Positions 1 to 64,000 of a stretch of 64,000 bases of DNA are shown one piece after another; the stretch's first letter is position 1; each line of letters starts with the position of its first letter. The stretch comes from an uncultured Anaerolineae bacterium (lineage in GTDB: Bacteria; Chloroflexota; Anaerolineae; Anaerolineales; Villigracilaceae), in contig CAIJPN010000113.1 in NCBI GenBank assembly GCA_903822545.1, positions 1 through 64,000 on the forward strand, given 5' to 3'. The notes under the pieces are model-generated. The model ran no database searches and had not been told where the DNA came from. It saw only the letters and a program-made list of their open reading frames with translations. A program made the position numbers and the translations under genes.

Positions 1-1155
1 CTAGAAAAGGCTTCGCGCACCAAAAATGACTTCCTGGCCAACATGAGCCACGAACTACGCACCCCGCTCAACGGCATCCTGGGCCCGGCAGAAATCCTGC
101 TGGATGGTTATAAAGGGCCGTTAAACGAAAACCAGCAGAGATTGGTACACACCATAGACGCCAGCGGGCGACACCTGCTAAACCTGATCAACGATTTGCT
201 CGACATCTCCAAAATTGAAGCGGGGAAACTGGAAACCCATCCCGAAACCATCGTCATCACAGAGCTATGCCAGGCGAGCCTGGCTTTCATCGACGAATTG
301 GCAACCCGCAAAAACATCCAGGTGGAATTCAGGCCTGACCCGGTTATCTCAACCATACTGGCTGACCCGGTGCGCCTGAAGCAGATTCTCACCAACTTGC
401 TCAGCAATGCCGTCAAATTTACCCCATCCAACGGGAAGGTTGCGCTCAGCATCCTGGCAGACCAGGAACACCACTGCATCGACTTTACCGTCAGTGATAC
501 TGGCATCGGCATCGCAAGCAGTGACCTGGAACGACTGTTTGCCCCTTTCACCCAGGTAGACACCAGCCTGACCCGCCCGCACGATGGTTCCGGCCTGGGG
601 CTGGCCCTGGTGAAACACCTGACCGAAATGCACGGCGGCAGCATCAGCGTCAGCAGCGAAGTCGGCAAAGGCAGCCAGTTCACCATCCGCCTACCCTGGA
701 TTAAAGATGCAGCCAGCCAGGTCGAGCCAGACATCCTGGCAAAAGCTGAACCTGCCATATCAGCGATGCAAACCGCCCCCACCCCGGCCTGCATCTTGCT
801 GGCCGAAGATGTGGAAACCAACCTGGTCACCATCGGCGACTTCCTGAAAGACCTGGGCTACAGCCTGCTGCTGGCACGCAACGGCAAAGAAGCGCTCGAA
901 CAAGTCGAAAAAAACTCCCCCGATGCCATTTTAATGGACATCCAAATGCCAGGAATGAATGGGCTGGAGGCCATCCGGGCTTTACGCGCCAACCCGCGCT
1001 TTGCCAGCACCCCCATCGTCGCACTCACCGCCCTGGCCATGGATGGGGACAAAGAACGCTGCCTCGAAGCCGGGGCAAATTATTACATAAGCAAACCCAT
1101 CACCATGAAAAAACTGGCCCAACTCATCCACAACATCATCCCCAAAAAAGAATAA
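1..1155 (+). CDS. Hybrid sensor histidine kinase, C-terminal part (5' end outside window)
   Basis: The reading frame is open from base 1, so the gene is cut by the window edge; the ATG at 43 is the internal Met of the H-box, not a start. What remains (384 residues) is a HisKA domain with H-box MSHELRTPLNG, an HATPase_c domain (N-box LLSNAVKF, G1 DTGIGI, G2 GSGLGLAL) and a C-terminal receiver domain with acceptor Asp in ILMDIQMPGMNG and the conserved Lys in YISKP. It would autophosphorylate on His and pass phosphate to its own receiver. The sensor part is unseen. Its kinase core is closely similar to those of the genes at 36822-41765 and 62285-64000, suggesting a locally expanded paralogue family. 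The CheB-CheR fusion follows on the same strand. Confidence 0.95.
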   Translation, partial: LEKASRTKNDFLANMSHELRTPLNGILGPAEILLDGYKGPLNENQQRLVHTIDASGRHLLNLINDLLDISKIEAGKLETHPETIVITELCQASLAFIDELATRKNIQVEFRPDPVISTILADPVRLKQILTNLLSNAVKFTPSNGKVALSILADQEHHCIDFTVSDTGIGIASSDLERLFAPFTQVDTSLTRPHDGSGLGLALVKHLTEMHGGSISVSSEVGKGSQFTIRLPWIKDAASQVEPDILAKAEPAISAMQTAPTPACILLAEDVETNLVTIGDFLKDLGYSLLLARNGKEALEQVEKNSPDAILMDIQMPGMNGLEAIRALRANPRFASTPIVALTALAMDGDKERCLEAGANYYISKPITMKKLAQLIHNIIPKKE

Positions 1156-1183
1156 ACCAACATTCCCAAGAGGGATAATACGC

Positions 1184-1189
1184 TATACT
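1184..1189 (+). promoter_or_regulatory. Possible -10 element upstream of the CheB-CheR gene
   Basis: TATACT lies 84 bases before the proposed ATG at 1273, in the gap after the upstream kinase. No good -35 box is seen at the right distance, so this is only suggestive of a separate promoter. Confidence 0.25.
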
Positions 1190-1272
1190 TGAGTAATACG
1201 ATTCATGCATCATACAGCTCCCATTATGGGGACAGGGCTACACTTGCATATCCAGACGGAAAGGAAACATCC

Positions 1273-4200
1273 ATGTCAGAGACAAACGAGAAACAAGATT
1301 TTTATGTAGTCGGAGTGGGAGCCTCCGCTGGTGGCCTGGATGCACTGGAAAAATTCTTCAGCCACACACCTGCCGATAATGGGCTGGCAATTGTCATCAT
1401 CCAGCACCTTTCGCCTGACTACAAAAGCCTGATGGCAGACCTGCTGGCCAAGCGCACCGACATGCCCGTACACGTGGCCGAAGACAACATGCCCATCGAA
1501 CCAAACAACGTATACCTGATTCCCCCCCGCCAAAGCCTGACCACCTTCCACAGGAAACTCTTCCTGACCGAACGCGAAACCGGGCAGTTGTACCTGCCCA
1601 TCGACATCTTCTTCCAATCCCTGGCCGATGACCTGGGTGAAAAAGCCATCGGCGTGATCCTGTCTGGCACAGGCAGCGATGGCACCCGCGGCATCCGCGC
1701 GATAAAAGAAAAAGGTGGCCTGGTCATCGTGCAGGATGAGCAATCAGCCAAATTCGATGGAATGCCGCGCAGCGCCATCGCCACCAACCTGGTTGATTAC
1801 ATCCTGCCGCCCGAACAAATGGTGCGCGAAGTGCTGAACTACGTCCAACACCCCTGCCTGGTTAGCGATCCATCCATCAAACGCGCCATCGTGCAAGATG
1901 ATGATAACCTGAATAAAGTTTTCGCGCTCCTGCGCAGCAGCAGCGGGGTGGATTTCACATATTACAAACAGAATACTATGGTGCGGCGCATTGAACGGCG
2001 CATGAGCATCAAACAGATGGAAAAATTAAGCGATTACCTGCACTACCTCTACCAATCACCATCTGAAGTCAACACCCTTTACCGTGAATTCCTGATCGGC
2101 GTTACACGCTTCTTCCGCGACCCCGAAGCATTCGATTACATCCGGCGCAATGTCATCCCATCCGTGTTTGCCAACAAAAAACGCGGCGACCCGATCCGCA
2201 TCTGGGTGGCAGGCAGCTCCACAGGTGAAGAAGCCTACTCGCTGGCAATCTTGCTGACTGAGTACATGGAAACATCGGGGCGGCACATGGATGTCAAAGT
2301 TTTCGCCACCGACCTGGATAAAAACGCCCTCGAAATCGCCGGGAAAGGCATCTACCCAGAAAGCATCGCCGCAGATGTTTCCACCGATCACCTGCAAAAT
2401 TACTTCATCAAAAGCGGTGACAGCTACACCGTTTCGCGCCGCATCCGCGAAATGGTCATCTTCGCCCAGCAAAACATCATCACCGACCCGCCCTTCTCCA
2501 AAGTGGATATCATCTCCTGCCGGAACGTACTGATCTACCTCCAGCCGGTTTTGCAAAAAAAAGTGATCACAGCCTTCCAGTTTGCGCTCAACCCCAACGG
2601 CTACCTCATCCTCGGCACCAGCGAAACCGTTGGAGATTCTGAAGATTACTTCCAGTGCATGGATGTCAAGCTAAAAATCCACCAATACAAAGGTGGATTC
2701 CGCCCATCCGTCAGCGATAACCGCCTGATCCGTGCACCTGGCATGATCCAGCATACAACAACACGCAACCCATCCGGGCTGCGTGAAGACTGGCGCGCGC
2801 TGGACAACATCCAGCGTGGGATGCTCGAAGCCTTCCTGCCCCCCATGGCAGTGGTGGATGAAAACCTGAACCTGATCTACACCGTTGGTGATATGGATGC
2901 CTACCTGCGCGTACCCAGCGGAGGCATCTTCACCGCCAACATCATCAAACAGGCACGCGAAGGGCTTGCCATCCCGCTCAGCACGGCCATCCACAAAGTA
3001 TTAAACGATCAGGAACCCGTCATATACAAAAACATCCACATTGGCGCCGGGCCCAGCTTCTTGATGATTGACATGCTGGCCAAACCCTTCTTTGACCAGG
3101 GCACACGCCAAAAACTGGCCTTTATAGAATTCAGCCCAGTGACACAAACCCAGAACACCACCAGCGAACCCCAAACTTACGATGTAGCCAGCAGCGCCCA
3201 GCAGCGCATCCAAGATTTGGAGCACGAACTGCAATACACGCGCGAAAGCCTGCAAGCCACGGTGGAAGAACTGGAAACATCCAACGAAGAACTGCAAGCC
3301 ACCAACGAAGAGCTTTTTGCCGCAAATGAAGAGCTGCAAAGCACCAACGAGGAACTGCACTCCGTCAACGAAGAACTCATCACCGTCAATGCCGAATACC
3401 ACGCCAAAATCCAGGAACTTACCCGCCTGAACGAGGATATCAACAACCTGTTGAGCAGCACCGAAGTGGGCACCCTGTTCCTCGATATGGAATTGCGTAT
3501 CCGCTTGTTCACCCCAGCGGCCCAAAAAGAATTCCACCTGCTCGACCAGGACCTGGGTCGCCCACTGCGCTACGTAACCCACGATTTCATCAACTGCGAC
3601 CTGATCAGCGAAGCCCGCCTGGTGTTAAAAACACTCACCCCGCGCGAACTGGAAGTGCAAGATGTGACCAATCGCTGGTACCAGATGCGCCTGACGCCCT
3701 ACTACACCTTGCAACAACAGGTTGGCGGCGTAGTCATAACCTTTATGGATATTACCGCGCTCAAGACCGCCAACAACCAGCTTGCGCGACTTTCATGGGC
3801 AGTGGAACAGAGCGCCCAACTCAACATCATCACGCGCCTGGATGGCGGCATAGAATACACCAACCCGCGCGTTGCTGAAGCCACCGGCTTCAGCGCCGAA
3901 GAAATGCTTGGGAAATCATGGCAAATGCTCTTCTCCAGCGAAAAAGTAGAAGTGCTCAGCACCATGAAAAATGCCCTGTTGCAGCGCAACACCTGGCGCG
4001 GAGAAGTGCGCTACTTCCGCAAAGATGGCACAGCCGTATGGTGCATTGCGGCGCTTTCGCCAATCAAAAACGCCAACGGCGAAATCATGGCGATTCTCTT
4101 CGCAATTGATGATATTTCTGACCTGAAACACTCAGAAGAAGCCTTGCAGGAAAGCGAACGAAAACTGCGCCTGCTCTTTGAAAATATGACCGTTGGCTTT

Positions 4201-4935
4201 GCCCTGCACGAAATGATCTACGATGCAACCGGAAAACCGGTGGATTACCGTTTCCTCGAAATGAACCCGGCCTTCGAGAAACTCACCGGCATGTCTGCTG
4301 CCAGGCTGTTAGGAAAAACCGTCAAAGAAAGCATGCCAGACATCGAACAATATTGGATCGATGTTTATGGCAAAGTCGCATCCACCGGGCAGCCCATTGC
4401 CTACCAGAATTACGCCCGCGAACTGGATAAATATTTCGATATTTGGAGTTTTTGCCCGCGCAAAGGACAGTTTGCCGTCATCTTCAACGACATCACCCCG
4501 CGCAAACAGGCCGAAAACGCCCTGCAAATGAGCCTCCAAAAATACCAGGTACTCTTCGATGTTTTCCCCTACGGAATCTCCGTAGCCGACAAACAGGGCC
4601 ACCTGCTAGAAAGCAACCTTGAAGCCGAACGCATCCTGGGACTGTCAAAAGAAGCCCAAGCCCAACGCACCATCGACGGGCAGGAATGGAAAATCATCCG
4701 CCCAGATGGTGAGTTGATGCAACCGAATGAATATGCCAGCGTTCGGGCGCTGAAAGAAAACCGTAAAGTGGAAGACGTGCGTATGGGCGTTGTCAAACCC
4801 GGAGAGCAGGTAGTCTGGATCAATGTCACAGCCGTGCCATTGGGCGATGAAGGTGTCATCATTACCTATCACGAAATTAACGTAGAAGAGAAACCTACCA
4901 CCAAGCCAAAGAGTTCCTCCACAAACAGAGGCTAA
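1273..4935 (+). CDS. CheB methylesterase - CheR methyltransferase fusion with PAS domains
   Basis: This is a 1220-residue protein. The start is placed at ATG 1273 because GGAAAGGAAA precedes it and the CheB domain begins at once (VGVGASAGG); an in-frame TTG at 1189 only adds unlikely residues. The CheB domain spans about 9-190, with a likely Ser18/His45/Asp136 triad, and lacks the usual N-terminal receiver. CheR spans about 210-470, with SAM-site residues and RNVLIYL at 417-423. A long Glu/Asn-rich coiled coil of near-heptad repeats (about 640-725) follows, then about four PAS domains. Family members of this kind are known as CheB/CheR-PAS proteins. No flagellar or chemoreceptor gene is in the window, so a non-chemotactic signalling role is likely (inference). 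It is one base from the kinase gene downstream and surely cotranscribed with it. Confidence 0.92.
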   Translation: MSETNEKQDFYVVGVGASAGGLDALEKFFSHTPADNGLAIVIIQHLSPDYKSLMADLLAKRTDMPVHVAEDNMPIEPNNVYLIPPRQSLTTFHRKLFLTERETGQLYLPIDIFFQSLADDLGEKAIGVILSGTGSDGTRGIRAIKEKGGLVIVQDEQSAKFDGMPRSAIATNLVDYILPPEQMVREVLNYVQHPCLVSDPSIKRAIVQDDDNLNKVFALLRSSSGVDFTYYKQNTMVRRIERRMSIKQMEKLSDYLHYLYQSPSEVNTLYREFLIGVTRFFRDPEAFDYIRRNVIPSVFANKKRGDPIRIWVAGSSTGEEAYSLAILLTEYMETSGRHMDVKVFATDLDKNALEIAGKGIYPESIAADVSTDHLQNYFIKSGDSYTVSRRIREMVIFAQQNIITDPPFSKVDIISCRNVLIYLQPVLQKKVITAFQFALNPNGYLILGTSETVGDSEDYFQCMDVKLKIHQYKGGFRPSVSDNRLIRAPGMIQHTTTRNPSGLREDWRALDNIQRGMLEAFLPPMAVVDENLNLIYTVGDMDAYLRVPSGGIFTANIIKQAREGLAIPLSTAIHKVLNDQEPVIYKNIHIGAGPSFLMIDMLAKPFFDQGTRQKLAFIEFSPVTQTQNTTSEPQTYDVASSAQQRIQDLEHELQYTRESLQATVEELETSNEELQATNEELFAANEELQSTNEELHSVNEELITVNAEYHAKIQELTRLNEDINNLLSSTEVGTLFLDMELRIRLFTPAAQKEFHLLDQDLGRPLRYVTHDFINCDLISEARLVLKTLTPRELEVQDVTNRWYQMRLTPYYTLQQQVGGVVITFMDITALKTANNQLARLSWAVEQSAQLNIITRLDGGIEYTNPRVAEATGFSAEEMLGKSWQMLFSSEKVEVLSTMKNALLQRNTWRGEVRYFRKDGTAVWCIAALSPIKNANGEIMAILFAIDDISDLKHSEEALQESERKLRLLFENMTVGFALHEMIYDATGKPVDYRFLEMNPAFEKLTGMSAARLLGKTVKESMPDIEQYWIDVYGKVASTGQPIAYQNYARELDKYFDIWSFCPRKGQFAVIFNDITPRKQAENALQMSLQKYQVLFDVFPYGISVADKQGHLLESNLEAERILGLSKEAQAQRTIDGQEWKIIRPDGELMQPNEYASVRALKENRKVEDVRMGVVKPGEQVVWINVTAVPLGDEGVIITYHEINVEEKPTTKPKSSSTNRG

Positions 4936-4936
4936 T

Positions 4937-6493
4937 ATGCAAAACCAGGATGGAAACTCCCGGCCTGAGCCACTCTCCCACCTGCGTAGGCGCGCAGAGG
5001 CTGTTATTGATAAAGCAGTCCAACCCGAAAAAGTGGCCGGGACACTGGAAGATATGCAGCGCCTGATCGCGGAACTGCACATTCACCAGATTGAACTGGA
5101 AATGCAAAACGAAGAACTGCGCCAGGCCCAGTCCCAACTCGCCACCGAACGGGAAAAATACGTCGACCTGTACAACTTTGCCCCCGTGGCCTACGTCACA
5201 GTCGATGACAACGACATCATCATCGACCTGAACCATGCCGCTGCGGAACTGCTCGAACACGAATTCCGCTTTATGGAAGGCCGCCCGATCACATCTCACC
5301 TGACACCTGATTCGCTGCAAACCTACTTTGAGCACCGCCAGTTTACCCTGGAAAGCCGTAGCGCCCAAACCTGCCAGCTCACCATCCGCCGCCGCGATGG
5401 CACAAAAGCGGTGGTGCAAGCTCGCACAGTGGCATTAAACCCATCCGCCGATACACGCCAGCTCTGGCGCACTGTGCTGACAGATATCACCGCACTCAAA
5501 GAAGCCGAAGAAGCCCTGCGCCTGAAAGACCGCGCCATGGAAACATCCATCAACGCCCTGGCAATTTCTAACCTGGATGGGAAAATCACCTACGTCAATC
5601 CCGCCTTCCTGACACTGTGGGGACACGAAAATATCCAGACTGTCATCGGCCAACCTGTCAGCGCATTCTGGGAATTTGAAGAAGATGCCGAAGAAATTGT
5701 GCAAGCCCTGATGCGCGATGGCGGCTGGATGGGAGAACGCAACGCCCTGCGCAAAAATGGCAGCATCTTCATCGCCCAAATTTCAGCCAGCCTGGTGACC
5801 AATGAAGCCCACAAGCCCACCTGCATGATGGCTTCTTTTATCGACATTACCGAGCGCAAATACGCCGAGCAAGCCCTCAAACGTTCACTGGAAGAAAAAG
5901 AAGTGCTGATGAAAGAACTCCAGCACCGCACCAAAAACAGCCTGAACGTGGTTGCCAGCCTGTTGAGCATGGAAAAAAACGGGCTAAAAGATAAACACTC
6001 GCAAGAAATTTTCGACAGCACCGAACGCCGCATTCACTCGATCGCCGCCGTTTACGATCAGCTTTATCGCAGCGGTTCGCTGGACAAGATCAACCTGCAT
6101 ACCTACATCCAGCAACTGACAGATGACCTGCACGACTCCTACTTCCCAATTAGCGGTCTGGTCAGCATAGAAACCCAACTCGAACCAATCCAATTGGATT
6201 TAAAACGCGCCCTGCCGCTGGGGCTGATATTAAACGAACTGATCACCAATGCGCTCAAATATGCCTTTCCCAATGGACGCACCGGCAAAATCCACATGGA
6301 ATTGACCCAGGTAAACGAATCCATCAGCCTGTGCATCACCGATAATGGTGTGGGGATGGATTGCACCGCCAAGCTTGAATCAGGCAGCGGAATGGGACTG
6401 CGCCTGGTAAAAATGCTCTCTGCGCAACTGAATGGCAGCTTCAGCCTGGAATGCGAGGGAAAAACGATGGCCTGTGTCTGCTTCCCGGTCTAA
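4937..6493 (+). CDS. PAS-PAS sensor histidine kinase of the HisKA_2/HWE type
   Basis: This 518-residue soluble kinase has an N-terminal coiled segment, PAS domains at about 70-190 and 195-310, a dimerisation/phosphoacceptor domain with the motif KELQHRTKNSLNVVASLL near 325-345 (acceptor His in LQHRTKN), and an HATPase domain at about 420-515 (N-box LNELITNALKYAF, G-box DNGVGM). The QHR-KN motif is typical of HisKA_2 kinases rather than classical HisKA. There is no membrane segment. The ATG follows the upstream stop by one base, so the pair is translationally coupled to the CheB-CheR fusion. No response regulator is adjacent; the partner is unknown. The gene ends at a strong terminator. Confidence 0.93.
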   Translation: MQNQDGNSRPEPLSHLRRRAEAVIDKAVQPEKVAGTLEDMQRLIAELHIHQIELEMQNEELRQAQSQLATEREKYVDLYNFAPVAYVTVDDNDIIIDLNHAAAELLEHEFRFMEGRPITSHLTPDSLQTYFEHRQFTLESRSAQTCQLTIRRRDGTKAVVQARTVALNPSADTRQLWRTVLTDITALKEAEEALRLKDRAMETSINALAISNLDGKITYVNPAFLTLWGHENIQTVIGQPVSAFWEFEEDAEEIVQALMRDGGWMGERNALRKNGSIFIAQISASLVTNEAHKPTCMMASFIDITERKYAEQALKRSLEEKEVLMKELQHRTKNSLNVVASLLSMEKNGLKDKHSQEIFDSTERRIHSIAAVYDQLYRSGSLDKINLHTYIQQLTDDLHDSYFPISGLVSIETQLEPIQLDLKRALPLGLILNELITNALKYAFPNGRTGKIHMELTQVNESISLCITDNGVGMDCTAKLESGSGMGLRLVKMLSAQLNGSFSLECEGKTMACVCFPV

Positions 6494-6498
6494 AAAAT

Positions 6499-6553
6499 AC
6501 CCACCTGAACAAAAAAACACGTCTTGTCGGCGTGTTTTTTTGTTCAGGTGGGT
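6499..6553. terminator. Bidirectional rho-independent terminator
   Basis: A perfect 23-bp inverted repeat (6499-6521 with 6531-6553) has a 9-base loop. Each arm carries a run of seven A or T, so the hairpin can end transcription of the + strand kinase (stop 6493) and the - strand molybdenum hydroxylase (stop 6580). Confidence 0.9.
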
Positions 6554-6579
6554 AAATGCAGGATACGCTTTTCCCTACG

Positions 6580-9363
6580 CTAGCGGGATGCCAGTTCCAT
6601 GGCAATCTTTTCCTGGTCGACGGGCAGGCTATCCACCCGGATGTTGACCGCATTATAGATGGCATTGGTGATGGCCGGGGTGGTGGGGATGCTGACGATT
6701 TCTCCCACGCCTTTGGCTCCGTACGGCCCCTCGGCGGTAGGATGCTCGACGATGATGGATGTGATCTCAGGCGTGTGGGCAATCGACGGGATGCGGTAGC
6801 GCGCCAGCCGGTCGGTGACAACATAACCATCTTCGACGATGAAATTCTCGGTCAGGCAGTTGCCCAGGCCCATCATCACGCCGCCTTCCACCTGGCCTTG
6901 CAGCGCCAGCGGGTTGATGGCCGTGCCGACATCGTTGGCCGCCAGGATGCGCAACACGCGCACTTCGCCGGTCAGGGTGTTAACTTCCACTTCGGCGGCC
7001 TGCGCGGCGAAAGAAAAGGCGAAGTGCATATCGCCGCCGGTGCCGAGCGGCTGGGTTTTGGGGGCTTCGTACTCATACAACGCGCGCGGATTTTGGCCCA
7101 TCGCTTTCATCTCACGGGCCACATCCGCAAAGGTCAGGGAATGGCCGTTGACATGAACCTGGCCGCCTTCAAAGCAGATTTTTTCTGGGGCGACATCGTA
7201 TTTTTCAGACAGGGCGCTGGTGATGGCTTGGCGCAGGGTAACAGCCGCCAGGCGCGAAGCATTGCCGGTGACGTAGGTCTGGCGCGAGGCGGTGGTGGGG
7301 CCGCCGTTGGGGGTCAGGTCGGTATCCATGACCAGGACGCGCACAATCTCAGGCGCGGCGGACATTTCTTCGGCGACGGCCATGCGCATGACGGTGACGA
7401 GGCCCTGTCCGAGTTCGGCGGCGGAGGAGCGCACTTCAAAGGTGCCATCGTCGTACAGTTCCAGGTCTGCGCCGGAGGTGTCTGGCGCGCCACCGCCCAG
7501 GCCGGTGTTCTTGTAGGCCGAGGCAAAACCCCAGGCGCGGACGAGATGCTCGGAGCCGGGAACAGGCTGAGGCTTGAAAGGCTCGGGATTCAGCTTCCGC
7601 ATGGCAGAATCGACTTTATCGATACATTCCACCAGGCCGACGCTGTCTCGCAAAAGCTGGCCGGTGTTGGTGACGCTGCCGACGTGCAGGGCGTTCATGC
7701 GGCGCAGTTCCACCGGGTCGAGGCCGAGGGTTTGGGCCAGCGTGTCCATCATGGACTCAACCGCGAAGGCCGATTGGGTCACGCCAAAGCCGCGAAAAGC
7801 CCCGGCGGGCGGGTTGTTGGTGTACATGGCGTAGCAGTCGGCGCGGACGTGTTCGATGTCGTAGGGGCCAGCCGAGTGGGTGGTGGCGCGGGTCATGACC
7901 TTTTCGCCGAGCGAGGCATACGCGCCGGTGTCGCCGTACAGTTCGGTTTCGGCGGCGATAATGCGGCCATCCTTTTTTGCGCCGAGTTTGACGCGGATCT
8001 GGGTGGCGTGGCGCTTGGGGTGAACGAGCAGGCTCTCGTGGCGGTCAAACAGCAGTTTGACAGGCCGCCCGGTGACGTTGGCGAGCATGGCCGAGTGAAT
8101 CTGGCCCATGATGTCTTCTTTGCCGCCGAAACCGCCGCCCATCAGCTGCCCGACGATGCGGACGCGCTCTTCGGGCCAGCCGAGGGCGCGCGCCACCTGG
8201 GTGCGATCCTGGTAGGGGATTTGCGAGCCAACGTAGACTTCCATGCGGCCATCTTCGAGCGGCACGGCCAGGCTGCATTCGGGTTCGAGGAAAGCATGAT
8301 CGGTGATCTGGGTCTGGAAGGTGTGCTCCAGCACCACGTCGGCGCTGGCGAAGCCGGTTTCCATGCTGCCTTTGCGGACTTTGATGTGTTTGAGCAGGTT
8401 GCCGTTGGCGTGCAGTTTGGGCGCATCTGGCTGGTAGGCCTGGACGGCATTTTTGATGACGGTTTGCTTCTCGAATTCGGTTTCGATCAGCGCAACGGCC
8501 TGTTCAGCGATTTCCTGGCTTTCGGCGGCGACAATGGCGATGGCGTCACCGACATAGCGCACGCGCTCGCCGATGCCGACCAGCACCGGCCAATCGTAGA
8601 TGACCAGGCCGTGATTGTGCTCGCCGGGGATATCTTCGGAGGTCAGGATGGCCGCCACGCCGGGCAGGGCTTTTGCTTTGGTGATATCCAGCTTTGTCAG
8701 GATGCCGTGCGGGATACCGGCGCGCCGGACGCTGGCGAATAACATGCCCGGGAAGGTCAAATCGTCGGTGTAGATGGCCGCCCCGGTAACTTTTTCCACC
8801 GAATCGGGTCGCACCTGGCTTTTGCCGATCACGCTGCGGGCGTTGACTGAATCTGGGATGGAGGGGACGCGGACGGGTTCGCCGGTGCGCAGGGCGCGGG
8901 CGGCTTCGATGATGGAATTTTCGATGGTGGGGTAGCCCGCGCAGCGGCAAAGCGTATCTTTTAGCGCGTGGCGAATGTCATCGGATGTTGGCTCGGGGTG
9001 GCGTTTGATGAGGGCGTAGGAGGTCATGATCTGGCCGGGGATGCAGAATCCGCACTGGACTGCGCCGTGCTTGACGAAGGCATCCTGGAGTGGGTGCAGC
9101 ACCAGTTGACCATCACGTGTGTTGGCGAGGCCTTCGATGGTCAGGATGTCTTTGCCATCGGCGCGGGCCGCCGGGTAGACGCAGGACATGGTTGGTTCGC
9201 CATCCACCAGCACGGTGCAGACGCCGCATTCGGCTTCTTCGCAGCCGATTTTGGTGCCGGTCAGTTTCAGGCGCTTGCGCAGCAGGTCGGCCAGGGTTTC
9301 ATCGGGGGAGATGGCTAGGTTGTGGGATTTTCCGTTAACGGTAAAGGTGATCGTAGTATCCAT
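6580..9363 (-). CDS. Molybdenum hydroxylase, fused [2Fe-2S] and molybdopterin subunits (xanthine dehydrogenase family)
   Basis: This is a 927-residue protein. Residues 1-80 form a plant-type ferredoxin domain (Cys pattern CEEAECGVC plus a later Cys) and residues 80-165 a second [2Fe-2S] domain (CGFC, CRCAGY). From about 190 comes the Mo-cofactor subunit, with GGGFGGKED, GAFRGFG and the GAKGVGE segment carrying the expected catalytic Glu. The length and fusion resemble aldehyde oxidoreductase (Mop) and some xanthine dehydrogenases. The FAD subunit is a separate gene just upstream on the same strand, so the full enzyme should be a FAD/2x[2Fe-2S]/Mo complex. The substrate cannot be read from sequence; the neighbouring BmpA-type transporter suggests purines (inference). 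No Mo-insertion chaperone (XdhC) is visible. Confidence 0.93.
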   Translation of the reverse strand: MDTTITFTVNGKSHNLAISPDETLADLLRKRLKLTGTKIGCEEAECGVCTVLVDGEPTMSCVYPAARADGKDILTIEGLANTRDGQLVLHPLQDAFVKHGAVQCGFCIPGQIMTSYALIKRHPEPTSDDIRHALKDTLCRCAGYPTIENSIIEAARALRTGEPVRVPSIPDSVNARSVIGKSQVRPDSVEKVTGAAIYTDDLTFPGMLFASVRRAGIPHGILTKLDITKAKALPGVAAILTSEDIPGEHNHGLVIYDWPVLVGIGERVRYVGDAIAIVAAESQEIAEQAVALIETEFEKQTVIKNAVQAYQPDAPKLHANGNLLKHIKVRKGSMETGFASADVVLEHTFQTQITDHAFLEPECSLAVPLEDGRMEVYVGSQIPYQDRTQVARALGWPEERVRIVGQLMGGGFGGKEDIMGQIHSAMLANVTGRPVKLLFDRHESLLVHPKRHATQIRVKLGAKKDGRIIAAETELYGDTGAYASLGEKVMTRATTHSAGPYDIEHVRADCYAMYTNNPPAGAFRGFGVTQSAFAVESMMDTLAQTLGLDPVELRRMNALHVGSVTNTGQLLRDSVGLVECIDKVDSAMRKLNPEPFKPQPVPGSEHLVRAWGFASAYKNTGLGGGAPDTSGADLELYDDGTFEVRSSAAELGQGLVTVMRMAVAEEMSAAPEIVRVLVMDTDLTPNGGPTTASRQTYVTGNASRLAAVTLRQAITSALSEKYDVAPEKICFEGGQVHVNGHSLTFADVAREMKAMGQNPRALYEYEAPKTQPLGTGGDMHFAFSFAAQAAEVEVNTLTGEVRVLRILAANDVGTAINPLALQGQVEGGVMMGLGNCLTENFIVEDGYVVTDRLARYRIPSIAHTPEITSIIVEHPTAEGPYGAKGVGEIVSIPTTPAITNAIYNAVNIRVDSLPVDQEKIAMELASR

Positions 9364-9401
9364 AAGAGAGTTTTCCTTCGGGTGATGATTCCCAAAACCA
9401 A

Positions 9402-9527
9402 CCCCCTTCCCGGCCTTCCCCCATTTTCAAAGAGCGAAAATGGGGGAAGGAGCTAACCCATAATCTAGGGGGCTGTCCCCTCCCCCAAAATCCCCGAATT
9501 TGGGATTTTGGGGGAGGCCGGGAGGGG
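9402..9527. repeat. Double-hairpin GC-rich repeat element between two enzyme genes
   Basis: This fills most of the 179-bp gap between the FAD subunit and the Mo hydroxylase. Hairpin 1 is 9414-9428/9436-9450 (core CTTCCCCCATTTTC, 7-base loop). Hairpin 2 is about 9479-9493/9501-9515 (core CCTCCCCCAAAATCC). The outer edges are also partly complementary (CTTCCCGGCC with GGCCGGGAGG). Related halves occur at 43224, 50018 and 55748. Confidence 0.8.
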
Positions 9528-9542
9528 TGGTAGGGTGATAAT

Positions 9543-10451
9543 TTACTCGGCGCGCTCCCAGGCGGCGGCGAGGGTGTTGCGCAGCAGGGTGCCGACCAGG
9601 TGACGGCGATATTCGGCGGTGGCGCGCTGGGCGCTGGTGCGGAATTTGATCTCTTCGAGCAGGATGTCGAGCGCGGCGGTGAAGTTCTCGGGGCTGTAGG
9701 CTTTCGCGGCCAGGAAGGCTTCGGTATTGCGGGCGCGGAAGGGCACCGACCCGCCCGGGCCAACGGCAATGCGGATTTGCTTTATCCCCTCGCCCTGTGG
9801 GAGAGGGCCAGGGTGAGGGCTGGATGTATCCCCGCTGCGGGAGAGCCAGACGGACAGGTTGATGATCGGCAGGGCCACGCCTTGCGGGCGCATGATGCGC
9901 TTGAAGGCCGATGCTTCGCCGGGTTTTGCCAGGGGGAGATAAAAGCCCACGATCACATCTCCCAGCTTCAGGGCGGATTTGCCCGGGCCGAGGAAGAGTT
10001 CGGGCAGCGGCATCCGGCGGCGGCCAGCAACCCCGGCCACTTCGGCTTCCGCATCCAAACACATGAGTGAGATGGTGCCATCGGCGGCGGGCAGGGCGTG
10101 GGCCACATTCCCGCCCAGGGTGGCGACGTTGCGGACTTGCGGCCCGCCGATCAGGTCGCAGGCTTCGGTGAGGGCGCGCGCGTAGAGGGCGGCCAGTGGG
10201 TGCAGGGCGATATGCGAAATGGCGACACCCGCGCCAATGAAAAGGCGGCCATCCCGAATTTCGAGAATTTTCATCTCAGGGATGCCGGTGAGATCGACGA
10301 TGGTGTGGACGGGGGAATGGCGGCCCTGGTGCAGGTCGAGCATGATGTCGGTGCCGCCGCCGATGGGCAGCGCCGGGCCAGGCGCGGATGTGAGCGCTGT
10401 CACCGCATCGGCGACAGTTTCGGGGCGGATGTATTGCTGCCAAAGGTTCAT
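9543..10451 (-). CDS. FAD-binding subunit of molybdenum hydroxylase (CoxM/XdhB type)
   Basis: This 302-residue FAD subunit starts at ATG 10451, preceded by AGGAGG; the longer open frame to 10535 is not supported. The FAD-binding motifs PIGGGTDIM (about 31-39) and TLGGNVAHALPAADG (about 108-122) are clear, followed by the CO-dehydrogenase-flavoprotein C-terminal domain. It should carry electrons from the iron-sulfur clusters of the 6580-9363 product to the final acceptor. A palindromic repeat at 9786-9819 is read in frame as about 14 extra residues (TSSPHPGPLPQGEG) in the C-terminal domain, between a beta strand ending VWLSR and one starting IRIAVGPG. The insertion does not break the frame. 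The gene lies between the ABC ATPase and the Mo subunit on the same strand. Confidence 0.93.
   Translation of the reverse strand: MNLWQQYIRPETVADAVTALTSAPGPALPIGGGTDIMLDLHQGRHSPVHTIVDLTGIPEMKILEIRDGRLFIGAGVAISHIALHPLAALYARALTEACDLIGGPQVRNVATLGGNVAHALPAADGTISLMCLDAEAEVAGVAGRRRMPLPELFLGPGKSALKLGDVIVGFYLPLAKPGEASAFKRIMRPQGVALPIINLSVWLSRSGDTSSPHPGPLPQGEGIKQIRIAVGPGGSVPFRARNTEAFLAAKAYSPENFTAALDILLEEIKFRTSAQRATAEYRRHLVGTLLRNTLAAAWERAE
9786..9819. repeat. Palindromic repeat inserted in frame in the FAD subunit gene
   Basis: The CCCCTCGCCCTGTGGGAGAG... palindrome matches the element at 48747-48782 in a different gene and strand, allowing a 2-base gap. On the coding strand it gives the HPGPLPQGEG-like peptide, a low-complexity loop. 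Confidence 0.75.
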
Positions 10452-10561
10452 AGGTGGGTACCTCCTGAATAGGACGGCGGCGCTTTTCGAGGGCGTGGCC
10501 CACGCCGCTGGCGTTTCCCGTTCGCCAGCGACCACCGAACCGATGGAAATTGGGATAGTTT

Positions 10562-10634
10562 GTGTAGCGCGGGTAAATCCCGCGGGTGCAGTTTTTTATT
10601 TCGCAGGTTCGCAGGATAAATCCTGCGCTACACC
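10562..10634. repeat. Inverted pair of short palindromic repeats at the 3' end of the ABC ATPase gene
   Basis: Copy A (from 10562, GTGTAGCGCGGGTAAATCCC) and copy B (10602-10633, read on the - strand as GTGTAGCGCAGGATTTATCC) are head-to-head. Each is itself palindromic around the TAAATCC/GGATTTA centre. Copy B encodes the last dozen residues of the ATPase (AGVAQDLSCEPAK), and the stop at 10596-10598 lies just past it, between the two copies. Confidence 0.75.
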
Positions 10635-12164
10635 GGCCATCAGCAGGCCGAGTTTTTCGGGAGTAGCCTGGTCGCGTGGGACGATATCCATAACGCGGCC
10701 TTCGTAGAGCACGGCGATACGGTCGGAGAGCGCCAGGATTTCATCCAGGTCTTCTGAGATGAGCATCACAGCCACGCCGGCCTTGCGCTGTTCGATGATC
10801 TGCTGGCGGACGTATTCGGTTGCGCCGATGTCCAACCCGCGGGTAGGCTGGGCGGCGATCAAAACGCGCGGGTTGCGGAAAAGCTCGCGGGCGATGACGA
10901 TTTTTTGGATGTTGCCGCCGGACAGGTTTTTGGCGTGGGTTTCGCGCGAGGGAGTTTTGACGTGGAATTTGGCGATCAGGGCATCGCTGTGACGGGCAAT
11001 TGCGCCCAGGTCAAGGAAGCCATAGCGTGAATAGGGTGTTTTCTGGTGTTCGCGCAGCACCATATTCTCAGCCACGCTGAAATCCTTGATCATGCCGTCT
11101 TTCATGCGCTCTTCGGGGATGTAAGAAAGATTTCGCTCGGTCAGTTCGGCGGGCGGGAGATTGGTGACATCCTGCCCCTCAAGCAATACCTTGCCACCGG
11201 TAACTTTGCGCAAGCCGGTAATGGTTTCTGCCAATTCACGCTGACCGTTTCCGGAAACACCCGCAACGCCCAAGATTTCCCCGCCAGCAATTTCCAGGCT
11301 GACGCCGCGCAGACCGGGCGTGCCGCGATCCGTGCCGCAGGTGACATTTTCCAGTTCCAGGCGCACTTCCCCGCGCTCGACCACGCCCCGGTCGGGGGCA
11401 AAGCCGACTTCACGGCCCACCATCCAGTTTGCCAGATCCTGTTTGGTGATTTCGGAGGTGGGCCGGGTACCCATCAGGTGTCCATCACGCAGCACGCTGA
11501 CGCGGTGGCTGATTTCGACCACTTCGTGCAGTTTATGCGAAATAAAAATAATAGCGTGACCATCACGCACCATCTGGTTCATGATGATGAAGAATTCTTT
11601 GACTTCCTGCGGGGTCAGCACGGCCGTCGGCTCGTCGAGGATGAGCAGGGCCGCGCCGCGATACAGGGCTTTGATAATTTCCACACGCTGCTGCTGGCCC
11701 ACCGAAAGCTGCCAGATGTAGGCGGATGGGTCAATTTTCAGGCCGTAAATATCGGCCAGTTCGAGGATGCGTTTGGAGACGCGGTCGAGGTCGGTCAGCG
11801 GGCCGCGCGAGGAGGGCAGCCCCAGGGCCACATTCTCGGCCACCGTCAGGGTTTGTACCAGCATAAAGTGCTGGTGGATCATGCCAATTCCAAGTTTGAT
11901 CGAATCGTTAGGTGAATCAATGCTGACAGGTTTCCCGTCAATCAAGACTTCACCCTCATCGGGATGATACAGGCCATAGAGGATCTTCATCAGGGTGCTT
12001 TTGCCCGCGCCGTTTTCACCCAACAGGGCGTGAACTTCGCCCGCCTTCACATCAAAATCAACTTTGCTGTTGGCAAGCACGCCGGGGAAGCGTTTGGTGA
12101 TGCCGCGCATCTCCAGGCTGTCGATGCGGGTCTGACCAGAAGGGAGAATCCTGGATTCGGTCAT
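10596..12164 (-). CDS. ABC transporter ATP-binding protein, nucleoside/BmpA type (two ATPase domains)
   Basis: This 522-residue protein has two fused ABC domains. The first has Walker A GENGAGKST near residue 53, signature LSVGQQQRVEI and Walker B LLILDEPTAVL. The second has the degenerate Walker A GVSGNGQRE, signature LSGGNIQKIVIAREL and RVLIAAQPTRGLDIG. This is the layout of the RbsA/MglA/YufO group that serves BmpA-type nucleoside importers. It is encoded with the lipoprotein and two permeases on the same strand. The C-terminal dozen residues come from a palindromic repeat (see 10562-10634), so the native tail has been replaced or extended. The substrate is inferred as purine nucleosides or bases from the linked hydroxylase. 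Confidence 0.93.
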   Translation of the reverse strand: MTESRILPSGQTRIDSLEMRGITKRFPGVLANSKVDFDVKAGEVHALLGENGAGKSTLMKILYGLYHPDEGEVLIDGKPVSIDSPNDSIKLGIGMIHQHFMLVQTLTVAENVALGLPSSRGPLTDLDRVSKRILELADIYGLKIDPSAYIWQLSVGQQQRVEIIKALYRGAALLILDEPTAVLTPQEVKEFFIIMNQMVRDGHAIIFISHKLHEVVEISHRVSVLRDGHLMGTRPTSEITKQDLANWMVGREVGFAPDRGVVERGEVRLELENVTCGTDRGTPGLRGVSLEIAGGEILGVAGVSGNGQRELAETITGLRKVTGGKVLLEGQDVTNLPPAELTERNLSYIPEERMKDGMIKDFSVAENMVLREHQKTPYSRYGFLDLGAIARHSDALIAKFHVKTPSRETHAKNLSGGNIQKIVIARELFRNPRVLIAAQPTRGLDIGATEYVRQQIIEQRKAGVAVMLISEDLDEILALSDRIAVLYEGRVMDIVPRDQATPEKLGLLMAGVAQDLSCEPAK

Positions 12165-12271
12165 GGGTGCCTTCCTGTTCTCAATGGTCTATTTCTCTAT
12201 CAGAATGGAAAATCAGGAGATTTTCGATTCCCAGTCGGGAGACTATGGACTCCATTAATCAGATGGAGAAA

Positions 12272-12301
12272 CCCTGGCAGGTTGTTGAGAACCTGCCAGG
12301 G
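12272..12301 (-). promoter_or_regulatory. Intercistronic hairpin between binding protein and ATPase genes
   Basis: A perfect 12-bp stem (CCCTGGCAGGTT / AACCTGCCAGGG) with a 6-base loop sits 18 bases past the lipoprotein stop. It lacks a strong U-run. Such hairpins often protect the 3' end of binding-protein mRNA and lower downstream expression (inference). Confidence 0.5.
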
Positions 12302-12318
12302 CGGGAAACAACTTCAAA

Positions 12319-13383
12319 TTACTTGGTTTTGATGGAGCCGTCGATAATGCCCTTGATGGTTGTCTCGGCCAGGGCCTGGACTTCGGCAGGAACGGCGTAA
12401 TCGGGGTTGTACTCGATCACTTCGCCGCCATTCTCAAGGTTGATGGAGAACGACTGTCCACCGAGGGTGCCGGCCTGGATGAGTTCAATCATCTGGCTGA
12501 GGACAACTTCCCAGTGATAAACCTGGCTGGCAACAACGATCTTGGGGGCCAGGGAGGTCTGGTTGGACTGCGTGCCAAACCACAGCGCGCCAGCTTCGTC
12601 AGCCTTGCCAATGGCGCCCACAACCATCTGGGCGGTGCCGGTCATCACGTCTGCGCCAGCGGCGATGTGGGTGTTGGCAGCTTCAGCAGCCAGGGCAACA
12701 TCAGAGAAGGAGCCGATGTAGTTGACGTTGACAGTGATGGCAGGGTTGGTGGCAGCGACACCGGCCTTGAAACCATCCACATACAGCTTGGCATCACCGG
12801 TTTCGATCGGGCCGACCACGCCGATGGTGCTGCTCTTGGTCAGGCTGGCAGCCAATACGCCATTGACATATCCGCCCTGGTCAGCAGCAGCTTCGTAGGC
12901 GAAGATGTTGGGCTGGCCGAAGGTATCCACCGTGGTGCCCCAGGCGAAGCTGGTTTCGGGGAAATCGGGGGCGATTTCTTGCAGGGAGGAACCGTACTGG
13001 GAGCCGTGGGCAATCACCAGGTCAAAGCCCTGGCTGGCATAGTCACGGATGGCAGCGGCGGCATCATCCACGTTGAACATGCCTTCAGAGTAGACGATCT
13101 CGAATTTATCGGGGCCGCCCATCTCTTCCTGGATGCGGACGAGGGCATCATAAATGCTCTGGCTGAAAGCCATGTCGTTGATGGCACTCGGCATCACAAC
13201 CGCAACGCGGAAGGGGCCTTCAGGCTCGACGGGAACATCGGTGGGAGCCGGGGCTTCAGTCGCGGCGACTTCGGGAGCCTTGGTGGGCTCGGGGGCCGCA
13301 GTGGGGGTAGCGGCCGGGGTGCAAGCGCCCAGCGCCATCACCAGGATGGCCAAAAGGGCAAACAGACGTACAGCGTTTTTCAT
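12319..13383 (-). CDS. BmpA/Med-family substrate-binding lipoprotein of ABC importer
   Basis: This 354-residue lipoprotein starts at ATG 13383 (AAGGAG nearby); the frame is open further upstream but gives no signal peptide there. The signal peptide is MKNAVRLFALLAILVMALGAC with the lipobox ending in Cys21, followed by a Thr/Pro/Ala/Glu linker to about residue 45. The Bmp domain follows (RVAVVMPSAINDMAFSQS, FDLVIAHGSQYG, TIGVVGPIETGDAKLYVDGF). Members of this family bind nucleosides in other bacteria (PnrA, BmpA). It would sit on the outer face of the membrane and feed the two permeases encoded directly upstream. It is the third gene of the likely operon. Confidence 0.93.
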   Translation of the reverse strand: MKNAVRLFALLAILVMALGACTPAATPTAAPEPTKAPEVAATEAPAPTDVPVEPEGPFRVAVVMPSAINDMAFSQSIYDALVRIQEEMGGPDKFEIVYSEGMFNVDDAAAAIRDYASQGFDLVIAHGSQYGSSLQEIAPDFPETSFAWGTTVDTFGQPNIFAYEAAADQGGYVNGVLAASLTKSSTIGVVGPIETGDAKLYVDGFKAGVAATNPAITVNVNYIGSFSDVALAAEAANTHIAAGADVMTGTAQMVVGAIGKADEAGALWFGTQSNQTSLAPKIVVASQVYHWEVVLSQMIELIQAGTLGGQSFSINLENGGEVIEYNPDYAVPAEVQALAETTIKGIIDGSIKTK

Positions 13384-13494
13384 GTTTCTTCTCCTTTTCA
13401 AAAGAACGGAACGTTTTTTGACTTCACTGCCCGGTTGTATAGTGTTTTGGGCAGGAAATTTCAATGATTTGGGGCGCGAAGGCTTGCTCCTGCG

Positions 13495-14427
13495 CTAATT
13501 CTCACGCTCAAACGGCTTCGTTAACGCCGAGGGGCCGCGCACACGCGAAACACTGGCAACCAGCACCAGGATGGTAAGCACATACGGCATCATCACCGCA
13601 ATATCAGACGGGATGCCGACGCCCTTCACCTGAATCCACAATTGCAGGGCGTTAACCATGCTGAACAGCAACGCGCCGCCCAGCACACCCCACGGGCGCC
13701 AGCCGCCAAAGTACACCAGCGCCACCGCAATAAAACCGATACCGCTGGTCATACCCTGCTGGAAAACATTGGATTGGGCAATCGAAAGCGAAGCCCCGGC
13801 CAGCGCAGAGAGAATCCCGCCAAGAATAATAGTAAAGTATCGCACCCCGGCAATGCTCACACCCAAAGAATCCGCCGCAGCCGGATTCTCACCTGCAGCG
13901 TGGATTTTCAGCCCAAGTGTGGTGCGGTTCAAGACAAACCATGCCACCGGAACCAGTGCAAAAGCCACATATACCAGCACATTTTGTTGGAAGATGATTT
14001 CTCCCAGCCCGGGAATCTCGCTCAACACCGGGATATATACTGGCGAGAAGCTGTTGGCAATTTTTACCGTCCCAACCAGTTTTTGGAACAACAAATCACT
14101 GGCACCAAGCCCGAACAGGTAAAACCCGATTCCACTGATGCCCTGCTGCGCCTGCAAGTTGACGCTCACAAAAGCCATAATCAGCCCCATGAGCGCGCCC
14201 ACCACAATGGCAACCAGCACGGCCAGCCACAAATTCCCGGTAATGTACGAGACATAAAAAGCTGCGAACGCACCCAGCAGCATCTGTCCTTCCACGCCCA
14301 GGTTCAACACGCCGCTGCGCTGGCTAAAAGTCTCACCGATGGCCGCGAACAAGTAAGGGGTAGCCAGGCGTATACCTGATGTCAGGATACCAACCAATAC
14401 TGTGATGGTGAAAAAATCTGCGATCAT
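13495..14427 (-). CDS. ABC transporter permease (BPD_transp_2, nucleoside type)
   Basis: This 310-residue membrane protein has about eight to ten hydrophobic segments and the BPD_transp_2 hallmark AAIGETFSQRSGVLNLGVEGQ near residue 30, typical of the YufQ/NupQ half of BmpA-type importers. A second motif, AGENPAAADSLGVSI, is the coupling helix region. The start ATG overlaps the stop of the upstream permease by four bases (ATGA), so the two permeases are coupled and probably form a heterodimeric channel. The gene ends about 110 bases before the lipoprotein start. Confidence 0.93.
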   Translation of the reverse strand: MIADFFTITVLVGILTSGIRLATPYLFAAIGETFSQRSGVLNLGVEGQMLLGAFAAFYVSYITGNLWLAVLVAIVVGALMGLIMAFVSVNLQAQQGISGIGFYLFGLGASDLLFQKLVGTVKIANSFSPVYIPVLSEIPGLGEIIFQQNVLVYVAFALVPVAWFVLNRTTLGLKIHAAGENPAAADSLGVSIAGVRYFTIILGGILSALAGASLSIAQSNVFQQGMTSGIGFIAVALVYFGGWRPWGVLGGALLFSMVNALQLWIQVKGVGIPSDIAVMMPYVLTILVLVASVSRVRGPSALTKPFEREN

Positions 14428-15548
14428 GGCGTCACCTTCGCGGGAGCGGAAGCATCTGGGCCCGGTTTGGATGCAGGTTCATCGGCCAGCCTGCGCTTTT
14501 GCCTGCGCCGCCGCCAAATTTCACTACTGACCACGAACACCACCACCAGACCATTCAAGGCAATTACCAAGGCCGATGGAACCTGCACAACACGCTGCAT
14601 CTTATTGGCACCCACCAGCAGCGCTCCAAATAATATAGAAGCGGGGATCGACCAGAGTGGGTGCAGCTGTCCGAAAAGCGCCGCCACAATCCCATTAAAC
14701 CCGGCGCTGCCAGTAAACCCGGAGGCCGAACCGTCGGTGATCATACGGTAGTTGACGCCAAAAACTTGCACAGCACCCGCCAGCCCGGCAAATGCGCCGC
14801 TAAGCAGCAGCGCCAGCACCATATAGCGTTTGACGTTGATCCCGGCATAACGGGCAGCGTGAGGGTTCTGCCCCACTGCGCGGATGCGGTAGCCCAGCGT
14901 AGTGCGCCAGAGCAAAATGTATACCAAAATCGCCAGGCCAACTGCCAGCAGCGCACCCAGGTGCAGGCGGGTGGTTCCAACACGTGGCAGGCGGAAAATC
15001 TCCAGCAGGCGCGCGGTTTGCGGGATTTTGGATGCCAGTTGGGCCTGTGCCGGATCGATCATCGGGCCGCGCAGCAGGAAGTTCATCAACTGTACGGCGA
15101 TGGCATTCATCATCACCGTGCTCAGGATTTCGTTAACATTGAAATAAGCCTTGAGAAAACCTGGAATGCCTCCCCACACTGCCCCACCCAGGAAACCCGC
15201 CAGCAAAGCCAGGCTAACAACCACCCAACCCGGCAAGCTGGTGAAAGTCAGACCAACCCAGGTTGCCAGGAGTGCCCCGATGATCATCTGGCCTTCGCCA
15301 CCAATGTTGGTGACATCGCCACGGAAGGCAATACAGATGCCCAATGCCACCAGCAACAACGGAGTGGCTTTCACCAGGGTCTCAGCCATGGCATTGCTGC
15401 TGCCAAAGGCGCCATCCCACAATGCCGCATAGGCCTGAATGGGGTTGACTTCGAGCACCAGCAACATCACGGCCCCGACAGCCAGCGCGGCCAGGGTAGC
15501 CAGCACCGGCATCAAAGCGTCAATCAGGGAATTCAGTCGAGATCGCAT
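14424..15548 (-). CDS. ABC transporter permease (BPD_transp_2, nucleoside type)
   Basis: This is the 374-residue first permease of the pair. ATG 15548 is chosen since AGGAGG lies 11 bases upstream; a GTG at 15557 is only two bases from that sequence. The motif GICIAFRGDVTNIGGEGQM (about 74-92) and the coupling segment AVGQNPHAARYAGINVKRY identify the YufP/NupP half. A charged tail of about 40 residues (ending in a Pro/Ala/Lys-rich stretch) is cytoplasmic. It follows the GntR regulator gene by 35 bases and overlaps the second permease. Confidence 0.93.
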   Translation of the reverse strand: MRSRLNSLIDALMPVLATLAALAVGAVMLLVLEVNPIQAYAALWDGAFGSSNAMAETLVKATPLLLVALGICIAFRGDVTNIGGEGQMIIGALLATWVGLTFTSLPGWVVVSLALLAGFLGGAVWGGIPGFLKAYFNVNEILSTVMMNAIAVQLMNFLLRGPMIDPAQAQLASKIPQTARLLEIFRLPRVGTTRLHLGALLAVGLAILVYILLWRTTLGYRIRAVGQNPHAARYAGINVKRYMVLALLLSGAFAGLAGAVQVFGVNYRMITDGSASGFTGSAGFNGIVAALFGQLHPLWSIPASILFGALLVGANKMQRVVQVPSALVIALNGLVVVFVVSSEIWRRRRQKRRLADEPASKPGPDASAPAKVTP

Positions 15549-15583
15549 TGGTCTCACTTCCTCCTCAACAGGGTAGGCTCATA

Positions 15584-16315
15584 TCAAGTCCAGGCTTGAA
15601 CCAGGCTCAGGCGCAAGACAGCATCATCAAAATAATTCGATCCCAGCACCAGTGGGGTGCTATCATCGCTAAAAAAAGAGACTTCCAATTCGAGAATGGT
15701 GTCGTTGGGCTGTTTAGATAAGGTGGCGGCCACATCGGCCCCGGCCCGCGCGGAATGAATATCTGTAATCACGAAAGCGATTTCTTTTTTGCAGTAATTT
15801 TGCAGGATGTCGCGGATGTGCAGCCGCCCGTCAATCTGCTCGATGGGCACACACACCAAAGAGAGCGGGATGACGTTGCGGGCCAGGATCACTGGCCGGG
15901 TATCGGCATAAAAGAGCCGGATGAGTGAAAGCAGCTTTTCACCCGGTTCCAGGGCCAAGGCCAGGGCTTCCTTTTCGGTGGCGATGCGCGATTCTGTAAC
16001 AACAGGCTGGATGGATGGCGCGAACCCGTTGCTTTCGATCAGGTATGAAAAATCCCACACGTTGCCCAGGTTGGCGCTGACTTTTTGCATCATGGCATTC
16101 ACGTAGGTTCCATCGCCCTGTTTGCGCAGGATCAGGCCATTGACGGCCAACTTTGCCAGCACAGTGCGCACGGTGGCCCGGCTGACCCCCATTTCGTCTG
16201 ATAATTCACTCTCTGATGGCATGCGACTGCCCGGCGCATATAGCCCTTCGCGGATTCGTCCGCGAAGCAGTTCTTCAACCTGGTCTGCAATTGATTTGGA
16301 TTGGATAAGTCGCAT
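15584..16315 (-). CDS. GntR-family transcriptional regulator with UTRA ligand domain
   Basis: This 243-residue regulator has a winged helix at about 8-75 (SRMPSESELSDEMGVSRATVRTVLAKL, then GDGTYVN wing) and a UTRA-type effector domain at about 95-240. It is the first gene of the leftward run permease-permease-BmpA-ATPase-FAD-Mo hydroxylase, so it is the obvious regulator of that operon, with a purine-type effector likely (inference). No clear Shine-Dalgarno precedes ATG 16315, but no other in-frame start fits the winged helix. A palindrome at 16333-16347 overlaps the predicted start of transcription, consistent with autorepression. Confidence 0.92.
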   Translation of the reverse strand: MRLIQSKSIADQVEELLRGRIREGLYAPGSRMPSESELSDEMGVSRATVRTVLAKLAVNGLILRKQGDGTYVNAMMQKVSANLGNVWDFSYLIESNGFAPSIQPVVTESRIATEKEALALALEPGEKLLSLIRLFYADTRPVILARNVIPLSLVCVPIEQIDGRLHIRDILQNYCKKEIAFVITDIHSARAGADVAATLSKQPNDTILELEVSFFSDDSTPLVLGSNYFDDAVLRLSLVQAWT

Positions 16316-16332
16316 GATATTGGTTGGTGGAC

Positions 16333-16347
16333 AATCGTCTGACGTTT
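16333..16347. promoter_or_regulatory. Candidate GntR operator
   Basis: AATCGTCTGACGTTT is a near-perfect palindrome (CGTC-T-GACG core, 6 of 7 paired positions) lying 18 bases before the GntR start codon. It lies at about +2 to +16 of the predicted promoter. Confidence 0.5.
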
Positions 16348-16355
16348 ACTGATAT

Positions 16356-16384
16356 TTTGTACCATTAATCACAAGAGAATACAA
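16356..16384 (-). promoter_or_regulatory. Candidate sigma-70-type promoter of the GntR-transporter-hydroxylase operon
   Basis: Read leftward, TTGTAT (16384-16379), a 17-base spacer, then TACAAA (16361-16356). The start of transcription would be near 16349, about 35 bases before the GntR ATG. Confidence 0.45.
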
Positions 16385-16675
16385 GTAGGATTTATTAGCA
16401 AATACAACATGAGTTTTAAAATAACGATAAAATTTAAGTGGTTACTCACCAGCAGTGATAAAACCTTTAACTTCCGCCCTGGGTCGCATTTGGTTTGTGC
16501 GGTGTGACTAAATTGAAGGACATTTTGGGTTACACATCGTCCTTCGTCGCCCCCAAAAACCGCTCCATCACAACGGGTGTGAGTACTTTGACAATGCAGG
16601 ATAGCTGTCACCCCCACCTGTCTTGATGCCAAACCTTTACCGGTACAATGCAGACGGGACATCAAGGAGCAAGCC

Positions 16676-18619
16676 TTGTTTTTTAAATTTATAGAACGGT
16701 ATTCCAACAATATGTTCAAAAAAGAGGAGGACCGGCGCAAAGCCCGCATCCTTTGGTTTATTATTGTCGCAAACTGTCTATCCAGCCTGGTGATGCTGGT
16801 ACTGGACCAGGTTTGGGGAGATAAAAACCTGACCCAATTCATCATCCTGAACTTTTTTTTACAAGCCATCTCGCTGTTTTTTTTCCTGCGCAAGAACCTG
16901 ATTGCTTGCAGTTACACCATCATTGGGATTTACACAGCCCTTACCACCCTGTTCGCCACAACTGGCGAGGGAATCCATGATTATGTCATCATGGTCTACC
17001 CAATCATCATTATTTTTGCTGGCCTGACCCAACAGCGGCGAGGGCTATTTCTATCAGTGATCTTATCTCTGATAGCCATTGCCTGGTTAATTTTTGGAGA
17101 TAGTTTTCACTGGTATGTAAAACGCCCCTTCCATACCCCCAACTGGACCGACCTGGTGGCTGCTGCCCTGATCCTTTTCATTGCAGCAATGGCTGTTTAC
17201 TTCCTGATAACGACGGTTGAATTTGGCGCTCACCAAATCAGGCGTGAACTGACCGAACGACAGCGCACCGAACAGGCCCTAAAAAACTCACAATCACAAC
17301 TGCGGGCATTGACCAACTCCACCCAGCAGTCTTTTATCTTGATGGATAAAAACGGGGAGATCCTGTCTTTTAACCGGGTGGCAGCCCAAAATACCAGCGC
17401 TGTGCTCGGGCTGGAAATACAAGAGGGCGATTCAATCTTCAAGTTTTTACGAGAAAACGAAAGAAAAGCATTCAAGATCAACTTCAAGAAAACCCTGCGT
17501 GGCAAAACCATCCGGGATGAACAGCTCGTGAACACAATCGATGGGCAGCAACACTGGTTCGCGCTCACCTATAACCCATCTTACGCAGATGATGGCAGCA
17601 TCTGTGGGATCTGCCTGAACGCCACTGACATCACTGAAAGCAAGCGCATTGAAAAGGAACTGAATGAAAGTCACGAAGATTTCCAGCGCTATTTCAATAT
17701 GAACGCTGTTGGTCTGGCAGTGAGTGCTCCATCAAAAAACTGGATCGAAGTCAATGACCGTTTGTGCCAGATGCTTGGATATTCAGAAGATGAGTTGAAA
17801 AAGCTCAGCTGGGTCGAGATAACACACCCTGATGACCTGGAAATCAATTTACACTTTTTCAATCGCACGCTTTCCGGAGAAATCGACTCGTACGAGTTGG
17901 ACAAACGCTTCATCCGAAAAGATGGTGGGACAGTTTACACCTCCACTTACGTTGCCTGTGTGCGCAACCCGGATCGAAGTTTGCGCTACTCGCTTGTCTC
18001 GATTATGGATATCACCGAGCGAAAACTGAACGAAAGATTATTGGAAGAAGCCAACGAACAGCTGCAATCCCAGGTGGAAGAGATCGAACTTCTCCAGGCT
18101 GAGTTGCGCGAACAGGCCATCCGTGACCCGCTGACTGGCCTATATAACCGCCGTTACTTAAGCGAAACCATCGAACGCGACCTGGCGCGCATGAAACGCG
18201 AGAAAAAGCCGCTCAGCATGATCATGATGGACATCGATCACTTTAAACTGATCAATGACAGTTATGGACACCAGACTGGCGATCTGTTCCTATCCCAAAT
18301 TTCGCTGGAAATTGCCAGCCGGGCGCGCAGTTCAGATATCGCCTGCCGCTATGGAGGCGAAGAACTTCTGCTGGTGCTTTCGGGGGCCACCCCACAAGAT
18401 GCTTTTGCGCGCGCCGAGGAGATCAGGCAGGCCTGCGCAGAAATCTATGTGATGTACCGCAACAAAAAGCTGGGGCTGACTCTCTCGATGGGCATTGCCA
18501 CCTATCCCATGCACGGCAAAACCGCCGATGAAATCCTGTCGAAAGCTGACCAGGCTATGTATCTCTCAAAACAGGCTGGGCGCAATCGCTCCACGATTTG
18601 GAGCGAATCGGAGAACTAA
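16676..18619 (+). CDS. Membrane-bound PAS-PAS diguanylate cyclase (GGDEF)
   Basis: This 647-residue protein makes c-di-GMP from GTP. A TTG start at 16676 is favoured because AAGGAG lies six bases upstream; ATG 16712 is an alternative. About five or six membrane helices occupy residues 25-185. PAS domains follow at about 205-325 and 335-450, then a short coiled coil and a GGDEF domain at about 480-645. The active loop reads GGEEL (560-564), an accepted active variant. RSSD at 551-554, five residues before it, is the inhibitory I-site, so product feedback is expected. There is no EAL domain. The gene is single, facing away from the GntR operon. The only c-di-GMP hydrolase candidate nearby is the HD-GYP protein at 58089. 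Confidence 0.93.
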   Translation: MFFKFIERYSNNMFKKEEDRRKARILWFIIVANCLSSLVMLVLDQVWGDKNLTQFIILNFFLQAISLFFFLRKNLIACSYTIIGIYTALTTLFATTGEGIHDYVIMVYPIIIIFAGLTQQRRGLFLSVILSLIAIAWLIFGDSFHWYVKRPFHTPNWTDLVAAALILFIAAMAVYFLITTVEFGAHQIRRELTERQRTEQALKNSQSQLRALTNSTQQSFILMDKNGEILSFNRVAAQNTSAVLGLEIQEGDSIFKFLRENERKAFKINFKKTLRGKTIRDEQLVNTIDGQQHWFALTYNPSYADDGSICGICLNATDITESKRIEKELNESHEDFQRYFNMNAVGLAVSAPSKNWIEVNDRLCQMLGYSEDELKKLSWVEITHPDDLEINLHFFNRTLSGEIDSYELDKRFIRKDGGTVYTSTYVACVRNPDRSLRYSLVSIMDITERKLNERLLEEANEQLQSQVEEIELLQAELREQAIRDPLTGLYNRRYLSETIERDLARMKREKKPLSMIMMDIDHFKLINDSYGHQTGDLFLSQISLEIASRARSSDIACRYGGEELLLVLSGATPQDAFARAEEIRQACAEIYVMYRNKKLGLTLSMGIATYPMHGKTADEILSKADQAMYLSKQAGRNRSTIWSESEN

Positions 18620-18630
18620 CCTGATGGGCA

Positions 18631-19110
18631 TTACTGCGTCAAGGTTTCCACCCACACTTCCCAGGCACCCCCTTCGGTGAGAACCACCACTTTATAGGGT
18701 CCAGCTACCAGGGTGTTATCGGTAAAACCTTCGGTGGGGTTGTAAGTGGTAGCGTAGGCAGTTTCCATATAACGGGGGTCTGTCTGGTTGGGATCAAGAC
18801 TCACAATCCGCACCTGGATTCTCTCATCACTCAACGTTTTGAAGTTGACCCGGATTTTTGTTTCAGCCGTCAGCGTGAAAGGTTGGCTTTCTCCCGGCCC
18901 GGTTCCGCTGATGCGCACCAATTCAGCCTGCGGGGTAGATGTGGTGGCAGGGGCAGCTTTTACAGGAGTGTTGGCTGAAATCGGGTTGATAACCGGTGTC
19001 ACTTGCGGGGCAAAGGCTTCGGTAGCGGTTGGAACAACCGTTGTAGGGGCAGGTGTGGCACATGCTCCCAAGAAAATGATCAGGAACAGGATAGGGAATA
19101 TTTTTTTCAT
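18631..19110 (-). CDS. Small secreted lipoprotein, unknown function
   Basis: This is a 159-residue protein from ATG 19110 (GGAGG nearby); the open frame extends to 19287 but without a signal peptide. MKKIFPILFLIIFLGAC is a lipoprotein signal with Cys17 as the lipidated residue. A Thr/Pro/Val/Ala linker follows to about residue 55. The rest (about 100 residues) looks like a small beta domain with a Trp/Glu-rich end (GGAWEVWVETLTQ). I do not recognise a family. It converges with the diguanylate cyclase gene, leaving only 11 bases between the stops. Confidence 0.8.
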   Translation of the reverse strand: MKKIFPILFLIIFLGACATPAPTTVVPTATEAFAPQVTPVINPISANTPVKAAPATTSTPQAELVRISGTGPGESQPFTLTAETKIRVNFKTLSDERIQVRIVSLDPNQTDPRYMETAYATTYNPTEGFTDNTLVAGPYKVVVLTEGGAWEVWVETLTQ

Positions 19111-19399
19111 CGATTCCTCCACATGGGGTAAGTGAATTTTAGAGTGCGCTGTTAAGTGTTGGTGTTCAATAACAACCCGGGCTGCCGCCTTTTGAGCCAA
19201 AATGCGGGTTTGAATCCATCCCTGAAGGGAGCTGGATGGTGGGATATAGATGTGAGGTGGCAGCCTGGCTGAATGAGTACAAAACACCTGCCAGGCTGGA
19301 TGATTTTATCATCCCATACCAAACCGCATTACTAAAACGCAAGCTGTTCGCAATTATCTTAAAAGATTTCATGCGTTAAACGGGGCATACAATCAGCGC

Positions 19400-20536
19400 A
19401 TGAAGATACTCTTTCTTGGTACACACGGACAATATAACATCGGCGATGAGCTGCTGCTTGAAACATTCCTCTCCCAACTTGGGCGCGAGCATCATTACGC
19501 TGTGAACTCTTATGATCCAGAGTTCACCCAAAAAGCTGCCCGCACCCATTTTGATGTAGAGTCCTTCCACACCACCAAAGACATGCCACGCTTTTTAAAT
19601 CACTTGCTCACTTGTGACCTGCTGGTCTTTGGTGGCGGCAGCATCATCAAAGAACTATATGCCAGCGTTGGGCGCAACCCCTACTCCACGCTGGCAATGA
19701 TCCTGGCCATTGTCACTTTTACCAGGCTGGTGGCGCGTAAACAGGTGGTGATGAGCAACATAGGCGTTGGCCCGATCAAAACAAAAACGGGCGAGTTTTT
19801 GGCGCGTCTCATTCTCAAACAGGTGAATTTCCTGGCGGTGCGTGATGAAAAATCGCTGCAAACCTGTCTGAATCTGGGGATTTCGCCCTCCAATGTGCGG
19901 CGTGTGCCAGATGCTGTGTTTGCCAACCCACCCCAGGCCTTTGTTCCCGAAGCTGTGACCATTCACCCGGTTGGAGTGTTGCACCTGGCCCTGAACCTGA
20001 ACTATGACATTGAGAATCGCGCCGCCTGGGAAGGATTCCTGGCCAGCCTGGCCGAAGGTTTGCGCATGTTCCACCACGACCACCCGATTGTTATTCATGC
20101 CCTGCCGATGCAGAGCAGGTTCAAAGCGAATGATGATTTCTCGGTGCTGCAAAGCTTTCACGAACGCATCCCAGAAATCGAGATGCAGCTTCACAACCCG
20201 CAAACTGCCCAGGAAGCCGCCAGCATCATGGCTGGCTGTGACCTGATCGTGGCCGAACGCCTGCACACCCTGGTGATTGCTTCGATCATCGGCAGGCCAT
20301 TCTTTGGGCTGGTATACGATGTTAAAGTGCGCGAGTTGGTGGAGTATCTTGACATGAGCGATTACTCCATCAATATCAATGCACCTTTCACCAGTGAAAC
20401 CTTACGCGGCGGCCTGTCCAGCCTGCTGGAAAATCGCACCCTGGTGCGCGGGCACCTGGTTGAGCGCAGTACGGCCCTGCGCCAGGAACTTTCTGTCTAT
20501 TTTGCCGAACTGCGCGCAAAATTCTTGGGCCGTTAA
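19400..20536 (+). CDS. Polysaccharide pyruvyl transferase family protein
   Basis: This 378-residue protein belongs to the WcaK/CsaB family. The N-terminal motif GTHGQYNIGDELLLE, VFGGGSIIKELY (about 76-87), NIGVGPIKT and RDEKSLQTCLNLG are typical. The C-terminal half has CDLIVAERLHTLVIASIIGRPFFGLVYDVK, the nucleotide-binding-like half. These enzymes transfer pyruvate from phosphoenolpyruvate to a sugar hydroxyl on surface glycans; in Gram-positive relatives (CsaB) this makes the anchor for SLH-domain S-layer proteins. It is the first gene of a rightward glycan cluster. No Shine-Dalgarno is seen; TACAAT six bases before the ATG hints at leaderless transcription, but the -35 is poor. Confidence 0.9.
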   Translation: MKILFLGTHGQYNIGDELLLETFLSQLGREHHYAVNSYDPEFTQKAARTHFDVESFHTTKDMPRFLNHLLTCDLLVFGGGSIIKELYASVGRNPYSTLAMILAIVTFTRLVARKQVVMSNIGVGPIKTKTGEFLARLILKQVNFLAVRDEKSLQTCLNLGISPSNVRRVPDAVFANPPQAFVPEAVTIHPVGVLHLALNLNYDIENRAAWEGFLASLAEGLRMFHHDHPIVIHALPMQSRFKANDDFSVLQSFHERIPEIEMQLHNPQTAQEAASIMAGCDLIVAERLHTLVIASIIGRPFFGLVYDVKVRELVEYLDMSDYSININAPFTSETLRGGLSSLLENRTLVRGHLVERSTALRQELSVYFAELRAKFLGR

Positions 20537-20697
20537 ACCAAACCTGGCTTTCGATATCTGCCTGGAGTTGAACTTCCCCGATAAAGCTTAGAAAGCCTGC
20601 TAAAGCAAGCCAGGCATGCGAGCGCATCTGGTTAACACCAGGCAGTTTGCCCCAACGCATCCTGGTTTGGGGTCGTGGCGTTTCCAACCGATCTCTT

Positions 20698-23634
20698 ATG
20701 TCTTCCACACGCAAAATTGCCATCGTCGTTGCCTTGTTTTACATGTTACTTTCCGTGGTTATGTTTCGGAAAGTAATTCTTAGCATTCCGAGCATTTTAC
20801 GGGGCGAAGCGGTTATTAACGGGGATGAGTTGGTGCCGTTTTTTAATCCCAACAGCCAGTTGATCGATCAGGCCGCCGGGAAGTTTAACCAGCTTACGAA
20901 CGGGTACGAGTTCCGGGTGCGTTATTCCTTCCACACCACCTGGATGCGCTACTACAAGGTGCTGCCCTTCGCGCTGGTGCTGGTCATCCCACAGATCTGG
21001 TACTGGAGTTACCTGGCCTCGGCCTGGTTCCTGACCAAGATCATGCCGCAATACCGGGCCGAGGCCATCTACATCCTGGCCGTCCCCCCCAACCTGACGA
21101 TTTTCCTGATCATGACCTATGCCAAGGTGACGCATTTTTACACGCTGATCCTGGGTTTTTCGTGGTATGTGGTGGCCGTGATCTTGATGACGTATGGGCT
21201 GATTTTCCCGCAAAAACAGCCCTACAAGCCGATTGTGGCCGCCTGCCTGATTACGCTGATCAACCCGGCGGTGCATTACCTGGTGCTGTTTGCGCTGTAT
21301 ATGGCGCTGACGGTGGCAACGCTGGTGCTGTTAGATGCCATCACCGCCCTGCGCAATGGGTCGTGGCGGGCCATTTACCGCATGGATGTGTGGCGGGCGG
21401 GCTGGCAAACCCTGCGCAAAGATTGGAAGCGCCTGGCGGTGGAGAACCGTTTCTGGCGCAGTATTGGCGCGTTTGTGATGCTGGGAGTGGTGACGCTGGC
21501 CCCATATGGCGCTTTCGTCAAGTTTTATGCGCTGCGCGGGGTGGCAAATCTCTCTGAAACCGTCCCGGCAGATTATTACTTTATTGTGGATGCTTCCATC
21601 GCGCCAGGACACCTGTTCGCGTTTGATATGGCCGGGATTATGGATAAAGTCACCAGCGGGAATTATCTTTCGGATACACCACGCTGGTCGAACCTGTTCT
21701 ACACCGGGCTGATGTTGTTCCCGTTGTTCATCCCACCCATGCGCCGCAAACTGTTCCACGATGAGCCTTTGCGCATTTTTATGATTGTGGCCTATGCCGC
21801 TACTTTTTTCTCAATGTGGGCCACGCTGGGATATGCCGAGCCAGCCTGGATGCCAACGTTTCATCGCACGATTGCTTTTTTGAGCAATTTTGGCAACAGC
21901 ACCCAGACTTTGCCCGGTGACCTGGTGGTGAAGCTGTTTGGGACGGTGGTGCAGGTGCTGCGCTTCCCGCACCGTTTCGAGTTCATCATGTTCGCCACTG
22001 GCTGTATGTTGATGCCAATGTCGCTGGTGTGGGCTGAGGGGGAGATCGAAAAGTGGCTGCGCCCGAAAGTGCGCTACACCTTATTTAATAGAGCAGCCCC
22101 GGGCCAGGAAAATGCCCTTCCAGCAGGTTTGTTCAGCCCGAAAAGGCACAGCTCAATTCTTCGAAACGGGGCAAAAGCGCCAGGGCGGATGAGTTCCAGC
22201 CTGGTGCTGCCCGTTGTGGTGATGAGTCTGGCGCTTGTCCCCATGTTTTCCAATATGGCGTATACCAATGTCTTTTTTTCTGGCAATTTTAGTGATTTTT
22301 TCGCGCCATATCCGGTTGGGCCGCTAAAAGAAGTGAAAGACACCCTGCTGCGCCTGCCGCCCGGGAAGGTGGTGGTGCTGCCCCCCACCGAAACTGCCAA
22401 GGCGGTGGTGGATATTAACGGGATTGAGCACAAGTTTATCGATAAGTTTCACTTGTATTACCTCGACCTGCCAAGTTATTACTACGGCCTGACCGGGGAT
22501 TCTGATAACAAGCATGAGTTTTTCCTTTTGCTGCGCGCGCTGTATTACGAGCAGCCCTGGTGGATCAATATCGCCCGCGACCTGAACATCCGCTACATTG
22601 TGGTGAATAAAGAAATGAAGGCCAGCACAGTTGGCGGGCAGGAATACCTGCGCGAGGTGGAACGGATTTTGATCCCGGAATTCGACCGGCGCAGTGCTTA
22701 CGTCAGGAAATTGATGGAAAACCAGAGCTATGTGCTCTATGAGTTCACCGACCTGCCCAAAGCTGCGCGCGTGCCGCTGTATATTGACACCGATTGGGCC
22801 AGTTTTATCAAAATCCTGACCAAAAACCTGGCCCTGACCCGTTACTACAATCTGCAACATTCCAATGTTTCAGACGATCTGGTGAATTTTTCGCGCCTGA
22901 CGCTGGTAACAGACAATGTGCATGATGCCACGCTGGATTTGTATACCAAATCGCACCCCACGCAGTATTTTCGCCCGAGCAGCACGATCATGCCTTTCAA
23001 CCCTAACCTGATCTCCAGCGCCTATTACCTTTCGCCCATGTTCCGGCTGTTCCAGTTTTTCTCAGACAGCAAGTGGAACCGGCTGAATATGATGACTCCT
23101 GGGCTGTGGGGAACCATTATGGGCGGCTTTATCGGTGTGCCGCGCCCCACGCAGTTCCGCATTGATATCACCCTGCCCAGCGATGACACCTACCGGGTGA
23201 TGATGCGCGGCGCGGCGGCTTCGAATAACCTGGTGATGACGGCCAAACTCTTCAGCGGCGCGCGCTACCTGACGTTGCGCTCTGACCCTTCCAACCTGGC
23301 GTTTTACGATAAAGCCCAGGTTTTTGCCACCAAACGCCAGCCGTTGGATATCAGCCAGTACACCCAGTCGGAGCTTGACCGGCTAATCCCATCCGATGTA
23401 GTCATCATCAACGCGCAGTACCAGTATTTTGACCTGGGAACCGTCACCGGCAAAAAAGGCACCTACACGCTGTATTTCGATAAGACCGATAACACCCCAC
23501 TGCTGGTGGAAGGCATCATCATCCTGCCAGAAGCAGAATATGAGACGCTGGCCCTGCCAGAAAACGTCCAACTGGTTGAGCCAGGGGCGCTGTGCTGCGG
23601 GCCATTGATCCACCAAACGCCAAGGCTGCCTTAA
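20698..23634 (+). CDS. Large polytopic membrane protein, possible GT-C-type glycosyltransferase
   Basis: This is a 978-residue protein from ATG 20698 (an in-frame TTG at 20647 is possible). About ten to twelve hydrophobic segments fill residues 5-560, with an early polar loop carrying INGDELVPFFNPNSQ. The C-terminal half is a long, mostly polar and beta-rich region that is probably outside the membrane. The pattern of many helices followed by a big soluble domain is shared by GT-C lipid-linked sugar transferases, including arabinofuranosyltransferase-like proteins, but I find no diagnostic motif, so the function is inferred only from the glycan neighbours. It sits between the pyruvyl transferase and a repeat-domain membrane protein. 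Confidence 0.75.
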   Translation: MSSTRKIAIVVALFYMLLSVVMFRKVILSIPSILRGEAVINGDELVPFFNPNSQLIDQAAGKFNQLTNGYEFRVRYSFHTTWMRYYKVLPFALVLVIPQIWYWSYLASAWFLTKIMPQYRAEAIYILAVPPNLTIFLIMTYAKVTHFYTLILGFSWYVVAVILMTYGLIFPQKQPYKPIVAACLITLINPAVHYLVLFALYMALTVATLVLLDAITALRNGSWRAIYRMDVWRAGWQTLRKDWKRLAVENRFWRSIGAFVMLGVVTLAPYGAFVKFYALRGVANLSETVPADYYFIVDASIAPGHLFAFDMAGIMDKVTSGNYLSDTPRWSNLFYTGLMLFPLFIPPMRRKLFHDEPLRIFMIVAYAATFFSMWATLGYAEPAWMPTFHRTIAFLSNFGNSTQTLPGDLVVKLFGTVVQVLRFPHRFEFIMFATGCMLMPMSLVWAEGEIEKWLRPKVRYTLFNRAAPGQENALPAGLFSPKRHSSILRNGAKAPGRMSSSLVLPVVVMSLALVPMFSNMAYTNVFFSGNFSDFFAPYPVGPLKEVKDTLLRLPPGKVVVLPPTETAKAVVDINGIEHKFIDKFHLYYLDLPSYYYGLTGDSDNKHEFFLLLRALYYEQPWWINIARDLNIRYIVVNKEMKASTVGGQEYLREVERILIPEFDRRSAYVRKLMENQSYVLYEFTDLPKAARVPLYIDTDWASFIKILTKNLALTRYYNLQHSNVSDDLVNFSRLTLVTDNVHDATLDLYTKSHPTQYFRPSSTIMPFNPNLISSAYYLSPMFRLFQFFSDSKWNRLNMMTPGLWGTIMGGFIGVPRPTQFRIDITLPSDDTYRVMMRGAAASNNLVMTAKLFSGARYLTLRSDPSNLAFYDKAQVFATKRQPLDISQYTQSELDRLIPSDVVIINAQYQYFDLGTVTGKKGTYTLYFDKTDNTPLLVEGIIILPEAEYETLALPENVQLVEPGALCCGPLIHQTPRLP

Positions 23635-23731
23635 AGGCCCTCACCCGCGCCTGCCCACACGCATGGGATTCTGCGCCGCCCGCATTTAAGGCTGGCTGGA
23701 GTGATAAAAACTCCCCAGACTTATACGCACA

Positions 23732-26284
23732 ATGCTCTTGTTATGGAAAAGAGAAGCGAGCAAATTTATGATAGGAAATATGAAACTTCAAGAAACCATC
23801 CCCTACCAGCGCATTATGCAGCTCTACCAGCGTTACAAACCCTGGTTGTTGCGCTTCAGATTCCTGATCGTGCTGGGAGCGCTGGCGGTGGTCGCTGCCA
23901 TCTTATACCTGGGGATAAAAGTGCTGCTTGCTCCCAAACAGGCCGTCACCACCTACGTTCTACCCTACACCCAAACCTTCGATGATATCAACCTGCGCAA
24001 CTGGTACACCAAAGGCGGCGTCTGGACACTGCGCACCGGCACACTCTCACAGACCATCGGCGGTGAAGAACCCAACTTCCTGCACATCCCACTCAAACTA
24101 CCCGAAGACTCATCCTACCACGCCAGCGTCTTCATCACCATGAAAAAAGACACCATCGCTGCCGGGCTGAGCTTCAACGCCCAATACCCCAAACTGACCG
24201 AGCAACAGCACCGCGTCTTCATCCACCGGCCCGATAAAAACACCCTGCAACTCGTCGCCGGGTACATGGATGCAACCGGCAGCTTCGTGCCACAGGCCCA
24301 GATCCCGCTCGACATCAACACCACCGAATTCCGCCTCGACCTGTTCGTCTACACCGACACCTACATCGTCCAGCTCAACGGCCAGCGCATGATCGAAAAA
24401 CGCCCGCTCTTCTACCATAACGGCATGCTAGGCTTCTACACCATCGCCAGCGCCGTCTTCGACAACCTGCAAATCACCGCAGCCGACAACCCCAACCCCG
24501 GCGACCAGGTCTACACCAGCGATTTCGACCAGGACCCCGGCGGCGCGGGCTGGGTGCCCTTCAAAGGCGACTGGCGCATCATCAACGGGAACATGACCCA
24601 GAATGACCCAACCGCCATCGACGCAGGCATCGGCTACGAAACCAGCACCTTCCAAAACTACGTGCTGCACACCAGATTCGCCCTAAACCAGGGGTCAGGG
24701 GCCGGCGTACTCTTCAACATGCCCTCGCCCTACCAGATCAACGGCGCACACATGGTTCGTTTTTCTGATGAAGCCGATGTGCTGCTGTGGGGCTTTTACG
24801 ATGACAAAGGCATATTCAGCCGCCAGGGTTACATCAATATTGAGCCGCCGGGCACCAGCGAACACTCCATCAAAATCTTCTCCGGCCAAAACAGCTACGA
24901 CATCTTCATCGATGAAACCCTGATCGCCCGCGATGTCCCGCTGCAAGAAACCCGTGGCAGCGTGGGATTGGTCACATCGCGCGCCTCGGCTGGATACTCA
25001 CTTGTAGAAATCTTCCCACTCTTTGGAGCCGATAGCGCCACCCCCCAGGTGCTGACTCCCGTTATCACATCGACCCCACCCCCCAAACAAACCGCCCTGC
25101 CAGTGAATCCCACAGCCAAAGCCTCTGCCGCCCCCCCAAAAGCATCTGCCACCGCACAAAAAACAACAACCGCCCCCACCAAATCCACCACCGATGGGAA
25201 TACCATCGTCACCGGCGAATCCACATCTTACAAAGGCGATTTCACCGGCAACTTCAAAAACTCCGGCTGGAAAGTCATCCGCGGAGACTGGGCCTTCTCG
25301 GGCGGCAACCTGGTCCAGACCGACAGCCAGGCCACAGACTTGAGCATCGTCTACACCCCGGTAGATTACACCAACTACAGCATCACCGTTGGCCTGACAC
25401 ACCAGGGTGGCTTTGGCGGCGGCCTACTCTTCAACATGCCCTACACAGACCGGTTAAACGGCGCACACCTCGTGCGCTACTCAGACCGGCGGCCAGGCGC
25501 CATCTTTTGGGGCTACTTTGATGACACCGGCAAATTCATCGGCGAAGGCTACGCCGACGTTCCCGAAGCCAGCACCGATCATCACCTGTTCCGCGTGGTC
25601 AGCAAAAAAAACACCTACGATATCTATCTCGATAACAACCTGATCGTCAAAGATCTACCTTCCAAACAAAATTACGGGCATATTGGCCTGCTCACTTCGC
25701 GCGCATCGGTATCCTACGACCAGGTTGAAATCACTGGCAGCACCGCCAAACCACCCGAACCCACCACCAACGTGGTCGACCCGCTCAGCGACCTGAAAAT
25801 CTTGAGCGGCAAATGGGACACCAAAGACAACACCATCACCCAGCAAGTGACCGAAATTGGCGAATACATCCTCAACTCTGGCACCTACGCCACCGAATAC
25901 ACCATCGAAGCCGAGATCAGCCTGCCCAACGGCGGCCAAACCGGCGGCGGATTCATCTTCCACATGCCAGACCGGGGCACCCGCAAAGGCGCATACATCG
26001 TGCGCCTGGTCAACGGCGGCGAAAGCATCTTCTGGGGCTACTTCGATGAAAACAGCAAGTTCCAGGGCATGGGCTCAGCCAAACTGACCAAAGCCGCCAG
26101 CTACGTGCTCAAACTGGCCGTGCGCGGCAACCGCATGGATGTGCTTGTCAATGATCAGATAATTGTCCAGGATATGAAACTGACCAGCACCGAAGGCTGG
26201 CTGGGCCTGCTTGCGCATGGCGGTGTGGTTCAGTTCAAAAACGTCAAAGCCACCATCACCACCCTGCCTGGCAAAACCCCATGA
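23732..26284 (+). CDS. Membrane-anchored protein with four repeated beta-sandwich-like domains
   Basis: This protein has up to 850 residues; ATGs at 23732, 23768 and 23780 are all possible, the last having AGGA just upstream. A short cytoplasmic part precedes one membrane helix (RFLIVLGALAVVAAILYLGI, about 50-70). Outside are four repeats of about 160 residues, starting near nucleotides 23970, 24520, 25225 and 25780. A Pro/Thr/Lys/Ala linker (25070-25200) separates repeats 2 and 3. Repeats 2-4 share the pattern LFNMP-x(4-8)-GAH-x-VR-x(6-8)-WGYFDD and end RASxxYxxVEI or similar. The fold resembles LamG/concanavalin-like sugar-binding domains (DUF1080-like), by inference. Its stop overlaps the start of the next glycosyltransferase (ATGA), so it belongs to the glycan operon. 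Confidence 0.8.
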   Translation: MLLLWKREASKFMIGNMKLQETIPYQRIMQLYQRYKPWLLRFRFLIVLGALAVVAAILYLGIKVLLAPKQAVTTYVLPYTQTFDDINLRNWYTKGGVWTLRTGTLSQTIGGEEPNFLHIPLKLPEDSSYHASVFITMKKDTIAAGLSFNAQYPKLTEQQHRVFIHRPDKNTLQLVAGYMDATGSFVPQAQIPLDINTTEFRLDLFVYTDTYIVQLNGQRMIEKRPLFYHNGMLGFYTIASAVFDNLQITAADNPNPGDQVYTSDFDQDPGGAGWVPFKGDWRIINGNMTQNDPTAIDAGIGYETSTFQNYVLHTRFALNQGSGAGVLFNMPSPYQINGAHMVRFSDEADVLLWGFYDDKGIFSRQGYINIEPPGTSEHSIKIFSGQNSYDIFIDETLIARDVPLQETRGSVGLVTSRASAGYSLVEIFPLFGADSATPQVLTPVITSTPPPKQTALPVNPTAKASAAPPKASATAQKTTTAPTKSTTDGNTIVTGESTSYKGDFTGNFKNSGWKVIRGDWAFSGGNLVQTDSQATDLSIVYTPVDYTNYSITVGLTHQGGFGGGLLFNMPYTDRLNGAHLVRYSDRRPGAIFWGYFDDTGKFIGEGYADVPEASTDHHLFRVVSKKNTYDIYLDNNLIVKDLPSKQNYGHIGLLTSRASVSYDQVEITGSTAKPPEPTTNVVDPLSDLKILSGKWDTKDNTITQQVTEIGEYILNSGTYATEYTIEAEISLPNGGQTGGGFIFHMPDRGTRKGAYIVRLVNGGESIFWGYFDENSKFQGMGSAKLTKAASYVLKLAVRGNRMDVLVNDQIIVQDMKLTSTEGWLGLLAHGGVVQFKNVKATITTLPGKTP

Positions 26285-27444
26285 AAAAATACCGCTGGCT
26301 GTACTACCCATTGCTGATTTTCACCATCTCACGCCTGTTCATCTTCGGGGCCGGGATCGTGGGCGACCTGATGATGCCCACCGAAGAAGGCCACTGGGTA
26401 GCCGACCCCAACAGCCCCTTCCTGAGCCAGTGGGCCAAATGGGACAGCCAGTATTACTTCGATATCGCCACCAACGGCTACTGGTTCCGCCCCGAACAAC
26501 AAAGCAACGTGGCCTTCTTCCCGCTCTACCCCATGATGATGCGGATTTTAGGCCAGTTCCTGGATAATAACGTCATCCTGTCCGGTTTTTTAGTCAGCAA
26601 CGCAGCATTTTTCGGGGCCCTGGTCTTTCTCTACTTATTGACCGAACTGGAAGTGGATTCCGCAGCCGCCGGACGGGCAATACTCTACCTGGCAGTTTTC
26701 CCCACCTCATTCTTCTTCAGTTCCGTTTACACCGAAAGCCTGTTCTTGATGCTTTCGCTGGCATCCATGTACTTCGCGCGCCGCCGCCTGTGGATTCCCG
26801 CCGCCTTGCTGGGGATGCTGTGCGCCTCCACCCGCAACATCGGCGTGCTGATGTGGGCGCTGGTAATGTGGGAATGGCTGCGCGCGCAGGGCTGGAACCT
26901 GTGGAAATTCTACAAAAAAGAGATGTGGGCCAGCCTGTGGGGCGGCATCCGCCAGCATTGGGGCGATGTGCTCATCATCGCCATCATCCCACTGGGCCTG
27001 TTTGCCTACATTTTCTTCCTGAAACAGAATTTTGACCGCCCGCTGGCTTTTATCGAAACCCAGGCAGCCTGGGGACGCGAAAACATCGGCCCCGTAGCGG
27101 TGATCCAAAAAAATATCAACTTCATCCTGGCCGGGGAACTCAACAAAGGCCGCATCACCAGTATTTGGAATCTCACCGCCCTGCTGGGCTTCCTGGCCCT
27201 GACACCTTTCATTTGGTGGAAATTGGGCGAAGGCTACGCCATCTACGTGTTGATCCAGATGCTGGTGCCTTCGGCCAGCGCCACCGGCAGTGTCATCCGC
27301 TACGTGCTGACCAGCTTCCCGGCCTTCATCCTGCTCGGAGATTGGGGCCGCCACGATTGGGTGGATCGCACCATCCTGACTTTGTTCATCATCTTCCTGG
27401 GTGTTTTTATCACCATCTTTGTCAACTGGATTTTTGTCGCATAG
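26281..27444 (+). CDS. PIG-V-like mannosyltransferase (GT-C membrane glycosyltransferase)
   Basis: This 387-residue membrane protein has about nine helices. The signature of the PIG-V/GT76-like group is clear: WDSQYYFDIATNGY (about 55-68, catalytic Asp), FFPLYPMM, FPTSFFFSSVYTESLF and the STRNIG segment. Such enzymes transfer mannose from a polyprenyl-phosphate donor on the outer face of the membrane. The start codon overlaps the preceding stop by four bases, and AGGAGG for the next gene lies just after the stop. The adjacent GT2 gene could supply the lipid-linked sugar donor (inference). Confidence 0.9.
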   Translation: MKKYRWLYYPLLIFTISRLFIFGAGIVGDLMMPTEEGHWVADPNSPFLSQWAKWDSQYYFDIATNGYWFRPEQQSNVAFFPLYPMMMRILGQFLDNNVILSGFLVSNAAFFGALVFLYLLTELEVDSAAAGRAILYLAVFPTSFFFSSVYTESLFLMLSLASMYFARRRLWIPAALLGMLCASTRNIGVLMWALVMWEWLRAQGWNLWKFYKKEMWASLWGGIRQHWGDVLIIAIIPLGLFAYIFFLKQNFDRPLAFIETQAAWGRENIGPVAVIQKNINFILAGELNKGRITSIWNLTALLGFLALTPFIWWKLGEGYAIYVLIQMLVPSASATGSVIRYVLTSFPAFILLGDWGRHDWVDRTILTLFIIFLGVFITIFVNWIFVA

Positions 27445-27453
27445 GAGGACTGT

Positions 27454-28230
27454 ATGCCTTACGAGAACTACGAAAAGTGGAAAACCATTCCACAGGTGCA
27501 GACACCGCACCTGTCCATTGTCATCCCGGCTTATAACGAGCAGGAACGTATCGTGGCCACCATCGGCGCAATTGCCTCGCATGTCTCCGACCTGGGATTC
27601 GCGTGGGAACTGCTGATCGCCGATGATGGTTCGAAAGATGCCACCGTCAAAACGGTGGAAGAGCTGGGGCTGGCAAACCTGAAGGTGCTGAAAACGCCCA
27701 AAAACGGCGGCAAAGGCAGCGCGGTGCAGCGCGGGATGCTGGCGGCGCAGGGAGATTACATCCTGTTCGCGGATGCCGATAATTCCACGCCCATCGAGGA
27801 AGTCTCAAAACTGCTGGCAAAGCTGGAAAACGATGGATTCGATGTGGCCGTAGGCTCGCGGGCCGCCGAAGGCGCAGAGGAAGGTAAAAAGTCGCTGCTG
27901 CGACGCATCCTGAGCGGCGGGCTGCGGATGATCGTCAAATATGGGCTGCGCATCGGCGTAAAAGATACGCAATGCGGGTTCAAGATGTACACACGCGATG
28001 TGGCAAAAAAGCTGCACTCCAAACAGACCATCATGGGCTTTTCGTTTGACCTGGAAATCCTGTTCCTGGCTTCAAAGTTTGGCTACAAGGTAGCCGAAGT
28101 GCCCGTCGCCTGGGTAGATGCGCCCGGCTCGAAAGTGGATACCCGCAAGGAAGTGCAACGTTTTTTGCGTGACCTGTGGAAAATCCAGGTGAATAATCTT
28201 TCTGGGGTGTATCGCCAGGAGGCTGCATGA
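27454..28230 (+). CDS. GT2 glycosyltransferase, dolichyl-phosphate glucose/mannose synthase-like
   Basis: This is a 258-residue soluble GT-A enzyme. LSIVIPAYNEQERI (about 26-39), LLIADDGSKDAT, GKGSAVQRGMLAAQGDYILFADADNSTP (DXD-type metal site) and the late KDTQCGFKMYTR match ALG5/DPM-like synthases that load a nucleotide sugar onto polyprenyl phosphate. It has no C-terminal membrane pair. AGGAGG eight bases before the ATG is an excellent ribosome site. The next gene starts inside its stop (ATGA). It probably makes the donor used by the PIG-V-like enzyme just upstream (inference). Confidence 0.92.
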   Translation: MPYENYEKWKTIPQVQTPHLSIVIPAYNEQERIVATIGAIASHVSDLGFAWELLIADDGSKDATVKTVEELGLANLKVLKTPKNGGKGSAVQRGMLAAQGDYILFADADNSTPIEEVSKLLAKLENDGFDVAVGSRAAEGAEEGKKSLLRRILSGGLRMIVKYGLRIGVKDTQCGFKMYTRDVAKKLHSKQTIMGFSFDLEILFLASKFGYKVAEVPVAWVDAPGSKVDTRKEVQRFLRDLWKIQVNNLSGVYRQEAA

Positions 28231-29411
28231 AAATTGCCATCGTCACCACCCACCCACCCGGAAAAGGCTCGCTCAACGAGTATGGCTTTCACTTTATCCG
28301 TTTCCTGCGCACAAAAATTGAAAGCGTGAGTGAGATCGTACTTTTGGTGGATGAACTGCCCGGAGGGGAGAAATATTCTATTGAACAGGAGCCCGGATTG
28401 ATACCGGTCACTTTCAAGGTGTGTTGGAAGTTTGGAGCGTGGAACAATGCCCTGCGCATCCGCAAAGCAGTGCGGGAGTCCAATCCAGATATTGTTCTGT
28501 TCAACATCCAGTTTGCCTCGTTTGCCGGTGGGAAAGCCGCCGCCGCGCTGGGGCTGCTGGCCCCCTGGCTGGTGCGCCAGGCAGGCTTTAAAACGGTGGT
28601 TTTACTGCACAACATCATGGAAACCGTGAACCTTAAGCAGGCCGGTTTTGGCAGCAACCCCTTGATGGAAAATGTTGTGCGCCAGTTTGGCAACATGGTA
28701 ACGCGCTTTATCCTGCACGCTGACCTGGTGGCAGTGACGATTCCCAAATATGTGGAAATTTTGGAGAGTAAATACGGCGCGAATAACGTACTGCTGGCCC
28801 CACACGGCTCTTTTACGGAGCCCAGCAGTGAGATGCCCGAAGCCGTTCCCGCCGGGCCGCCGAATATTATGACTTTTGGAAAGTTTGGCACTTACAAGAA
28901 GGTGGAAGTGCTGGTGGAGGCTTTTGAGCGCCTGCTGCCAGCCCACCCGCAGGCCAGGCTGGTAATTGCCGGGACAGACAACCCGAACGTGAAGGGGTAC
29001 CTGGAGGGTGTGCGCCAGAAGTATGCGCGCGTGCCGAATATGCACTTCACTGGTTATGTCAACGAGGAAGATGTGCCGCGCATTTTTGGCGATTCGTGGG
29101 CAGTGGTTTTCCCTTACACCAGCACCACCGGCAGTTCGGGCGTGCTGCACCAGGCCGGAGCCTTTGGCAAGGCAGTGGTGCTGCCCAAACTGGGTGACCT
29201 GGAGCAGCTGGTGGTGGAGGAAGGCTACGATGGCGAGTTTTTCGAACCGGAAAACCCCCACAGCCTGGCAGATGCCATCTGCCGCGTGATCGATAACCCG
29301 GAACGCATGTTGGAGATCGGCTCGAAGAATTACCTGGCCGCCAACGGCCTGCCCATCACCGAAGTGGTGGACTGGTACATCATCCATTTTGAACAGCTAT
29401 TGAAAAAGTAA
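28227..29411 (+). CDS. GT4-family glycosyltransferase
   Basis: This 394-residue protein has the GT-B fold. The N-terminal half begins KIAIVTTHPPGKGSLNEYG; the C-terminal half has the donor-site sequence IMTFGKFGTYKKVEVLVEAF, LVIAGTDN and PYTSTTGSSGVLHQAGAFGKAVVLPKLGDLEQLV, where the last part holds the conserved Glu-type nucleotide-sugar contact region. The acceptor is not predictable. It is translationally coupled to the GT2 gene by a four-base overlap and is followed after 15 bases by the STAS gene, linking the glycan genes to the partner-switching module. Confidence 0.92.
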   Translation: MKIAIVTTHPPGKGSLNEYGFHFIRFLRTKIESVSEIVLLVDELPGGEKYSIEQEPGLIPVTFKVCWKFGAWNNALRIRKAVRESNPDIVLFNIQFASFAGGKAAAALGLLAPWLVRQAGFKTVVLLHNIMETVNLKQAGFGSNPLMENVVRQFGNMVTRFILHADLVAVTIPKYVEILESKYGANNVLLAPHGSFTEPSSEMPEAVPAGPPNIMTFGKFGTYKKVEVLVEAFERLLPAHPQARLVIAGTDNPNVKGYLEGVRQKYARVPNMHFTGYVNEEDVPRIFGDSWAVVFPYTSTTGSSGVLHQAGAFGKAVVLPKLGDLEQLVVEEGYDGEFFEPENPHSLADAICRVIDNPERMLEIGSKNYLAANGLPITEVVDWYIIHFEQLLKK

Positions 29412-29426
29412 CCAAACGAGGCTCCC

Positions 29427-29771
29427 ATGGAAATTATCAAAAAAACTTCCGGTTCAATCGCAATTTTGCAGCTTAAAGGCCGTTTTGATGCACACGAGGT
29501 AGCCCCAGTGGCGGCCTGGATGCAAACCCAGGTGGATGCCGGGCTGGCCCAGGTGCTGATCGATCTGGAAGGGGTCAACTTCATCGACTCGACCGCCCTC
29601 TCCAGCCTGGTGCGCGGGCTGAAACACTGCCGCGAAAAAGGCGGCGAACTGCGCCTGTGCAATCTCCAACAGCCGGTGCGCGTCATCTTTGAATTGACCC
29701 GTCTCGACAAAGCCTTCAGCATCTACGCTGACCAGGCAACCGCCCTGGCAGCCTTCCAAAATATCGAATAA
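29427..29771 (+). CDS. STAS-domain anti-sigma factor antagonist
   Basis: This 114-residue single STAS domain is similar to SpoIIAA/RsbV. The expected phosphoacceptor Ser is in NFIDSTALSSLVRGL (near residue 56), in the right place after the third strand. In partner switching, unphosphorylated STAS protein binds the HATPase anti-factor and frees its target. The next gene, two bases away, encodes both a PP2C phosphatase and an HATPase kinase domain, either of which could act on this Ser. GAGG precedes the ATG. Confidence 0.92.
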   Translation: MEIIKKTSGSIAILQLKGRFDAHEVAPVAAWMQTQVDAGLAQVLIDLEGVNFIDSTALSSLVRGLKHCREKGGELRLCNLQQPVRVIFELTRLDKAFSIYADQATALAAFQNIE

Positions 29772-29773
29772 TC

Positions 29774-31696
29774 ATGCCACTTGCCGATTTATTGCCCCTC
29801 CACCAGCAAGATTTCCAGGCCCTGGCCGCCACCTGGTTGCGGCTGGGCGCAGATTCAGTCTGCCTGCTGGAAAATGGGCAGGTCATCGCCGCATATCCAC
29901 TCAAACAGTCCCAGGATGGGCAAAAACTGGTTGCCCGCGACGCCGCGACCGGGTTGGAGTTACATCTCTACGGGGTAAACAACCACCAATGGCAATCCAA
30001 CGCCGAAATGCAGGTCAAACTCTTTGGGCGGATGCTGACCAGCGAGAACGAGATGGAAGCCCTGACCGCGTCACTGGTTGAAACCCAAGACCGCCTGGTG
30101 GCACTCTATGACCTGACCCGCGCCACACGCCGCGCAATTGAAGTCGATGACCTGCTGGCACTGCTCACAGTAGAATCCAGCCGCCTGCTGGATGCCTCCG
30201 GCGCCTTCGCCGTTGTTTACCTGCCCGGCCAGGCGCCCATCGTACGCCAGCACCATAGCCAGAAAGCCCTACCCGAAGCCCACCTGCTGGCCGCGGCCAC
30301 GCTCTACCGCCGAGACCCCAACCGGCGCACCTTCAAAGATGGCGGAACCCTGCCGGTTGGGATGCGCAACGTGATCATGTCCTCGCTGCCGGTGCGTGAC
30401 CAAGTTTTTGCCTGCCTGGGCGTATTCAACAAATCTGGTGATTTCACCGCTCCCGATGGGAAACTGCTCAAAGCCATCACCGACCAGGCCGGGGCCAAAC
30501 TCGATAACGCTCTGCTCTACCAGGAAGCCATCCAGCGCGCCCGGATCGATGCTGAAATGAACCTGGCGCGCCAGGTGCAGACTGCCCTGTTGCCCCAAAC
30601 CCTGCCCAAACTGGACGGCATCGACATACATGCGGTCTCCATCCCGGCGCTCGAAGTCGGGGGCGACTTCTTTGATGTAGCCGCCATGCCCAACCGCCCG
30701 CTGGTTTTCCTGCTCGGCGATGTTACCGGAAAAGGCCTGCCCGCCGCGCTGCTGATGAGTATGACTCACACCGTCGCCCACTCAGCCGTGCGCTATATGC
30801 CTTTCGTGGCCCCGCACCAGGTTTTGGACCGCTTGAACAAAGACATGCTGGATGATTACTCTGCTGTGGGGATGTTCACCACTGCCTTTGTAGGGACACT
30901 AGACCTGCCCAGCCGCAAGCTGATGTATTCCAACGCCGGGCAAAGCCCAATCCTATACGCTTCACCTACCCACCAACCGCAACTACTCGAAGCAGCGGAT
31001 ATTCCGGTGGGGGTTTTCGATGGCTACACATACACATCCCACAGCATCCAGCTTTCACTCGGCGATGTACTGGTAGCCATGACGGATGGATTTAACGAAT
31101 CCCGCAATGAAGCCGGAGAAATGTTCGGCATCGAGCGGCTCAAGGATGAACTGCAAAAGCTACAGCGTGGCAGCGCCCGGGAAATCGCCGATGGCCTGCT
31201 GGCAGCTATTAGCACCTTTGCCGGGAACCACCCGCAAGATGATGACCGCACGTTGGTCGTGCTCAAGATCACCAGTGAAAAGGGAATCACTGCCATGCAA
31301 ACCAACCTGACCATATCTGCCCAGTATGAACAATTGCGCCTCCCGGCAGCGGCGCTGCGCGAGCTTGGAACTCGCGCCGGGGCGCCGGAAGAGATCATCG
31401 GCCTGTGCGAACTGGCATTACAGGAACTGCTCACCAACCTGGTAGACCACGCTTACGGGAAAGGCCTGGCCGGTCAAATCCACATCAACATACGGGTGGA
31501 GCCAGCCCATATCCAGATAAAAACCGAAGACAGCGGCCAGCCCGCCCAAATCAACCTGGATTCTGTTTCCATGCCCGACCCCGGTGCGCTGATGGAAGGC
31601 GGCTATGGCATGGCCATCATCAAAAACCTGATGGATGATGTTTCTTACCGCCGCGAAAACGATTTGAATACCTGGGTGCTGACCCGGCGCTGGTAA
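29774..31696 (+). CDS. GAF - PP2C (SpoIIE/RsbU) phosphatase - HATPase (RsbW-like) fusion
   Basis: This 640-residue protein joins three parts. A GAF-like sensor lies at about 105-250. A SpoIIE-type PP2C domain at about 275-495 has GGDFFD, GDVTGKGLPAALLM, MTDGFNESRN and a late DDRTLVVL metal site. An RsbW-like HATPase at about 510-640 has ELALQELLTNLVDHAYG and GGYGMAIIKNLMDDV. Opposing phosphatase and kinase domains in one chain resemble SypE of Vibrio fischeri, which controls polysaccharide production through a STAS protein, though the domain order differs. STAS genes lie directly before and after it. There are no membrane helices; the cue is presumably read by the GAF domain. Confidence 0.92.
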   Translation: MPLADLLPLHQQDFQALAATWLRLGADSVCLLENGQVIAAYPLKQSQDGQKLVARDAATGLELHLYGVNNHQWQSNAEMQVKLFGRMLTSENEMEALTASLVETQDRLVALYDLTRATRRAIEVDDLLALLTVESSRLLDASGAFAVVYLPGQAPIVRQHHSQKALPEAHLLAAATLYRRDPNRRTFKDGGTLPVGMRNVIMSSLPVRDQVFACLGVFNKSGDFTAPDGKLLKAITDQAGAKLDNALLYQEAIQRARIDAEMNLARQVQTALLPQTLPKLDGIDIHAVSIPALEVGGDFFDVAAMPNRPLVFLLGDVTGKGLPAALLMSMTHTVAHSAVRYMPFVAPHQVLDRLNKDMLDDYSAVGMFTTAFVGTLDLPSRKLMYSNAGQSPILYASPTHQPQLLEAADIPVGVFDGYTYTSHSIQLSLGDVLVAMTDGFNESRNEAGEMFGIERLKDELQKLQRGSAREIADGLLAAISTFAGNHPQDDDRTLVVLKITSEKGITAMQTNLTISAQYEQLRLPAAALRELGTRAGAPEEIIGLCELALQELLTNLVDHAYGKGLAGQIHINIRVEPAHIQIKTEDSGQPAQINLDSVSMPDPGALMEGGYGMAIIKNLMDDVSYRRENDLNTWVLTRRW

Positions 31697-31759
31697 AACT
31701 GCCGGCGCACGATAACGGCGTTGATACCCCAATCATTACAACAAAACGAGGTGAAATTT

Positions 31760-32104
31760 ATGCCATTGCAAATCCAAACCATCGAACACATGATCCGCAT
31801 CATGGTCATCACCCTGGATGGCCGGTTGGATGCCTTTGAAGCCCCCGCCCTGCGCCAAAAATGCGATAAGTTCCTGGCCGACGGCTTGATCCACTTTGTA
31901 TTTGACCTGACCGAAGTAACCATGCTGGATTCTGCCGGGCTGGCAGCGATGGTCAGCGTGCTCAAGCGCGCCCGCCTGAAAAACGGCGATGTGCGCCTGA
32001 TCTGGCCACGCGCCGAAGCCGCCTCGCGCATCCTCAAACTGACCCGGTTTGACCAGGTTTTTATCTCCATCGAAGCCTCACAGGTGATTCCCCAAGGATT
32101 TTAA
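31760..32104 (+). CDS. STAS-domain anti-sigma factor antagonist (second copy)
   Basis: This is a 114-residue STAS domain from ATG 31760, preceded by GAGGTG; the upstream in-frame TTG at 31721 is not needed. The acceptor Ser lies in VTMLDSAGLAAMVSVL (near residue 57). It is distinct in sequence from the STAS at 29427, so the two likely have different partners or different steps in the same switch. It is three bases from the receiver gene that follows. Confidence 0.9.
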   Translation: MPLQIQTIEHMIRIMVITLDGRLDAFEAPALRQKCDKFLADGLIHFVFDLTEVTMLDSAGLAAMVSVLKRARLKNGDVRLIWPRAEAASRILKLTRFDQVFISIEASQVIPQGF

Positions 32105-32107
32105 GAC

Positions 32108-32476
32108 ATGCCCACCATTCTCATTGTAGATGACGACCCCAACAACCAGCGCATGTTGAGCTATACCCTGCGCAAAGCGGGCTACGAGGTGCGCGTGGCA
32201 GCCAACGGCCAACTTGGACTGGATACGCTGCACGAATTCCTCCCTGATATGGCCATCCTAGACCTGGCCATGCCGGTCATGGACGGGATGACCCTGCTGC
32301 GCCACATCCGCGCCGATGAACACCTGCGCCCGGTGCCAGTCATCATCCTGACCGCCAGCGGCGACGATATGGCACATATCGCCGTGCAAAATGCCGGGGC
32401 CAATGGCTTCCTGACCAAGCCAACCAGTTCACGCGCCCTCATTGAGATGGTGCAAAAAATACTTCAACCTGCCTGA
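32108..32476 (+). CDS. Single-domain response regulator (CheY-like receiver)
   Basis: This 122-residue stand-alone receiver has the acidic pair DDDPNNQRM near residue 8, acceptor Asp in MAILDLAMPVMDGM (near 53), Thr in ILTASG and Lys in GFLTKPTSS (near 104). It has no output domain, so it must act by binding a partner or relaying phosphate. The hybrid kinase at 33716 is a possible donor. Its stop overlaps the flippase start (TGATG). Confidence 0.93.
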   Translation: MPTILIVDDDPNNQRMLSYTLRKAGYEVRVAANGQLGLDTLHEFLPDMAILDLAMPVMDGMTLLRHIRADEHLRPVPVIILTASGDDMAHIAVQNAGANGFLTKPTSSRALIEMVQKILQPA

Positions 32477-33723
32477 TGATTACCGTCCTGCGCCAAAAAC
32501 TTGGCTCATTTGCCTCTGCCAGCCTGCTGCTGATGGTCAGCATGACCATCGTCAACGCTGGCAATTACGTATACAACCTGGTGATGGGGCGCTGGCTCGG
32601 CCCGGCACTCTTCGCCGATGTTTCGTTAATTGTCACGCTGCTGCTGGTCATCACCTTCATCACTGTGCCGCTGCAACTGACCGCTGCGCGCTACGCCGCC
32701 ATCCACAGCGCCGATGGCAACCTGGCGGCGCTGGCCGCCACCCGCCGCTGGCTGACGCTGGTGGCAGTGGGCTTTGGGGTTTTGCTGGCGGCATTTTTTG
32801 GGCTGGGCGCAATCGCCCTGGCGGGGTTTTTCCAGGCCAGTTCGGCGCTGCCGTTTGTCATTTTTGGGGCAGCGCTGCCTTTCGCGTTTGCGCAGGGCGT
32901 CAATCGCGGGGTGATGCAAGGGCAGATGAGATTTACCACCCTGACAATCACTTACCAGGTAGAAATGTGGTCGCGGCTGCTGCTGGGGATTTTCCTGGTC
33001 TGGGCCGGACTCTCGGTCAACGGGGCGGTACTGGGCATCAGCCTGTCCTTCATCGCCACGTGGATATCCACCCTACCGGCCGGGAAAAACCTGCCCGGCG
33101 CTGGGGCGCTGACCCCAGAGGTGCGCAACGCTGTAGCCGGGTTCGCCCTGCCGGTCATGGTAGCCCAGATCGGGCAGATCCTGATCAACAACAGCGACAT
33201 CCTGCTGGTGCGGAGCTTCTACCCACCCCAGGCGGCCGGGCAATACGCCGCCCTGGCATTGATCGGGCGCATCGTTTTTTTCGCCACCTGGTCGGTGGTC
33301 ACCACCCTGTTTCCCATCGTCACCCAAAAACATAAAAAGGGCGAACCCTACCAGCACCTGCTGTGGGTTTCACTGGGAATCGTGGCAGCCATCGCCGTGC
33401 CGGTGACGCTGCTGGCGCTGATCTTGCCCGAAACCATCGTCCAGCTGTTGTTTGGCGAGAAATACCTGGGAATTGCCCCGCTGCTGTGGCTGTATGCCCT
33501 GGCGACAACGCTCTACGCGCTGGCAAATGTGGTTATCAACTACCGCCTATCGCTCGGGAAAGGCCGCGAGACGGGTTTTGCCATCGCCGCAGGGGTGGCC
33601 CAGGTGCTTGGCATCATCCTGTTCCACCAGTCACTGGCGCAGGTGGTCTGGGTGCAGGTGATTGTGATGGGGGCGTTGTTCGTGATCCTGTTCTGGCACA
33701 GTGTAGGTAAAAACCATGCTTGA
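32476..33723 (+). CDS. Polysaccharide flippase (Wzx/MATE-like exporter)
   Basis: This 415-residue membrane protein has about twelve helices and the MVSMTIVNAGNYVYNLVMGRWLGPALFADVSL start typical of the Wzx/RfbX group. NNSDILLVRSFYPPQAAGQYAAL in the second half is also characteristic. It would move lipid-linked glycan repeats across the membrane. It overlaps the receiver gene upstream by one base and the hybrid kinase downstream by eight bases, so a glycan exporter is locked into one transcript with regulators. Confidence 0.9.
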   Translation: MITVLRQKLGSFASASLLLMVSMTIVNAGNYVYNLVMGRWLGPALFADVSLIVTLLLVITFITVPLQLTAARYAAIHSADGNLAALAATRRWLTLVAVGFGVLLAAFFGLGAIALAGFFQASSALPFVIFGAALPFAFAQGVNRGVMQGQMRFTTLTITYQVEMWSRLLLGIFLVWAGLSVNGAVLGISLSFIATWISTLPAGKNLPGAGALTPEVRNAVAGFALPVMVAQIGQILINNSDILLVRSFYPPQAAGQYAALALIGRIVFFATWSVVTTLFPIVTQKHKKGEPYQHLLWVSLGIVAAIAVPVTLLALILPETIVQLLFGEKYLGIAPLLWLYALATTLYALANVVINYRLSLGKGRETGFAIAAGVAQVLGIILFHQSLAQVVWVQVIVMGALFVILFWHSVGKNHA

Positions 33724-36700
33724 GATTATCCTGGCGCTTTCTTCTGACGCAATTATCTTGATCGATGAGAAGTACCACATTCTCCAGGTCAACGAAATGG
33801 CACTGAAATCCTTCGGCTACCAGCAAGAGGAACTATTGGGCCGGTCTGTTGACATTTTACTGCCAGAACACTTGCGCGGCAGGCACATCCAACGTTTTAA
33901 TGAGTTCGCAAGTAATCACGATAAAACCTTCCGGCCGATGTTGGAATTCCGCGATGTGATGGCGCTGCATAAAGATGGTCACCATTTTCCTATCGGTGTG
34001 GCGATTGGGCGGGGGATGTTGAACGGGCGCTACCTGTTGGTAGCGGTTTTGCAGGATATGACCGCCAGACGCGAGACAGACGAGCAGATCCGTTTCCTGT
34101 CCACATTCCCGCAGGAAAACCCCAACCCGCTGTTGCGGGTGCGCACCAACGGGGAGATATTGTTCGCCAACCCTCCGGGGCGGGTACTGCTTGGGCTGGC
34201 CGGGCAGGCTGCGGCGGAATCGGCTCCACCTGATTGGGAGCAGGAAATTGCCCGGGCGTACGAGATCGGCCAGCAAACGGAATCGATTGTTCGTTATGGT
34301 CAACAAATCTACAGCTTAACTTTTAACCCGGTGGCGCGCATGGGCTATGTCAACATCTATGGTGTAGACATCACCGAACGTGAAAATGCCCGCCAGCAGT
34401 TGGAGCTTTCAGCTGGCATCTTGCGCGCAATTGGCAACCTGGTGCTGGTTTCAGATAGCAGGGCTCAAATTGTGTATGTCAGCCCATCGGTGAAGACCAT
34501 CTTGGGCTATGAACCTGATGAGTTGTTGGGCGACCAATGGTGGGAGTTGGAAAAGATTTCGGGAGGTAATATCGAAAAGGAACGCGAGTATGTGAAGCGC
34601 GCTGCCGCCGGGTTGGTGGCTGCCGACCCCAAACCGTATGAGCACCACCTGCTCCACAAGGACGGTTCCTGGCGCACCTTGATGCTGGCTGACACCAAAG
34701 GCCCCGCCGATCTGTTGATCGGCATTGGTACAGATATTACCCAACTGAAGCGCTCTGAAGAAGCCCTTATTAAGAGCGAGGAACGCTACCGGACGGCCAT
34801 CAGCAAAGCCGATGCTGTTCCGTATGAGCTGGATTATGACTCGAAACGCTATGTTTTCATTGGCGAGGAAATTGAGCGCATCACCGGGTTTTCGCGCGAG
34901 GAACTTTCACCAGACAAGTTCTCTGGCCAGATACAAGAATCAACCATGCGCGGCAAGTTCGATGGGGTTGCAACCAGCGAGGCCACCAAACAAGTGCGCG
35001 GCGGCGATGGCGAGGGTGTCTGGCGTTGTGACTTCCGCCTGCTGACGAAAGATGGCAATTCGCGCTGGCTTTCAGATACTTCGGTGCAAGTAAAAGATGA
35101 AAACGGACGTGTGACCGGCTCCATTGGGATTTTGCAGGATGTCACCACCCGCAAAAAGGTGGAAATGCAGCTCCAAAATGAACGCGATCTTTCGATGCAG
35201 GTGATGAACAGCATGGGCCAGGGATTAACCATCACAAACCCCAACGGGCAGTTTGAATACGTCAACCTGGCATATGCCCACATGTTAGGCTACGAGCCTC
35301 CAGACCTGATCGGGAGGTTTCCTGCGGATGTGACCTTTCCGGAAGACCACGAAGAGTTGCTCACCGCTCACAAACGGCGCACACGCGGAGAAATTACAAC
35401 TTATGAAACCCGCCTGCTCCATCGTGATGGCAGCGAAATCTTCGCCCTGCTCACGGGCGTTCCACGCATCATCAACGGCGAATATGGCGGCGCCATCACC
35501 ACCATCACAGACCTGAGCGAACGTCACCGGATGGAAAAAGAACTGCGCCAGGCCTACAGCCAGGCCTTGAGCGCTTCCCAGCTAAAAAGCGCCTTCCTGG
35601 CAACCATGAGCCACGAAATCCGCACACCCATGAATGCCATCATCGGCATGAACGAAATGCTGCTCGAATCGAACCTGGATGAAGAACAGAGCGAACTTGC
35701 CACCATCGTCAGAGATTCAGCCCAACACCTGCTCTCACTGCTGAATGACATCCTCGACCTTTCCAAGATCGAAGCCGGGAAATTCATCATCAAAACCAGC
35801 AAATTTGACCTGCACCACCTGGTCAACGATGTCACCCGCATGTTACAGCCGCGCGCCGCCGAAAAAGGCCTGCGCATCGAGACCAGCATCGACCCGGCCC
35901 TGCCCACCGAAGTGCGCGGTGACGCCGAGCGCATCCGCCAGGTGCTCGTCAACCTGATCGGCAACGCCATCAAATTCACCGACCACGGCCTGGTGATGAT
36001 GCTCATCACCAACTCATCGGATGACATCCTGCCCGACTGGCCAGACGCGGCAATGGTGCGCTTCGCCATCTCAGACACCGGCATCGGCATCCCGGCCGAG
36101 GGCTGCGCGCGGTTATTTGAGCCATTTATGCAGGTAGATAACTCGGCCACCCGCCGTTATGGCGGCAGCGGGCTGGGGCTGGCAATTTCGCGCCGCCTGG
36201 TTGAGTTGATGAATGGACAAATCGGCTTTGATTCGGTCGAAGGCGTGGGTTCCACCTTCTGGTTTATCCTGCCCCTCGGCTATGAAAATACCGACCCTGC
36301 ACATGATTCCCATTACCCCCAGGGCCAAACCAACCCGCAGCAGCCGGCCCCGCTGCCCACATTCAACACCCCCAAACCAGTGCTGGTGCTGGAAGATAAC
36401 GAAGTCAACCAGCAGCTAATTGTGCTGCAATTACGCCTGTTCGGGCTAACAGCGCGAACCGTCCCAACCAGCGCCGAGGCCATAACCCTGCTCACCACCC
36501 AACCCCAAGATTTTTGCCTGGCGCTGATGGATGTGCACGTGCCCGATATGGACGGCCTGACCGCCACGCGCCTGGTGCGAAAACATGAAAACCGCAACGG
36601 CGGGCACACAACCATCATCGCAATCACCGCCAACGCCCTCATCGGAGATCGTGATGCCTGCCTGGAGGCCGGGATGGATGATTACATCAGCAAACCGGTC

Positions 36701-36748
36701 AGCCTGGAAACATTGGGCCAGGTATTATCGCGCTGGTTGCCATCCTGA
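33716..36748 (+). CDS. Multi-PAS hybrid sensor histidine kinase
   Basis: This is a 1010-residue soluble kinase. Five PAS-type sensor domains fill about residues 5-605 (first with [21 protein letters not shown] and the [10 protein letters not shown] loop). HisKA has H-box [15 protein letters not shown] near 628. HATPase (about 730-850) has [18 protein letters not shown] and [12 protein letters not shown]-terminal receiver at about 885-1005 has [13 protein letters not shown] and YISKPVS. The gene starts eight bases inside the flippase gene, so it is the last gene of the glycan and partner-switching run. A bidirectional terminator follows. Confidence 0.94.
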
Positions 36749-36763
36749 GCTTTATCAGGACTG

Positions 36764-36816
36764 GTAAATGAAAACGCCCCAGCCTGCTGATGCCAGACTG
36801 GAGCGTTTTCATTTAC
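36764..36816. terminator. Bidirectional rho-independent terminator
   Basis: A perfect 14-bp stem (GTAAATGAAAACGC / GCGTTTTCATTTAC) has a further imperfect CCAG/CTGG inner stem. A/T runs on both arms suit termination of the + strand kinase (stop 36748) and the - strand MASE1 kinase (stop 36822). Confidence 0.75.
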
Positions 36817-36821
36817 GAGAG

Positions 36822-39800
36822 CTATCCGTTTTTCCGCAGCAGCCTGTTAAGTAGTTCGGCAAGCTGCCGCAACCCAACCGGCTTGCTGACATATTCGCTG
36901 GCCCCGACCTCCAGGCAGCGCTCCCGATCTCCGGGCATAGCCAGGGCAGTCAGGGCAATGATCGGGATGGTGGCAAAATGCGGGTTGGCGCGCAAGTGGC
37001 GGATGGCAACCAGCCCATCCATAACGGGCATCTGCACATCCATCAAAATCACATCCGGCTTGAACGCTTCTGCCCGTTCGAGGGCTTCCTGCCCGTTGCG
37101 GGCCACTTCCAGCTGGTAGCCAACACTCTCCAGGAAATCACCAATGGTCAGGATATTAGTTTCGGTATCTTCCGCCAGCAACACCTTGCCCGCTGAAACC
37201 GGGGTGTTGATTATGGGCTGGCTTTCTGGCTGGGGCCGGGCAGGCTGGCTGGCAACCATCGGAGAGGGATTCTCGTGACTGGCCGGGGCTGGCTGCCAGG
37301 GCAGGCTTACCGTGAAACAACTGCCCGTGCCTACTTCACTGGTGGCAGTGATCACACCGCCATGCAGTTCCACCAGGCGTTTGACCAGCGCCAACCCCAA
37401 CCCGGTGCCTTCGTGCTGGCGGGTCAGGCTGCTATCCACCTGGGTAAAAGGCGCAAACAGGCGATTCAAATCTTGTGATTCAATGCCGATGCCAGTATCA
37501 GAAACGCGAAACTCAAGATAGCCTTGCTCGCGGTTGGCGCAGGTTTCGAGCAGCACCTTGCCGCCTGATAGGGTAAATTTGACAGCATTACTGAGCAGGT
37601 TGACCAGGATTTGTTTCAACCGACGCACATCAGCCTTGATAATGGGAACGGATTGATCGAGCCGAAAATCAATCCGCAGGCCTTTTTTGCTGGCCGGTTC
37701 TTTGACAAAAGCCAGGCTGGCATGACACACATCGGCAACCGCAACTGTTTCAATATGAAGTTCCAATTTTCCGGCTTCAATCTTGGAAAGATCAAGAATG
37801 TCATTAATGAGACTGAGCAGGTGACGCCCGCTCGCATCGATGGTGTGGATGTATTTCTGCTGCACCGGGTTCAACGGCCCACGGCGGCCATCCAGCAGCA
37901 CTTCAGACAGCCCCAGGATGCCATTAAGCGGGGTGCGCAGTTCATGACTCATGTTGGCAAGGAATTCATCCTTGGCGAGTGAGGCTTTTTCGAGCGCCAG
38001 GTTGGCCGAGTGTAACTTGTCGCGGCTTTCGCGCAGGGTTTCTTCAGCCTGTTTGCGCTCGGTGATGTCAATGGTGTAGCCAGCCAGCAGGATGCGGTCA
38101 CCCTGGAAAATGGGGAACTTTATAGAAGTGTAATTCCGCCCATCTAAATCTTCATCCAACCGGATGACGCGATTATTCCGTACCACCGACCAGTCATCCG
38201 AAATGATCTTTTGGGCAAAATCAAGCGGGAATATCTCCGACATACATTTCCCGACCATGTCCGCGCTCGAAATCCCGGTCATGTTGATGTAATTATCGCT
38301 GCAATACCGCACCACGCTGCTGGTTTCGCTGACTTCTTTGACAAAAGTATAGATGGGGGAGTGGCGCATGATCTCATTGAACAATTCGCTGGTATCTTTA
38401 AGCATCTTTTCGGCGCGTTTGCGCTCAGAGATGTCGCGCACCACACTTTGCACCATAATGACTTTCCCGGCAGCATCGCGGATGGCAGAAAGATTGATTT
38501 CCACTTCGATTTTTTCGCCATTTTTGGCAATCAATGTACGCTCATACAGCGGCACACGCTCGCCGCGCAAGATGGCTTCAAAACGGGCATCGGCATCCTG
38601 GATTTGCGATGGTTCCTGGATGCGTTTGTGCTGATTACCGATATTCTGGTATTCTTCGGCGGTGTACCCAAGCATATCCAGGGCGCGCTGGTTGGCTTGC
38701 AACTCCACTTTTTGGGGCGAGAGCAAAAAAATACCGTCATTGGAATTTTCAAACAGCGCCCTGTAAATGGCCTCGCTCTGGCGGACTTCAGCGGTGCGCT
38801 CTTCGACTCGCTGCTCCAGGCTGCGATTCAGCTCTTCCAGTTCGAGCCGGGCAGATTTGACTTCGGTAATATCGAGCACGGTGCCAGATACATACAATTG
38901 CTGCCCATGCACAGCCCAGGCCGGGCGGAAAGTGGCCTTGTAATGGCGCAAACCTTGCAGCGGCAAGAGAACCCGGTATTCCCCTGTGATCAGTGAATTG
39001 CTGGCAATTGCCCGCTGCTGCGCATCCATCAACAGTGGGCGATCTTCGGGGTGAAAAATTGCCAGGAAATCGGGCAGGCCCGGAAGTCCCAGAGCCGGAT
39101 CGCGCTCAAGCAGCCGGAACAGCTCTTTCGAGCAGGAAATACCCTGCCCGCTGACCGGATCAAATTCCCAACTGCCCAGGTGGGCGATCGATTGCGCAGT
39201 TTCCAGGCTGGCCTGGCTCTTCTGGAGCATTTCGCTGGCGAATTTGCGCTCGGTGATATCGCGGAAGTTTGCTACGATGGCATGCACACCCGGATCATCG
39301 ATCAGGTTGGTGAAAATACACTCCAACCAGCCATAACTGCCATTCTTGCGGATGAAGCGATATTCCAGGTTGAACCCGGCCAGAGGGTCACGCAGCAAGC
39401 GCCGGAATTTCATCATCACGCGAGGTTTGTCATCCGGGTGGGTCAGGCTGAGGGCATTGATGCCAGTTACTTCATGGAGTTCGTAGCCAAACATGCGATA
39501 CGCCGAAGAACTGGCAAATTTGACCAGGCCGTTGGCGTCCAGGAGGGCAATCCCATCTGGCGCATGTTCAATGAGGGAGCGATTGCGCTTCTCGATTTGC
39601 CGAAAGGCTTCTTCCTGGCGTTTGCTATCGATGGCCGCCGCAACCTGGGAAGAGACGAATTCGAGCATGTTCTTTTCACGCTCGGTATAAGCGTGGGGAT
39701 CAGAATAATGCTGGATGGCCATGACGCCAATTGTTTTTCCTCGCAAATTCAGGGGGACGCCCAACCATAAGCTGGAGGCGGTGCCGACGAATTCCAGCCC

Positions 39801-41765
39801 GGGCTGCTGGGGGGCAACCAGCAGCGAGGTGCCGGTGCGCAATACCTGGGATGTGAATCCGATGCCGGGGCGCATGGGCTGCACCAGTTCCGGGTCTTTT
39901 TCATCCACCGAATAGACAAAATGCAGCAAATCTTCTGTTTCGTTATATAAGGCGATGTAGAAGTTCTCGGCATACATGACTTTGGCAATCTGGAGATGGA
40001 TCTGGAAATACAGGTTTTGCAGGGATTCGACCTCCTGGGCTGCTTCGGCGATGCGATAGACTGTTTCTTGCAAAATGGCGGCCTGCTGGCGCTGCGTTTC
40101 GGTATCGATAAATTCGAGCGCATGGGAAATATCACGCCCAATCTCTTCCAGCAATTCGTTTTCATCGATGCTGAAAGCCTGGGGCTGCGCAGAATAGACT
40201 GTCAGCGCGCCAATCACCTGACCATTGCGCCGGAATGACACGGAAGCCAGTGAATGGTAGCCGCGCTGCAAGGCCTGTTCGCGCCAGGGAATCATGTGCG
40301 GGTCGCTGGAGATATCCTGGCAAACGACGCACTGTCCATTGCGAATGGCCGCAGCCATGGGGCCCTGTCCGAGGAGGTCTTCTTTAAGCTTGATTTTGAT
40401 ATTCGCCAGGTAGCCCAATTCTTCACCCGCAAATGCTGCCGGTTTTACCACCGCTTCCATGGGGTCGATCAGCCCGATCCAGGCCATACGGAACTGGCCA
40501 TATTCAACCGCGATGTGGCAAATTTCAGCAAACAGGCTTTCGGGGGTGTGGGGGTGCATGATGGCCTGGTTGATCTGGTTGAGGGTGGCATACAGCCGGT
40601 TCAGGCGCAGAATTTTCTCGTCGGCCTGTTTGCGCTCGGTGATGTCGCGCGATATCCCCACCATTTGCAGTTTTCCCGCTTCGTTCAGCACAAAGGATGA
40701 TGAAATTTCTGTGGTGACGACACTGCCGTCTTTCCTGACCTGGCCCAGGATGTCGGTATAGGTCACTGAGATATGATCGCGCAAGAATACGGCGCTGCGT
40801 TTGGGAAGCAGCCACAAAACGAAGTCATACGAGTCGGGGGTAAAGACATCGCTTAACGACTGTGAGAGGACTTCGTGTGAGGTGAAGCCGCGTAGTTTTT
40901 CCACAGAAGGGCTGACGTAGGTGAATTTTTGGGTTTCCAGGTCAAACAGCCAGATGACATCGCCGGTATTTTCGGCGATCAGGCGATATTCGGCTTCTTT
41001 CTGGCGCAGGGCTTCTTCGATTCGCTGGCGGCGCTTGACGAAGGCCAGGAAAGCGCTCACCATCAGTAACCCCACAAACAAGCCGGCCCCGGCTACCCTT
41101 CCGGGGGAGGCTACCAGCACCTGTTTTTCCATATTATTGATGAATAAAAAGGCGAATAGTGAGACGCCCAGGATCAAACAAGTCAGCGGCCATAAGAAGG
41201 GTTCGCTGACCGGCTGTTGTTTCCAGCGCTTATACAGGATGAATGGCATTGGTGCGAATACCAGCATCCCGATCAAATCGCCAAGCCACCAGGTGCCTGC
41301 CAAGATCAGGAAATTTTCCCAGGGAGCCAGCCCGGCAAGGCACAGACTGGTGACGCCCACCACTGGCGACTGCAAGGCCGAAAAGGAGGTGATTCCAATT
41401 GCCAGGAGGGTATGCTGTACTTTTTCGGGGGGCCAGGTTTTGATAAAACGGTATAAAAGCCAGGCTGTGACCCAGGCTTGCAGGGTGGATGCGGTTGCGA
41501 TAGCGGCTGCCACTGGCAGGGCGGCAGGGCCGTTCAATATCTCCCAATTTACCAGGAAGGAGGCAATGAAGATGCCCGGGCTGGCACGCCATCCAAATAT
41601 CAACATCATCACCAGGGCCAGCCCCGATGGCGGCCACAGGGCTGTGACATTGCCCGGAGGCAGCGCCATTAAAAAGCCCAGCCGGGCTGACAGGTAATAT
41701 AGCGTGGCTGTGAGCAAGGTTTGAATCAGGATGCGGACAATGTTGGGGAAGTGCCGTTGTTTCAT
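36822..41765 (-). CDS. MASE1 - multi PAS/GAF hybrid sensor histidine kinase (1647 aa)
   Basis: This is a very large hybrid kinase. The N-terminal MASE1-type membrane sensor covers about 10-250, with eight or more helices and the ALPPGNVTALWPPSGLALV signature. Then come PAS (about 255-380), two GAF domains (about 395-550 and 570-720), four further PAS domains (to about 1255), HisKA with NMSHELRTPLNGILG near 1315, HATPase (about 1400-1510; DTGIGI, GTGLGLAL) and a receiver (about 1535-1645; ILMDVQMPVMDG, YVSKPV). The ligand is unknown. The H-box region is very similar to that of the first gene of the window. It stands alone, divergent from serine dehydratase. Confidence 0.94.
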   Translation of the reverse strand: MKQRHFPNIVRILIQTLLTATLYYLSARLGFLMALPPGNVTALWPPSGLALVMMLIFGWRASPGIFIASFLVNWEILNGPAALPVAAAIATASTLQAWVTAWLLYRFIKTWPPEKVQHTLLAIGITSFSALQSPVVGVTSLCLAGLAPWENFLILAGTWWLGDLIGMLVFAPMPFILYKRWKQQPVSEPFLWPLTCLILGVSLFAFLFINNMEKQVLVASPGRVAGAGLFVGLLMVSAFLAFVKRRQRIEEALRQKEAEYRLIAENTGDVIWLFDLETQKFTYVSPSVEKLRGFTSHEVLSQSLSDVFTPDSYDFVLWLLPKRSAVFLRDHISVTYTDILGQVRKDGSVVTTEISSSFVLNEAGKLQMVGISRDITERKQADEKILRLNRLYATLNQINQAIMHPHTPESLFAEICHIAVEYGQFRMAWIGLIDPMEAVVKPAAFAGEELGYLANIKIKLKEDLLGQGPMAAAIRNGQCVVCQDISSDPHMIPWREQALQRGYHSLASVSFRRNGQVIGALTVYSAQPQAFSIDENELLEEIGRDISHALEFIDTETQRQQAAILQETVYRIAEAAQEVESLQNLYFQIHLQIAKVMYAENFYIALYNETEDLLHFVYSVDEKDPELVQPMRPGIGFTSQVLRTGTSLLVAPQQPGLEFVGTASSLWLGVPLNLRGKTIGVMAIQHYSDPHAYTEREKNMLEFVSSQVAAAIDSKRQEEAFRQIEKRNRSLIEHAPDGIALLDANGLVKFASSSAYRMFGYELHEVTGINALSLTHPDDKPRVMMKFRRLLRDPLAGFNLEYRFIRKNGSYGWLECIFTNLIDDPGVHAIVANFRDITERKFASEMLQKSQASLETAQSIAHLGSWEFDPVSGQGISCSKELFRLLERDPALGLPGLPDFLAIFHPEDRPLLMDAQQRAIASNSLITGEYRVLLPLQGLRHYKATFRPAWAVHGQQLYVSGTVLDITEVKSARLELEELNRSLEQRVEERTAEVRQSEAIYRALFENSNDGIFLLSPQKVELQANQRALDMLGYTAEEYQNIGNQHKRIQEPSQIQDADARFEAILRGERVPLYERTLIAKNGEKIEVEINLSAIRDAAGKVIMVQSVVRDISERKRAEKMLKDTSELFNEIMRHSPIYTFVKEVSETSSVVRYCSDNYINMTGISSADMVGKCMSEIFPLDFAQKIISDDWSVVRNNRVIRLDEDLDGRNYTSIKFPIFQGDRILLAGYTIDITERKQAEETLRESRDKLHSANLALEKASLAKDEFLANMSHELRTPLNGILGLSEVLLDGRRGPLNPVQQKYIHTIDASGRHLLSLINDILDLSKIEAGKLELHIETVAVADVCHASLAFVKEPASKKGLRIDFRLDQSVPIIKADVRRLKQILVNLLSNAVKFTLSGGKVLLETCANREQGYLEFRVSDTGIGIESQDLNRLFAPFTQVDSSLTRQHEGTGLGLALVKRLVELHGGVITATSEVGTGSCFTVSLPWQPAPASHENPSPMVASQPARPQPESQPIINTPVSAGKVLLAEDTETNILTIGDFLESVGYQLEVARNGQEALERAEAFKPDVILMDVQMPVMDGLVAIRHLRANPHFATIPIIALTALAMPGDRERCLEVGASEYVSKPVGLRQLAELLNRLLRKNG

Positions 41766-41806
41766 GAATTTATCCCGTAAGTCAATTCCTGGTGAAGATA
41801 TTGTTT

Positions 41807-41835
41807 ATCATAGTCAATTCATACGAATGCGCCAA
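41807..41835 (-). promoter_or_regulatory. Candidate promoter of the MASE1 kinase gene
   Basis: Read leftward, TTGGCG (41835-41830), a 17-base spacer and TATGAT (41812-41807). A direct repeat AGTCAATTC at 41812-41820 and 41780-41788 (32 bases apart, about three helical turns) overlaps the spacer and the leader, and may be a regulator site. Confidence 0.45.
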
Positions 41836-41959
41836 TAGGTGATATTACGTATCGGGTTTACGTATTTGTTTGGAATTGGCCAGGGTTCCAGGCAAGCATC
41901 CCGGCGCTGTCGTGGTGGGTAAAAGGTCTGGTAAACTTCTTGGCAGAAGGAATCAAATT

Positions 41960-43180
41960 ATGAAATCCATTCAAGAGCTTTACCGGATCGGCGTTGGGCC
42001 ATCTAGCAGCCACACCATGGGGCCGCGGCGCGCAGCGCAGATTTTCCGCCAGCAGTGGCCGGATGCGAATACTTACCAGGTGACGTTGTTTGGCAGCCTG
42101 GCGGCCACCGGGCGCGGACATTTGACTGACCAGGCCATCAAGTCTGTTTTGGAGCCGGAGCGTTTGAAATTGCTCTGGAAACCCAACGAACTGCTGCCGC
42201 GTCACCCCAACGGGATGCGTTTCGAGGCTTTTTCTGCCAACGGCGAGCTGCTCAAGCGCTGGGATGTATACAGCGTGGGCGGCGGGGCGCTGCTCGATGA
42301 TGATGAACAGGCCGAGGCTGATGAAGTTTACGGCTTAAATACGATGAAAGCCATCCTGGATTACTGTAAGGAGCACGGCCTGGGCTTGTGGGAATATGTG
42401 CGCGAGTGCGAGGATGAGAGCACCTGGGAGCACCTGGCGCTGGTCTGGAAAACCATGCAGGATGCAATCGAGCGCGGACTGCACGCCGAGGGGGTTTTGC
42501 CTGGCGGGTTGGGGCTGGCGCGCAAATCCTGGGCGTTTTACCGCAAAGCCACCCTGGCCGGGGATTATTTACAGCGCCCGGGGCTGCTTTCGGCCTATGC
42601 GCTGGCCGTTTCGGAGGAGAATGCTTCGGGCGGGGTCATCGTCACCGCGCCGACCTGCGGCTCGTGCGGGATCGTTCCAGCCACGCTGAAATACCTGCAA
42701 GGGGCGCTTTCCTGCAACGAAGACACCATCCTGCGGGCGCTGGCTACCGCCGGGCTGTTAGGCAACCTGGCCAAGTTCAATGCATCCATCTCGGGTGCGG
42801 AGGTGGGCTGCATGGGCGAGGTGGGCGTGGCCTGTGCCATGGCCGCCGGGGCCGCCGCGCAGTTGATGGGCGGCACGCCGCGCCAGATCGAATATGCCGC
42901 CGAAATGGCGCTGGAGCACAACCTGGGCCTGACCTGTGACCCGGTGGCCGGGCTGGTGCAGATTCCGTGCATCGAGCGCAACACCTTCGCCGCCGCGCAA
43001 GCCCTGGCCAGCGCAGAATATGCCCTCTTCACCGATGGCAGCCATCGTATTTCGTATGACGAAGTGGTGCTGGTGATGCGCGAAACCGGCCACGCCCTGC
43101 CCTCGCTCTACCGCGAAACATCCACCGGCGGGCTGGCGGCAGCCTATTCGCGCAGGAAGAAGCAGAATACGGGAGGGTAA
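41960..43180 (+). CDS. sdaA: L-serine dehydratase (iron-sulfur type)
   Basis: This 406-residue single-chain L-serine ammonia-lyase converts serine to pyruvate and ammonia. ATG 41960 follows AAGGAA; the frame opens at 41870 but the family start is MKSIQELYRIGVGPSSSHTMGP. The catalytic alpha domain has the cluster region TAPTCGSCGIVPA, EVGCMGEVGVACAMAAGA and GLTCDPVAGLVQIPCIERN, which contains the expected Fe-S Cys ligands. The C-terminal tail has no Cys, unlike forms where a tail Cys caps the cluster. Beta and alpha domains are fused. A hairpin repeat follows at 43224. Confidence 0.95.
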   Translation: MKSIQELYRIGVGPSSSHTMGPRRAAQIFRQQWPDANTYQVTLFGSLAATGRGHLTDQAIKSVLEPERLKLLWKPNELLPRHPNGMRFEAFSANGELLKRWDVYSVGGGALLDDDEQAEADEVYGLNTMKAILDYCKEHGLGLWEYVRECEDESTWEHLALVWKTMQDAIERGLHAEGVLPGGLGLARKSWAFYRKATLAGDYLQRPGLLSAYALAVSEENASGGVIVTAPTCGSCGIVPATLKYLQGALSCNEDTILRALATAGLLGNLAKFNASISGAEVGCMGEVGVACAMAAGAAAQLMGGTPRQIEYAAEMALEHNLGLTCDPVAGLVQIPCIERNTFAAAQALASAEYALFTDGSHRISYDEVVLVMRETGHALPSLYRETSTGGLAAAYSRRKKQNTGG

Positions 43181-43223
43181 GACACCCCCTTCAACGAGCA
43201 GTCCGTTTACGCAACTCAACCGG

Positions 43224-43264
43224 CCCCTTCCCCCATTTTCAAAAACCGAAAATGGGGGAAGGGG
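43224..43264. repeat. GC-rich hairpin repeat (single-hairpin copy)
   Basis: A 17-bp perfect stem (core CTTCCCCCATTTTC) with loop AAAAACC. The arms match hairpin 1 at 9414-9450, while the loops differ. It may also act as the terminator of sdaA, though it lacks a U-run. Confidence 0.8.
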
Positions 43265-43296
43265 CTAAGAACGCCCCCGCAGGTTCCACCAGACAA

Positions 43297-43325
43297 TTGA
43301 CGCTGATTCACCCTTATGCTATAGT
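43297..43325 (+). promoter_or_regulatory. Strong promoter with leaderless start of the AAA ATPase gene
   Basis: TTGACG (43297-43302), a 17-base spacer and TATAGT (43320-43325). The ATG at 43332 is only six bases past the -10, and there is no Shine-Dalgarno, so the mRNA probably begins at or near the start codon. Confidence 0.6.
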
Positions 43326-43331
43326 CAGACT

Positions 43332-44903
43332 ATGACTTCTTCCCCCGCCACCCGTGAAGACGAACTGAATATCCTCATCCGCGCCAAATATCCCATTTTA
43401 TACATCGTCTCATGGGAAGAACGCCGCATCGAACAAATGCTGCGGCATGTGGCCGGGCAGCTACGCAAAAAACTCTACGGCTGGACCATCACCGACGGCA
43501 TCCGCCCGCTGGATGATTACGACGGGATGCGCCCCGACCCGGCCACCTGCTCCCCGCTCAACGCGCTGGATGTCATCGCCGCCTCGCAGGAATCGGCCAT
43601 TTTCGTGCTAAAAGATTTCCACCCGTTTTTGGATGAACACCGCCCAGTCAGCGACCAGCCCATCATCGTGCGGCGGATGCGCGACATCACCAACCACCTC
43701 AAAGAGAGCCGCAAAACCCTTATCATTCTCTCGCCGCTCCTGAATTTCCCCCCCGAACTGGAAAAAGACATCGTCGTCATCGACTACGGCCTGCCGCTGC
43801 CCGAAGAAATGGCCCAATCGCTCGACCGGGTGGTGCGTTCGGCGCGCGAGATCAGCGGCATCAAACTCGAGCTGGATGATGAAACCCGCGAAAAAGTGTT
43901 ATCTGCCGCCCAGGGGCTGACCTGCACCGAAGCCGAAAACGTCTTCGCCAAATCGCTGGTCACCAACCGCTCGCTGGATGTAGACATCATCATCGCCGAG
44001 AAAAAACAGATCATCCGCCGCGCCCAAATCCTGGAATATTTCGAGGCCGCCGAAGATATGGCCTACGTCGGCGGGATGCCGCTGCTAAAAGAATGGCTCG
44101 CCAAACGCGCCCTGGCATTCAGCGAGCGCGCCCGCCAGTTTGGGCTGCCAGAGCCAAAGGGCCTGCTGCTACTGGGCGTCCAGGGCGCCGGGAAAAGCCT
44201 GATCGCCAAAGCCATCGCCAGCCAGTGGCGTCTGCCCCTGCTGCGGCTGGATGTAGGCCGCATGTTCAGCGAACTGGTCGGCTCCTCCGAACAAAACATG
44301 CGCACCTCCCTGCGCCTGGCCGAATCCGTCTCCCCGTGCCTGCTCTGGCTGGACGAACTTGAAAAAGGCCTGGCCGGGGTCGCCAGCTCGCACCTTTCCG
44401 ACGCCGGAACCACCGCGCGCGTCTTCGGCAGCTTCCTGACCTGGATGCAGGAAAAAACCGCCCCGGTTTTCGTCGTCGCCACCGCCAACGACATCAGCAT
44501 CCTGCCGCCCGAAGCCCTGCGCAAAGGCCGCTTCGACGAAATCTTCTTCATCGACCTGCCGACCCTGCCCGAGCGCCGCGAAATCTTCAGCATCCACATC
44601 ACCCGGCGCGGACGCGATACACACCAGTTCGACCTGGAAGGGCTGGCCCGCCAGAGTGAAAACTTCTCCGGCGCAGAAATCGAACAGGCCGTCATCTCCG
44701 GCCTCTACGACGCCTTCGAAGCCGGTCACGACCTGACCCAGGCCGACATCATCAGCGCCATCCAGCACACCATCCCGCTGGCCCAAACCATGGAAACCCA
44801 GATCAACGCCCTGCGCTCGTGGGCACGCACCCACGCCCGGCCCTCCTCACCCGGCAACTGGCCGATTCCCACCCGCAGCGGCCTGCGCCAGATAGAATTA
44901 TGA
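43332..44903 (+). CDS. AAA+ ATPase of the Ycf46 type
   Basis: This 523-residue protein has an N-terminal domain (about 1-250) typical of bacterial and plastid Ycf46 proteins, starting [20 protein letters not shown]. The AAA module (about 255-500) has Walker A GVQGAGKS (near 280), Walker [13 protein letters not shown], sensor FVVATANDI and the arginine-finger region [14 protein letters not shown]. The C-terminal lid is [18 protein letters not shown]. The biochemical role of Ycf46 is not well established; in cyanobacteria it has been linked to inorganic carbon use. Its stop overlaps the next ATG by four bases. Leaderless expression from its own promoter is likely. Confidence 0.9.
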
Positions 44904-45922
44904 CCTTTTTCTATTCGCTTCACAGCCTCACACGCCGCCACCTGTCCCTGCTGGAGCGTTTTTTTGTTGCCCTGGGAATTTCCATCCTGCTCTATGGATT
45001 GGTTCACAGCCTGCCGGTCTACCCGCTCTATTGGGATATCGTCCTCGTCCTGGCAGTTTTCGCCCTGACGCTTTGGTCGCCGTTGGTGGGCTATTTCGTG
45101 GCGATAATCGTCGCCGCCTACCCGCTTTACAGCGTTTCCATCTACGTCGCCGTGCTTTTCCTGGCAATCGCCATCATCGGGCAGCACATTTTCATCCAAA
45201 ACCTGGGCGGAACCCTGCTGACCATCGCCTCCCCGCTGCTGGGAGCCATCTACCTGCCCTGGATCATCCCGCTGCTGGGCGGCCTGTGGTGGGGCGCAGC
45301 AGGCGGCGCACTGATGGGCGCGCTCGGCGCACTCTGGGGTCAGATCGCCGCCGGCATGGTCGGCCTCGACCCCGATTGGATCCGCCTGCTCGGCATCCTG
45401 CCCGACATGACCTACCTGCCCCAGCACTTCGCCACCGCCGATTCACTCCAAACCCTGCTAAAGCTGCTCGACCCGCTGGCCCCCAACTCCACCGGCCTGC
45501 TCTACCATCTTCTACAGGTCGCCATCTGGGCCTTCGCGGGCTGGCTGGTCGGCATGCTGGCCGATAAAGAATGGATGCAGTACCGCCGCCCCAAATCCAC
45601 CGTAGCGCTGCTGGCCCTCGGCGCACCGCTGATCTCCCTGCTGATGATTCTCGCCAACCTGTGGCTGGGTACCACCATCTCGACTGAATCCTGGGCCGGG
45701 CTGGGGCTGACCACACTGGCATCTGCCGCCACCGCCGCCGCACTCGAAGCCGGCTACGACTTTTTCGACCACCCCCTGCCCCTCCCGCGCAAAATCAATC
45801 TCGAAATCGACAGGGAAGAAGAACCCGCCTCGCCCCAGCCATTACCGGTTCCCCAGGGGACTTCATCAGAACCGGACAAAGATAGCAAGCCCGATGATTT
45901 GATCATGCTCGAACTCGATTAA
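44900..45922 (+). CDS. Multi-pass membrane protein, unknown function
   Basis: This is a 340-residue protein from ATG 44900, inside the stop of the AAA gene; the frame is open to 44819 but overlaps the ATPase. About eight helices are seen (for example ILLYGLVHSLPVYPLYWDIVLVLAVFALTLW and PWIIPLLGGLWWGAAGGALMGALGALWG), with a cytoplasmic-looking acidic tail ending in EPDKDSKPDDLIMLELD. I do not recognise a family. The coupling to the Ycf46-type ATPase suggests a functional partner in the membrane (inference). Confidence 0.85.
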   Translation: MTFFYSLHSLTRRHLSLLERFFVALGISILLYGLVHSLPVYPLYWDIVLVLAVFALTLWSPLVGYFVAIIVAAYPLYSVSIYVAVLFLAIAIIGQHIFIQNLGGTLLTIASPLLGAIYLPWIIPLLGGLWWGAAGGALMGALGALWGQIAAGMVGLDPDWIRLLGILPDMTYLPQHFATADSLQTLLKLLDPLAPNSTGLLYHLLQVAIWAFAGWLVGMLADKEWMQYRRPKSTVALLALGAPLISLLMILANLWLGTTISTESWAGLGLTTLASAATAAALEAGYDFFDHPLPLPRKINLEIDREEEPASPQPLPVPQGTSSEPDKDSKPDDLIMLELD

Positions 45923-45940
45923 ATTAACTTGATTAAATTA

Positions 45941-45970
45941 TTGCCAGTTTCCCTGTTCAGGCGCTATACT
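45941..45970 (+). promoter_or_regulatory. Candidate promoter of the Ig-repeat protein gene
   Basis: TTGCCA (45941-45946), an 18-base spacer and TATACT (45965-45970). The ATG at 45989 lacks a clear Shine-Dalgarno. Confidence 0.5.
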
Positions 45971-45988
45971 TAAGCATCAACTTATATC

Positions 45989-47698
45989 ATGCAGACTCAG
46001 CGCACTACATCCACTCCCAGGACCCGCCAGCAGCGCCGCACGATTCGGGATTTCGCTCCCGGCACACTGACCACAGCCATCAGCATCGGGGCAGTTTTGC
46101 TGTTGGTTGCTTTTACGTTTGTTGGTGACTGGCTGCAAGTACCCAACCTGTCTCTTTCTGCCACCGGGCAGTTTATCTCGCCAAACGGGGATGGAAGTTA
46201 CGATCTTTTCACCATCAATTACAACATTGATAAAGATGCCAAAATCACCGCGCTGGTCTATAGCGATAAGAGCGTTATCCGCACCCTGACGGATGGGCAG
46301 ACCCAGGCCAAAGGAGATCACTTCATCACCTGGGATGGGCGCAACAACACCGGCGGGGTTGCCGCAGATGGAACCTATCGCATCGAGATCACTGCCAGCG
46401 GGGCCATGCGCTCTACCGCCCAGAGCCTGACCACCCAGTTGGATACGCTGGCGCCCACCGTGCAACTCGTCAATATGCCCGAGGCGATGCGCGTTAATAA
46501 AAGCGACCTGTTGATCGAAGGCGTTACCGAACCCGGGGCGGTGGTCTGGCTGAACAACCTGGCGGAACCGCTGCGCGTGGATGCCGCCGGACGTTTTTCC
46601 ACCCAGATCAAACTGCTGGAAGGCGACAATCGCCTGCAAATGCGGGTGATCGATGTGGCCGGGAATGTGACCCAGGTGCAGCGCAACATCAGCCTGCTGA
46701 CCCAGGCCCCAGAAATCATCATCACCCGCCCGCTCGATAACGAGTGGACCAACCAGCAGCTGCTCACCATCCAGGGCAGCGTCCAGCCAGGCACCACGCT
46801 GCAAATCAACAACCAGTCGGTCAAAGTGGAGGCGGATGGCACCTTCCAGCACCAGGTATTGCTCCAGGACGGTCTCAACGGGCTGAAAATGGTAGCCACT
46901 GACGACCTGGGCAACATCACCACAGTGGATAGAAACGTCCACCTGAAGATGGGCGCGCCGCCCATCGAAGTGAATGTGCAGGATGGCGCGCTGGTGGCCG
47001 ACCCGAACCTGCAGCTGACCGGCAAGGTAGACCCCGGCAGCTCGGTGCAGGTCAACGGTCGGGTGGTGACTGTCAGCCCGCTGGGAGATTTCCAGTCGAC
47101 GATCCCGCTCTTAAACGGTGACAACACCATCGACATCCAATCCACCGACCAGGCCGGGAACGTCACCCGCCTGGTGCGCCGCGTAACCTTCCAGACCGGT
47201 ACCACCAGCGGGCTGGCGCGCCTGGGCGAAAACCTGGATATGTTCCCGATGCTGGTCATTCCCACCGCAGCGGTGCTGGCAACATTACTGGCGCTGATCT
47301 ACCTGCGCCAAAACCGGGTTTCGCTGGCGCTTTCGGTGGAGCAGAATACTTTTGTGCCTGGCCGGCCAGATGAAGAGAAGGTGCTGGCGATTTCACTGGA
47401 TTTGAGCAAAAATGCGCGCGTTTCGCTGGAAGTGCTCGACCAGCAGGGCTACCCGCGCGCGACCATTTTGCACAACCGCCGCAAGGTAGGACGCCGCCAC
47501 ATCTTTTACTGGAACGGTTACGATGACCGCGCCCAGCCGCTGGCTCCCGGTGATTACGTGATCCAGGCCGAGGCCGGTTCGCCGCCGCTGCAGGTATCCA
47601 GCTCGGTGCAGGTGCGCATCGAGCGGCAGGTCATGCCGCAAGTCCAAACCCCGGTGTACACACGCGGACAAACCATCAGCAGCACGCGCAAAGAATAA
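45989..47698 (+). CDS. Membrane protein with FlgD-like and bacterial Ig-like repeats
   Basis: This is a 569-residue protein. An Arg-rich cytoplasmic start is followed by a helix (about 26-46). An extracytoplasmic FlgD/CHU_C-like Ig domain comes next (SPNGDGSYDLFTINYNID, HFITWDGRNNTGGVAADGTYRIEI). At least three Ig-like repeats of about 85 residues follow, each with xPGxxVxxN then xGxFxxxIxLLxGDNxLxxxxxDxAGN. A second helix is at about 420-442 (PMLVIPTAAVLATLLALIYL), and the C-terminus holds another FlgD-like unit (FYWNGYDDRAQPLAPGDYVI). Two helices place the repeats outside and both ends inside. Role: surface scaffold or adhesion (inference). A terminator follows at once. Confidence 0.85.
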   Translation: MQTQRTTSTPRTRQQRRTIRDFAPGTLTTAISIGAVLLLVAFTFVGDWLQVPNLSLSATGQFISPNGDGSYDLFTINYNIDKDAKITALVYSDKSVIRTLTDGQTQAKGDHFITWDGRNNTGGVAADGTYRIEITASGAMRSTAQSLTTQLDTLAPTVQLVNMPEAMRVNKSDLLIEGVTEPGAVVWLNNLAEPLRVDAAGRFSTQIKLLEGDNRLQMRVIDVAGNVTQVQRNISLLTQAPEIIITRPLDNEWTNQQLLTIQGSVQPGTTLQINNQSVKVEADGTFQHQVLLQDGLNGLKMVATDDLGNITTVDRNVHLKMGAPPIEVNVQDGALVADPNLQLTGKVDPGSSVQVNGRVVTVSPLGDFQSTIPLLNGDNTIDIQSTDQAGNVTRLVRRVTFQTGTTSGLARLGENLDMFPMLVIPTAAVLATLLALIYLRQNRVSLALSVEQNTFVPGRPDEEKVLAISLDLSKNARVSLEVLDQQGYPRATILHNRRKVGRRHIFYWNGYDDRAQPLAPGDYVIQAEAGSPPLQVSSSVQVRIERQVMPQVQTPVYTRGQTISSTRKE

Positions 47699-47716
47699 CG
47701 GCCAAACTTTGAAATC

Positions 47717-47744
47717 AAAACACCCTGGCGCCAGGGTGTTTTTT
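47717..47744 (+). terminator. Rho-independent terminator after the Ig-repeat gene
   Basis: The palindrome AACACCCTGG/CCAGGGTGTT, with extending A and T runs, is 19 bases past the stop and gives a hairpin followed by a T-run. Confidence 0.85.
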
Positions 47745-47810
47745 GTTGCTGCCGGGAGTCATTTGTTTGCACAATAATCCTATCGTTCGCAATTGCCGGA
47801 GGGACTGACC

Positions 47811-48431
47811 ATGCCATTGCTTCGATTAACCCAGAATTCACTCACCAGCACCCGCCACCGGGTGGAAATTCGCTACGAAAACGAGCCGCCCATCCCGGCG
47901 GAGTTTGATTTTGCGGTCGACCCGGCCGATTATGGCCGCATCCGCTGGTACCTGGAAGAATTCCTGGTGTACCCGATGGATCCAGCACCGGAAATCGCCC
48001 GGGAGGTGGAGAAACGCATCCGCGCGATTGGCGTGGAACTGTTCGAGAAGGTTTTCGCCAGTCGGGATGCCATCAAGCTGTGGGGGCGGTTGCAGGCGGC
48101 CAAATTAAGCAATGTGCGCGTGGAAATCCTGACCAGCGTCAAGGATGCGGTCGCCATCCCCTGGGAGCTGCTGCGCGACCCGGATACGGATACGCCGCTG
48201 GCGCTGGAAGCGCAATCCTTCGTCCGGTCGCCGGTCAGCCCGGCGCGGCTGCCAAACCTGCTGACGGGCAACCCGGATAAGGTCAGGATCCTGCTGGTGA
48301 TCTGCCGGCCCGGCGCGGGGGAGGATGTGCCCTTCCGCTCGGTAGCGGGGAAACTGGTGCGGGGTCTGGACGAAAAAGCGACGGAACGCTTCCAACTGGA
48401 TGTCCTGCGTCCGCCCACTTTTGCCCGCTGA
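47811..48431 (+). CDS. CHAT protein, N-terminal piece (stops at the first frameshift)
   Basis: 206 residues from MPLLRLTQNSL, with the conserved pre-CHAT segment AIPWELLRDPDTDTPLALEAQSFVRS. It ends in PPTFAR at a TGA created by the one-base loss. It has no catalytic residues on its own. Confidence 0.7.
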   Translation: MPLLRLTQNSLTSTRHRVEIRYENEPPIPAEFDFAVDPADYGRIRWYLEEFLVYPMDPAPEIAREVEKRIRAIGVELFEKVFASRDAIKLWGRLQAAKLSNVRVEILTSVKDAVAIPWELLRDPDTDTPLALEAQSFVRSPVSPARLPNLLTGNPDKVRILLVICRPGAGEDVPFRSVAGKLVRGLDEKATERFQLDVLRPPTFAR

Positions 48432-49285
48432 CCAATACCCTGCGCGCCGCCAGGGCCGCCGGGCAGCCCTATCACATCGTCCATTTTGACGGGCATGGGG
48501 CTTATCTCAAGGTGCGGGATGCAAAAGTGGCCGCCGGGGCGTTGCGCGGACAGATGCCGCTGCTGATGCACGGCGAGGAAAATGGCGCGAATGGCTACCT
48601 GCTGTTCGAAAAACCGCAGGATGACCAGAATATCGAGCTGGTGGATGGCACTTCGCTGGGAAATGTGCTCTACGAAACGGATGTGCCGGTGCTGGTGCTG
48701 AATGCCTGCCGCTCGGCGCACGCGGACGTAAGCCCCACGCCTGACTCCCCTCCCCCCGTGGGGGAGGGGCCGGGGGTGAGGGCTTTGCGCGCCTTCGTTG
48801 AATCCCTGGGCGCACTCGGCAACTACTATCACCACGAATACGGCCAGGGCAACCGCGATGTGATCGGCATCCTGCGCGCCGAGGAGCCCAACCTGCTGCG
48901 CGCCCGCCAGCTCGCCCTGAGCGGACTGCGGCAGTCGAAGGGCGAGATGGCGGGTGCGCTCATCGGCACCATGCAGGGCTTGCAGACGCTCTACGCTCAC
49001 ACCGGCCGCCGCGCCGAGTGGAAGCGCCTGGTGGAGGAGATCGTCCCCGATTTCGTTGGCGCGGACGATATGCCCATCCCGGGGCGCGAAGAACAGTGGA
49101 GCCTGGTCACGCAATATCGCGTGTTATTGGCGAAAGAATCCCGCGATTGGGCGGGAGCCGAGCGCCTCCAGCGTGTGTGTGTTGAGTGGGACAGGCGCAA
49201 CGCCGCCGGCCCGCGTCCAGCGCCCGGCGGGGTCGCTGGACGCGGGCGAGAAAAATTTCCTGCGGACGCTGGCGGTGTCTGTTAG
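48428..49285 (+). CDS. CHAT protein, middle piece with the catalytic motifs
   Basis: This frame is open from the frameshift to the TAG at 49283; the only good starts are internal (GTG 48512). It has HIVHFDGHG and LVLNACRSA, the likely His/Cys pair, then the palindromic repeat peptide SPPPVGEGPGVR, then the start of the TPR-linked region (GLQTLYAHTGRRAEWKRLVEEIVPDF). After DRRNAAG it reads out of frame to the stop. Confidence 0.7.
   Translation: MTNTLRAARAAGQPYHIVHFDGHGAYLKVRDAKVAAGALRGQMPLLMHGEENGANGYLLFEKPQDDQNIELVDGTSLGNVLYETDVPVLVLNACRSAHADVSPTPDSPPPVGEGPGVRALRAFVESLGALGNYYHHEYGQGNRDVIGILRAEEPNLLRARQLALSGLRQSKGEMAGALIGTMQGLQTLYAHTGRRAEWKRLVEEIVPDFVGADDMPIPGREEQWSLVTQYRVLLAKESRDWAGAERLQRVCVEWDRRNAAGPRPAPGGVAGRGREKFPADAGGVC
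48747..48782. repeat. Palindromic repeat inserted in frame in the CHAT gene
   Basis: CCCCTCCCCCCGTGGGGGAG... is the same family as the element at 9786-9819. It lies about 30 bases after the catalytic Cys codon region and is read as SPPPVGEGPGVR. Confidence 0.75.
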
Positions 49286-50000
49286 CCAACTGGCAGATAT
49301 TTTGCGCGAGCAGGAAAAGCCAGAATGTGTTGAAGCCTATCAAGAAGATTACCGTATTTCACTGCACATTGATGACAAACCCGGCGCAGCCGTCACTGCC
49401 TTCAACCTCGGACGCGCCTACCAAGACCTGCCCGCCCTGCGCAACCTGGACGAGGCCGAGCGCTGGTATCAACGCAGTTTGGAGTTGAGAGCCGAAGGGG
49501 ATAGGAAAGGCAAAGGCGGCTGCATGGCGCAACTCGGTTTAGTTGCCTACGAGCGATTTAAGGATGCAAGAGAAAAGGAGAGAGGAGAGAAGGAGTTGCT
49601 GGAACATCTCAACGCCGCTGTGGAGTATTACCAGCAGGCCCTCGCCCTCCTGCCGCCCGATGCGGTGGATGACCTGGCGGTGGCGCACAACCAGCTTGGC
49701 CTGATTTACATGAATGCAGGCGACCCTTCGACAGGCTCAGGGCAAAGTTTGGAGCGCGCGCTGGAGCATTACAACCAGGGAATTAAGTATCGTGAAATGG
49801 GTGGCAATCTTTATAAAGCTGGAACATATCGTTTCAACGTTGCCATCGCCCTCGCCAACAACGGACGCGCCTCCGATGCGCTGCTGTACGCCCGCGCGGC
49901 CCTGCGCAGCTTCGAGCCGTATGGTCAGGGGGCGGGGGAGGTGATTGAGAGGACGAAGGGGTTAATTGGGGAGATTGAAAAGCATTTGAGTGGTAAGTGA
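49201..50000 (+). CDS. CHAT protein, C-terminal TPR piece
   Basis: This piece is in the original frame, from about LDAGEKNFLRTLAVSVSQL to the stop at 50000, with four to five TPR units (for example DKPGAAVTAFNLGRAYQDLPAL, ALALLPPDAVDDLAVAHNQLGLIYMNAGD, ALLYARAALRSFE). The peptide PSTGSGQS in one TPR loop comes from an inserted repeat. The open frame extends upstream to 48954, but that part is out of frame with the homologous sequence. Confidence 0.65.
49724..49742. repeat. Short REP-like repeat inserted in frame in a TPR loop
   Basis: CCCTTCGACAGGCTCAGGG is a widespread bacterial repeat motif. It adds about eight residues (PSTGSGQS) between AGD and LERALEHY, where TPR relatives are continuous. 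Confidence 0.65.
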
Positions 50001-50017
50001 GAAGTGGTAAGGGGTAA

Positions 50018-50060
50018 GCCCCCTCGAATTTGGGGATTTTGGGGGAGGCCGGGAGGGGGC
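50018..50060. repeat. GC-rich repeat (partial copy of the double-hairpin family)
   Basis: GAATTTGGGGATTTTGGGGG followed by AGGCCGGGAGGGGG matches the right half of the element at 9402-9527, between the CHAT and Tex genes. Confidence 0.7.
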
Positions 50061-50092
50061 TGGAGTGCGACACACTGTCACATATTCCCCGC

Positions 50093-50129
50093 AACCGTAG
50101 GGGCGAGCCGGTGGCTCGCCCCTACGGTT
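50093..50129. repeat. Perfect 17-bp palindrome with 3-base loop
   Basis: AACCGTAGGGGCGAGCC and its complement flank GGT. It is followed by a duplicated CTGATCAC unit that runs into the Tex stop codon. It may serve as a terminator for either gene, but there is no U-run. Confidence 0.7.
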
Positions 50130-50156
50130 ACCTGAAAACTGATCACTGAACACTGA

Positions 50157-52283
50157 TCACTTCTTCACCGGCCACCCCAGCCCAATCCGCCCGCGCTCTT
50201 TCTCGATCTTCTGGATTTCCACATCAATAATATCGCCAACCTTGAGCAGCGTGCCAAACGGAATCTGGCTTTTGTGCAGCAGGCCGTCTTGCTTGACGCC
50301 GATATCGACAAACGCGCCAAAATCGACCACGTTGCGGACGGTGCCTTTCAACCCCATGCCGGGGGCCAGGTCTTCCATTTTGACCACGTCCGAGCGCAGG
50401 ATGGGCGCCTGGGCCTCCTCGCGCGGGTCGCGGCCGGGGCGCACGAGCTGTTCCAGGATGTCTTTCAGCGTCGGCAGGCCGCAGCCCAGTTCAACGGCCA
50501 ATTTTTCGGGTTGGAGCTTTTCGAGGGCAGCTTTGCGCTCGTTTAACGGCGAGGCAGGCTTCAGGGCGGCGCGTTCGAGCACGGCCAATGCCACAGTGTA
50601 AGATTCAGGATGGATGGCGGAGGCGTCCAGGGGGTTGGTCCCGTTTCGAATCCGCATAAAACCCGCTGATTGTTCAAAGGCCTTCGGCCCCAACCCGGAA
50701 ACTTTCTTCAGTTCCGAGCGGCTTTTGAAGGCCCCGTTTTCATTGCGATACCCGACAATGGATGCCGCCAGCTTGGGCCCGATGCCCGCGACATGCGTCA
50801 GCAGGGCCGGCGAAGCGGTATTCACATCCACGCCGACGTTGTTGACCACGCTTTCGACCACGCCATCCAAACTGTGGCTCAACGCCGTCTGGTCAACATC
50901 GTGCTGATACAGGCCGACGCCGATCGATTTCGGGTCGATTTTGACCAGTTCGGCCAGCGGGTCCTGGGCGCGGCGGGCGATGGAAACCGCGCCGCGAATG
51001 GACACATCCAGATCGGGGAATTCGGCGCGGGCCAGCGGGGAAGCTGAATAAACAGAAGCTCCCGCCTCGTTCACAATCAGGTATTTGACGCTCGGGGCAT
51101 TTCTCGTCAACTCCGCCGCTAATTTCTCCGTTTCTCTGGAGGCTGTGCCGTTGCCGATGGTGATGAGCGTGACGCGGTGGCGGTTGATCATGTCTTGCAG
51201 GGTGTCGATGGCGCCTTTCCAGTCGTTTTTGGGTTCGTGCGGGTAGATGGTGCCAGTATCGAGCAGTTTGCCGGTCGGGTCCACGACCGCGACTTTGGTG
51301 CCGGTTCGGTAGCCCGGGTCCAGGCCGATGACGGTCTGGTTGGCGAGCGGCGGCAGCGAGAGCAGGGCGCGCAGATTGGTGGCGAAAACGTTGATGGCGT
51401 GGCCGTCGGCTTTTTCGCTCAGTTCGCGGCGCACATCGCGCTCGATGGCGGGCAGCAACAGCCGGTTGGCCGAGTCTTCGATGGCCATGGTCAACTCGTC
51501 AGAGAAGGGCGAGATGATGTCTTCTTCAAATTCGGCAGAAACGGCGTCACGCCAGTCGCGTTCGTTCACTTCCACGCGGATTTTGAGCACGCCTTCCTGC
51601 TCGCCGCGATTGAGGGCAAGGATTTGGTGGGGTTGGAGCCGACTCACGATATTCGAAAATTCGTAATACGACTCGTAGACTCTTTTCTCGTCTACCGAAT
51701 TTTCGACTTTCGAAGATTCGAGTTTCGCAAACTTGAGCGCCTTCTCGCGCGTAATCTGGCGCACGCGGGCATTGTCGCTAACGGTTTCGGCGACAATGTC
51801 ACGCGCGCCCTGCAAGGCTTCCTCGACCGTGGTGACTTTATCGTTGAGATACGCTTCGCGCACGATGTCTTCGATCTTGCGCTTGGTCTTGGTCTGTTTC
51901 AGGATGTGTTCGGCCAGCCCCTCCAGGCCTTTTTCGCGGGCGATCATGGCGCGGGTGCGGCGTTTGGGCTTGTAGGGTGCGTACAGATCCTCCAGCGCGG
52001 TCATGCTGTCGGCGGCGTTGATGGCGGCTTGCAGTTCCTCCGTCAGCTTGCCCTGCTCGGTGATGGAGGCCAGGATGGTGGCGCGGCGCTCGTCGATTCC
52101 GCGCAGGCGGACGATTTCATCCGCTACGATGCGCACCTGCTCGTCGTCGAGCGTGCCGGTCATTTCCTTGCGGTAGCGGGCGATGAAAGGAACAGTATTG
52201 CCCTCATCCAAAAGCTGGATGGTGGCGGTAACCTGGGTAGGTTTGACTTTAAGTTGGTAGGCAATAGTTTCGGCGTGAGACAT
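50157..52283 (-). CDS. tex: Tex-family RNA-binding transcription accessory protein
   Basis: This is a 708-residue protein from ATG 52283 (the frame is open to 52346 but family members begin near here). Domains in order: Tex N-terminal helical domain; YqgF/RNase H-like domain (TVIGLDPGYRTGTKVAVVD); helix-hairpin-helix repeats (LTHVAGIGPKLAASIVGYR, LKKVSGLGPKAFEQSAGFMRI); and a C-terminal S1 RNA-binding domain (GTVRNVVDFGAFVDIGVKQDGLLHKSQI). The length is close to the usual 720-780. Tex influences transcription and RNA handling; it is housekeeping in most bacteria. It is monocistronic here. Confidence 0.95.
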   Translation of the reverse strand: MSHAETIAYQLKVKPTQVTATIQLLDEGNTVPFIARYRKEMTGTLDDEQVRIVADEIVRLRGIDERRATILASITEQGKLTEELQAAINAADSMTALEDLYAPYKPKRRTRAMIAREKGLEGLAEHILKQTKTKRKIEDIVREAYLNDKVTTVEEALQGARDIVAETVSDNARVRQITREKALKFAKLESSKVENSVDEKRVYESYYEFSNIVSRLQPHQILALNRGEQEGVLKIRVEVNERDWRDAVSAEFEEDIISPFSDELTMAIEDSANRLLLPAIERDVRRELSEKADGHAINVFATNLRALLSLPPLANQTVIGLDPGYRTGTKVAVVDPTGKLLDTGTIYPHEPKNDWKGAIDTLQDMINRHRVTLITIGNGTASRETEKLAAELTRNAPSVKYLIVNEAGASVYSASPLARAEFPDLDVSIRGAVSIARRAQDPLAELVKIDPKSIGVGLYQHDVDQTALSHSLDGVVESVVNNVGVDVNTASPALLTHVAGIGPKLAASIVGYRNENGAFKSRSELKKVSGLGPKAFEQSAGFMRIRNGTNPLDASAIHPESYTVALAVLERAALKPASPLNERKAALEKLQPEKLAVELGCGLPTLKDILEQLVRPGRDPREEAQAPILRSDVVKMEDLAPGMGLKGTVRNVVDFGAFVDIGVKQDGLLHKSQIPFGTLLKVGDIIDVEIQKIEKERGRIGLGWPVKK

Positions 52284-52360
52284 GGGCGCGATTTTACCAG
52301 AGAAAACGAGGGGGCAAACGAAAACGAGGCAATTGTGCGCCCTCAAAAGTTGTCAGCTGG

Positions 52361-52640
52361 CTAAGGGAAGTAAGGTGCGCTGGATACAAAGGTTGTGCCA
52401 TTCGCTGCGAGCCAGGCCGCGCGCGCCTTGATGGTTTCAATAGCACCGCTGCCAATCAAATCCCCTTGGGCGTGGAATAAGTCATAACACATTCTTTCGG
52501 CATTGTTGGCAAATTACGTGGATGTTGGCTGGGCATGCGGATGTTGGGTTTCAAGCATTTTACAAGTCAGAACTACCTCTTCGAGCTGGGCTTGCCAGAG
52601 CATTTCGGTCTGCGTTGAGCCAGGTCAATCGATCGGATTG
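52361..52640 (-). pseudogene. Decayed transposase fragment (ISKra4-like C-terminus)
   Basis: Read leftward from about 52609 to the TAG at 52363-52361, one frame gives LWQAQLEEVVLTCKMLETQ, a stop where a Tyr is expected, then FANNAERMCYDLFHAQG and DLIGSGAIETI. This matches the YFxNNxxRMxYxxFRAQGxxIGSGxIES block of ISKra4-type transposases, from memory of the family. Sequence upstream of 52609 seems frameshifted. The tail after IETI is not transposase-like. No intact terminal repeats were seen. Confidence 0.6.
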
Positions 52641-52958
52641 AACAGCGAAGGCCGCATCTGCCAGTTTTTCCCAGGAAACCACCGAGTCACGGAGAGAAAA
52701 ACGCCAGTTTGTTGTCAAAAACGCGAATTTCCCGCCAGGAAAAACTCAAAAAAACGTGTTCCCCGTGTCTCCATGGTGAAAATAATCTTTTTGCAGTGAA
52801 GTCACTTACTGTAAGGCAAAAATTCGCCCGTTTTGCGAGAAGACACCGCTATTGCCTATAAAGACTGGCGTTCCAACAGATGGCTGGCACGCAAAAAAGC
52901 ACGATGGCGCCAAAAACAATCCAAAACAAACCATGCATATTCAATGAGTAAGCCTTTT
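52641..52958. other. Intergenic stretch upstream of the transposase remnant
   Basis: AT-richer than its surroundings. It contains an imperfect inverted pair, CACCGAGTCACGGAG (52680) and CCCCGTGTCTCCATGGTG (52761-52778), about 65 bases apart. No credible gene is seen; short open frames here lack ribosome sites and protein-like composition. Confidence 0.5.
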
Positions 52959-54656
52959 CTAAAACCCCAACTCCTTCAAAATCTGGCCCTCGCCTTTTTT
53001 GCCGTTGGCGCCGAGCAATTCACGCCAGAACTGGTCATCGTAACGCCGCGAGCGTACCGGCAGCGGCATCGGGACGCCCCAGCCGAGCAGCAGCACTTCT
53101 TCCTTAGGCTGGAGCCGCGCCAGCATCCCGCGGATGGCCTCCCGCCCCGACAGGCCAGAGAGCACGGCCTGGATGTCAAGGTCATCACCCAGCCAGCCGC
53201 TGATGCGCGTGCCCAACTGCGACATGACCTCGTCATAGATTTGTGAGGGGCGCTGATCCACAATCAGCAGGGTGACGTAGTATTTGCGCAGCTCGCGCGC
53301 GATGGTGGCGAAAGCGGTCTGTGCGGCCATTTCGCGGTTAAGCAATTTATGGGCTTCCTCGACCACGATGATCAGCGGGCGCGGTTCCGAAGCCCCGTGC
53401 GAGCGGAAGGCGTTGGTGCGCTTCTCCCAGGCTTCGCGGATTTTGCGCGTCAGCAGGTTGGAGACCAGCAGGTAGTCCAGGTCGCTTTCGTTGTCGCCAA
53501 ACGACAAAACCACATGCCGCCCGGCCTCCAGCGCGTCGATAACCTGTTTGATGCTATCGGCGGCAGGTTTTTCAACGATGTAGTGCTTGTTGAACAGGCG
53601 GCGCAGTTTGTCGTGCAGGCCCTCGGCGGCGGCCACATTGACGCCGTTCGCCAGCGCCCAGGCGGCCACGCTTTCGGGGTGCGGCTGCTTCTTGATGCGG
53701 CCTTTCTCATCCTCGACTTCGATTTCCTCGCGGTTCATCTCTTTGAAAGATTGGAACCAGTTGTCGCGGAAAGTGGTCATCAACGCATTTAACGTGGTGG
53801 GAGTCGTCTCTTTGAGATTCAACTCGCGGCTGAGCATTTCGATGTCGGATGGAGCGATATCGCCCATAGCGATTTCAAGGTTGAAATCGGGCGTGTTCGC
53901 CCCGCGAATCATCGCTCCGGCTCCCAGCCCGACCACCTGGATCTTGTTCCTGAACTTGGTCTTTAATCCAATCACTTGCATTTTCGTGTCGGATGCGATG
54001 TCGTCGAAGCCGTATTCGTTGTGCATATCCAGCACCAGCACCGAGGCCTTGTTGTGATGCATCAGCCCGGCCAGCACCAGCCGTGTTAAGAAGGATTTGC
54101 CGGTGCCGGTCGCGCCGAAAACGCCCGAGGAGCGCTGGACGAATTTATCCAGGTTGATACAAACGGGGTGGCCCTGCTCGCGGGTGTAGCCGATGATAAA
54201 GTTCCCATCCTTGTCCGGGTCGCCGAAAATCGCAGCGATGTCGGCCTGGTCGGCCAGCGAAACCGGGGCGTGATGCAGCGGGACGGTTTTCACCGGGATG
54301 GGGCGAGGGTCTTCGCTGTGTTCGGCGCGCCAGAGTTTGTATTCGGGGGTGCCCGGCTCGGGGCCGCGTTCCAGCATCAGGGCGGGCAGGATTTCCAGGT
54401 TGGTATAGAGCGTCTGCCCGTGCAGGGCTTTGGCCAAGGCCGGGTGCAGCCGCGTTTCAGATTGTTCATCTGCAAAGCGCGGGTCGGTCGCACCCAGATT
54501 CAGGTCGGTAACCAGCCCGTAGAAGCGGTAGTTGCCGCTGTCGATGACGACAAAGCCGCCTTCCTGCACATCCAGCGGGTCAACGCTGAGACGGGCAGAG
54601 AAGGACTCTTTCAATCCACCGCCGATGATGTAGCCGATTTTTTGGTTGTTTGCCAT
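52959..54656 (-). CDS. herA: HerA-like DNA-translocating ATPase
   Basis: This 565-residue protein starts at ATG 54656 (AGGAGA five bases before). The N-terminal HAS-barrel covers about 1-100 (IGYIIGGGLKESFSARLS). The FtsK/HerA ATPase core has Walker A GATGTGKSF near 172, a Walker B-like SVLVLDMHNEYGF, a second acidic motif LIIVVEEAHKLLNRE and the VDQRPSQIYDEVMSQLGTRI sensor region. HerA forms a hexamer that pumps DNA and stimulates the NurA nuclease in end resection. A NurA gene and a HAS-barrel gene lie upstream on the same strand. The GxxExxY element now separates it from them, ending about ten bases from its start. Confidence 0.92.
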   Translation of the reverse strand: MANNQKIGYIIGGGLKESFSARLSVDPLDVQEGGFVVIDSGNYRFYGLVTDLNLGATDPRFADEQSETRLHPALAKALHGQTLYTNLEILPALMLERGPEPGTPEYKLWRAEHSEDPRPIPVKTVPLHHAPVSLADQADIAAIFGDPDKDGNFIIGYTREQGHPVCINLDKFVQRSSGVFGATGTGKSFLTRLVLAGLMHHNKASVLVLDMHNEYGFDDIASDTKMQVIGLKTKFRNKIQVVGLGAGAMIRGANTPDFNLEIAMGDIAPSDIEMLSRELNLKETTPTTLNALMTTFRDNWFQSFKEMNREEIEVEDEKGRIKKQPHPESVAAWALANGVNVAAAEGLHDKLRRLFNKHYIVEKPAADSIKQVIDALEAGRHVVLSFGDNESDLDYLLVSNLLTRKIREAWEKRTNAFRSHGASEPRPLIIVVEEAHKLLNREMAAQTAFATIARELRKYYVTLLIVDQRPSQIYDEVMSQLGTRISGWLGDDLDIQAVLSGLSGREAIRGMLARLQPKEEVLLLGWGVPMPLPVRSRRYDDQFWRELLGANGKKGEGQILKELGF

Positions 54657-54665
54657 GAAATCTCC

Positions 54666-54693
54666 TAAACACAAAGGGCACGAAGGTCACAAA
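54666..54693. repeat. Inverted repeat, left copy, flanking the GxxExxY gene
   Basis: 28 bases beginning TAAACACAAAGGGCACGAAG. The right copy at 55111-55138 is its reverse complement with a single mismatch. It ends two bases beyond the gene's stop codon. Confidence 0.9.
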
Positions 54694-54695
54694 GG

Positions 54696-55106
54696 TTAAA
54701 TGACCATTCGTTTGATGCCGTCTTTCAGATGGGGAACATTAAAGTTTATAAGAAAACCAAGCCGAAGCCCGGAAAGGCGCAGATAGGTCATTAATTGTGC
54801 TTCGAAGACCGGATTCATTTTTTCGACGGCTTTCAATTCAGCAAGAACGCATTTTTCAATACGCAAATCCAGCCTTAAACCCGATTCGATTTGCTCATCT
54901 TCAAACATAATTGGCAAAATGACTTGTGTTTCCACAAACGCGCCATTTTTTCGCAAAACATGAACCATGGCTGTTTCATAAACTGATTCCAGTAAGCCTG
55001 GGCCGAGCACGGTATGGACTTTGTATGCCGCATCGAGCACCGTTCTGCCGACACGTTCGATTTCAAGTGGTACAGGCTGGAAGATTTTCTTGAGTTGCGC
55101 AGGCAT
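54696..55106 (-). CDS. GxxExxY protein, PD-(D/E)XK nuclease superfamily
   Basis: This is a 136-residue protein of the PDDEXK_3 / GxxExxY family. The name motif is GLLESVY (near residue 37); the nuclease-like motif is LDLRIEKCVLAELKAVE (Asp near 79, then Glu-x-Lys), followed by MTYLRLSGLRLGFLINFN. The biochemical role of the family is not established. The gene fills the space between two 28-bp inverted repeats almost exactly. The only plausible Shine-Dalgarno (GAAGGA) lies inside the right-hand repeat, ten bases from the ATG. It interrupts the NurA-HAS-HerA operon. Other possibility: an accessory nuclease subunit of that complex. Confidence 0.88.
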   Translation of the reverse strand: MPAQLKKIFQPVPLEIERVGRTVLDAAYKVHTVLGPGLLESVYETAMVHVLRKNGAFVETQVILPIMFEDEQIESGLRLDLRIEKCVLAELKAVEKMNPVFEAQLMTYLRLSGLRLGFLINFNVPHLKDGIKRMVI

Positions 55107-55110
55107 AAAT

Positions 55111-55138
55111 TTTGTGTCCTTCGTGCCCTTTGTGTTTA
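55111..55138. repeat. Inverted repeat, right copy, flanking the GxxExxY gene
   Basis: Reverse complement of 54666-54693 with one mismatch. It supplies the TAA stop (55138-55136) of the HAS-barrel gene and the ribosome site of the GxxExxY gene. Confidence 0.9.
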
Positions 55139-55723
55139 AAGAACTTCCCCTAGGGCACCCAAAACGCTCATAAGTGTAGGGTAATCATCCCGCAGAAGTG
55201 TAATCAACTCCTGTGTTGCTTTTTCTTTCCACGCGGGGTCTTGCGCCGCGCCTGCCTGTTGGATGTGCGCGGCTAAAATCTCTCCAATCGGGGCGTCTTT
55301 GGCCCTGAGAATGTGGCGGAAGTAGCCAAATTTGCCGGCGCTGGTAAATCTGGCCAGTTCTTTGTCATCACACAGGTAGATGACATCCAGGCTGAGGGGC
55401 GGGCGCGGCGGGAGCAGGTGGAAGATCCTACCATCCTGTTCGTAGCCCACCGAAAGCACGGACATTTCCACCGGGACGATGCGCCGCTCGCGGTTGTCGC
55501 GCATCACTTCCTCGCTGACATGTTCGGCGGTGACGAGTTGGCGCACCAATCCGTCATCGTCGATGTGGATGTCGTAGATCAGGCCGTAGACCTGGTAGCC
55601 GTTCCCGAGCGGGGCGCGGACGAGCGCGCCAAAGGCCGGGGCGTCAAACTGCGAGACGGAACACCCGGCGATAAAGCCGGTTGTCCCGGCGCGGAGTAAA
55701 CGTCCGATTTCAATGGTTGGCAT
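55136..55723 (-). CDS. HAS-barrel protein of the HerA-NurA operon
   Basis: This is a 195-residue protein from ATG 55723 (AGGAGA eight bases before). A beta-barrel-like N-terminal part (IEIGRLLRAGTTGFIAGCSVSQFDAPAFGALVRA) resembles the HAS domain found at the N-terminus of HerA. The C-terminal half is helical. A helper or adaptor role between NurA and HerA is likely by position (inference). Its stop codon is formed by the terminal repeat of the GxxExxY element, so its original C-terminus may have been altered. Confidence 0.75.
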   Translation of the reverse strand: MPTIEIGRLLRAGTTGFIAGCSVSQFDAPAFGALVRAPLGNGYQVYGLIYDIHIDDDGLVRQLVTAEHVSEEVMRDNRERRIVPVEMSVLSVGYEQDGRIFHLLPPRPPLSLDVIYLCDDKELARFTSAGKFGYFRHILRAKDAPIGEILAAHIQQAGAAQDPAWKEKATQELITLLRDDYPTLMSVLGALGEVL

Positions 55724-55747
55724 AGGTGGATCTCCTACCCCACCCTG

Positions 55748-55793
55748 CCTCCCCCAAATGAACGGATGAACTTCGCGGATCATTGGGGGGAGG
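55748..55793. repeat. GC-rich hairpin repeat in the NurA-HAS gap
   Basis: A 14-bp stem with one mismatch (CCTCCCCCAAATGA with TCATTGGGGGGAGG) and an 18-base loop. It lies between two genes of one operon and is similar in core to the other CCTCCCCCAAA hairpins. Confidence 0.65.
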
Positions 55794-55822
55794 TGGCGCG
55801 CAGCGCCGGAGGGGGTTAAAAG

Positions 55823-57025
55823 TTAAAAATGTGTTCTTCCGGGCAAATCTTTGGCGGATTGTTTGTAGGAGCCGTCATCGGTGTCTTCACCGGCGCGGCG
55901 CAGTTCCATGCTGAGTAGCTGTTCGATCTGGTTTTTCTCTTCAAACGAGACGACGGCGGTTTCATGGGCGCGGTGCAGCAGGTAGGGATAGGGTTTTGCG
56001 CCCATCATGCGGCACTGACTGACGAGAACCGCGTGCAACTGCCCCAGTTTTTGGGGGTCATCGGCCACCCATTTGGGGATTTCGACGCGCACGGGCCAGG
56101 GGCGGCCTTGTGTGCCAGCGTTCAGGTAGAAAAAGTGAATGGCGAGCACGCCTTTGTAATCTTTTTCAGATTTGGCTTGCAGGGCAAAGACTGCTGAACG
56201 TTCGCCGGGGGCTAGCATGGGGTTTTTGCGGTTGCCAAACAGCCAGCGGTCAGAGACGCCGCGCAGGGGATGGATATTGCGCAAATTTTCCACTTGCGCC
56301 ACATCGCCAATCGCCATCAGTTCGAGCAGGCGGATGACCAGGTCCGCGGCGGGTTTGTCAACGTAACCGGCAGTGACCACCCCGCGCGTTTGCAGGCGGG
56401 AAAGGACGGTTCGATATTTGGACAGGCTTTCGGCAAAGGCGGCGGCATCTTCCCCGCTGGCAGAGCCCCATAGTTCGATAGGCCCATCGGTGAAGGTGAT
56501 GATGGGGGTTTCGTCAACGGCGAAGCTGGCAGCCAGTTCGTCGAGCTTGGAGCGTTCGCGCAGGTCGCGCATCAGGGCTACCATGCCTTCGGAGAGTGGT
56601 GCGCCGGATGCGGTGGTAAGTTGTTCGTCGAAGAGCAGGTCAGAGTCGGTGAAAATTTGGGGCGCGGCGCCCGAGTTCAGACGCAGGATAATCGCTCCGA
56701 CGTTGATCAGGCCAAATTGGATGGAGCTGTGCCGGTCCGGGTTGATCTGCGAACCATCAGCGGCGATTAAAACTGCGTTTAACGGCAAGGCAGGCGGCAG
56801 GGCGTGAAAATCCAAAGGTTCGTTTAACGGCAGGGCGCAGCGCAGGGCGGGATCCGCTGTTTTGGCGGTTTCCACTTTGTAGCGTAATCCATCCAGGTTA
56901 TTGGCATGTTCGTAGAACAGCCTTAACGCGGTCATACGCCGTTCCTCGAGCGTTTTTTTGCGCTGTTGGGCGGTGGCGCCGATTTCACGGATTTTTTCGT
57001 ATACTTGCTGGAAGTCAATGGTCAT
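55823..57025 (-). CDS. nurA: NurA-domain nuclease
   Basis: This is a 400-residue protein. The NurA domain begins with VLIAADGSQINPDRH (about 85-99, the first metal-binding Asp), and continues with ITFTDGPIELWG (second Asp), the RLQTRGVVTAGYVDKPAADLVIRLLEL helix region and a late HAVLVSQCRMMGAKPYPYLLHRAHETAVV block. NurA is a 5'-3' exonuclease/endonuclease that works with HerA in DNA end processing. It is the first gene of the leftward operon NurA - HAS - (GxxExxY) - HerA. HerA-nuclease pairs also occur as antiphage systems, but this arrangement alone does not show that. Confidence 0.9.
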   Translation of the reverse strand: MTIDFQQVYEKIREIGATAQQRKKTLEERRMTALRLFYEHANNLDGLRYKVETAKTADPALRCALPLNEPLDFHALPPALPLNAVLIAADGSQINPDRHSSIQFGLINVGAIILRLNSGAAPQIFTDSDLLFDEQLTTASGAPLSEGMVALMRDLRERSKLDELAASFAVDETPIITFTDGPIELWGSASGEDAAAFAESLSKYRTVLSRLQTRGVVTAGYVDKPAADLVIRLLELMAIGDVAQVENLRNIHPLRGVSDRWLFGNRKNPMLAPGERSAVFALQAKSEKDYKGVLAIHFFYLNAGTQGRPWPVRVEIPKWVADDPQKLGQLHAVLVSQCRMMGAKPYPYLLHRAHETAVVSFEEKNQIEQLLSMELRRAGEDTDDGSYKQSAKDLPGRTHF

Positions 57026-57059
57026 AGGTTAGAACATTTGTTATGTTTTTATGATTGTA

Positions 57060-57080
57060 GCGCAAATTATCATTTTGCGC
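57060..57080. promoter_or_regulatory. Palindrome in the nurA / SIMPL divergent region
   Basis: GCGCAAA-TTATCAT-TTTGCGC, a perfect 7-bp inverted repeat between two divergent genes. Possible operator. Confidence 0.35.
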
Positions 57081-57142
57081 CACGCGGGAACTTTTTTTGT
57101 CGGTTGGCGTCTTAGGAAGGAATTCAAAAAAAGGAGAACCTT

Positions 57143-57856
57143 ATGAAAACCAAACTTTCTGTTTTTTCCCTAATTGTTGTGCTGGCACTGCTGCTGAGTG
57201 CCTGTGGCGTGGCTGGCACCCAAACCCCGGCGCGGACGATGACTGTCAACGGTAGTGGACAGATATATTTGAAGCCCGATATTGCTTACATCTATGTTGG
57301 TGTGCACACTGAAAATGTGAGCGCGGCCAGCGCGGTGGCTGAGAATAATACCAAAACCGCCAGATTGGTGGAGGCCTTGACCGGGTTTGGCGTGGCGGCT
57401 GAAGATGTGCGCACGACCAATTTTTCCATCTGGCCCAGCCAGCAGTTTACGCCCGAGGGTCAGCCGATGGAAACGAAGTATATGGTCGATAACACTGTGT
57501 ATGTGACCGTGCGCGACCTGTCCAAGTTGGGTGATATGCTGGATGGCGCTGTAAAGGCCGGAGCGAACAGCATCAATAGCATTACTTTTGATGTTGCGGA
57601 TAAGACCCAGGCGATGAGCGATGCTCGCAAGGCGGCTGTGGCTGCGGCCAAGAAGCAGGCTGAGGAACTGGCCAGTGCAGCGGGTGTGTCACTGGTGAAT
57701 GTCCAGAGCATCCAGTATTTTGATAGCATGCCGGTGCCGGTTTTTGAAGGCAAGGGCATGGGTGGTGGCGCGATGGCTGCGGATGTGGCCGTGCCGATCA
57801 ACCCCGGCCAGCTTCAATTGACGGCAACTGTGACACTGACCTACGAAATCAGATAA
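57143..57856 (+). CDS. SIMPL-domain (DUF541) lipoprotein
   Basis: This is a 237-residue protein. The signal peptide MKTKLSVFSLIVVLALLLSAC has its lipidated Cys at 21. The SIMPL domain covers about 30-235, with the typical start TMTVNGSGQIYLKPDIAYIYVGV and AAKKQAEELASAAGVSLVNVQSI. Members are periplasmic or outer-surface proteins (the BP26/SIMPL group) with poorly known function, some linked to oxidative stress tolerance. AAGGAGA precedes the ATG. A clear terminator follows, so the gene is a single unit. Confidence 0.93.
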   Translation: MKTKLSVFSLIVVLALLLSACGVAGTQTPARTMTVNGSGQIYLKPDIAYIYVGVHTENVSAASAVAENNTKTARLVEALTGFGVAAEDVRTTNFSIWPSQQFTPEGQPMETKYMVDNTVYVTVRDLSKLGDMLDGAVKAGANSINSITFDVADKTQAMSDARKAAVAAAKKQAEELASAAGVSLVNVQSIQYFDSMPVPVFEGKGMGGGAMAADVAVPINPGQLQLTATVTLTYEIR

Positions 57857-57876
57857 TCATTTCCCCCGTTGTTCGT

Positions 57877-57904
57877 GCCCTCCCCAGATGGGGAGGGCTT
57901 TTTT
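57877..57904 (+). terminator. Rho-independent terminator of the SIMPL gene
   Basis: GCCCTCCCC / GGGGAGGGC stem with loop AGAT, then six T. Confidence 0.92.
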
Positions 57905-58088
57905 GTGTATTTGCTGTGTCAATTTATCGGGTTCACGGTTTGCGCGTTTGTACCCGGGGGGTAGGGCGAAAAAATAATGTTTAAGTCACACTTTCCCATA
58001 ATAAGATGGGTATTTAACCTGATTAGGTAACCATTTTGCAAGTCGTATATTCGCACCAAATGGAATCCTTATTTATAGAGGAAAAGAT

Positions 58089-59081
58089 ATGCCAAGCACA
58101 ATTTTGATTGTAGATGATGATTTTGTTAATCGCCAGAACCTGGAAGTAACCCTGTCTGATGATGGTTATCGACTGGAAATGGCGGACAATGGGCAAAAAG
58201 CTCTTGATTTGATGCCAAAGATCCAGCCGGATGTGGTTTTATTGGATGTGGTGATGCCCGGGTTGGATGGTTTTGAAGTTTGCCGCCGTATTCGGCGCGA
58301 TGTGACCCTGGCTGAAACCCCGGTGGTATTGCTGACATCCCTGGATGACCACGATTCTCTATTGCGTGGGCTGGAAGCCGGGGCGGACGATTTTATCAGC
58401 CGTCCTTTTGACCGTTACGAACTGCGCGCCCGGCTGGCCTCCATCACACGCCTGAACCGCTATCGCAGCCTGCTCAATGAGCGGACTCGCCTGACGCAGG
58501 CGATCAAAGACCTCGAACGCGCTTATGATTCTACGCTTGAAGGCTGGTCGCTTGCGCTTAACTTGCGAGAGATTGAGCCAACGGAACACCACCAACGGGT
58601 TCTGGATGTTCTGGTGAAAATGGCCCGGCGTTTTGGCATGAACGAACACGATATTCAATATTTAAAACGTGGGGCTTTGCTGCACGATATTGGCAAGATG
58701 GCCATCCCCGATACTATTTTGCGCAAACCTGGCAAGCTGACTATGGAAGAGATGGAAATTGTGCGCAAGCACCCTGAATATGCCCTAAAGGTGCTGGAAA
58801 CCATCCCTTACCTGGCGCCTGCCATCGATATCCCCTACTGCCACCATGAGAAATGGGATGGGACGGGCTATCCGCGTGGATTGAAAGGTGAACAAATCCC
58901 ACTTGGCGCGCGCATTTTTGCGGTTATCGATGTGTGGGATGCGTTAACTTCTGACCGTCCATATCGCCCTGCCTGGACAGATGAGTCTGCTATTGAATAC
59001 ATCAAAAAACAATCAGGCTCGCATTTTGACCCACGTGTCGTGCAAATCTTTCTTGATGTCGTGCGCAACCGAAAGGTATAG
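58089..59081 (+). CDS. HD-GYP response regulator (c-di-GMP phosphodiesterase, RpfG-like)
   Basis: This is a 330-residue protein. The receiver covers about 1-120 (IVDDDFVNRQN, acceptor in VVLLDVVMPGLDG, Lys-site replaced by DFISRPFD, i.e. Arg instead of the usual Lys). The HD-GYP domain covers about 150-325, with ALLHDIGKMAIPD, RKHPEYAL, YCHHEKWDGTGYPRGLKGE and DVWDALTSDRPYR, all the metal and GYP motif residues present. It should break down c-di-GMP on receiver control. The Lys to Arg change in the receiver may alter switching. It is two bases before the REC-PAS-kinase gene, which probably works with it. AGAGGAAAAG precedes the ATG. Confidence 0.94.
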   Translation: MPSTILIVDDDFVNRQNLEVTLSDDGYRLEMADNGQKALDLMPKIQPDVVLLDVVMPGLDGFEVCRRIRRDVTLAETPVVLLTSLDDHDSLLRGLEAGADDFISRPFDRYELRARLASITRLNRYRSLLNERTRLTQAIKDLERAYDSTLEGWSLALNLREIEPTEHHQRVLDVLVKMARRFGMNEHDIQYLKRGALLHDIGKMAIPDTILRKPGKLTMEEMEIVRKHPEYALKVLETIPYLAPAIDIPYCHHEKWDGTGYPRGLKGEQIPLGARIFAVIDVWDALTSDRPYRPAWTDESAIEYIKKQSGSHFDPRVVQIFLDVVRNRKV

Positions 59082-59083
59082 CT

Positions 59084-60535
59084 ATGCAGACTCATGCCAC
59101 AATCTACATTGTCGATGATGACCAGGGTGCGCGCATGGCCTTGCAATCCCTGCTCGAGAACCAGAATTACGAATTACAGTTTTTTGAGAACGGCCAGACG
59201 CTTTTGGATGCCCTGCAAGACAACCAGCCCGATTTAATCCTGCTGGATGTGATGATGCCTGGCCTTTCGGGCTTTGAAGTCTGTGAGCGTATCCGCAGCT
59301 CTCCCGCCCTGGATGGCATCCCGATTTTGATGATCACTGCCCTGGATGGCCGCCAGGAAAAGCTGCGCGGGCTGGAAGCCGGGGCCGATGATTTCATCAC
59401 CAAACCATTTGACCGGCTGGAACTGCGCGCCCGCATCAAAATGGTCACCAACCTCAATCGTTACCGGCGTATCGTAACGGCTGAGCGCCGCCTGATGTGG
59501 GTGGTGGATGCCACTGCTGAGGGATACTTAATTGTCGATGAAAATGACACCATACGATATGCCAACCGCAAAGCCAGGCAGTGCCTCAACCTGGAAAGCG
59601 GTGTGCAAAACAGCCTGCCGCGGTTTCTAGATGCCATCAAAAAGAAATTTTTGCTCGTCCCCGATTTCAGTTGGAACGGCTGGCCGAATGACCTGTTTGA
59701 CGCAGAAGACCAGCGCTTCCTGGTGCGCCCTGAAACCAGCGAAGCCAATGCCATGTGGCTGAAGGTGGATGTACTCTCCACACCCAGCCCGGCCCAATCG
59801 GCCTATCTTTTGCGCTTGCGTGATGTCAGCCCTCAAATGCAAACCCAGATGGAGCAATTCACCTTCCATTCGGCCATCAATCACAAGCTGCGTACCCCGC
59901 TGGGGCAGATCATCGGCGGCCTGGAATTAATTGCCTCCAGCGCCGAGGGCGTTTCAGATGAATTATTTGAGATGAGCCGCTGGGCGTTGAAGGGAGCCAA
60001 CCAGCTTTCCAGCCAGATTTTGGAAATTTTGTCTTATGCCAGGCTTTCCAACCTCGGGCTGACTTCAGGCATGCAAATCTCTGATATGGAGTCCCTGCTC
60101 AAGAAAATCCAGACTGACCTTGAGGTCAAACAGGTTAAAACATACATCGATCCGGCGCTGGATGGTTGTTCTACCGTCATCTCTGAAAAGGCGCTTGAAC
60201 TGGTGCTGCGGGAGTTGCATGAAAATGCTATCAAGTTCCACCCAGAGCATGATCCCAATATCTTAATTTACATCAAACAGCGTTCAGATGAATCGGCCTC
60301 CCTCGAAGTGATCAGCAACGGGCAGCCGCTGCCGATCCCGGCCCTGCCCAGGGTTTGGGAACCCTATTTCCAGAGTGAGAAAAGCTATTCGGGCCAGGTT
60401 CCCGGCATGGGCCTGGGGCTTTCGATGGTAGCCAGTATCATCTGGCAGAGTGGCGGGAAGTGCGATATACAAAACCTGCCCAACGAAAACGGGGTGATGG
60501 TGACGCTAACCATCCCGTTGGTCAGGCAGGTTTGA
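59084..60535 (+). CDS. Response regulator-type histidine kinase (REC-PAS-HisKA-HATPase)
   Basis: This is a 483-residue soluble protein with the receiver at the N-terminus (about 1-120; LILLDVMMPGLSG, DDFITKPFD). A PAS-like domain lies at about 130-250. A HisKA-like domain has the H-box SAINHKLRTPLGQIIGG near 265. The HATPase (about 365-480) has RELHENAIKFHP, the degenerate G1 SNGQPLPI and GMGLGLSM. It is the reverse order of a hybrid kinase, so input phosphate may control the kinase. The G1 box lacks the usual DxGxG, so catalytic activity is less certain. It is cotranscribed with the HD-GYP regulator. Confidence 0.9.
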   Translation: MQTHATIYIVDDDQGARMALQSLLENQNYELQFFENGQTLLDALQDNQPDLILLDVMMPGLSGFEVCERIRSSPALDGIPILMITALDGRQEKLRGLEAGADDFITKPFDRLELRARIKMVTNLNRYRRIVTAERRLMWVVDATAEGYLIVDENDTIRYANRKARQCLNLESGVQNSLPRFLDAIKKKFLLVPDFSWNGWPNDLFDAEDQRFLVRPETSEANAMWLKVDVLSTPSPAQSAYLLRLRDVSPQMQTQMEQFTFHSAINHKLRTPLGQIIGGLELIASSAEGVSDELFEMSRWALKGANQLSSQILEILSYARLSNLGLTSGMQISDMESLLKKIQTDLEVKQVKTYIDPALDGCSTVISEKALELVLRELHENAIKFHPEHDPNILIYIKQRSDESASLEVISNGQPLPIPALPRVWEPYFQSEKSYSGQVPGMGLGLSMVASIIWQSGGKCDIQNLPNENGVMVTLTIPLVRQV

Positions 60536-60564
60536 TGGCGTGAATTGATTTGTACCGGTGCTAA

Positions 60565-61218
60565 TCACTCATCCAAGTTGATCAGCCCGTATTTGGCAGC
60601 CAGGCGCACCAGCCCGGCCAGGTTGCGCACATGCAACTTTTCCATCAGGCTGGCACGATGTTTTTCCACGGTTTTTTCGCTGATGAAGAGCATTTCGGCA
60701 ATTTCATTGCTGGTATGCTCTTCTGCAATTAATTTCATGATCTCTTTTTCACGTGGGGAAAGCACAGTCAGCGGGTCGCCGGATGTGTTGAGTGGGCGCG
60801 GTTTGAGTACATTGTTAACCATAATTTCTGAGATGGGGCCGCTCAGGTAGGTTTCACCACGTGCGGCGGCGCGCACTGCCCATAAAAGCTCTTCACTCAC
60901 CGACGATTTGAGCACATAACCTTTGACGCCGCTTTGCAGGGCCTGGTAAACCAGCGGCTCATCAGAATACATGGACAGCAGCACTACACGCGATGGGATT
61001 TTGGCGTTGCGCATTTTCTCGGCAGCCTGGATGCCGTTCAGACGCGGCATCATAATATCCATCACAATAACATCGGGGAGCAGTTTTTCGGCAAGTTCAA
61101 CAGCTTGTTGTCCGTCTGATGCTTCGCCCAAAATTTCAACATCTTCTGATTTTTCGAGCAGTGCGCGAATGCCTGCGCGAACAATGGCATGGTCTTCAGC
61201 TAAAATTACGTGAATCAT
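60565..61218 (-). CDS. NarL/FixJ-family response regulator
   Basis: This is a 217-residue protein. The receiver covers about 1-120 (AEDHAIVRAGIRALL, acceptor in VIVMDIMMPRLNG, Lys in GYVLKSSVSEE). The LuxR-type helix-turn-helix covers about 150-212 (LSPREKEIMKLIAEEHTSNEIAEMLFISEKTVEKHRASLMEKLHV). Its start overlaps the stop of the REC-HisKA_3 kinase by four bases, so that kinase is the natural partner. Target genes are not known. It converges with the REC-PAS-kinase gene with 29 bases between stops. Confidence 0.95.
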   Translation of the reverse strand: MIHVILAEDHAIVRAGIRALLEKSEDVEILGEASDGQQAVELAEKLLPDVIVMDIMMPRLNGIQAAEKMRNAKIPSRVVLLSMYSDEPLVYQALQSGVKGYVLKSSVSEELLWAVRAAARGETYLSGPISEIMVNNVLKPRPLNTSGDPLTVLSPREKEIMKLIAEEHTSNEIAEMLFISEKTVEKHRASLMEKLHVRNLAGLVRLAAKYGLINLDE

Positions 61219-62288
61219 TCAGCCTCGGCTTTCGTTGCAAGTGATGATCTTTTATTGGGGAAGCGAATGGTGAGGATTGTTCCTTCCCCGGAGGTGGAAC
61301 GCAGGTTGAAAGTCCCGCCAGAGAGTGTTACCCGTTCTTTCATCCCTTGCAGGCCAAGACCTTTGTGGGTTACGTTTTCTGGATGAAAGCCCTGCCCGTT
61401 ATCCTGCACCGTCAGGCAGATTTCGTCTTCATCTGCATTTAGAGATACCCAGGCCTGGCTGGCATCGGCATGCCGCGTGATGTTTGAGAGCGATTCTTGT
61501 AACACGCGGTATAGCGTTACGCTGATTGTGTCTGATACTTCGGGGATGGTTTCATCCGAGTCGAAGTTGGTGAACAGGCCTGTGCGCCGGGAAAAGTCGC
61601 TGCAATAGGCTTTCAGTGCGGGGGCTACTCCAAACGTATCGAGCAAGGGTGGGCGCAGGTCTTGGGCCAATAACCGCAGTTTGGCGAATGTTTGGGATGT
61701 TTCCACAACCAGGTCTTGCAGCGATTTTTTCAGGTCGCTCCTGTCATCGGGAATGTTATCACGAATGAATTGCAACTGGATTTGGTGGGCGGTTAGCGCC
61801 TGCCCAATATCATCGTGAATTTCCCGCGAGATGCGCAGCCGTTCTTCTTCCTGGGCTTCAATGACGCGTTCGGCCATCTCTTTGATGTGTTCGCGTTGTT
61901 CGAGCAGGGTGCGGTAACGGTTCAGGCGGGTGATGGTGCCCACGCGTGTACGCAATTCCTGTGGGTCGAACGGTTTGGCGACGAAGTCGTCTGCTCCAGC
62001 GCGCAGGCCGCGCAGGCGTGAATCACGGTCATCGAGGGCGGTCAGCAGCAGGATGGGAACCTCCCTGAGGCGGGCATCTTCACGCATGTGGTGGCAAACT
62101 TTAAAACCATCCATTCCTGGCATCATTACATCCAACAAGATCAGGTCTGGGGTGATTTTGTTTGCCATTTGAATCGCTTCTGGGCCGTTTGTGGCGGCTT
62201 CAAGGATATATCCTTGCCCTTCGAGAATGGCTAATATGGTCTCACGGGCACTCGGTTCGTCATCGACAACCAAAATAGTGCTATTCAT
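61215..62288 (-). CDS. REC - HisKA_3 histidine kinase (NarX/DesK type catalytic part)
   Basis: This is a 357-residue protein. The N-terminal receiver (about 1-120; LILLDVMMPGMDG, DDFVAKPFD) leads into a coiled linker, a HisKA_3 domain with EEERLRISREIHDDIGQALTAHQIQLQ (acceptor His near 159) and an HATPase (about 240-345; LQESLSNITRHADA, DNGQGF, GLGLQGMKERV). The receiver-first order suggests it relays from the hybrid kinase encoded upstream to the NarL-type regulator encoded downstream. All three genes overlap by four bases. Confidence 0.94.
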   Translation of the reverse strand: MNSTILVVDDEPSARETILAILEGQGYILEAATNGPEAIQMANKITPDLILLDVMMPGMDGFKVCHHMREDARLREVPILLLTALDDRDSRLRGLRAGADDFVAKPFDPQELRTRVGTITRLNRYRTLLEQREHIKEMAERVIEAQEEERLRISREIHDDIGQALTAHQIQLQFIRDNIPDDRSDLKKSLQDLVVETSQTFAKLRLLAQDLRPPLLDTFGVAPALKAYCSDFSRRTGLFTNFDSDETIPEVSDTISVTLYRVLQESLSNITRHADASQAWVSLNADEDEICLTVQDNGQGFHPENVTHKGLGLQGMKERVTLSGGTFNLRSTSGEGTILTIRFPNKRSSLATKAEAE

Positions 62289-64000
62289 GCCGGGTCTCCT
62301 TCCGGGTTAAGCAGGCGTTGGATAACCTGTAATAATTCTTTTAAGTGGACTGGTTTGCTCAGGTATTCGTTCATGCCGGCGGCCAGGCAGCGTTCGCGGT
62401 CGCTTTGCATGGCCAGGGCTGTCAGGGCCACGATTGGGATGCGAGCCAACCGGGCATCGCTGCGGATGCGTTGTGTGGCTTCCAGCCCATCCATAACTGG
62501 CATTTGCACATCCATCATGATCAAATCGGGCAGCAAGCGCTTGGTAATTGCCAGGGCTTCCAGACCGTCTTTGGCCTGCACCACCTGGTAGCCGGCAGAT
62601 TCCAGGTAATCGCCAACCACCATGGCAACGGTTTCGGTATCTTCAACCAGCAGGATGATTGGGCGGCTCTGCTCGGGTGCTGGGAGTTGGGGCACCGGGG
62701 TTTTGATTTCCTGGTGCGGGGTGGGGGCCACGCTGGGGTGAGTGCCGATCCAGGGCAGGGAAATGGTGAATCGGCTGCCCTTGCCTTGTTCGCTTTTGAC
62801 GGCTACGCTGCCGCCGTGCAGCCGCGCCATTTGCGAGACGAGCGCCAGCCCCAGGCCGGTGCCCGACTGTTCGCGCGTCAGGCCTGCATCGAGCTGGGTA
62901 AATGGCTGGAACAAGCGCGGCAAGTCAATTGCCTTGATCCCGATGCCTTTATCCCAAACAGTGATGAATACCTGCTCGCTATGGGTATCTCCGTGAACTT
63001 CAATGCCAAACTGCCCGCCCTCGGGGGTGAATTTGACAGCGTTGCTGAGCAGGTTAACCAGCATTTGCTTCAGGCGGCGTTCGTCGCCCATGATCAAATC
63101 AACCTTGTCATCATACTGGAATCTGACCTCTTGACGCTTTTTTAGGGCCAGTTCTTTGACCATGCGCATGCTGGTTTCACATACTGATTTTAAGTGCACT
63201 TTGTTAATATCAAGGGTGATTTTGCCAGCTTCGATTTTTGAAAGATCGAGAATATCGTTGATCAGGTTCAACAGGTGTTGTCCACTTTCGTGGATGACCC
63301 TGATGTAGCGCAGTTGTTTGTCATTGAGCGGTCCGCTGATCTGCTCCCCCAGGCTTTCAGAGATGCCCAGGATGGCGTTGAGCGGGGTGCGTAATTCGTG
63401 GCTCATATTTGCCAGGAATTCATCTTTGAGACGCAGGGCGCGTTCCATCTCAGCGTTTGCCAGGCGCAGGGTTTCTTCGGCCTGTTTGTGAGCGGTGATG
63501 TCGCGGCTGGTGGTGAGTATGTGGGTGTTGCCATCAATTACCAGTGGGAAGATGCGGCTTTCAATGCTGCGCTGGCGGCCATCGTTGAAGTTGAGCACAT
63601 ATTCCACCGGAGAGATATTCTCTGGTTTGATTTTGGCCTGGGTAATGGCTTTTTCCAGCCGGGCGATGGATTCTTCTCCCATTAACCCCAATTTTTGAAT
63701 GGTCAACCCAATCACTTCTTTGCGCGGCATGTGGGTCAACTCTTCGTACGCACGGTTGGCGCGGATGATATGACCAGCATCATCGAGCAGGGTCACTGCA
63801 TCGGGAGATTCTTCAAACAGCAGCCGGTTTTGTTCCTCGCTCTGCCTGAGGGCCTGTTCGGCGCGTTTGCGCTGGGTGATGTCTCTTACCATGCTCTGGA
63901 CGAGTTTGGGCAAGCGATTCTCATCGCGGATGAGGGACAGGTTGATCTCGGTTTCGATTTCCACACCGTCTTTGCGCCTGAATTTGCGCTCATAGGCCGG
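62285..64000 (-). CDS. PAS hybrid sensor histidine kinase (5' end outside window)
   Basis: The frame is open to base 64000, so the true start is beyond the window; a GTG at 63964 is only internal to a PAS domain (AYERKFRRKDG precedes it). The visible 571 residues hold the end of one PAS, a second PAS (about 50-175), HisKA (NMSHELRTPLNAILGIS), HATPase (DKGIGI, GTGLGLALV) and a receiver (IMMDVQMPVMDGLE, YLSKPVH). Four-base overlap with the REC-HisKA_3 gene makes a three-gene relay operon with the NarL-type regulator. The kinase core resembles those at 1-1155 and 36822-41765. Confidence 0.94.
   Translation of the reverse strand, partial: PAYERKFRRKDGVEIETEINLSLIRDENRLPKLVQSMVRDITQRKRAEQALRQSEEQNRLLFEESPDAVTLLDDAGHIIRANRAYEELTHMPRKEVIGLTIQKLGLMGEESIARLEKAITQAKIKPENISPVEYVLNFNDGRQRSIESRIFPLVIDGNTHILTTSRDITAHKQAEETLRLANAEMERALRLKDEFLANMSHELRTPLNAILGISESLGEQISGPLNDKQLRYIRVIHESGQHLLNLINDILDLSKIEAGKITLDINKVHLKSVCETSMRMVKELALKKRQEVRFQYDDKVDLIMGDERRLKQMLVNLLSNAVKFTPEGGQFGIEVHGDTHSEQVFITVWDKGIGIKAIDLPRLFQPFTQLDAGLTREQSGTGLGLALVSQMARLHGGSVAVKSEQGKGSRFTISLPWIGTHPSVAPTPHQEIKTPVPQLPAPEQSRPIILLVEDTETVAMVVGDYLESAGYQVVQAKDGLEALAITKRLLPDLIMMDVQMPVMDGLEATQRIRSDARLARIPIVALTALAMQSDRERCLAAGMNEYLSKPVHLKELLQVIQRLLNPEGDPA

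Follow-up and report, generated by a model that had tools for sequence, protein, structure and literature searches.

A 473-nt unit with a GxxExxY nuclease-like gene between palindromic arms in an Anaerolineae genome: a candidate minimal mobile cassette

The closest described systems to the unit considered here are REPIN/RAYT and the intervening sequences (IVSs) of rRNA genes. According to excerpts of the REPIN/RAYT study, hairpin-forming inverted repeats are found genome-wide as gene-less doublets and also beside a dedicated enzyme gene, the RAYT enzymes within one genome differ, and a co-evolution of repeats and enzyme is proposed (PMC3116915). The IVS in the 23S rRNA of Coxiella is 428 nt long and has a 28-bp terminal stem; tandem heptamers precede its S23 ORF, and the excerpted text proposes a mobile origin (PMC4990558). 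We analyzed a 64,000-nt stretch of DNA (hereafter, the window) from an uncultured Anaerolineae bacterium, in which a gene of the GxxExxY family lies between two inverted arms. As in the REPIN/RAYT excerpts, inverted palindromic repeats occur at the GxxExxY gene together with dispersed gene-less doublets, and the GxxExxY copies of one genome differ from one another, as RAYT enzymes do. The enzyme described there, however, is a Y1 (HUH) tyrosine transposase, whereas here it is a PD-(D/E)XK protein, the arms in the window are arrays stepped at roughly 9 nt, and the palindrome encloses the gene. With the S23 IVS, as excerpted, the unit shares a length of approximately 430–470 nt, a stem of approximately 28 bp, one small ORF and short periodic repeats. 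It differs from the IVS in that the window protein matched only PF13366 in Pfam and not S23/PF05635, the step is 9 nt instead of the 7 nt (heptamers) of S23 loci, and the unit lies between two protein genes, outside 23S rRNA. It resembles MITEs and insertion sequences in being short, in having inverted repeats and in occurring both with and without a gene, but it contains no known transposase, no target-site duplication was seen, near-identical copies are absent, the 28-nt core of its arms recurs in only one other place of the genome, and the genes have strongly diverged. The best reading by analogy is that the GxxExxY cassette would work like REPIN/RAYT and the IVSs, while being, as tested, a member of neither.

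In the portions of the literature found, GxxExxY appears only in passing: the protein is named in an algal virus gene list (PMC12085832), a reverse-transcriptase survey reports a GxxExxY match in the position expected of a cas4 gene (PMC8934634), and family accessions appear in PMC10053308 and PMC9756366. The accessible portions of the openly licensed literature on GxxExxY, S23/IVS, REPIN/RAYT and repeats yielded no description of a link between gene and arms. Among the matches listed for 12- and 13-mers of the repeat in the literature, there was no title on prokaryotic repeats.

The features of the locus are as follows.

52959–54656, minus strand: HerA-like ATPase (DUF87, HAS-barrel), downstream neighbour (profiles; orthologues in relatives)
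54666–54698, plus strand: downstream arm of the unit (inverted-repeat search and sequence)
54696–55106, minus strand: GxxExxY gene, 136 aa, PD-(D/E)XK nuclease-like (TIGR04256 and PF13366 profile matches)
55106–55138, minus strand: upstream arm of the unit, 9-nt-step array (inverted-repeat search and sequence)
55136–55783, minus strand: 215-aa protein, upstream neighbour (open reading frame)
55823–57025, minus strand: NurA-domain protein, next gene upstream of the 215-aa gene (PF09376)

The two arms are 33 nt each, 91% complementary and 407 nt apart, giving a unit of 473 nt. Their ungapped inverted-match score was 25, whereas 300 dinucleotide shuffles of 54400–55400 reached 13 at most, and they show a 9-nt periodicity (CACAAAGGG CACGAAGGT CACAAAGG). 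The unit fills the whole gap between the 215-aa gene and the HerA-like gene, both on the same strand as the GxxExxY gene. The TAA stop codon of the 215-aa gene forms the outer end of the upstream arm; the downstream arm ends just short of the likely herA ribosome site on its outer side and overlaps the GxxExxY stop codon on its inner side. The original prediction of a GxxExxY gene between 28-nt inverted repeats was thereby confirmed, with the 28-nt core sitting inside the 33-nt arms. The inverted arms are real, but the notion of a fixed 28-mer repeat had to be given up: the arms are an array, and its sequence varies between lineages. No target-site duplication was seen by eye at the unit, a reading limited by divergence. 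Rfam gave no match within the window at the gathering score, and neither Pfam nor NCBIfam matched the 215-aa protein at E 0.001.

The GxxExxY protein scored 129.4 bits against TIGR04256 (cut-off 35) and 125.6 bits against PF13366 (cut-off 22), and no other Pfam or NCBIfam family was matched. G37, E40 and Y43, which make up the GxxExxY motif, were invariant across 27 aligned members, as were D80, E90 and K92; we take D80 and E90-x-K92, among the PD-(D/E)XK positions, to include the catalytic residues. In an AlphaFold model (pLDDT 92.3), the nearest structure found by Foldseek was SSO0001 (4ic1; E 0.012), presumably a Cas4 protein, and VIA aligned the two with a Z of 9.8 over 98 residues at 3.3 Å (next Z, 7.8). 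Both searches returned further PD-(D/E)XK nucleases, and no PDB sequence gave a sequence-profile match at E up to 10. The predicted fold and the D...ExK motif are common to SSO0001, lambda exonuclease, Hjc and the GxxExxY model; GxxExxY differs from these DNA nucleases in being smaller and tied to its own palindromic arms. To our knowledge, the PD-(D/E)XK fold is not usually found acting alone as a mobile-element enzyme. dN/dS was 0.03–0.19 in the seven of nine GxxExxY pairs that gave a value, with synonymous change near saturation in some, and these ratios show purifying selection on the GxxExxY genes. Longer GxxExxY-matching frames of 528–571 aa, with a weaker score, apparently belong to a separate protein type (G004:C20:120437, G274:C34:82131, G018:C12:1634, G027:C12:260004, G135:C64:21145, G304:C10:39854, G103:C5:426906 and G002:C1:314252).

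A nuclease fold, as predicted by the model, and the presence of several GxxExxY copies per genome in relatives would suit a defence or addiction module in which the nuclease harms rivals or unprotected DNA. Against this reading, the cassette contains no partner gene, no PADLOC or PHROGs family was matched at E 0.01 (PADLOC covering systems described by 2023), and matches numbered 0 in 50,697 phage records and 7 in 72,556 plasmid records. A scan of viral contigs gave 56 pattern hits, among which there were no confirmed relatives. We rejected a phage, plasmid or defence link of GxxExxY on these results and regard a defence or addiction role as highly improbable.

The original prediction raised the question of whether repeats flank other GxxExxY copies, and they do so more commonly than at cross-paired or control flanks. 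Among relatives, inverted arms reached p<0.05 against cross-paired flanks at 22 of 33 loci (35 loci, of which 34 were used and one was then lost to a short flank), and a second set of relatives gave 31/47 loci in 15 genomes (one of 48 dropped for a short flank). Public genomes gave 44/76, with 4/62 at control flanks taken 600 nt out; four of the 80 public loci were dropped for short flanks, and the 80 were the best among 581 confirmed hits of a search that started from eight aligned sequences of a single branch, so that they are not a random sample. Ten of the 80 titles were Chloroflexota, the phylum of the window, and the others included Planctomycetota, Bacteroidota, Acidobacteriota, cyanobacteria, Parachlamydiales, Verrucomicrobiales and Proteobacteria. 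The arms of the two archaeal public records were below significance (L192, p 0.058; L169, p 0.55), and over the three sets significant arms were lacking at roughly one third to two fifths of the GxxExxY loci. The best tandem lag was 9 in 24/35 relatives' loci and 8 or 10 in eight more, compared to lag 9 in 5/28 and lag 8 or 10 in 1/28 of their control flanks; in the public set the preference for lag 9 was weaker than in relatives (30/76 vs 10/62 controls). The usual arm core was CRCRRAG/T, although arm sequences vary between loci and core-less types exist, such as the GATTNCCATGATT type (L006, L239 and L245). CRCNRAG occurred inward at least twice on both sides at 51/76 public and 32/78 relatives' loci, and in the everted arrangement at 7/76 and 2/78, respectively. 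Paired arms agreed by 80% in register and by 40% when shifted by 9 nt (125 loci used out of 163, four being lost to short flanks and scores <16 left out), the register itself having been picked by alignment. Framing by a register-matched palindrome is therefore a property of the majority of the loci tested, and a cassette made up of the gene and its arms is well supported.

The genome of the window contains six GxxExxY genes. Inverted arms were present at p<0.02 against cross-paired flanks in five of these, that of the window included, and at p 0.08 in the sixth (C67). The arm type differs from gene to gene, and the proteins are 34–46% identical to that of the window in the four of the five other genes that were aligned, none of which is a recent copy. 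Absence of the 28-mer from the rest of the genome had been named as evidence against the original prediction; it recurs, with up to three mismatches, at one further place in the 5.5-Mb genome (C144:4130–4157), where it forms one of the two arms of an inverted pair without a gene; the outer TTTA of this pair gives the stop codon of the neighbouring frame. A third inverted pair, found with a looser pattern, lies in frame within an hsdR-like gene on C21 (L014 1501–1688, G000:C21). This gene-less array keeps the frame and codes for TTKDTKSTKE, the 9-nt step corresponding to three codons.

We compared the regions upstream of herA in 42 genomes. GxxExxY was present in nine and S23, a four-helix-bundle family, in six (four by tblastn, G002 and G008 by family match), which adds to the original prediction that a second element family occupies the herA gap elsewhere. 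In the 700 nt upstream of herA, the repeat core was present on both strands for all nine herA-adjacent GxxExxY copies; copies at this place without the repeats had been put forward as evidence against the unit. In 18 of the 42 genomes the 215-aa gene lay within 700 nt upstream of herA, and the gap then held GxxExxY in six (482–603 nt), S23 in three (468–526 nt) and neither in nine (29–176 nt). Among these nine are the close relatives G011 and G019, as well as G036, which kept a gene-less arm pair. The empty sites proposed in the original prediction thus exist as GxxExxY-less gaps, both before herA and at a second site described below. A tree was built from 116 GxxExxY proteins (118 columns, bootstrap unsettled, public set thinned to every third). 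Of the nine copies labelled as herA-adjacent, eight fell in a 12-row clade with support 99/90 and the ninth joined it with 97/5; L268, unlabelled in the tree, is herA-adjacent too. Because most herA-adjacent copies form one clade, vertical descent explains much of this distribution. Nested in the clade are two copies sited elsewhere, L263 between frames that, from their translations, we take to be sdhD-like and sdhA-like, and L258 beside a presumably EamA-like frame. Both have CACRAAGG-type arms, like those of the window, and a move could have run in either direction.

These observations bear on whether the nuclease is simply a host gene that serves the HerA–NurA operon, with the arms forming an mRNA hairpin processed like an rRNA IVS. 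The shared strand in the window, the purifying selection, the nine genomes with GxxExxY before herA and an anatomy like that of the Coxiella IVS (28-bp stem, 428 nt, in the excerpted text of PMC4990558) are compatible with such a role. A host function fits poorly, however, with the nine of 18 operons that retain the 215-aa gene and have neither element, with the further three that have S23 instead, with GxxExxY copies at unrelated genes, and with the in-frame stops in two of six copies at the second site. We also looked for RNA-level selection on the arms, and rejected it: on the transcribed strand, G·U mismatches numbered 227 and A·C mismatches 263 (p 0.11). Since the arm mismatches show no G·U bias, RNA processing is not taken as the main reading, and we consider a host gene with regulatory arms quite unlikely.

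The second site is intergenic and was found in six congeneric species. Two (G091 and G155) carry a GxxExxY gene with CACGAAT-type arms, and four (G100, G330, G132 and G162) carry another GxxExxY gene with CACAGAT-type arms, those in G132 and G162 being the copies with an in-frame stop. Between G091 and G100 the flanks are identical at 480/500 and 483/500 positions, whereas the proteins are 58.6% identical. The best relative in the set of the first protein was L252, with CACGAAT arms, and that of the second was L253, with CACAGAT arms, both from one other genome, G018. Among three genomes of sister genera, two had 62 and 184 nt where the cassette would be, and the third gave no match. No target-site duplication was seen by eye here either, divergence again limiting the reading. 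The gene and its arms were thus swapped together at one site.

Could the repeats instead be an independent family, into which GxxExxY elements home as a target? In the second group, a short piece beyond the right arm starts with TTCGTGGCTAAA and resembles the right end of the first type; its position outside a cassette of the other type, and the different element families in the herA gap of different genomes, would be in keeping with homing. Against homing, arms differ in type between the genes of one genome, arm similarity follows protein kinship (see below), each swapped protein is closest to a distant protein having the same arm type, and the arms are complementary in register beyond mere array likeness. 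Homing into pre-existing repeats therefore appears very unlikely, and a unit of gene plus own arms is preferred.

Across 123 loci with open frames and an arm score of at least 16, protein identity correlated with arm similarity (Mantel r 0.37, 0/2000 permutations), and it did so in relatives-versus-public pairs alone (r 0.38, 0/1000 permutations). These correlations show that gene and arms diverge together. Dispersed arrays were then compared with gene content for 301 genomes from the phylum of the window. Of these, 47/59 with GxxExxY and 21/242 without it contained the pattern CRCRRAGNNCRCRRAGNNCRCRRAG, and 2608 of its 2853 hits were in GxxExxY genomes; the pattern was derived from arms in some of the 301 genomes and the public set, so that the test is not blind. 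Read backwards, it gave 45 hits in 20 genomes, compared to 2853 in 68. Counted by family (at least two hits), dispersed arrays occurred in 12/20 families with GxxExxY and in 3/61 without, and once GxxExxY was known the 9-nt arrays were independent of S23 (p 0.69 and 0.77, 301 genomes). The tested 9-nt pattern was missing from 12 of the 59 GxxExxY genomes. At pattern loci of relatives, an inward pair within 150 nt was found in 11/29 and the opposite order in 1/29. These data indicate that, at the genome level, dispersed arrays depend on the GxxExxY gene.

The gene-less arrays outnumber GxxExxY genes in many genomes and some genomes are array-rich without a GxxExxY match, as would be expected if an unlinked transposase moved the arms as a MITE-like repeat, with GxxExxY as a passenger. 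In G017, moreover, several array copies (L278–L283) lie inside a MITE-like unit found at several places, with terminal repeats GGGAGTGYCTAA around a central hairpin of 9-nt step; of seven array stretches compared, at least five have this one frame with its own terminal repeats. Some dispersed arrays therefore multiply as passengers of an ordinary MITE, and we rejected the repeated arrays of G017 as proof of movement. In genus g89, the gaps with gene-less arrays were too diverged and nested for insertion ends to be read exactly. As an account of the arms in general, a MITE-like origin is unlikely: arrays follow GxxExxY over the 301 genomes in a comparison that covered GxxExxY and S23, arm sequence tracks protein kinship, no target-site duplication was seen, and gene and arms were swapped as one.

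The best reading of the 473-nt unit, with a probability of roughly 0.6, is in our view a mobile cassette with palindromic arms, similar to IVSs and REPINs, in which the nuclease acts on the arms of its own cassette. The two arms form one long palindrome, which would extrude as a hairpin or cruciform; the nuclease may recognize the stepped core typical of its lineage and cut the extruded palindrome, after which repair or replication could copy the cassette, or a gene-less arm pair, into intergenic gaps, often inside operons, where it would do little harm. The original suggestion of a selfish element, or of a nuclease acting on its own repeats, has thereby become the best reading, and we still infer mobility from comparison, which strongly suggests it. 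No excision of the cassette was seen in the genomes compared. Action of the nuclease on the arms, selfishness and the route of movement are likewise presumed. The cassette is a good candidate to rank among the smallest self-spreading DNA elements, and a nuclease moving its own palindrome would place it, if true, among the smallest autonomous mobile elements known. This reading also provides a testable role for the GxxExxY family and links it to dispersed intergenic repeats.

The S23 genes (TIGR02436) offer a parallel. Arms at p<0.05 were found in 18/30 S23 loci, and the best lag was 7 or 14 in 23/30, compared to 1/27 controls. One 7-nt pattern was present in 33/89 genomes with S23 and in 15/212 without; in genomes lacking GxxExxY the figures were 17/42 and 14/200, and in GxxExxY genomes 16/47 and 1/12, the latter difference not being significant (p 0.15). 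Unstratified, GxxExxY also correlates with the 7-nt pattern (p 0.005), but within either S23 class the pattern was independent of GxxExxY (p 0.60 and 0.66). The backwards-read 7-nt pattern matches another 7-nt-step type and was found only in S23 genomes (19/89 vs 0/212), and is therefore not usable as a control. Each repeat type follows its own protein, the 9-nt type GxxExxY and the 7-nt type S23. We tentatively propose, at somewhat short of even odds, that prokaryotes carry minimal mobile elements of a class of their own, each with a small protein that reads a fixed-step palindrome (9 nt for GxxExxY, 7 nt for S23); the window unit would be a member, rRNA IVSs the rRNA branch of the S23 family, and widespread intergenic repeats the gene-less offspring. 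Whether rRNA IVSs are ORF-driven mobile elements, an old question, thereby becomes a matter of comparing two protein families and two steps.

Two further observations concern genomes with unusually many arrays. The six genomes sharing the second site (G091, G100, G155, G132, G162 and G330) each contain 150–393 triple arrays and only two to three GxxExxY matches, with several arm types side by side. G264, G222 and G109 contain 88, 74 and 27 triple arrays, respectively, and no GxxExxY match; loss of the gene, a missed gene or another driver are candidate explanations.
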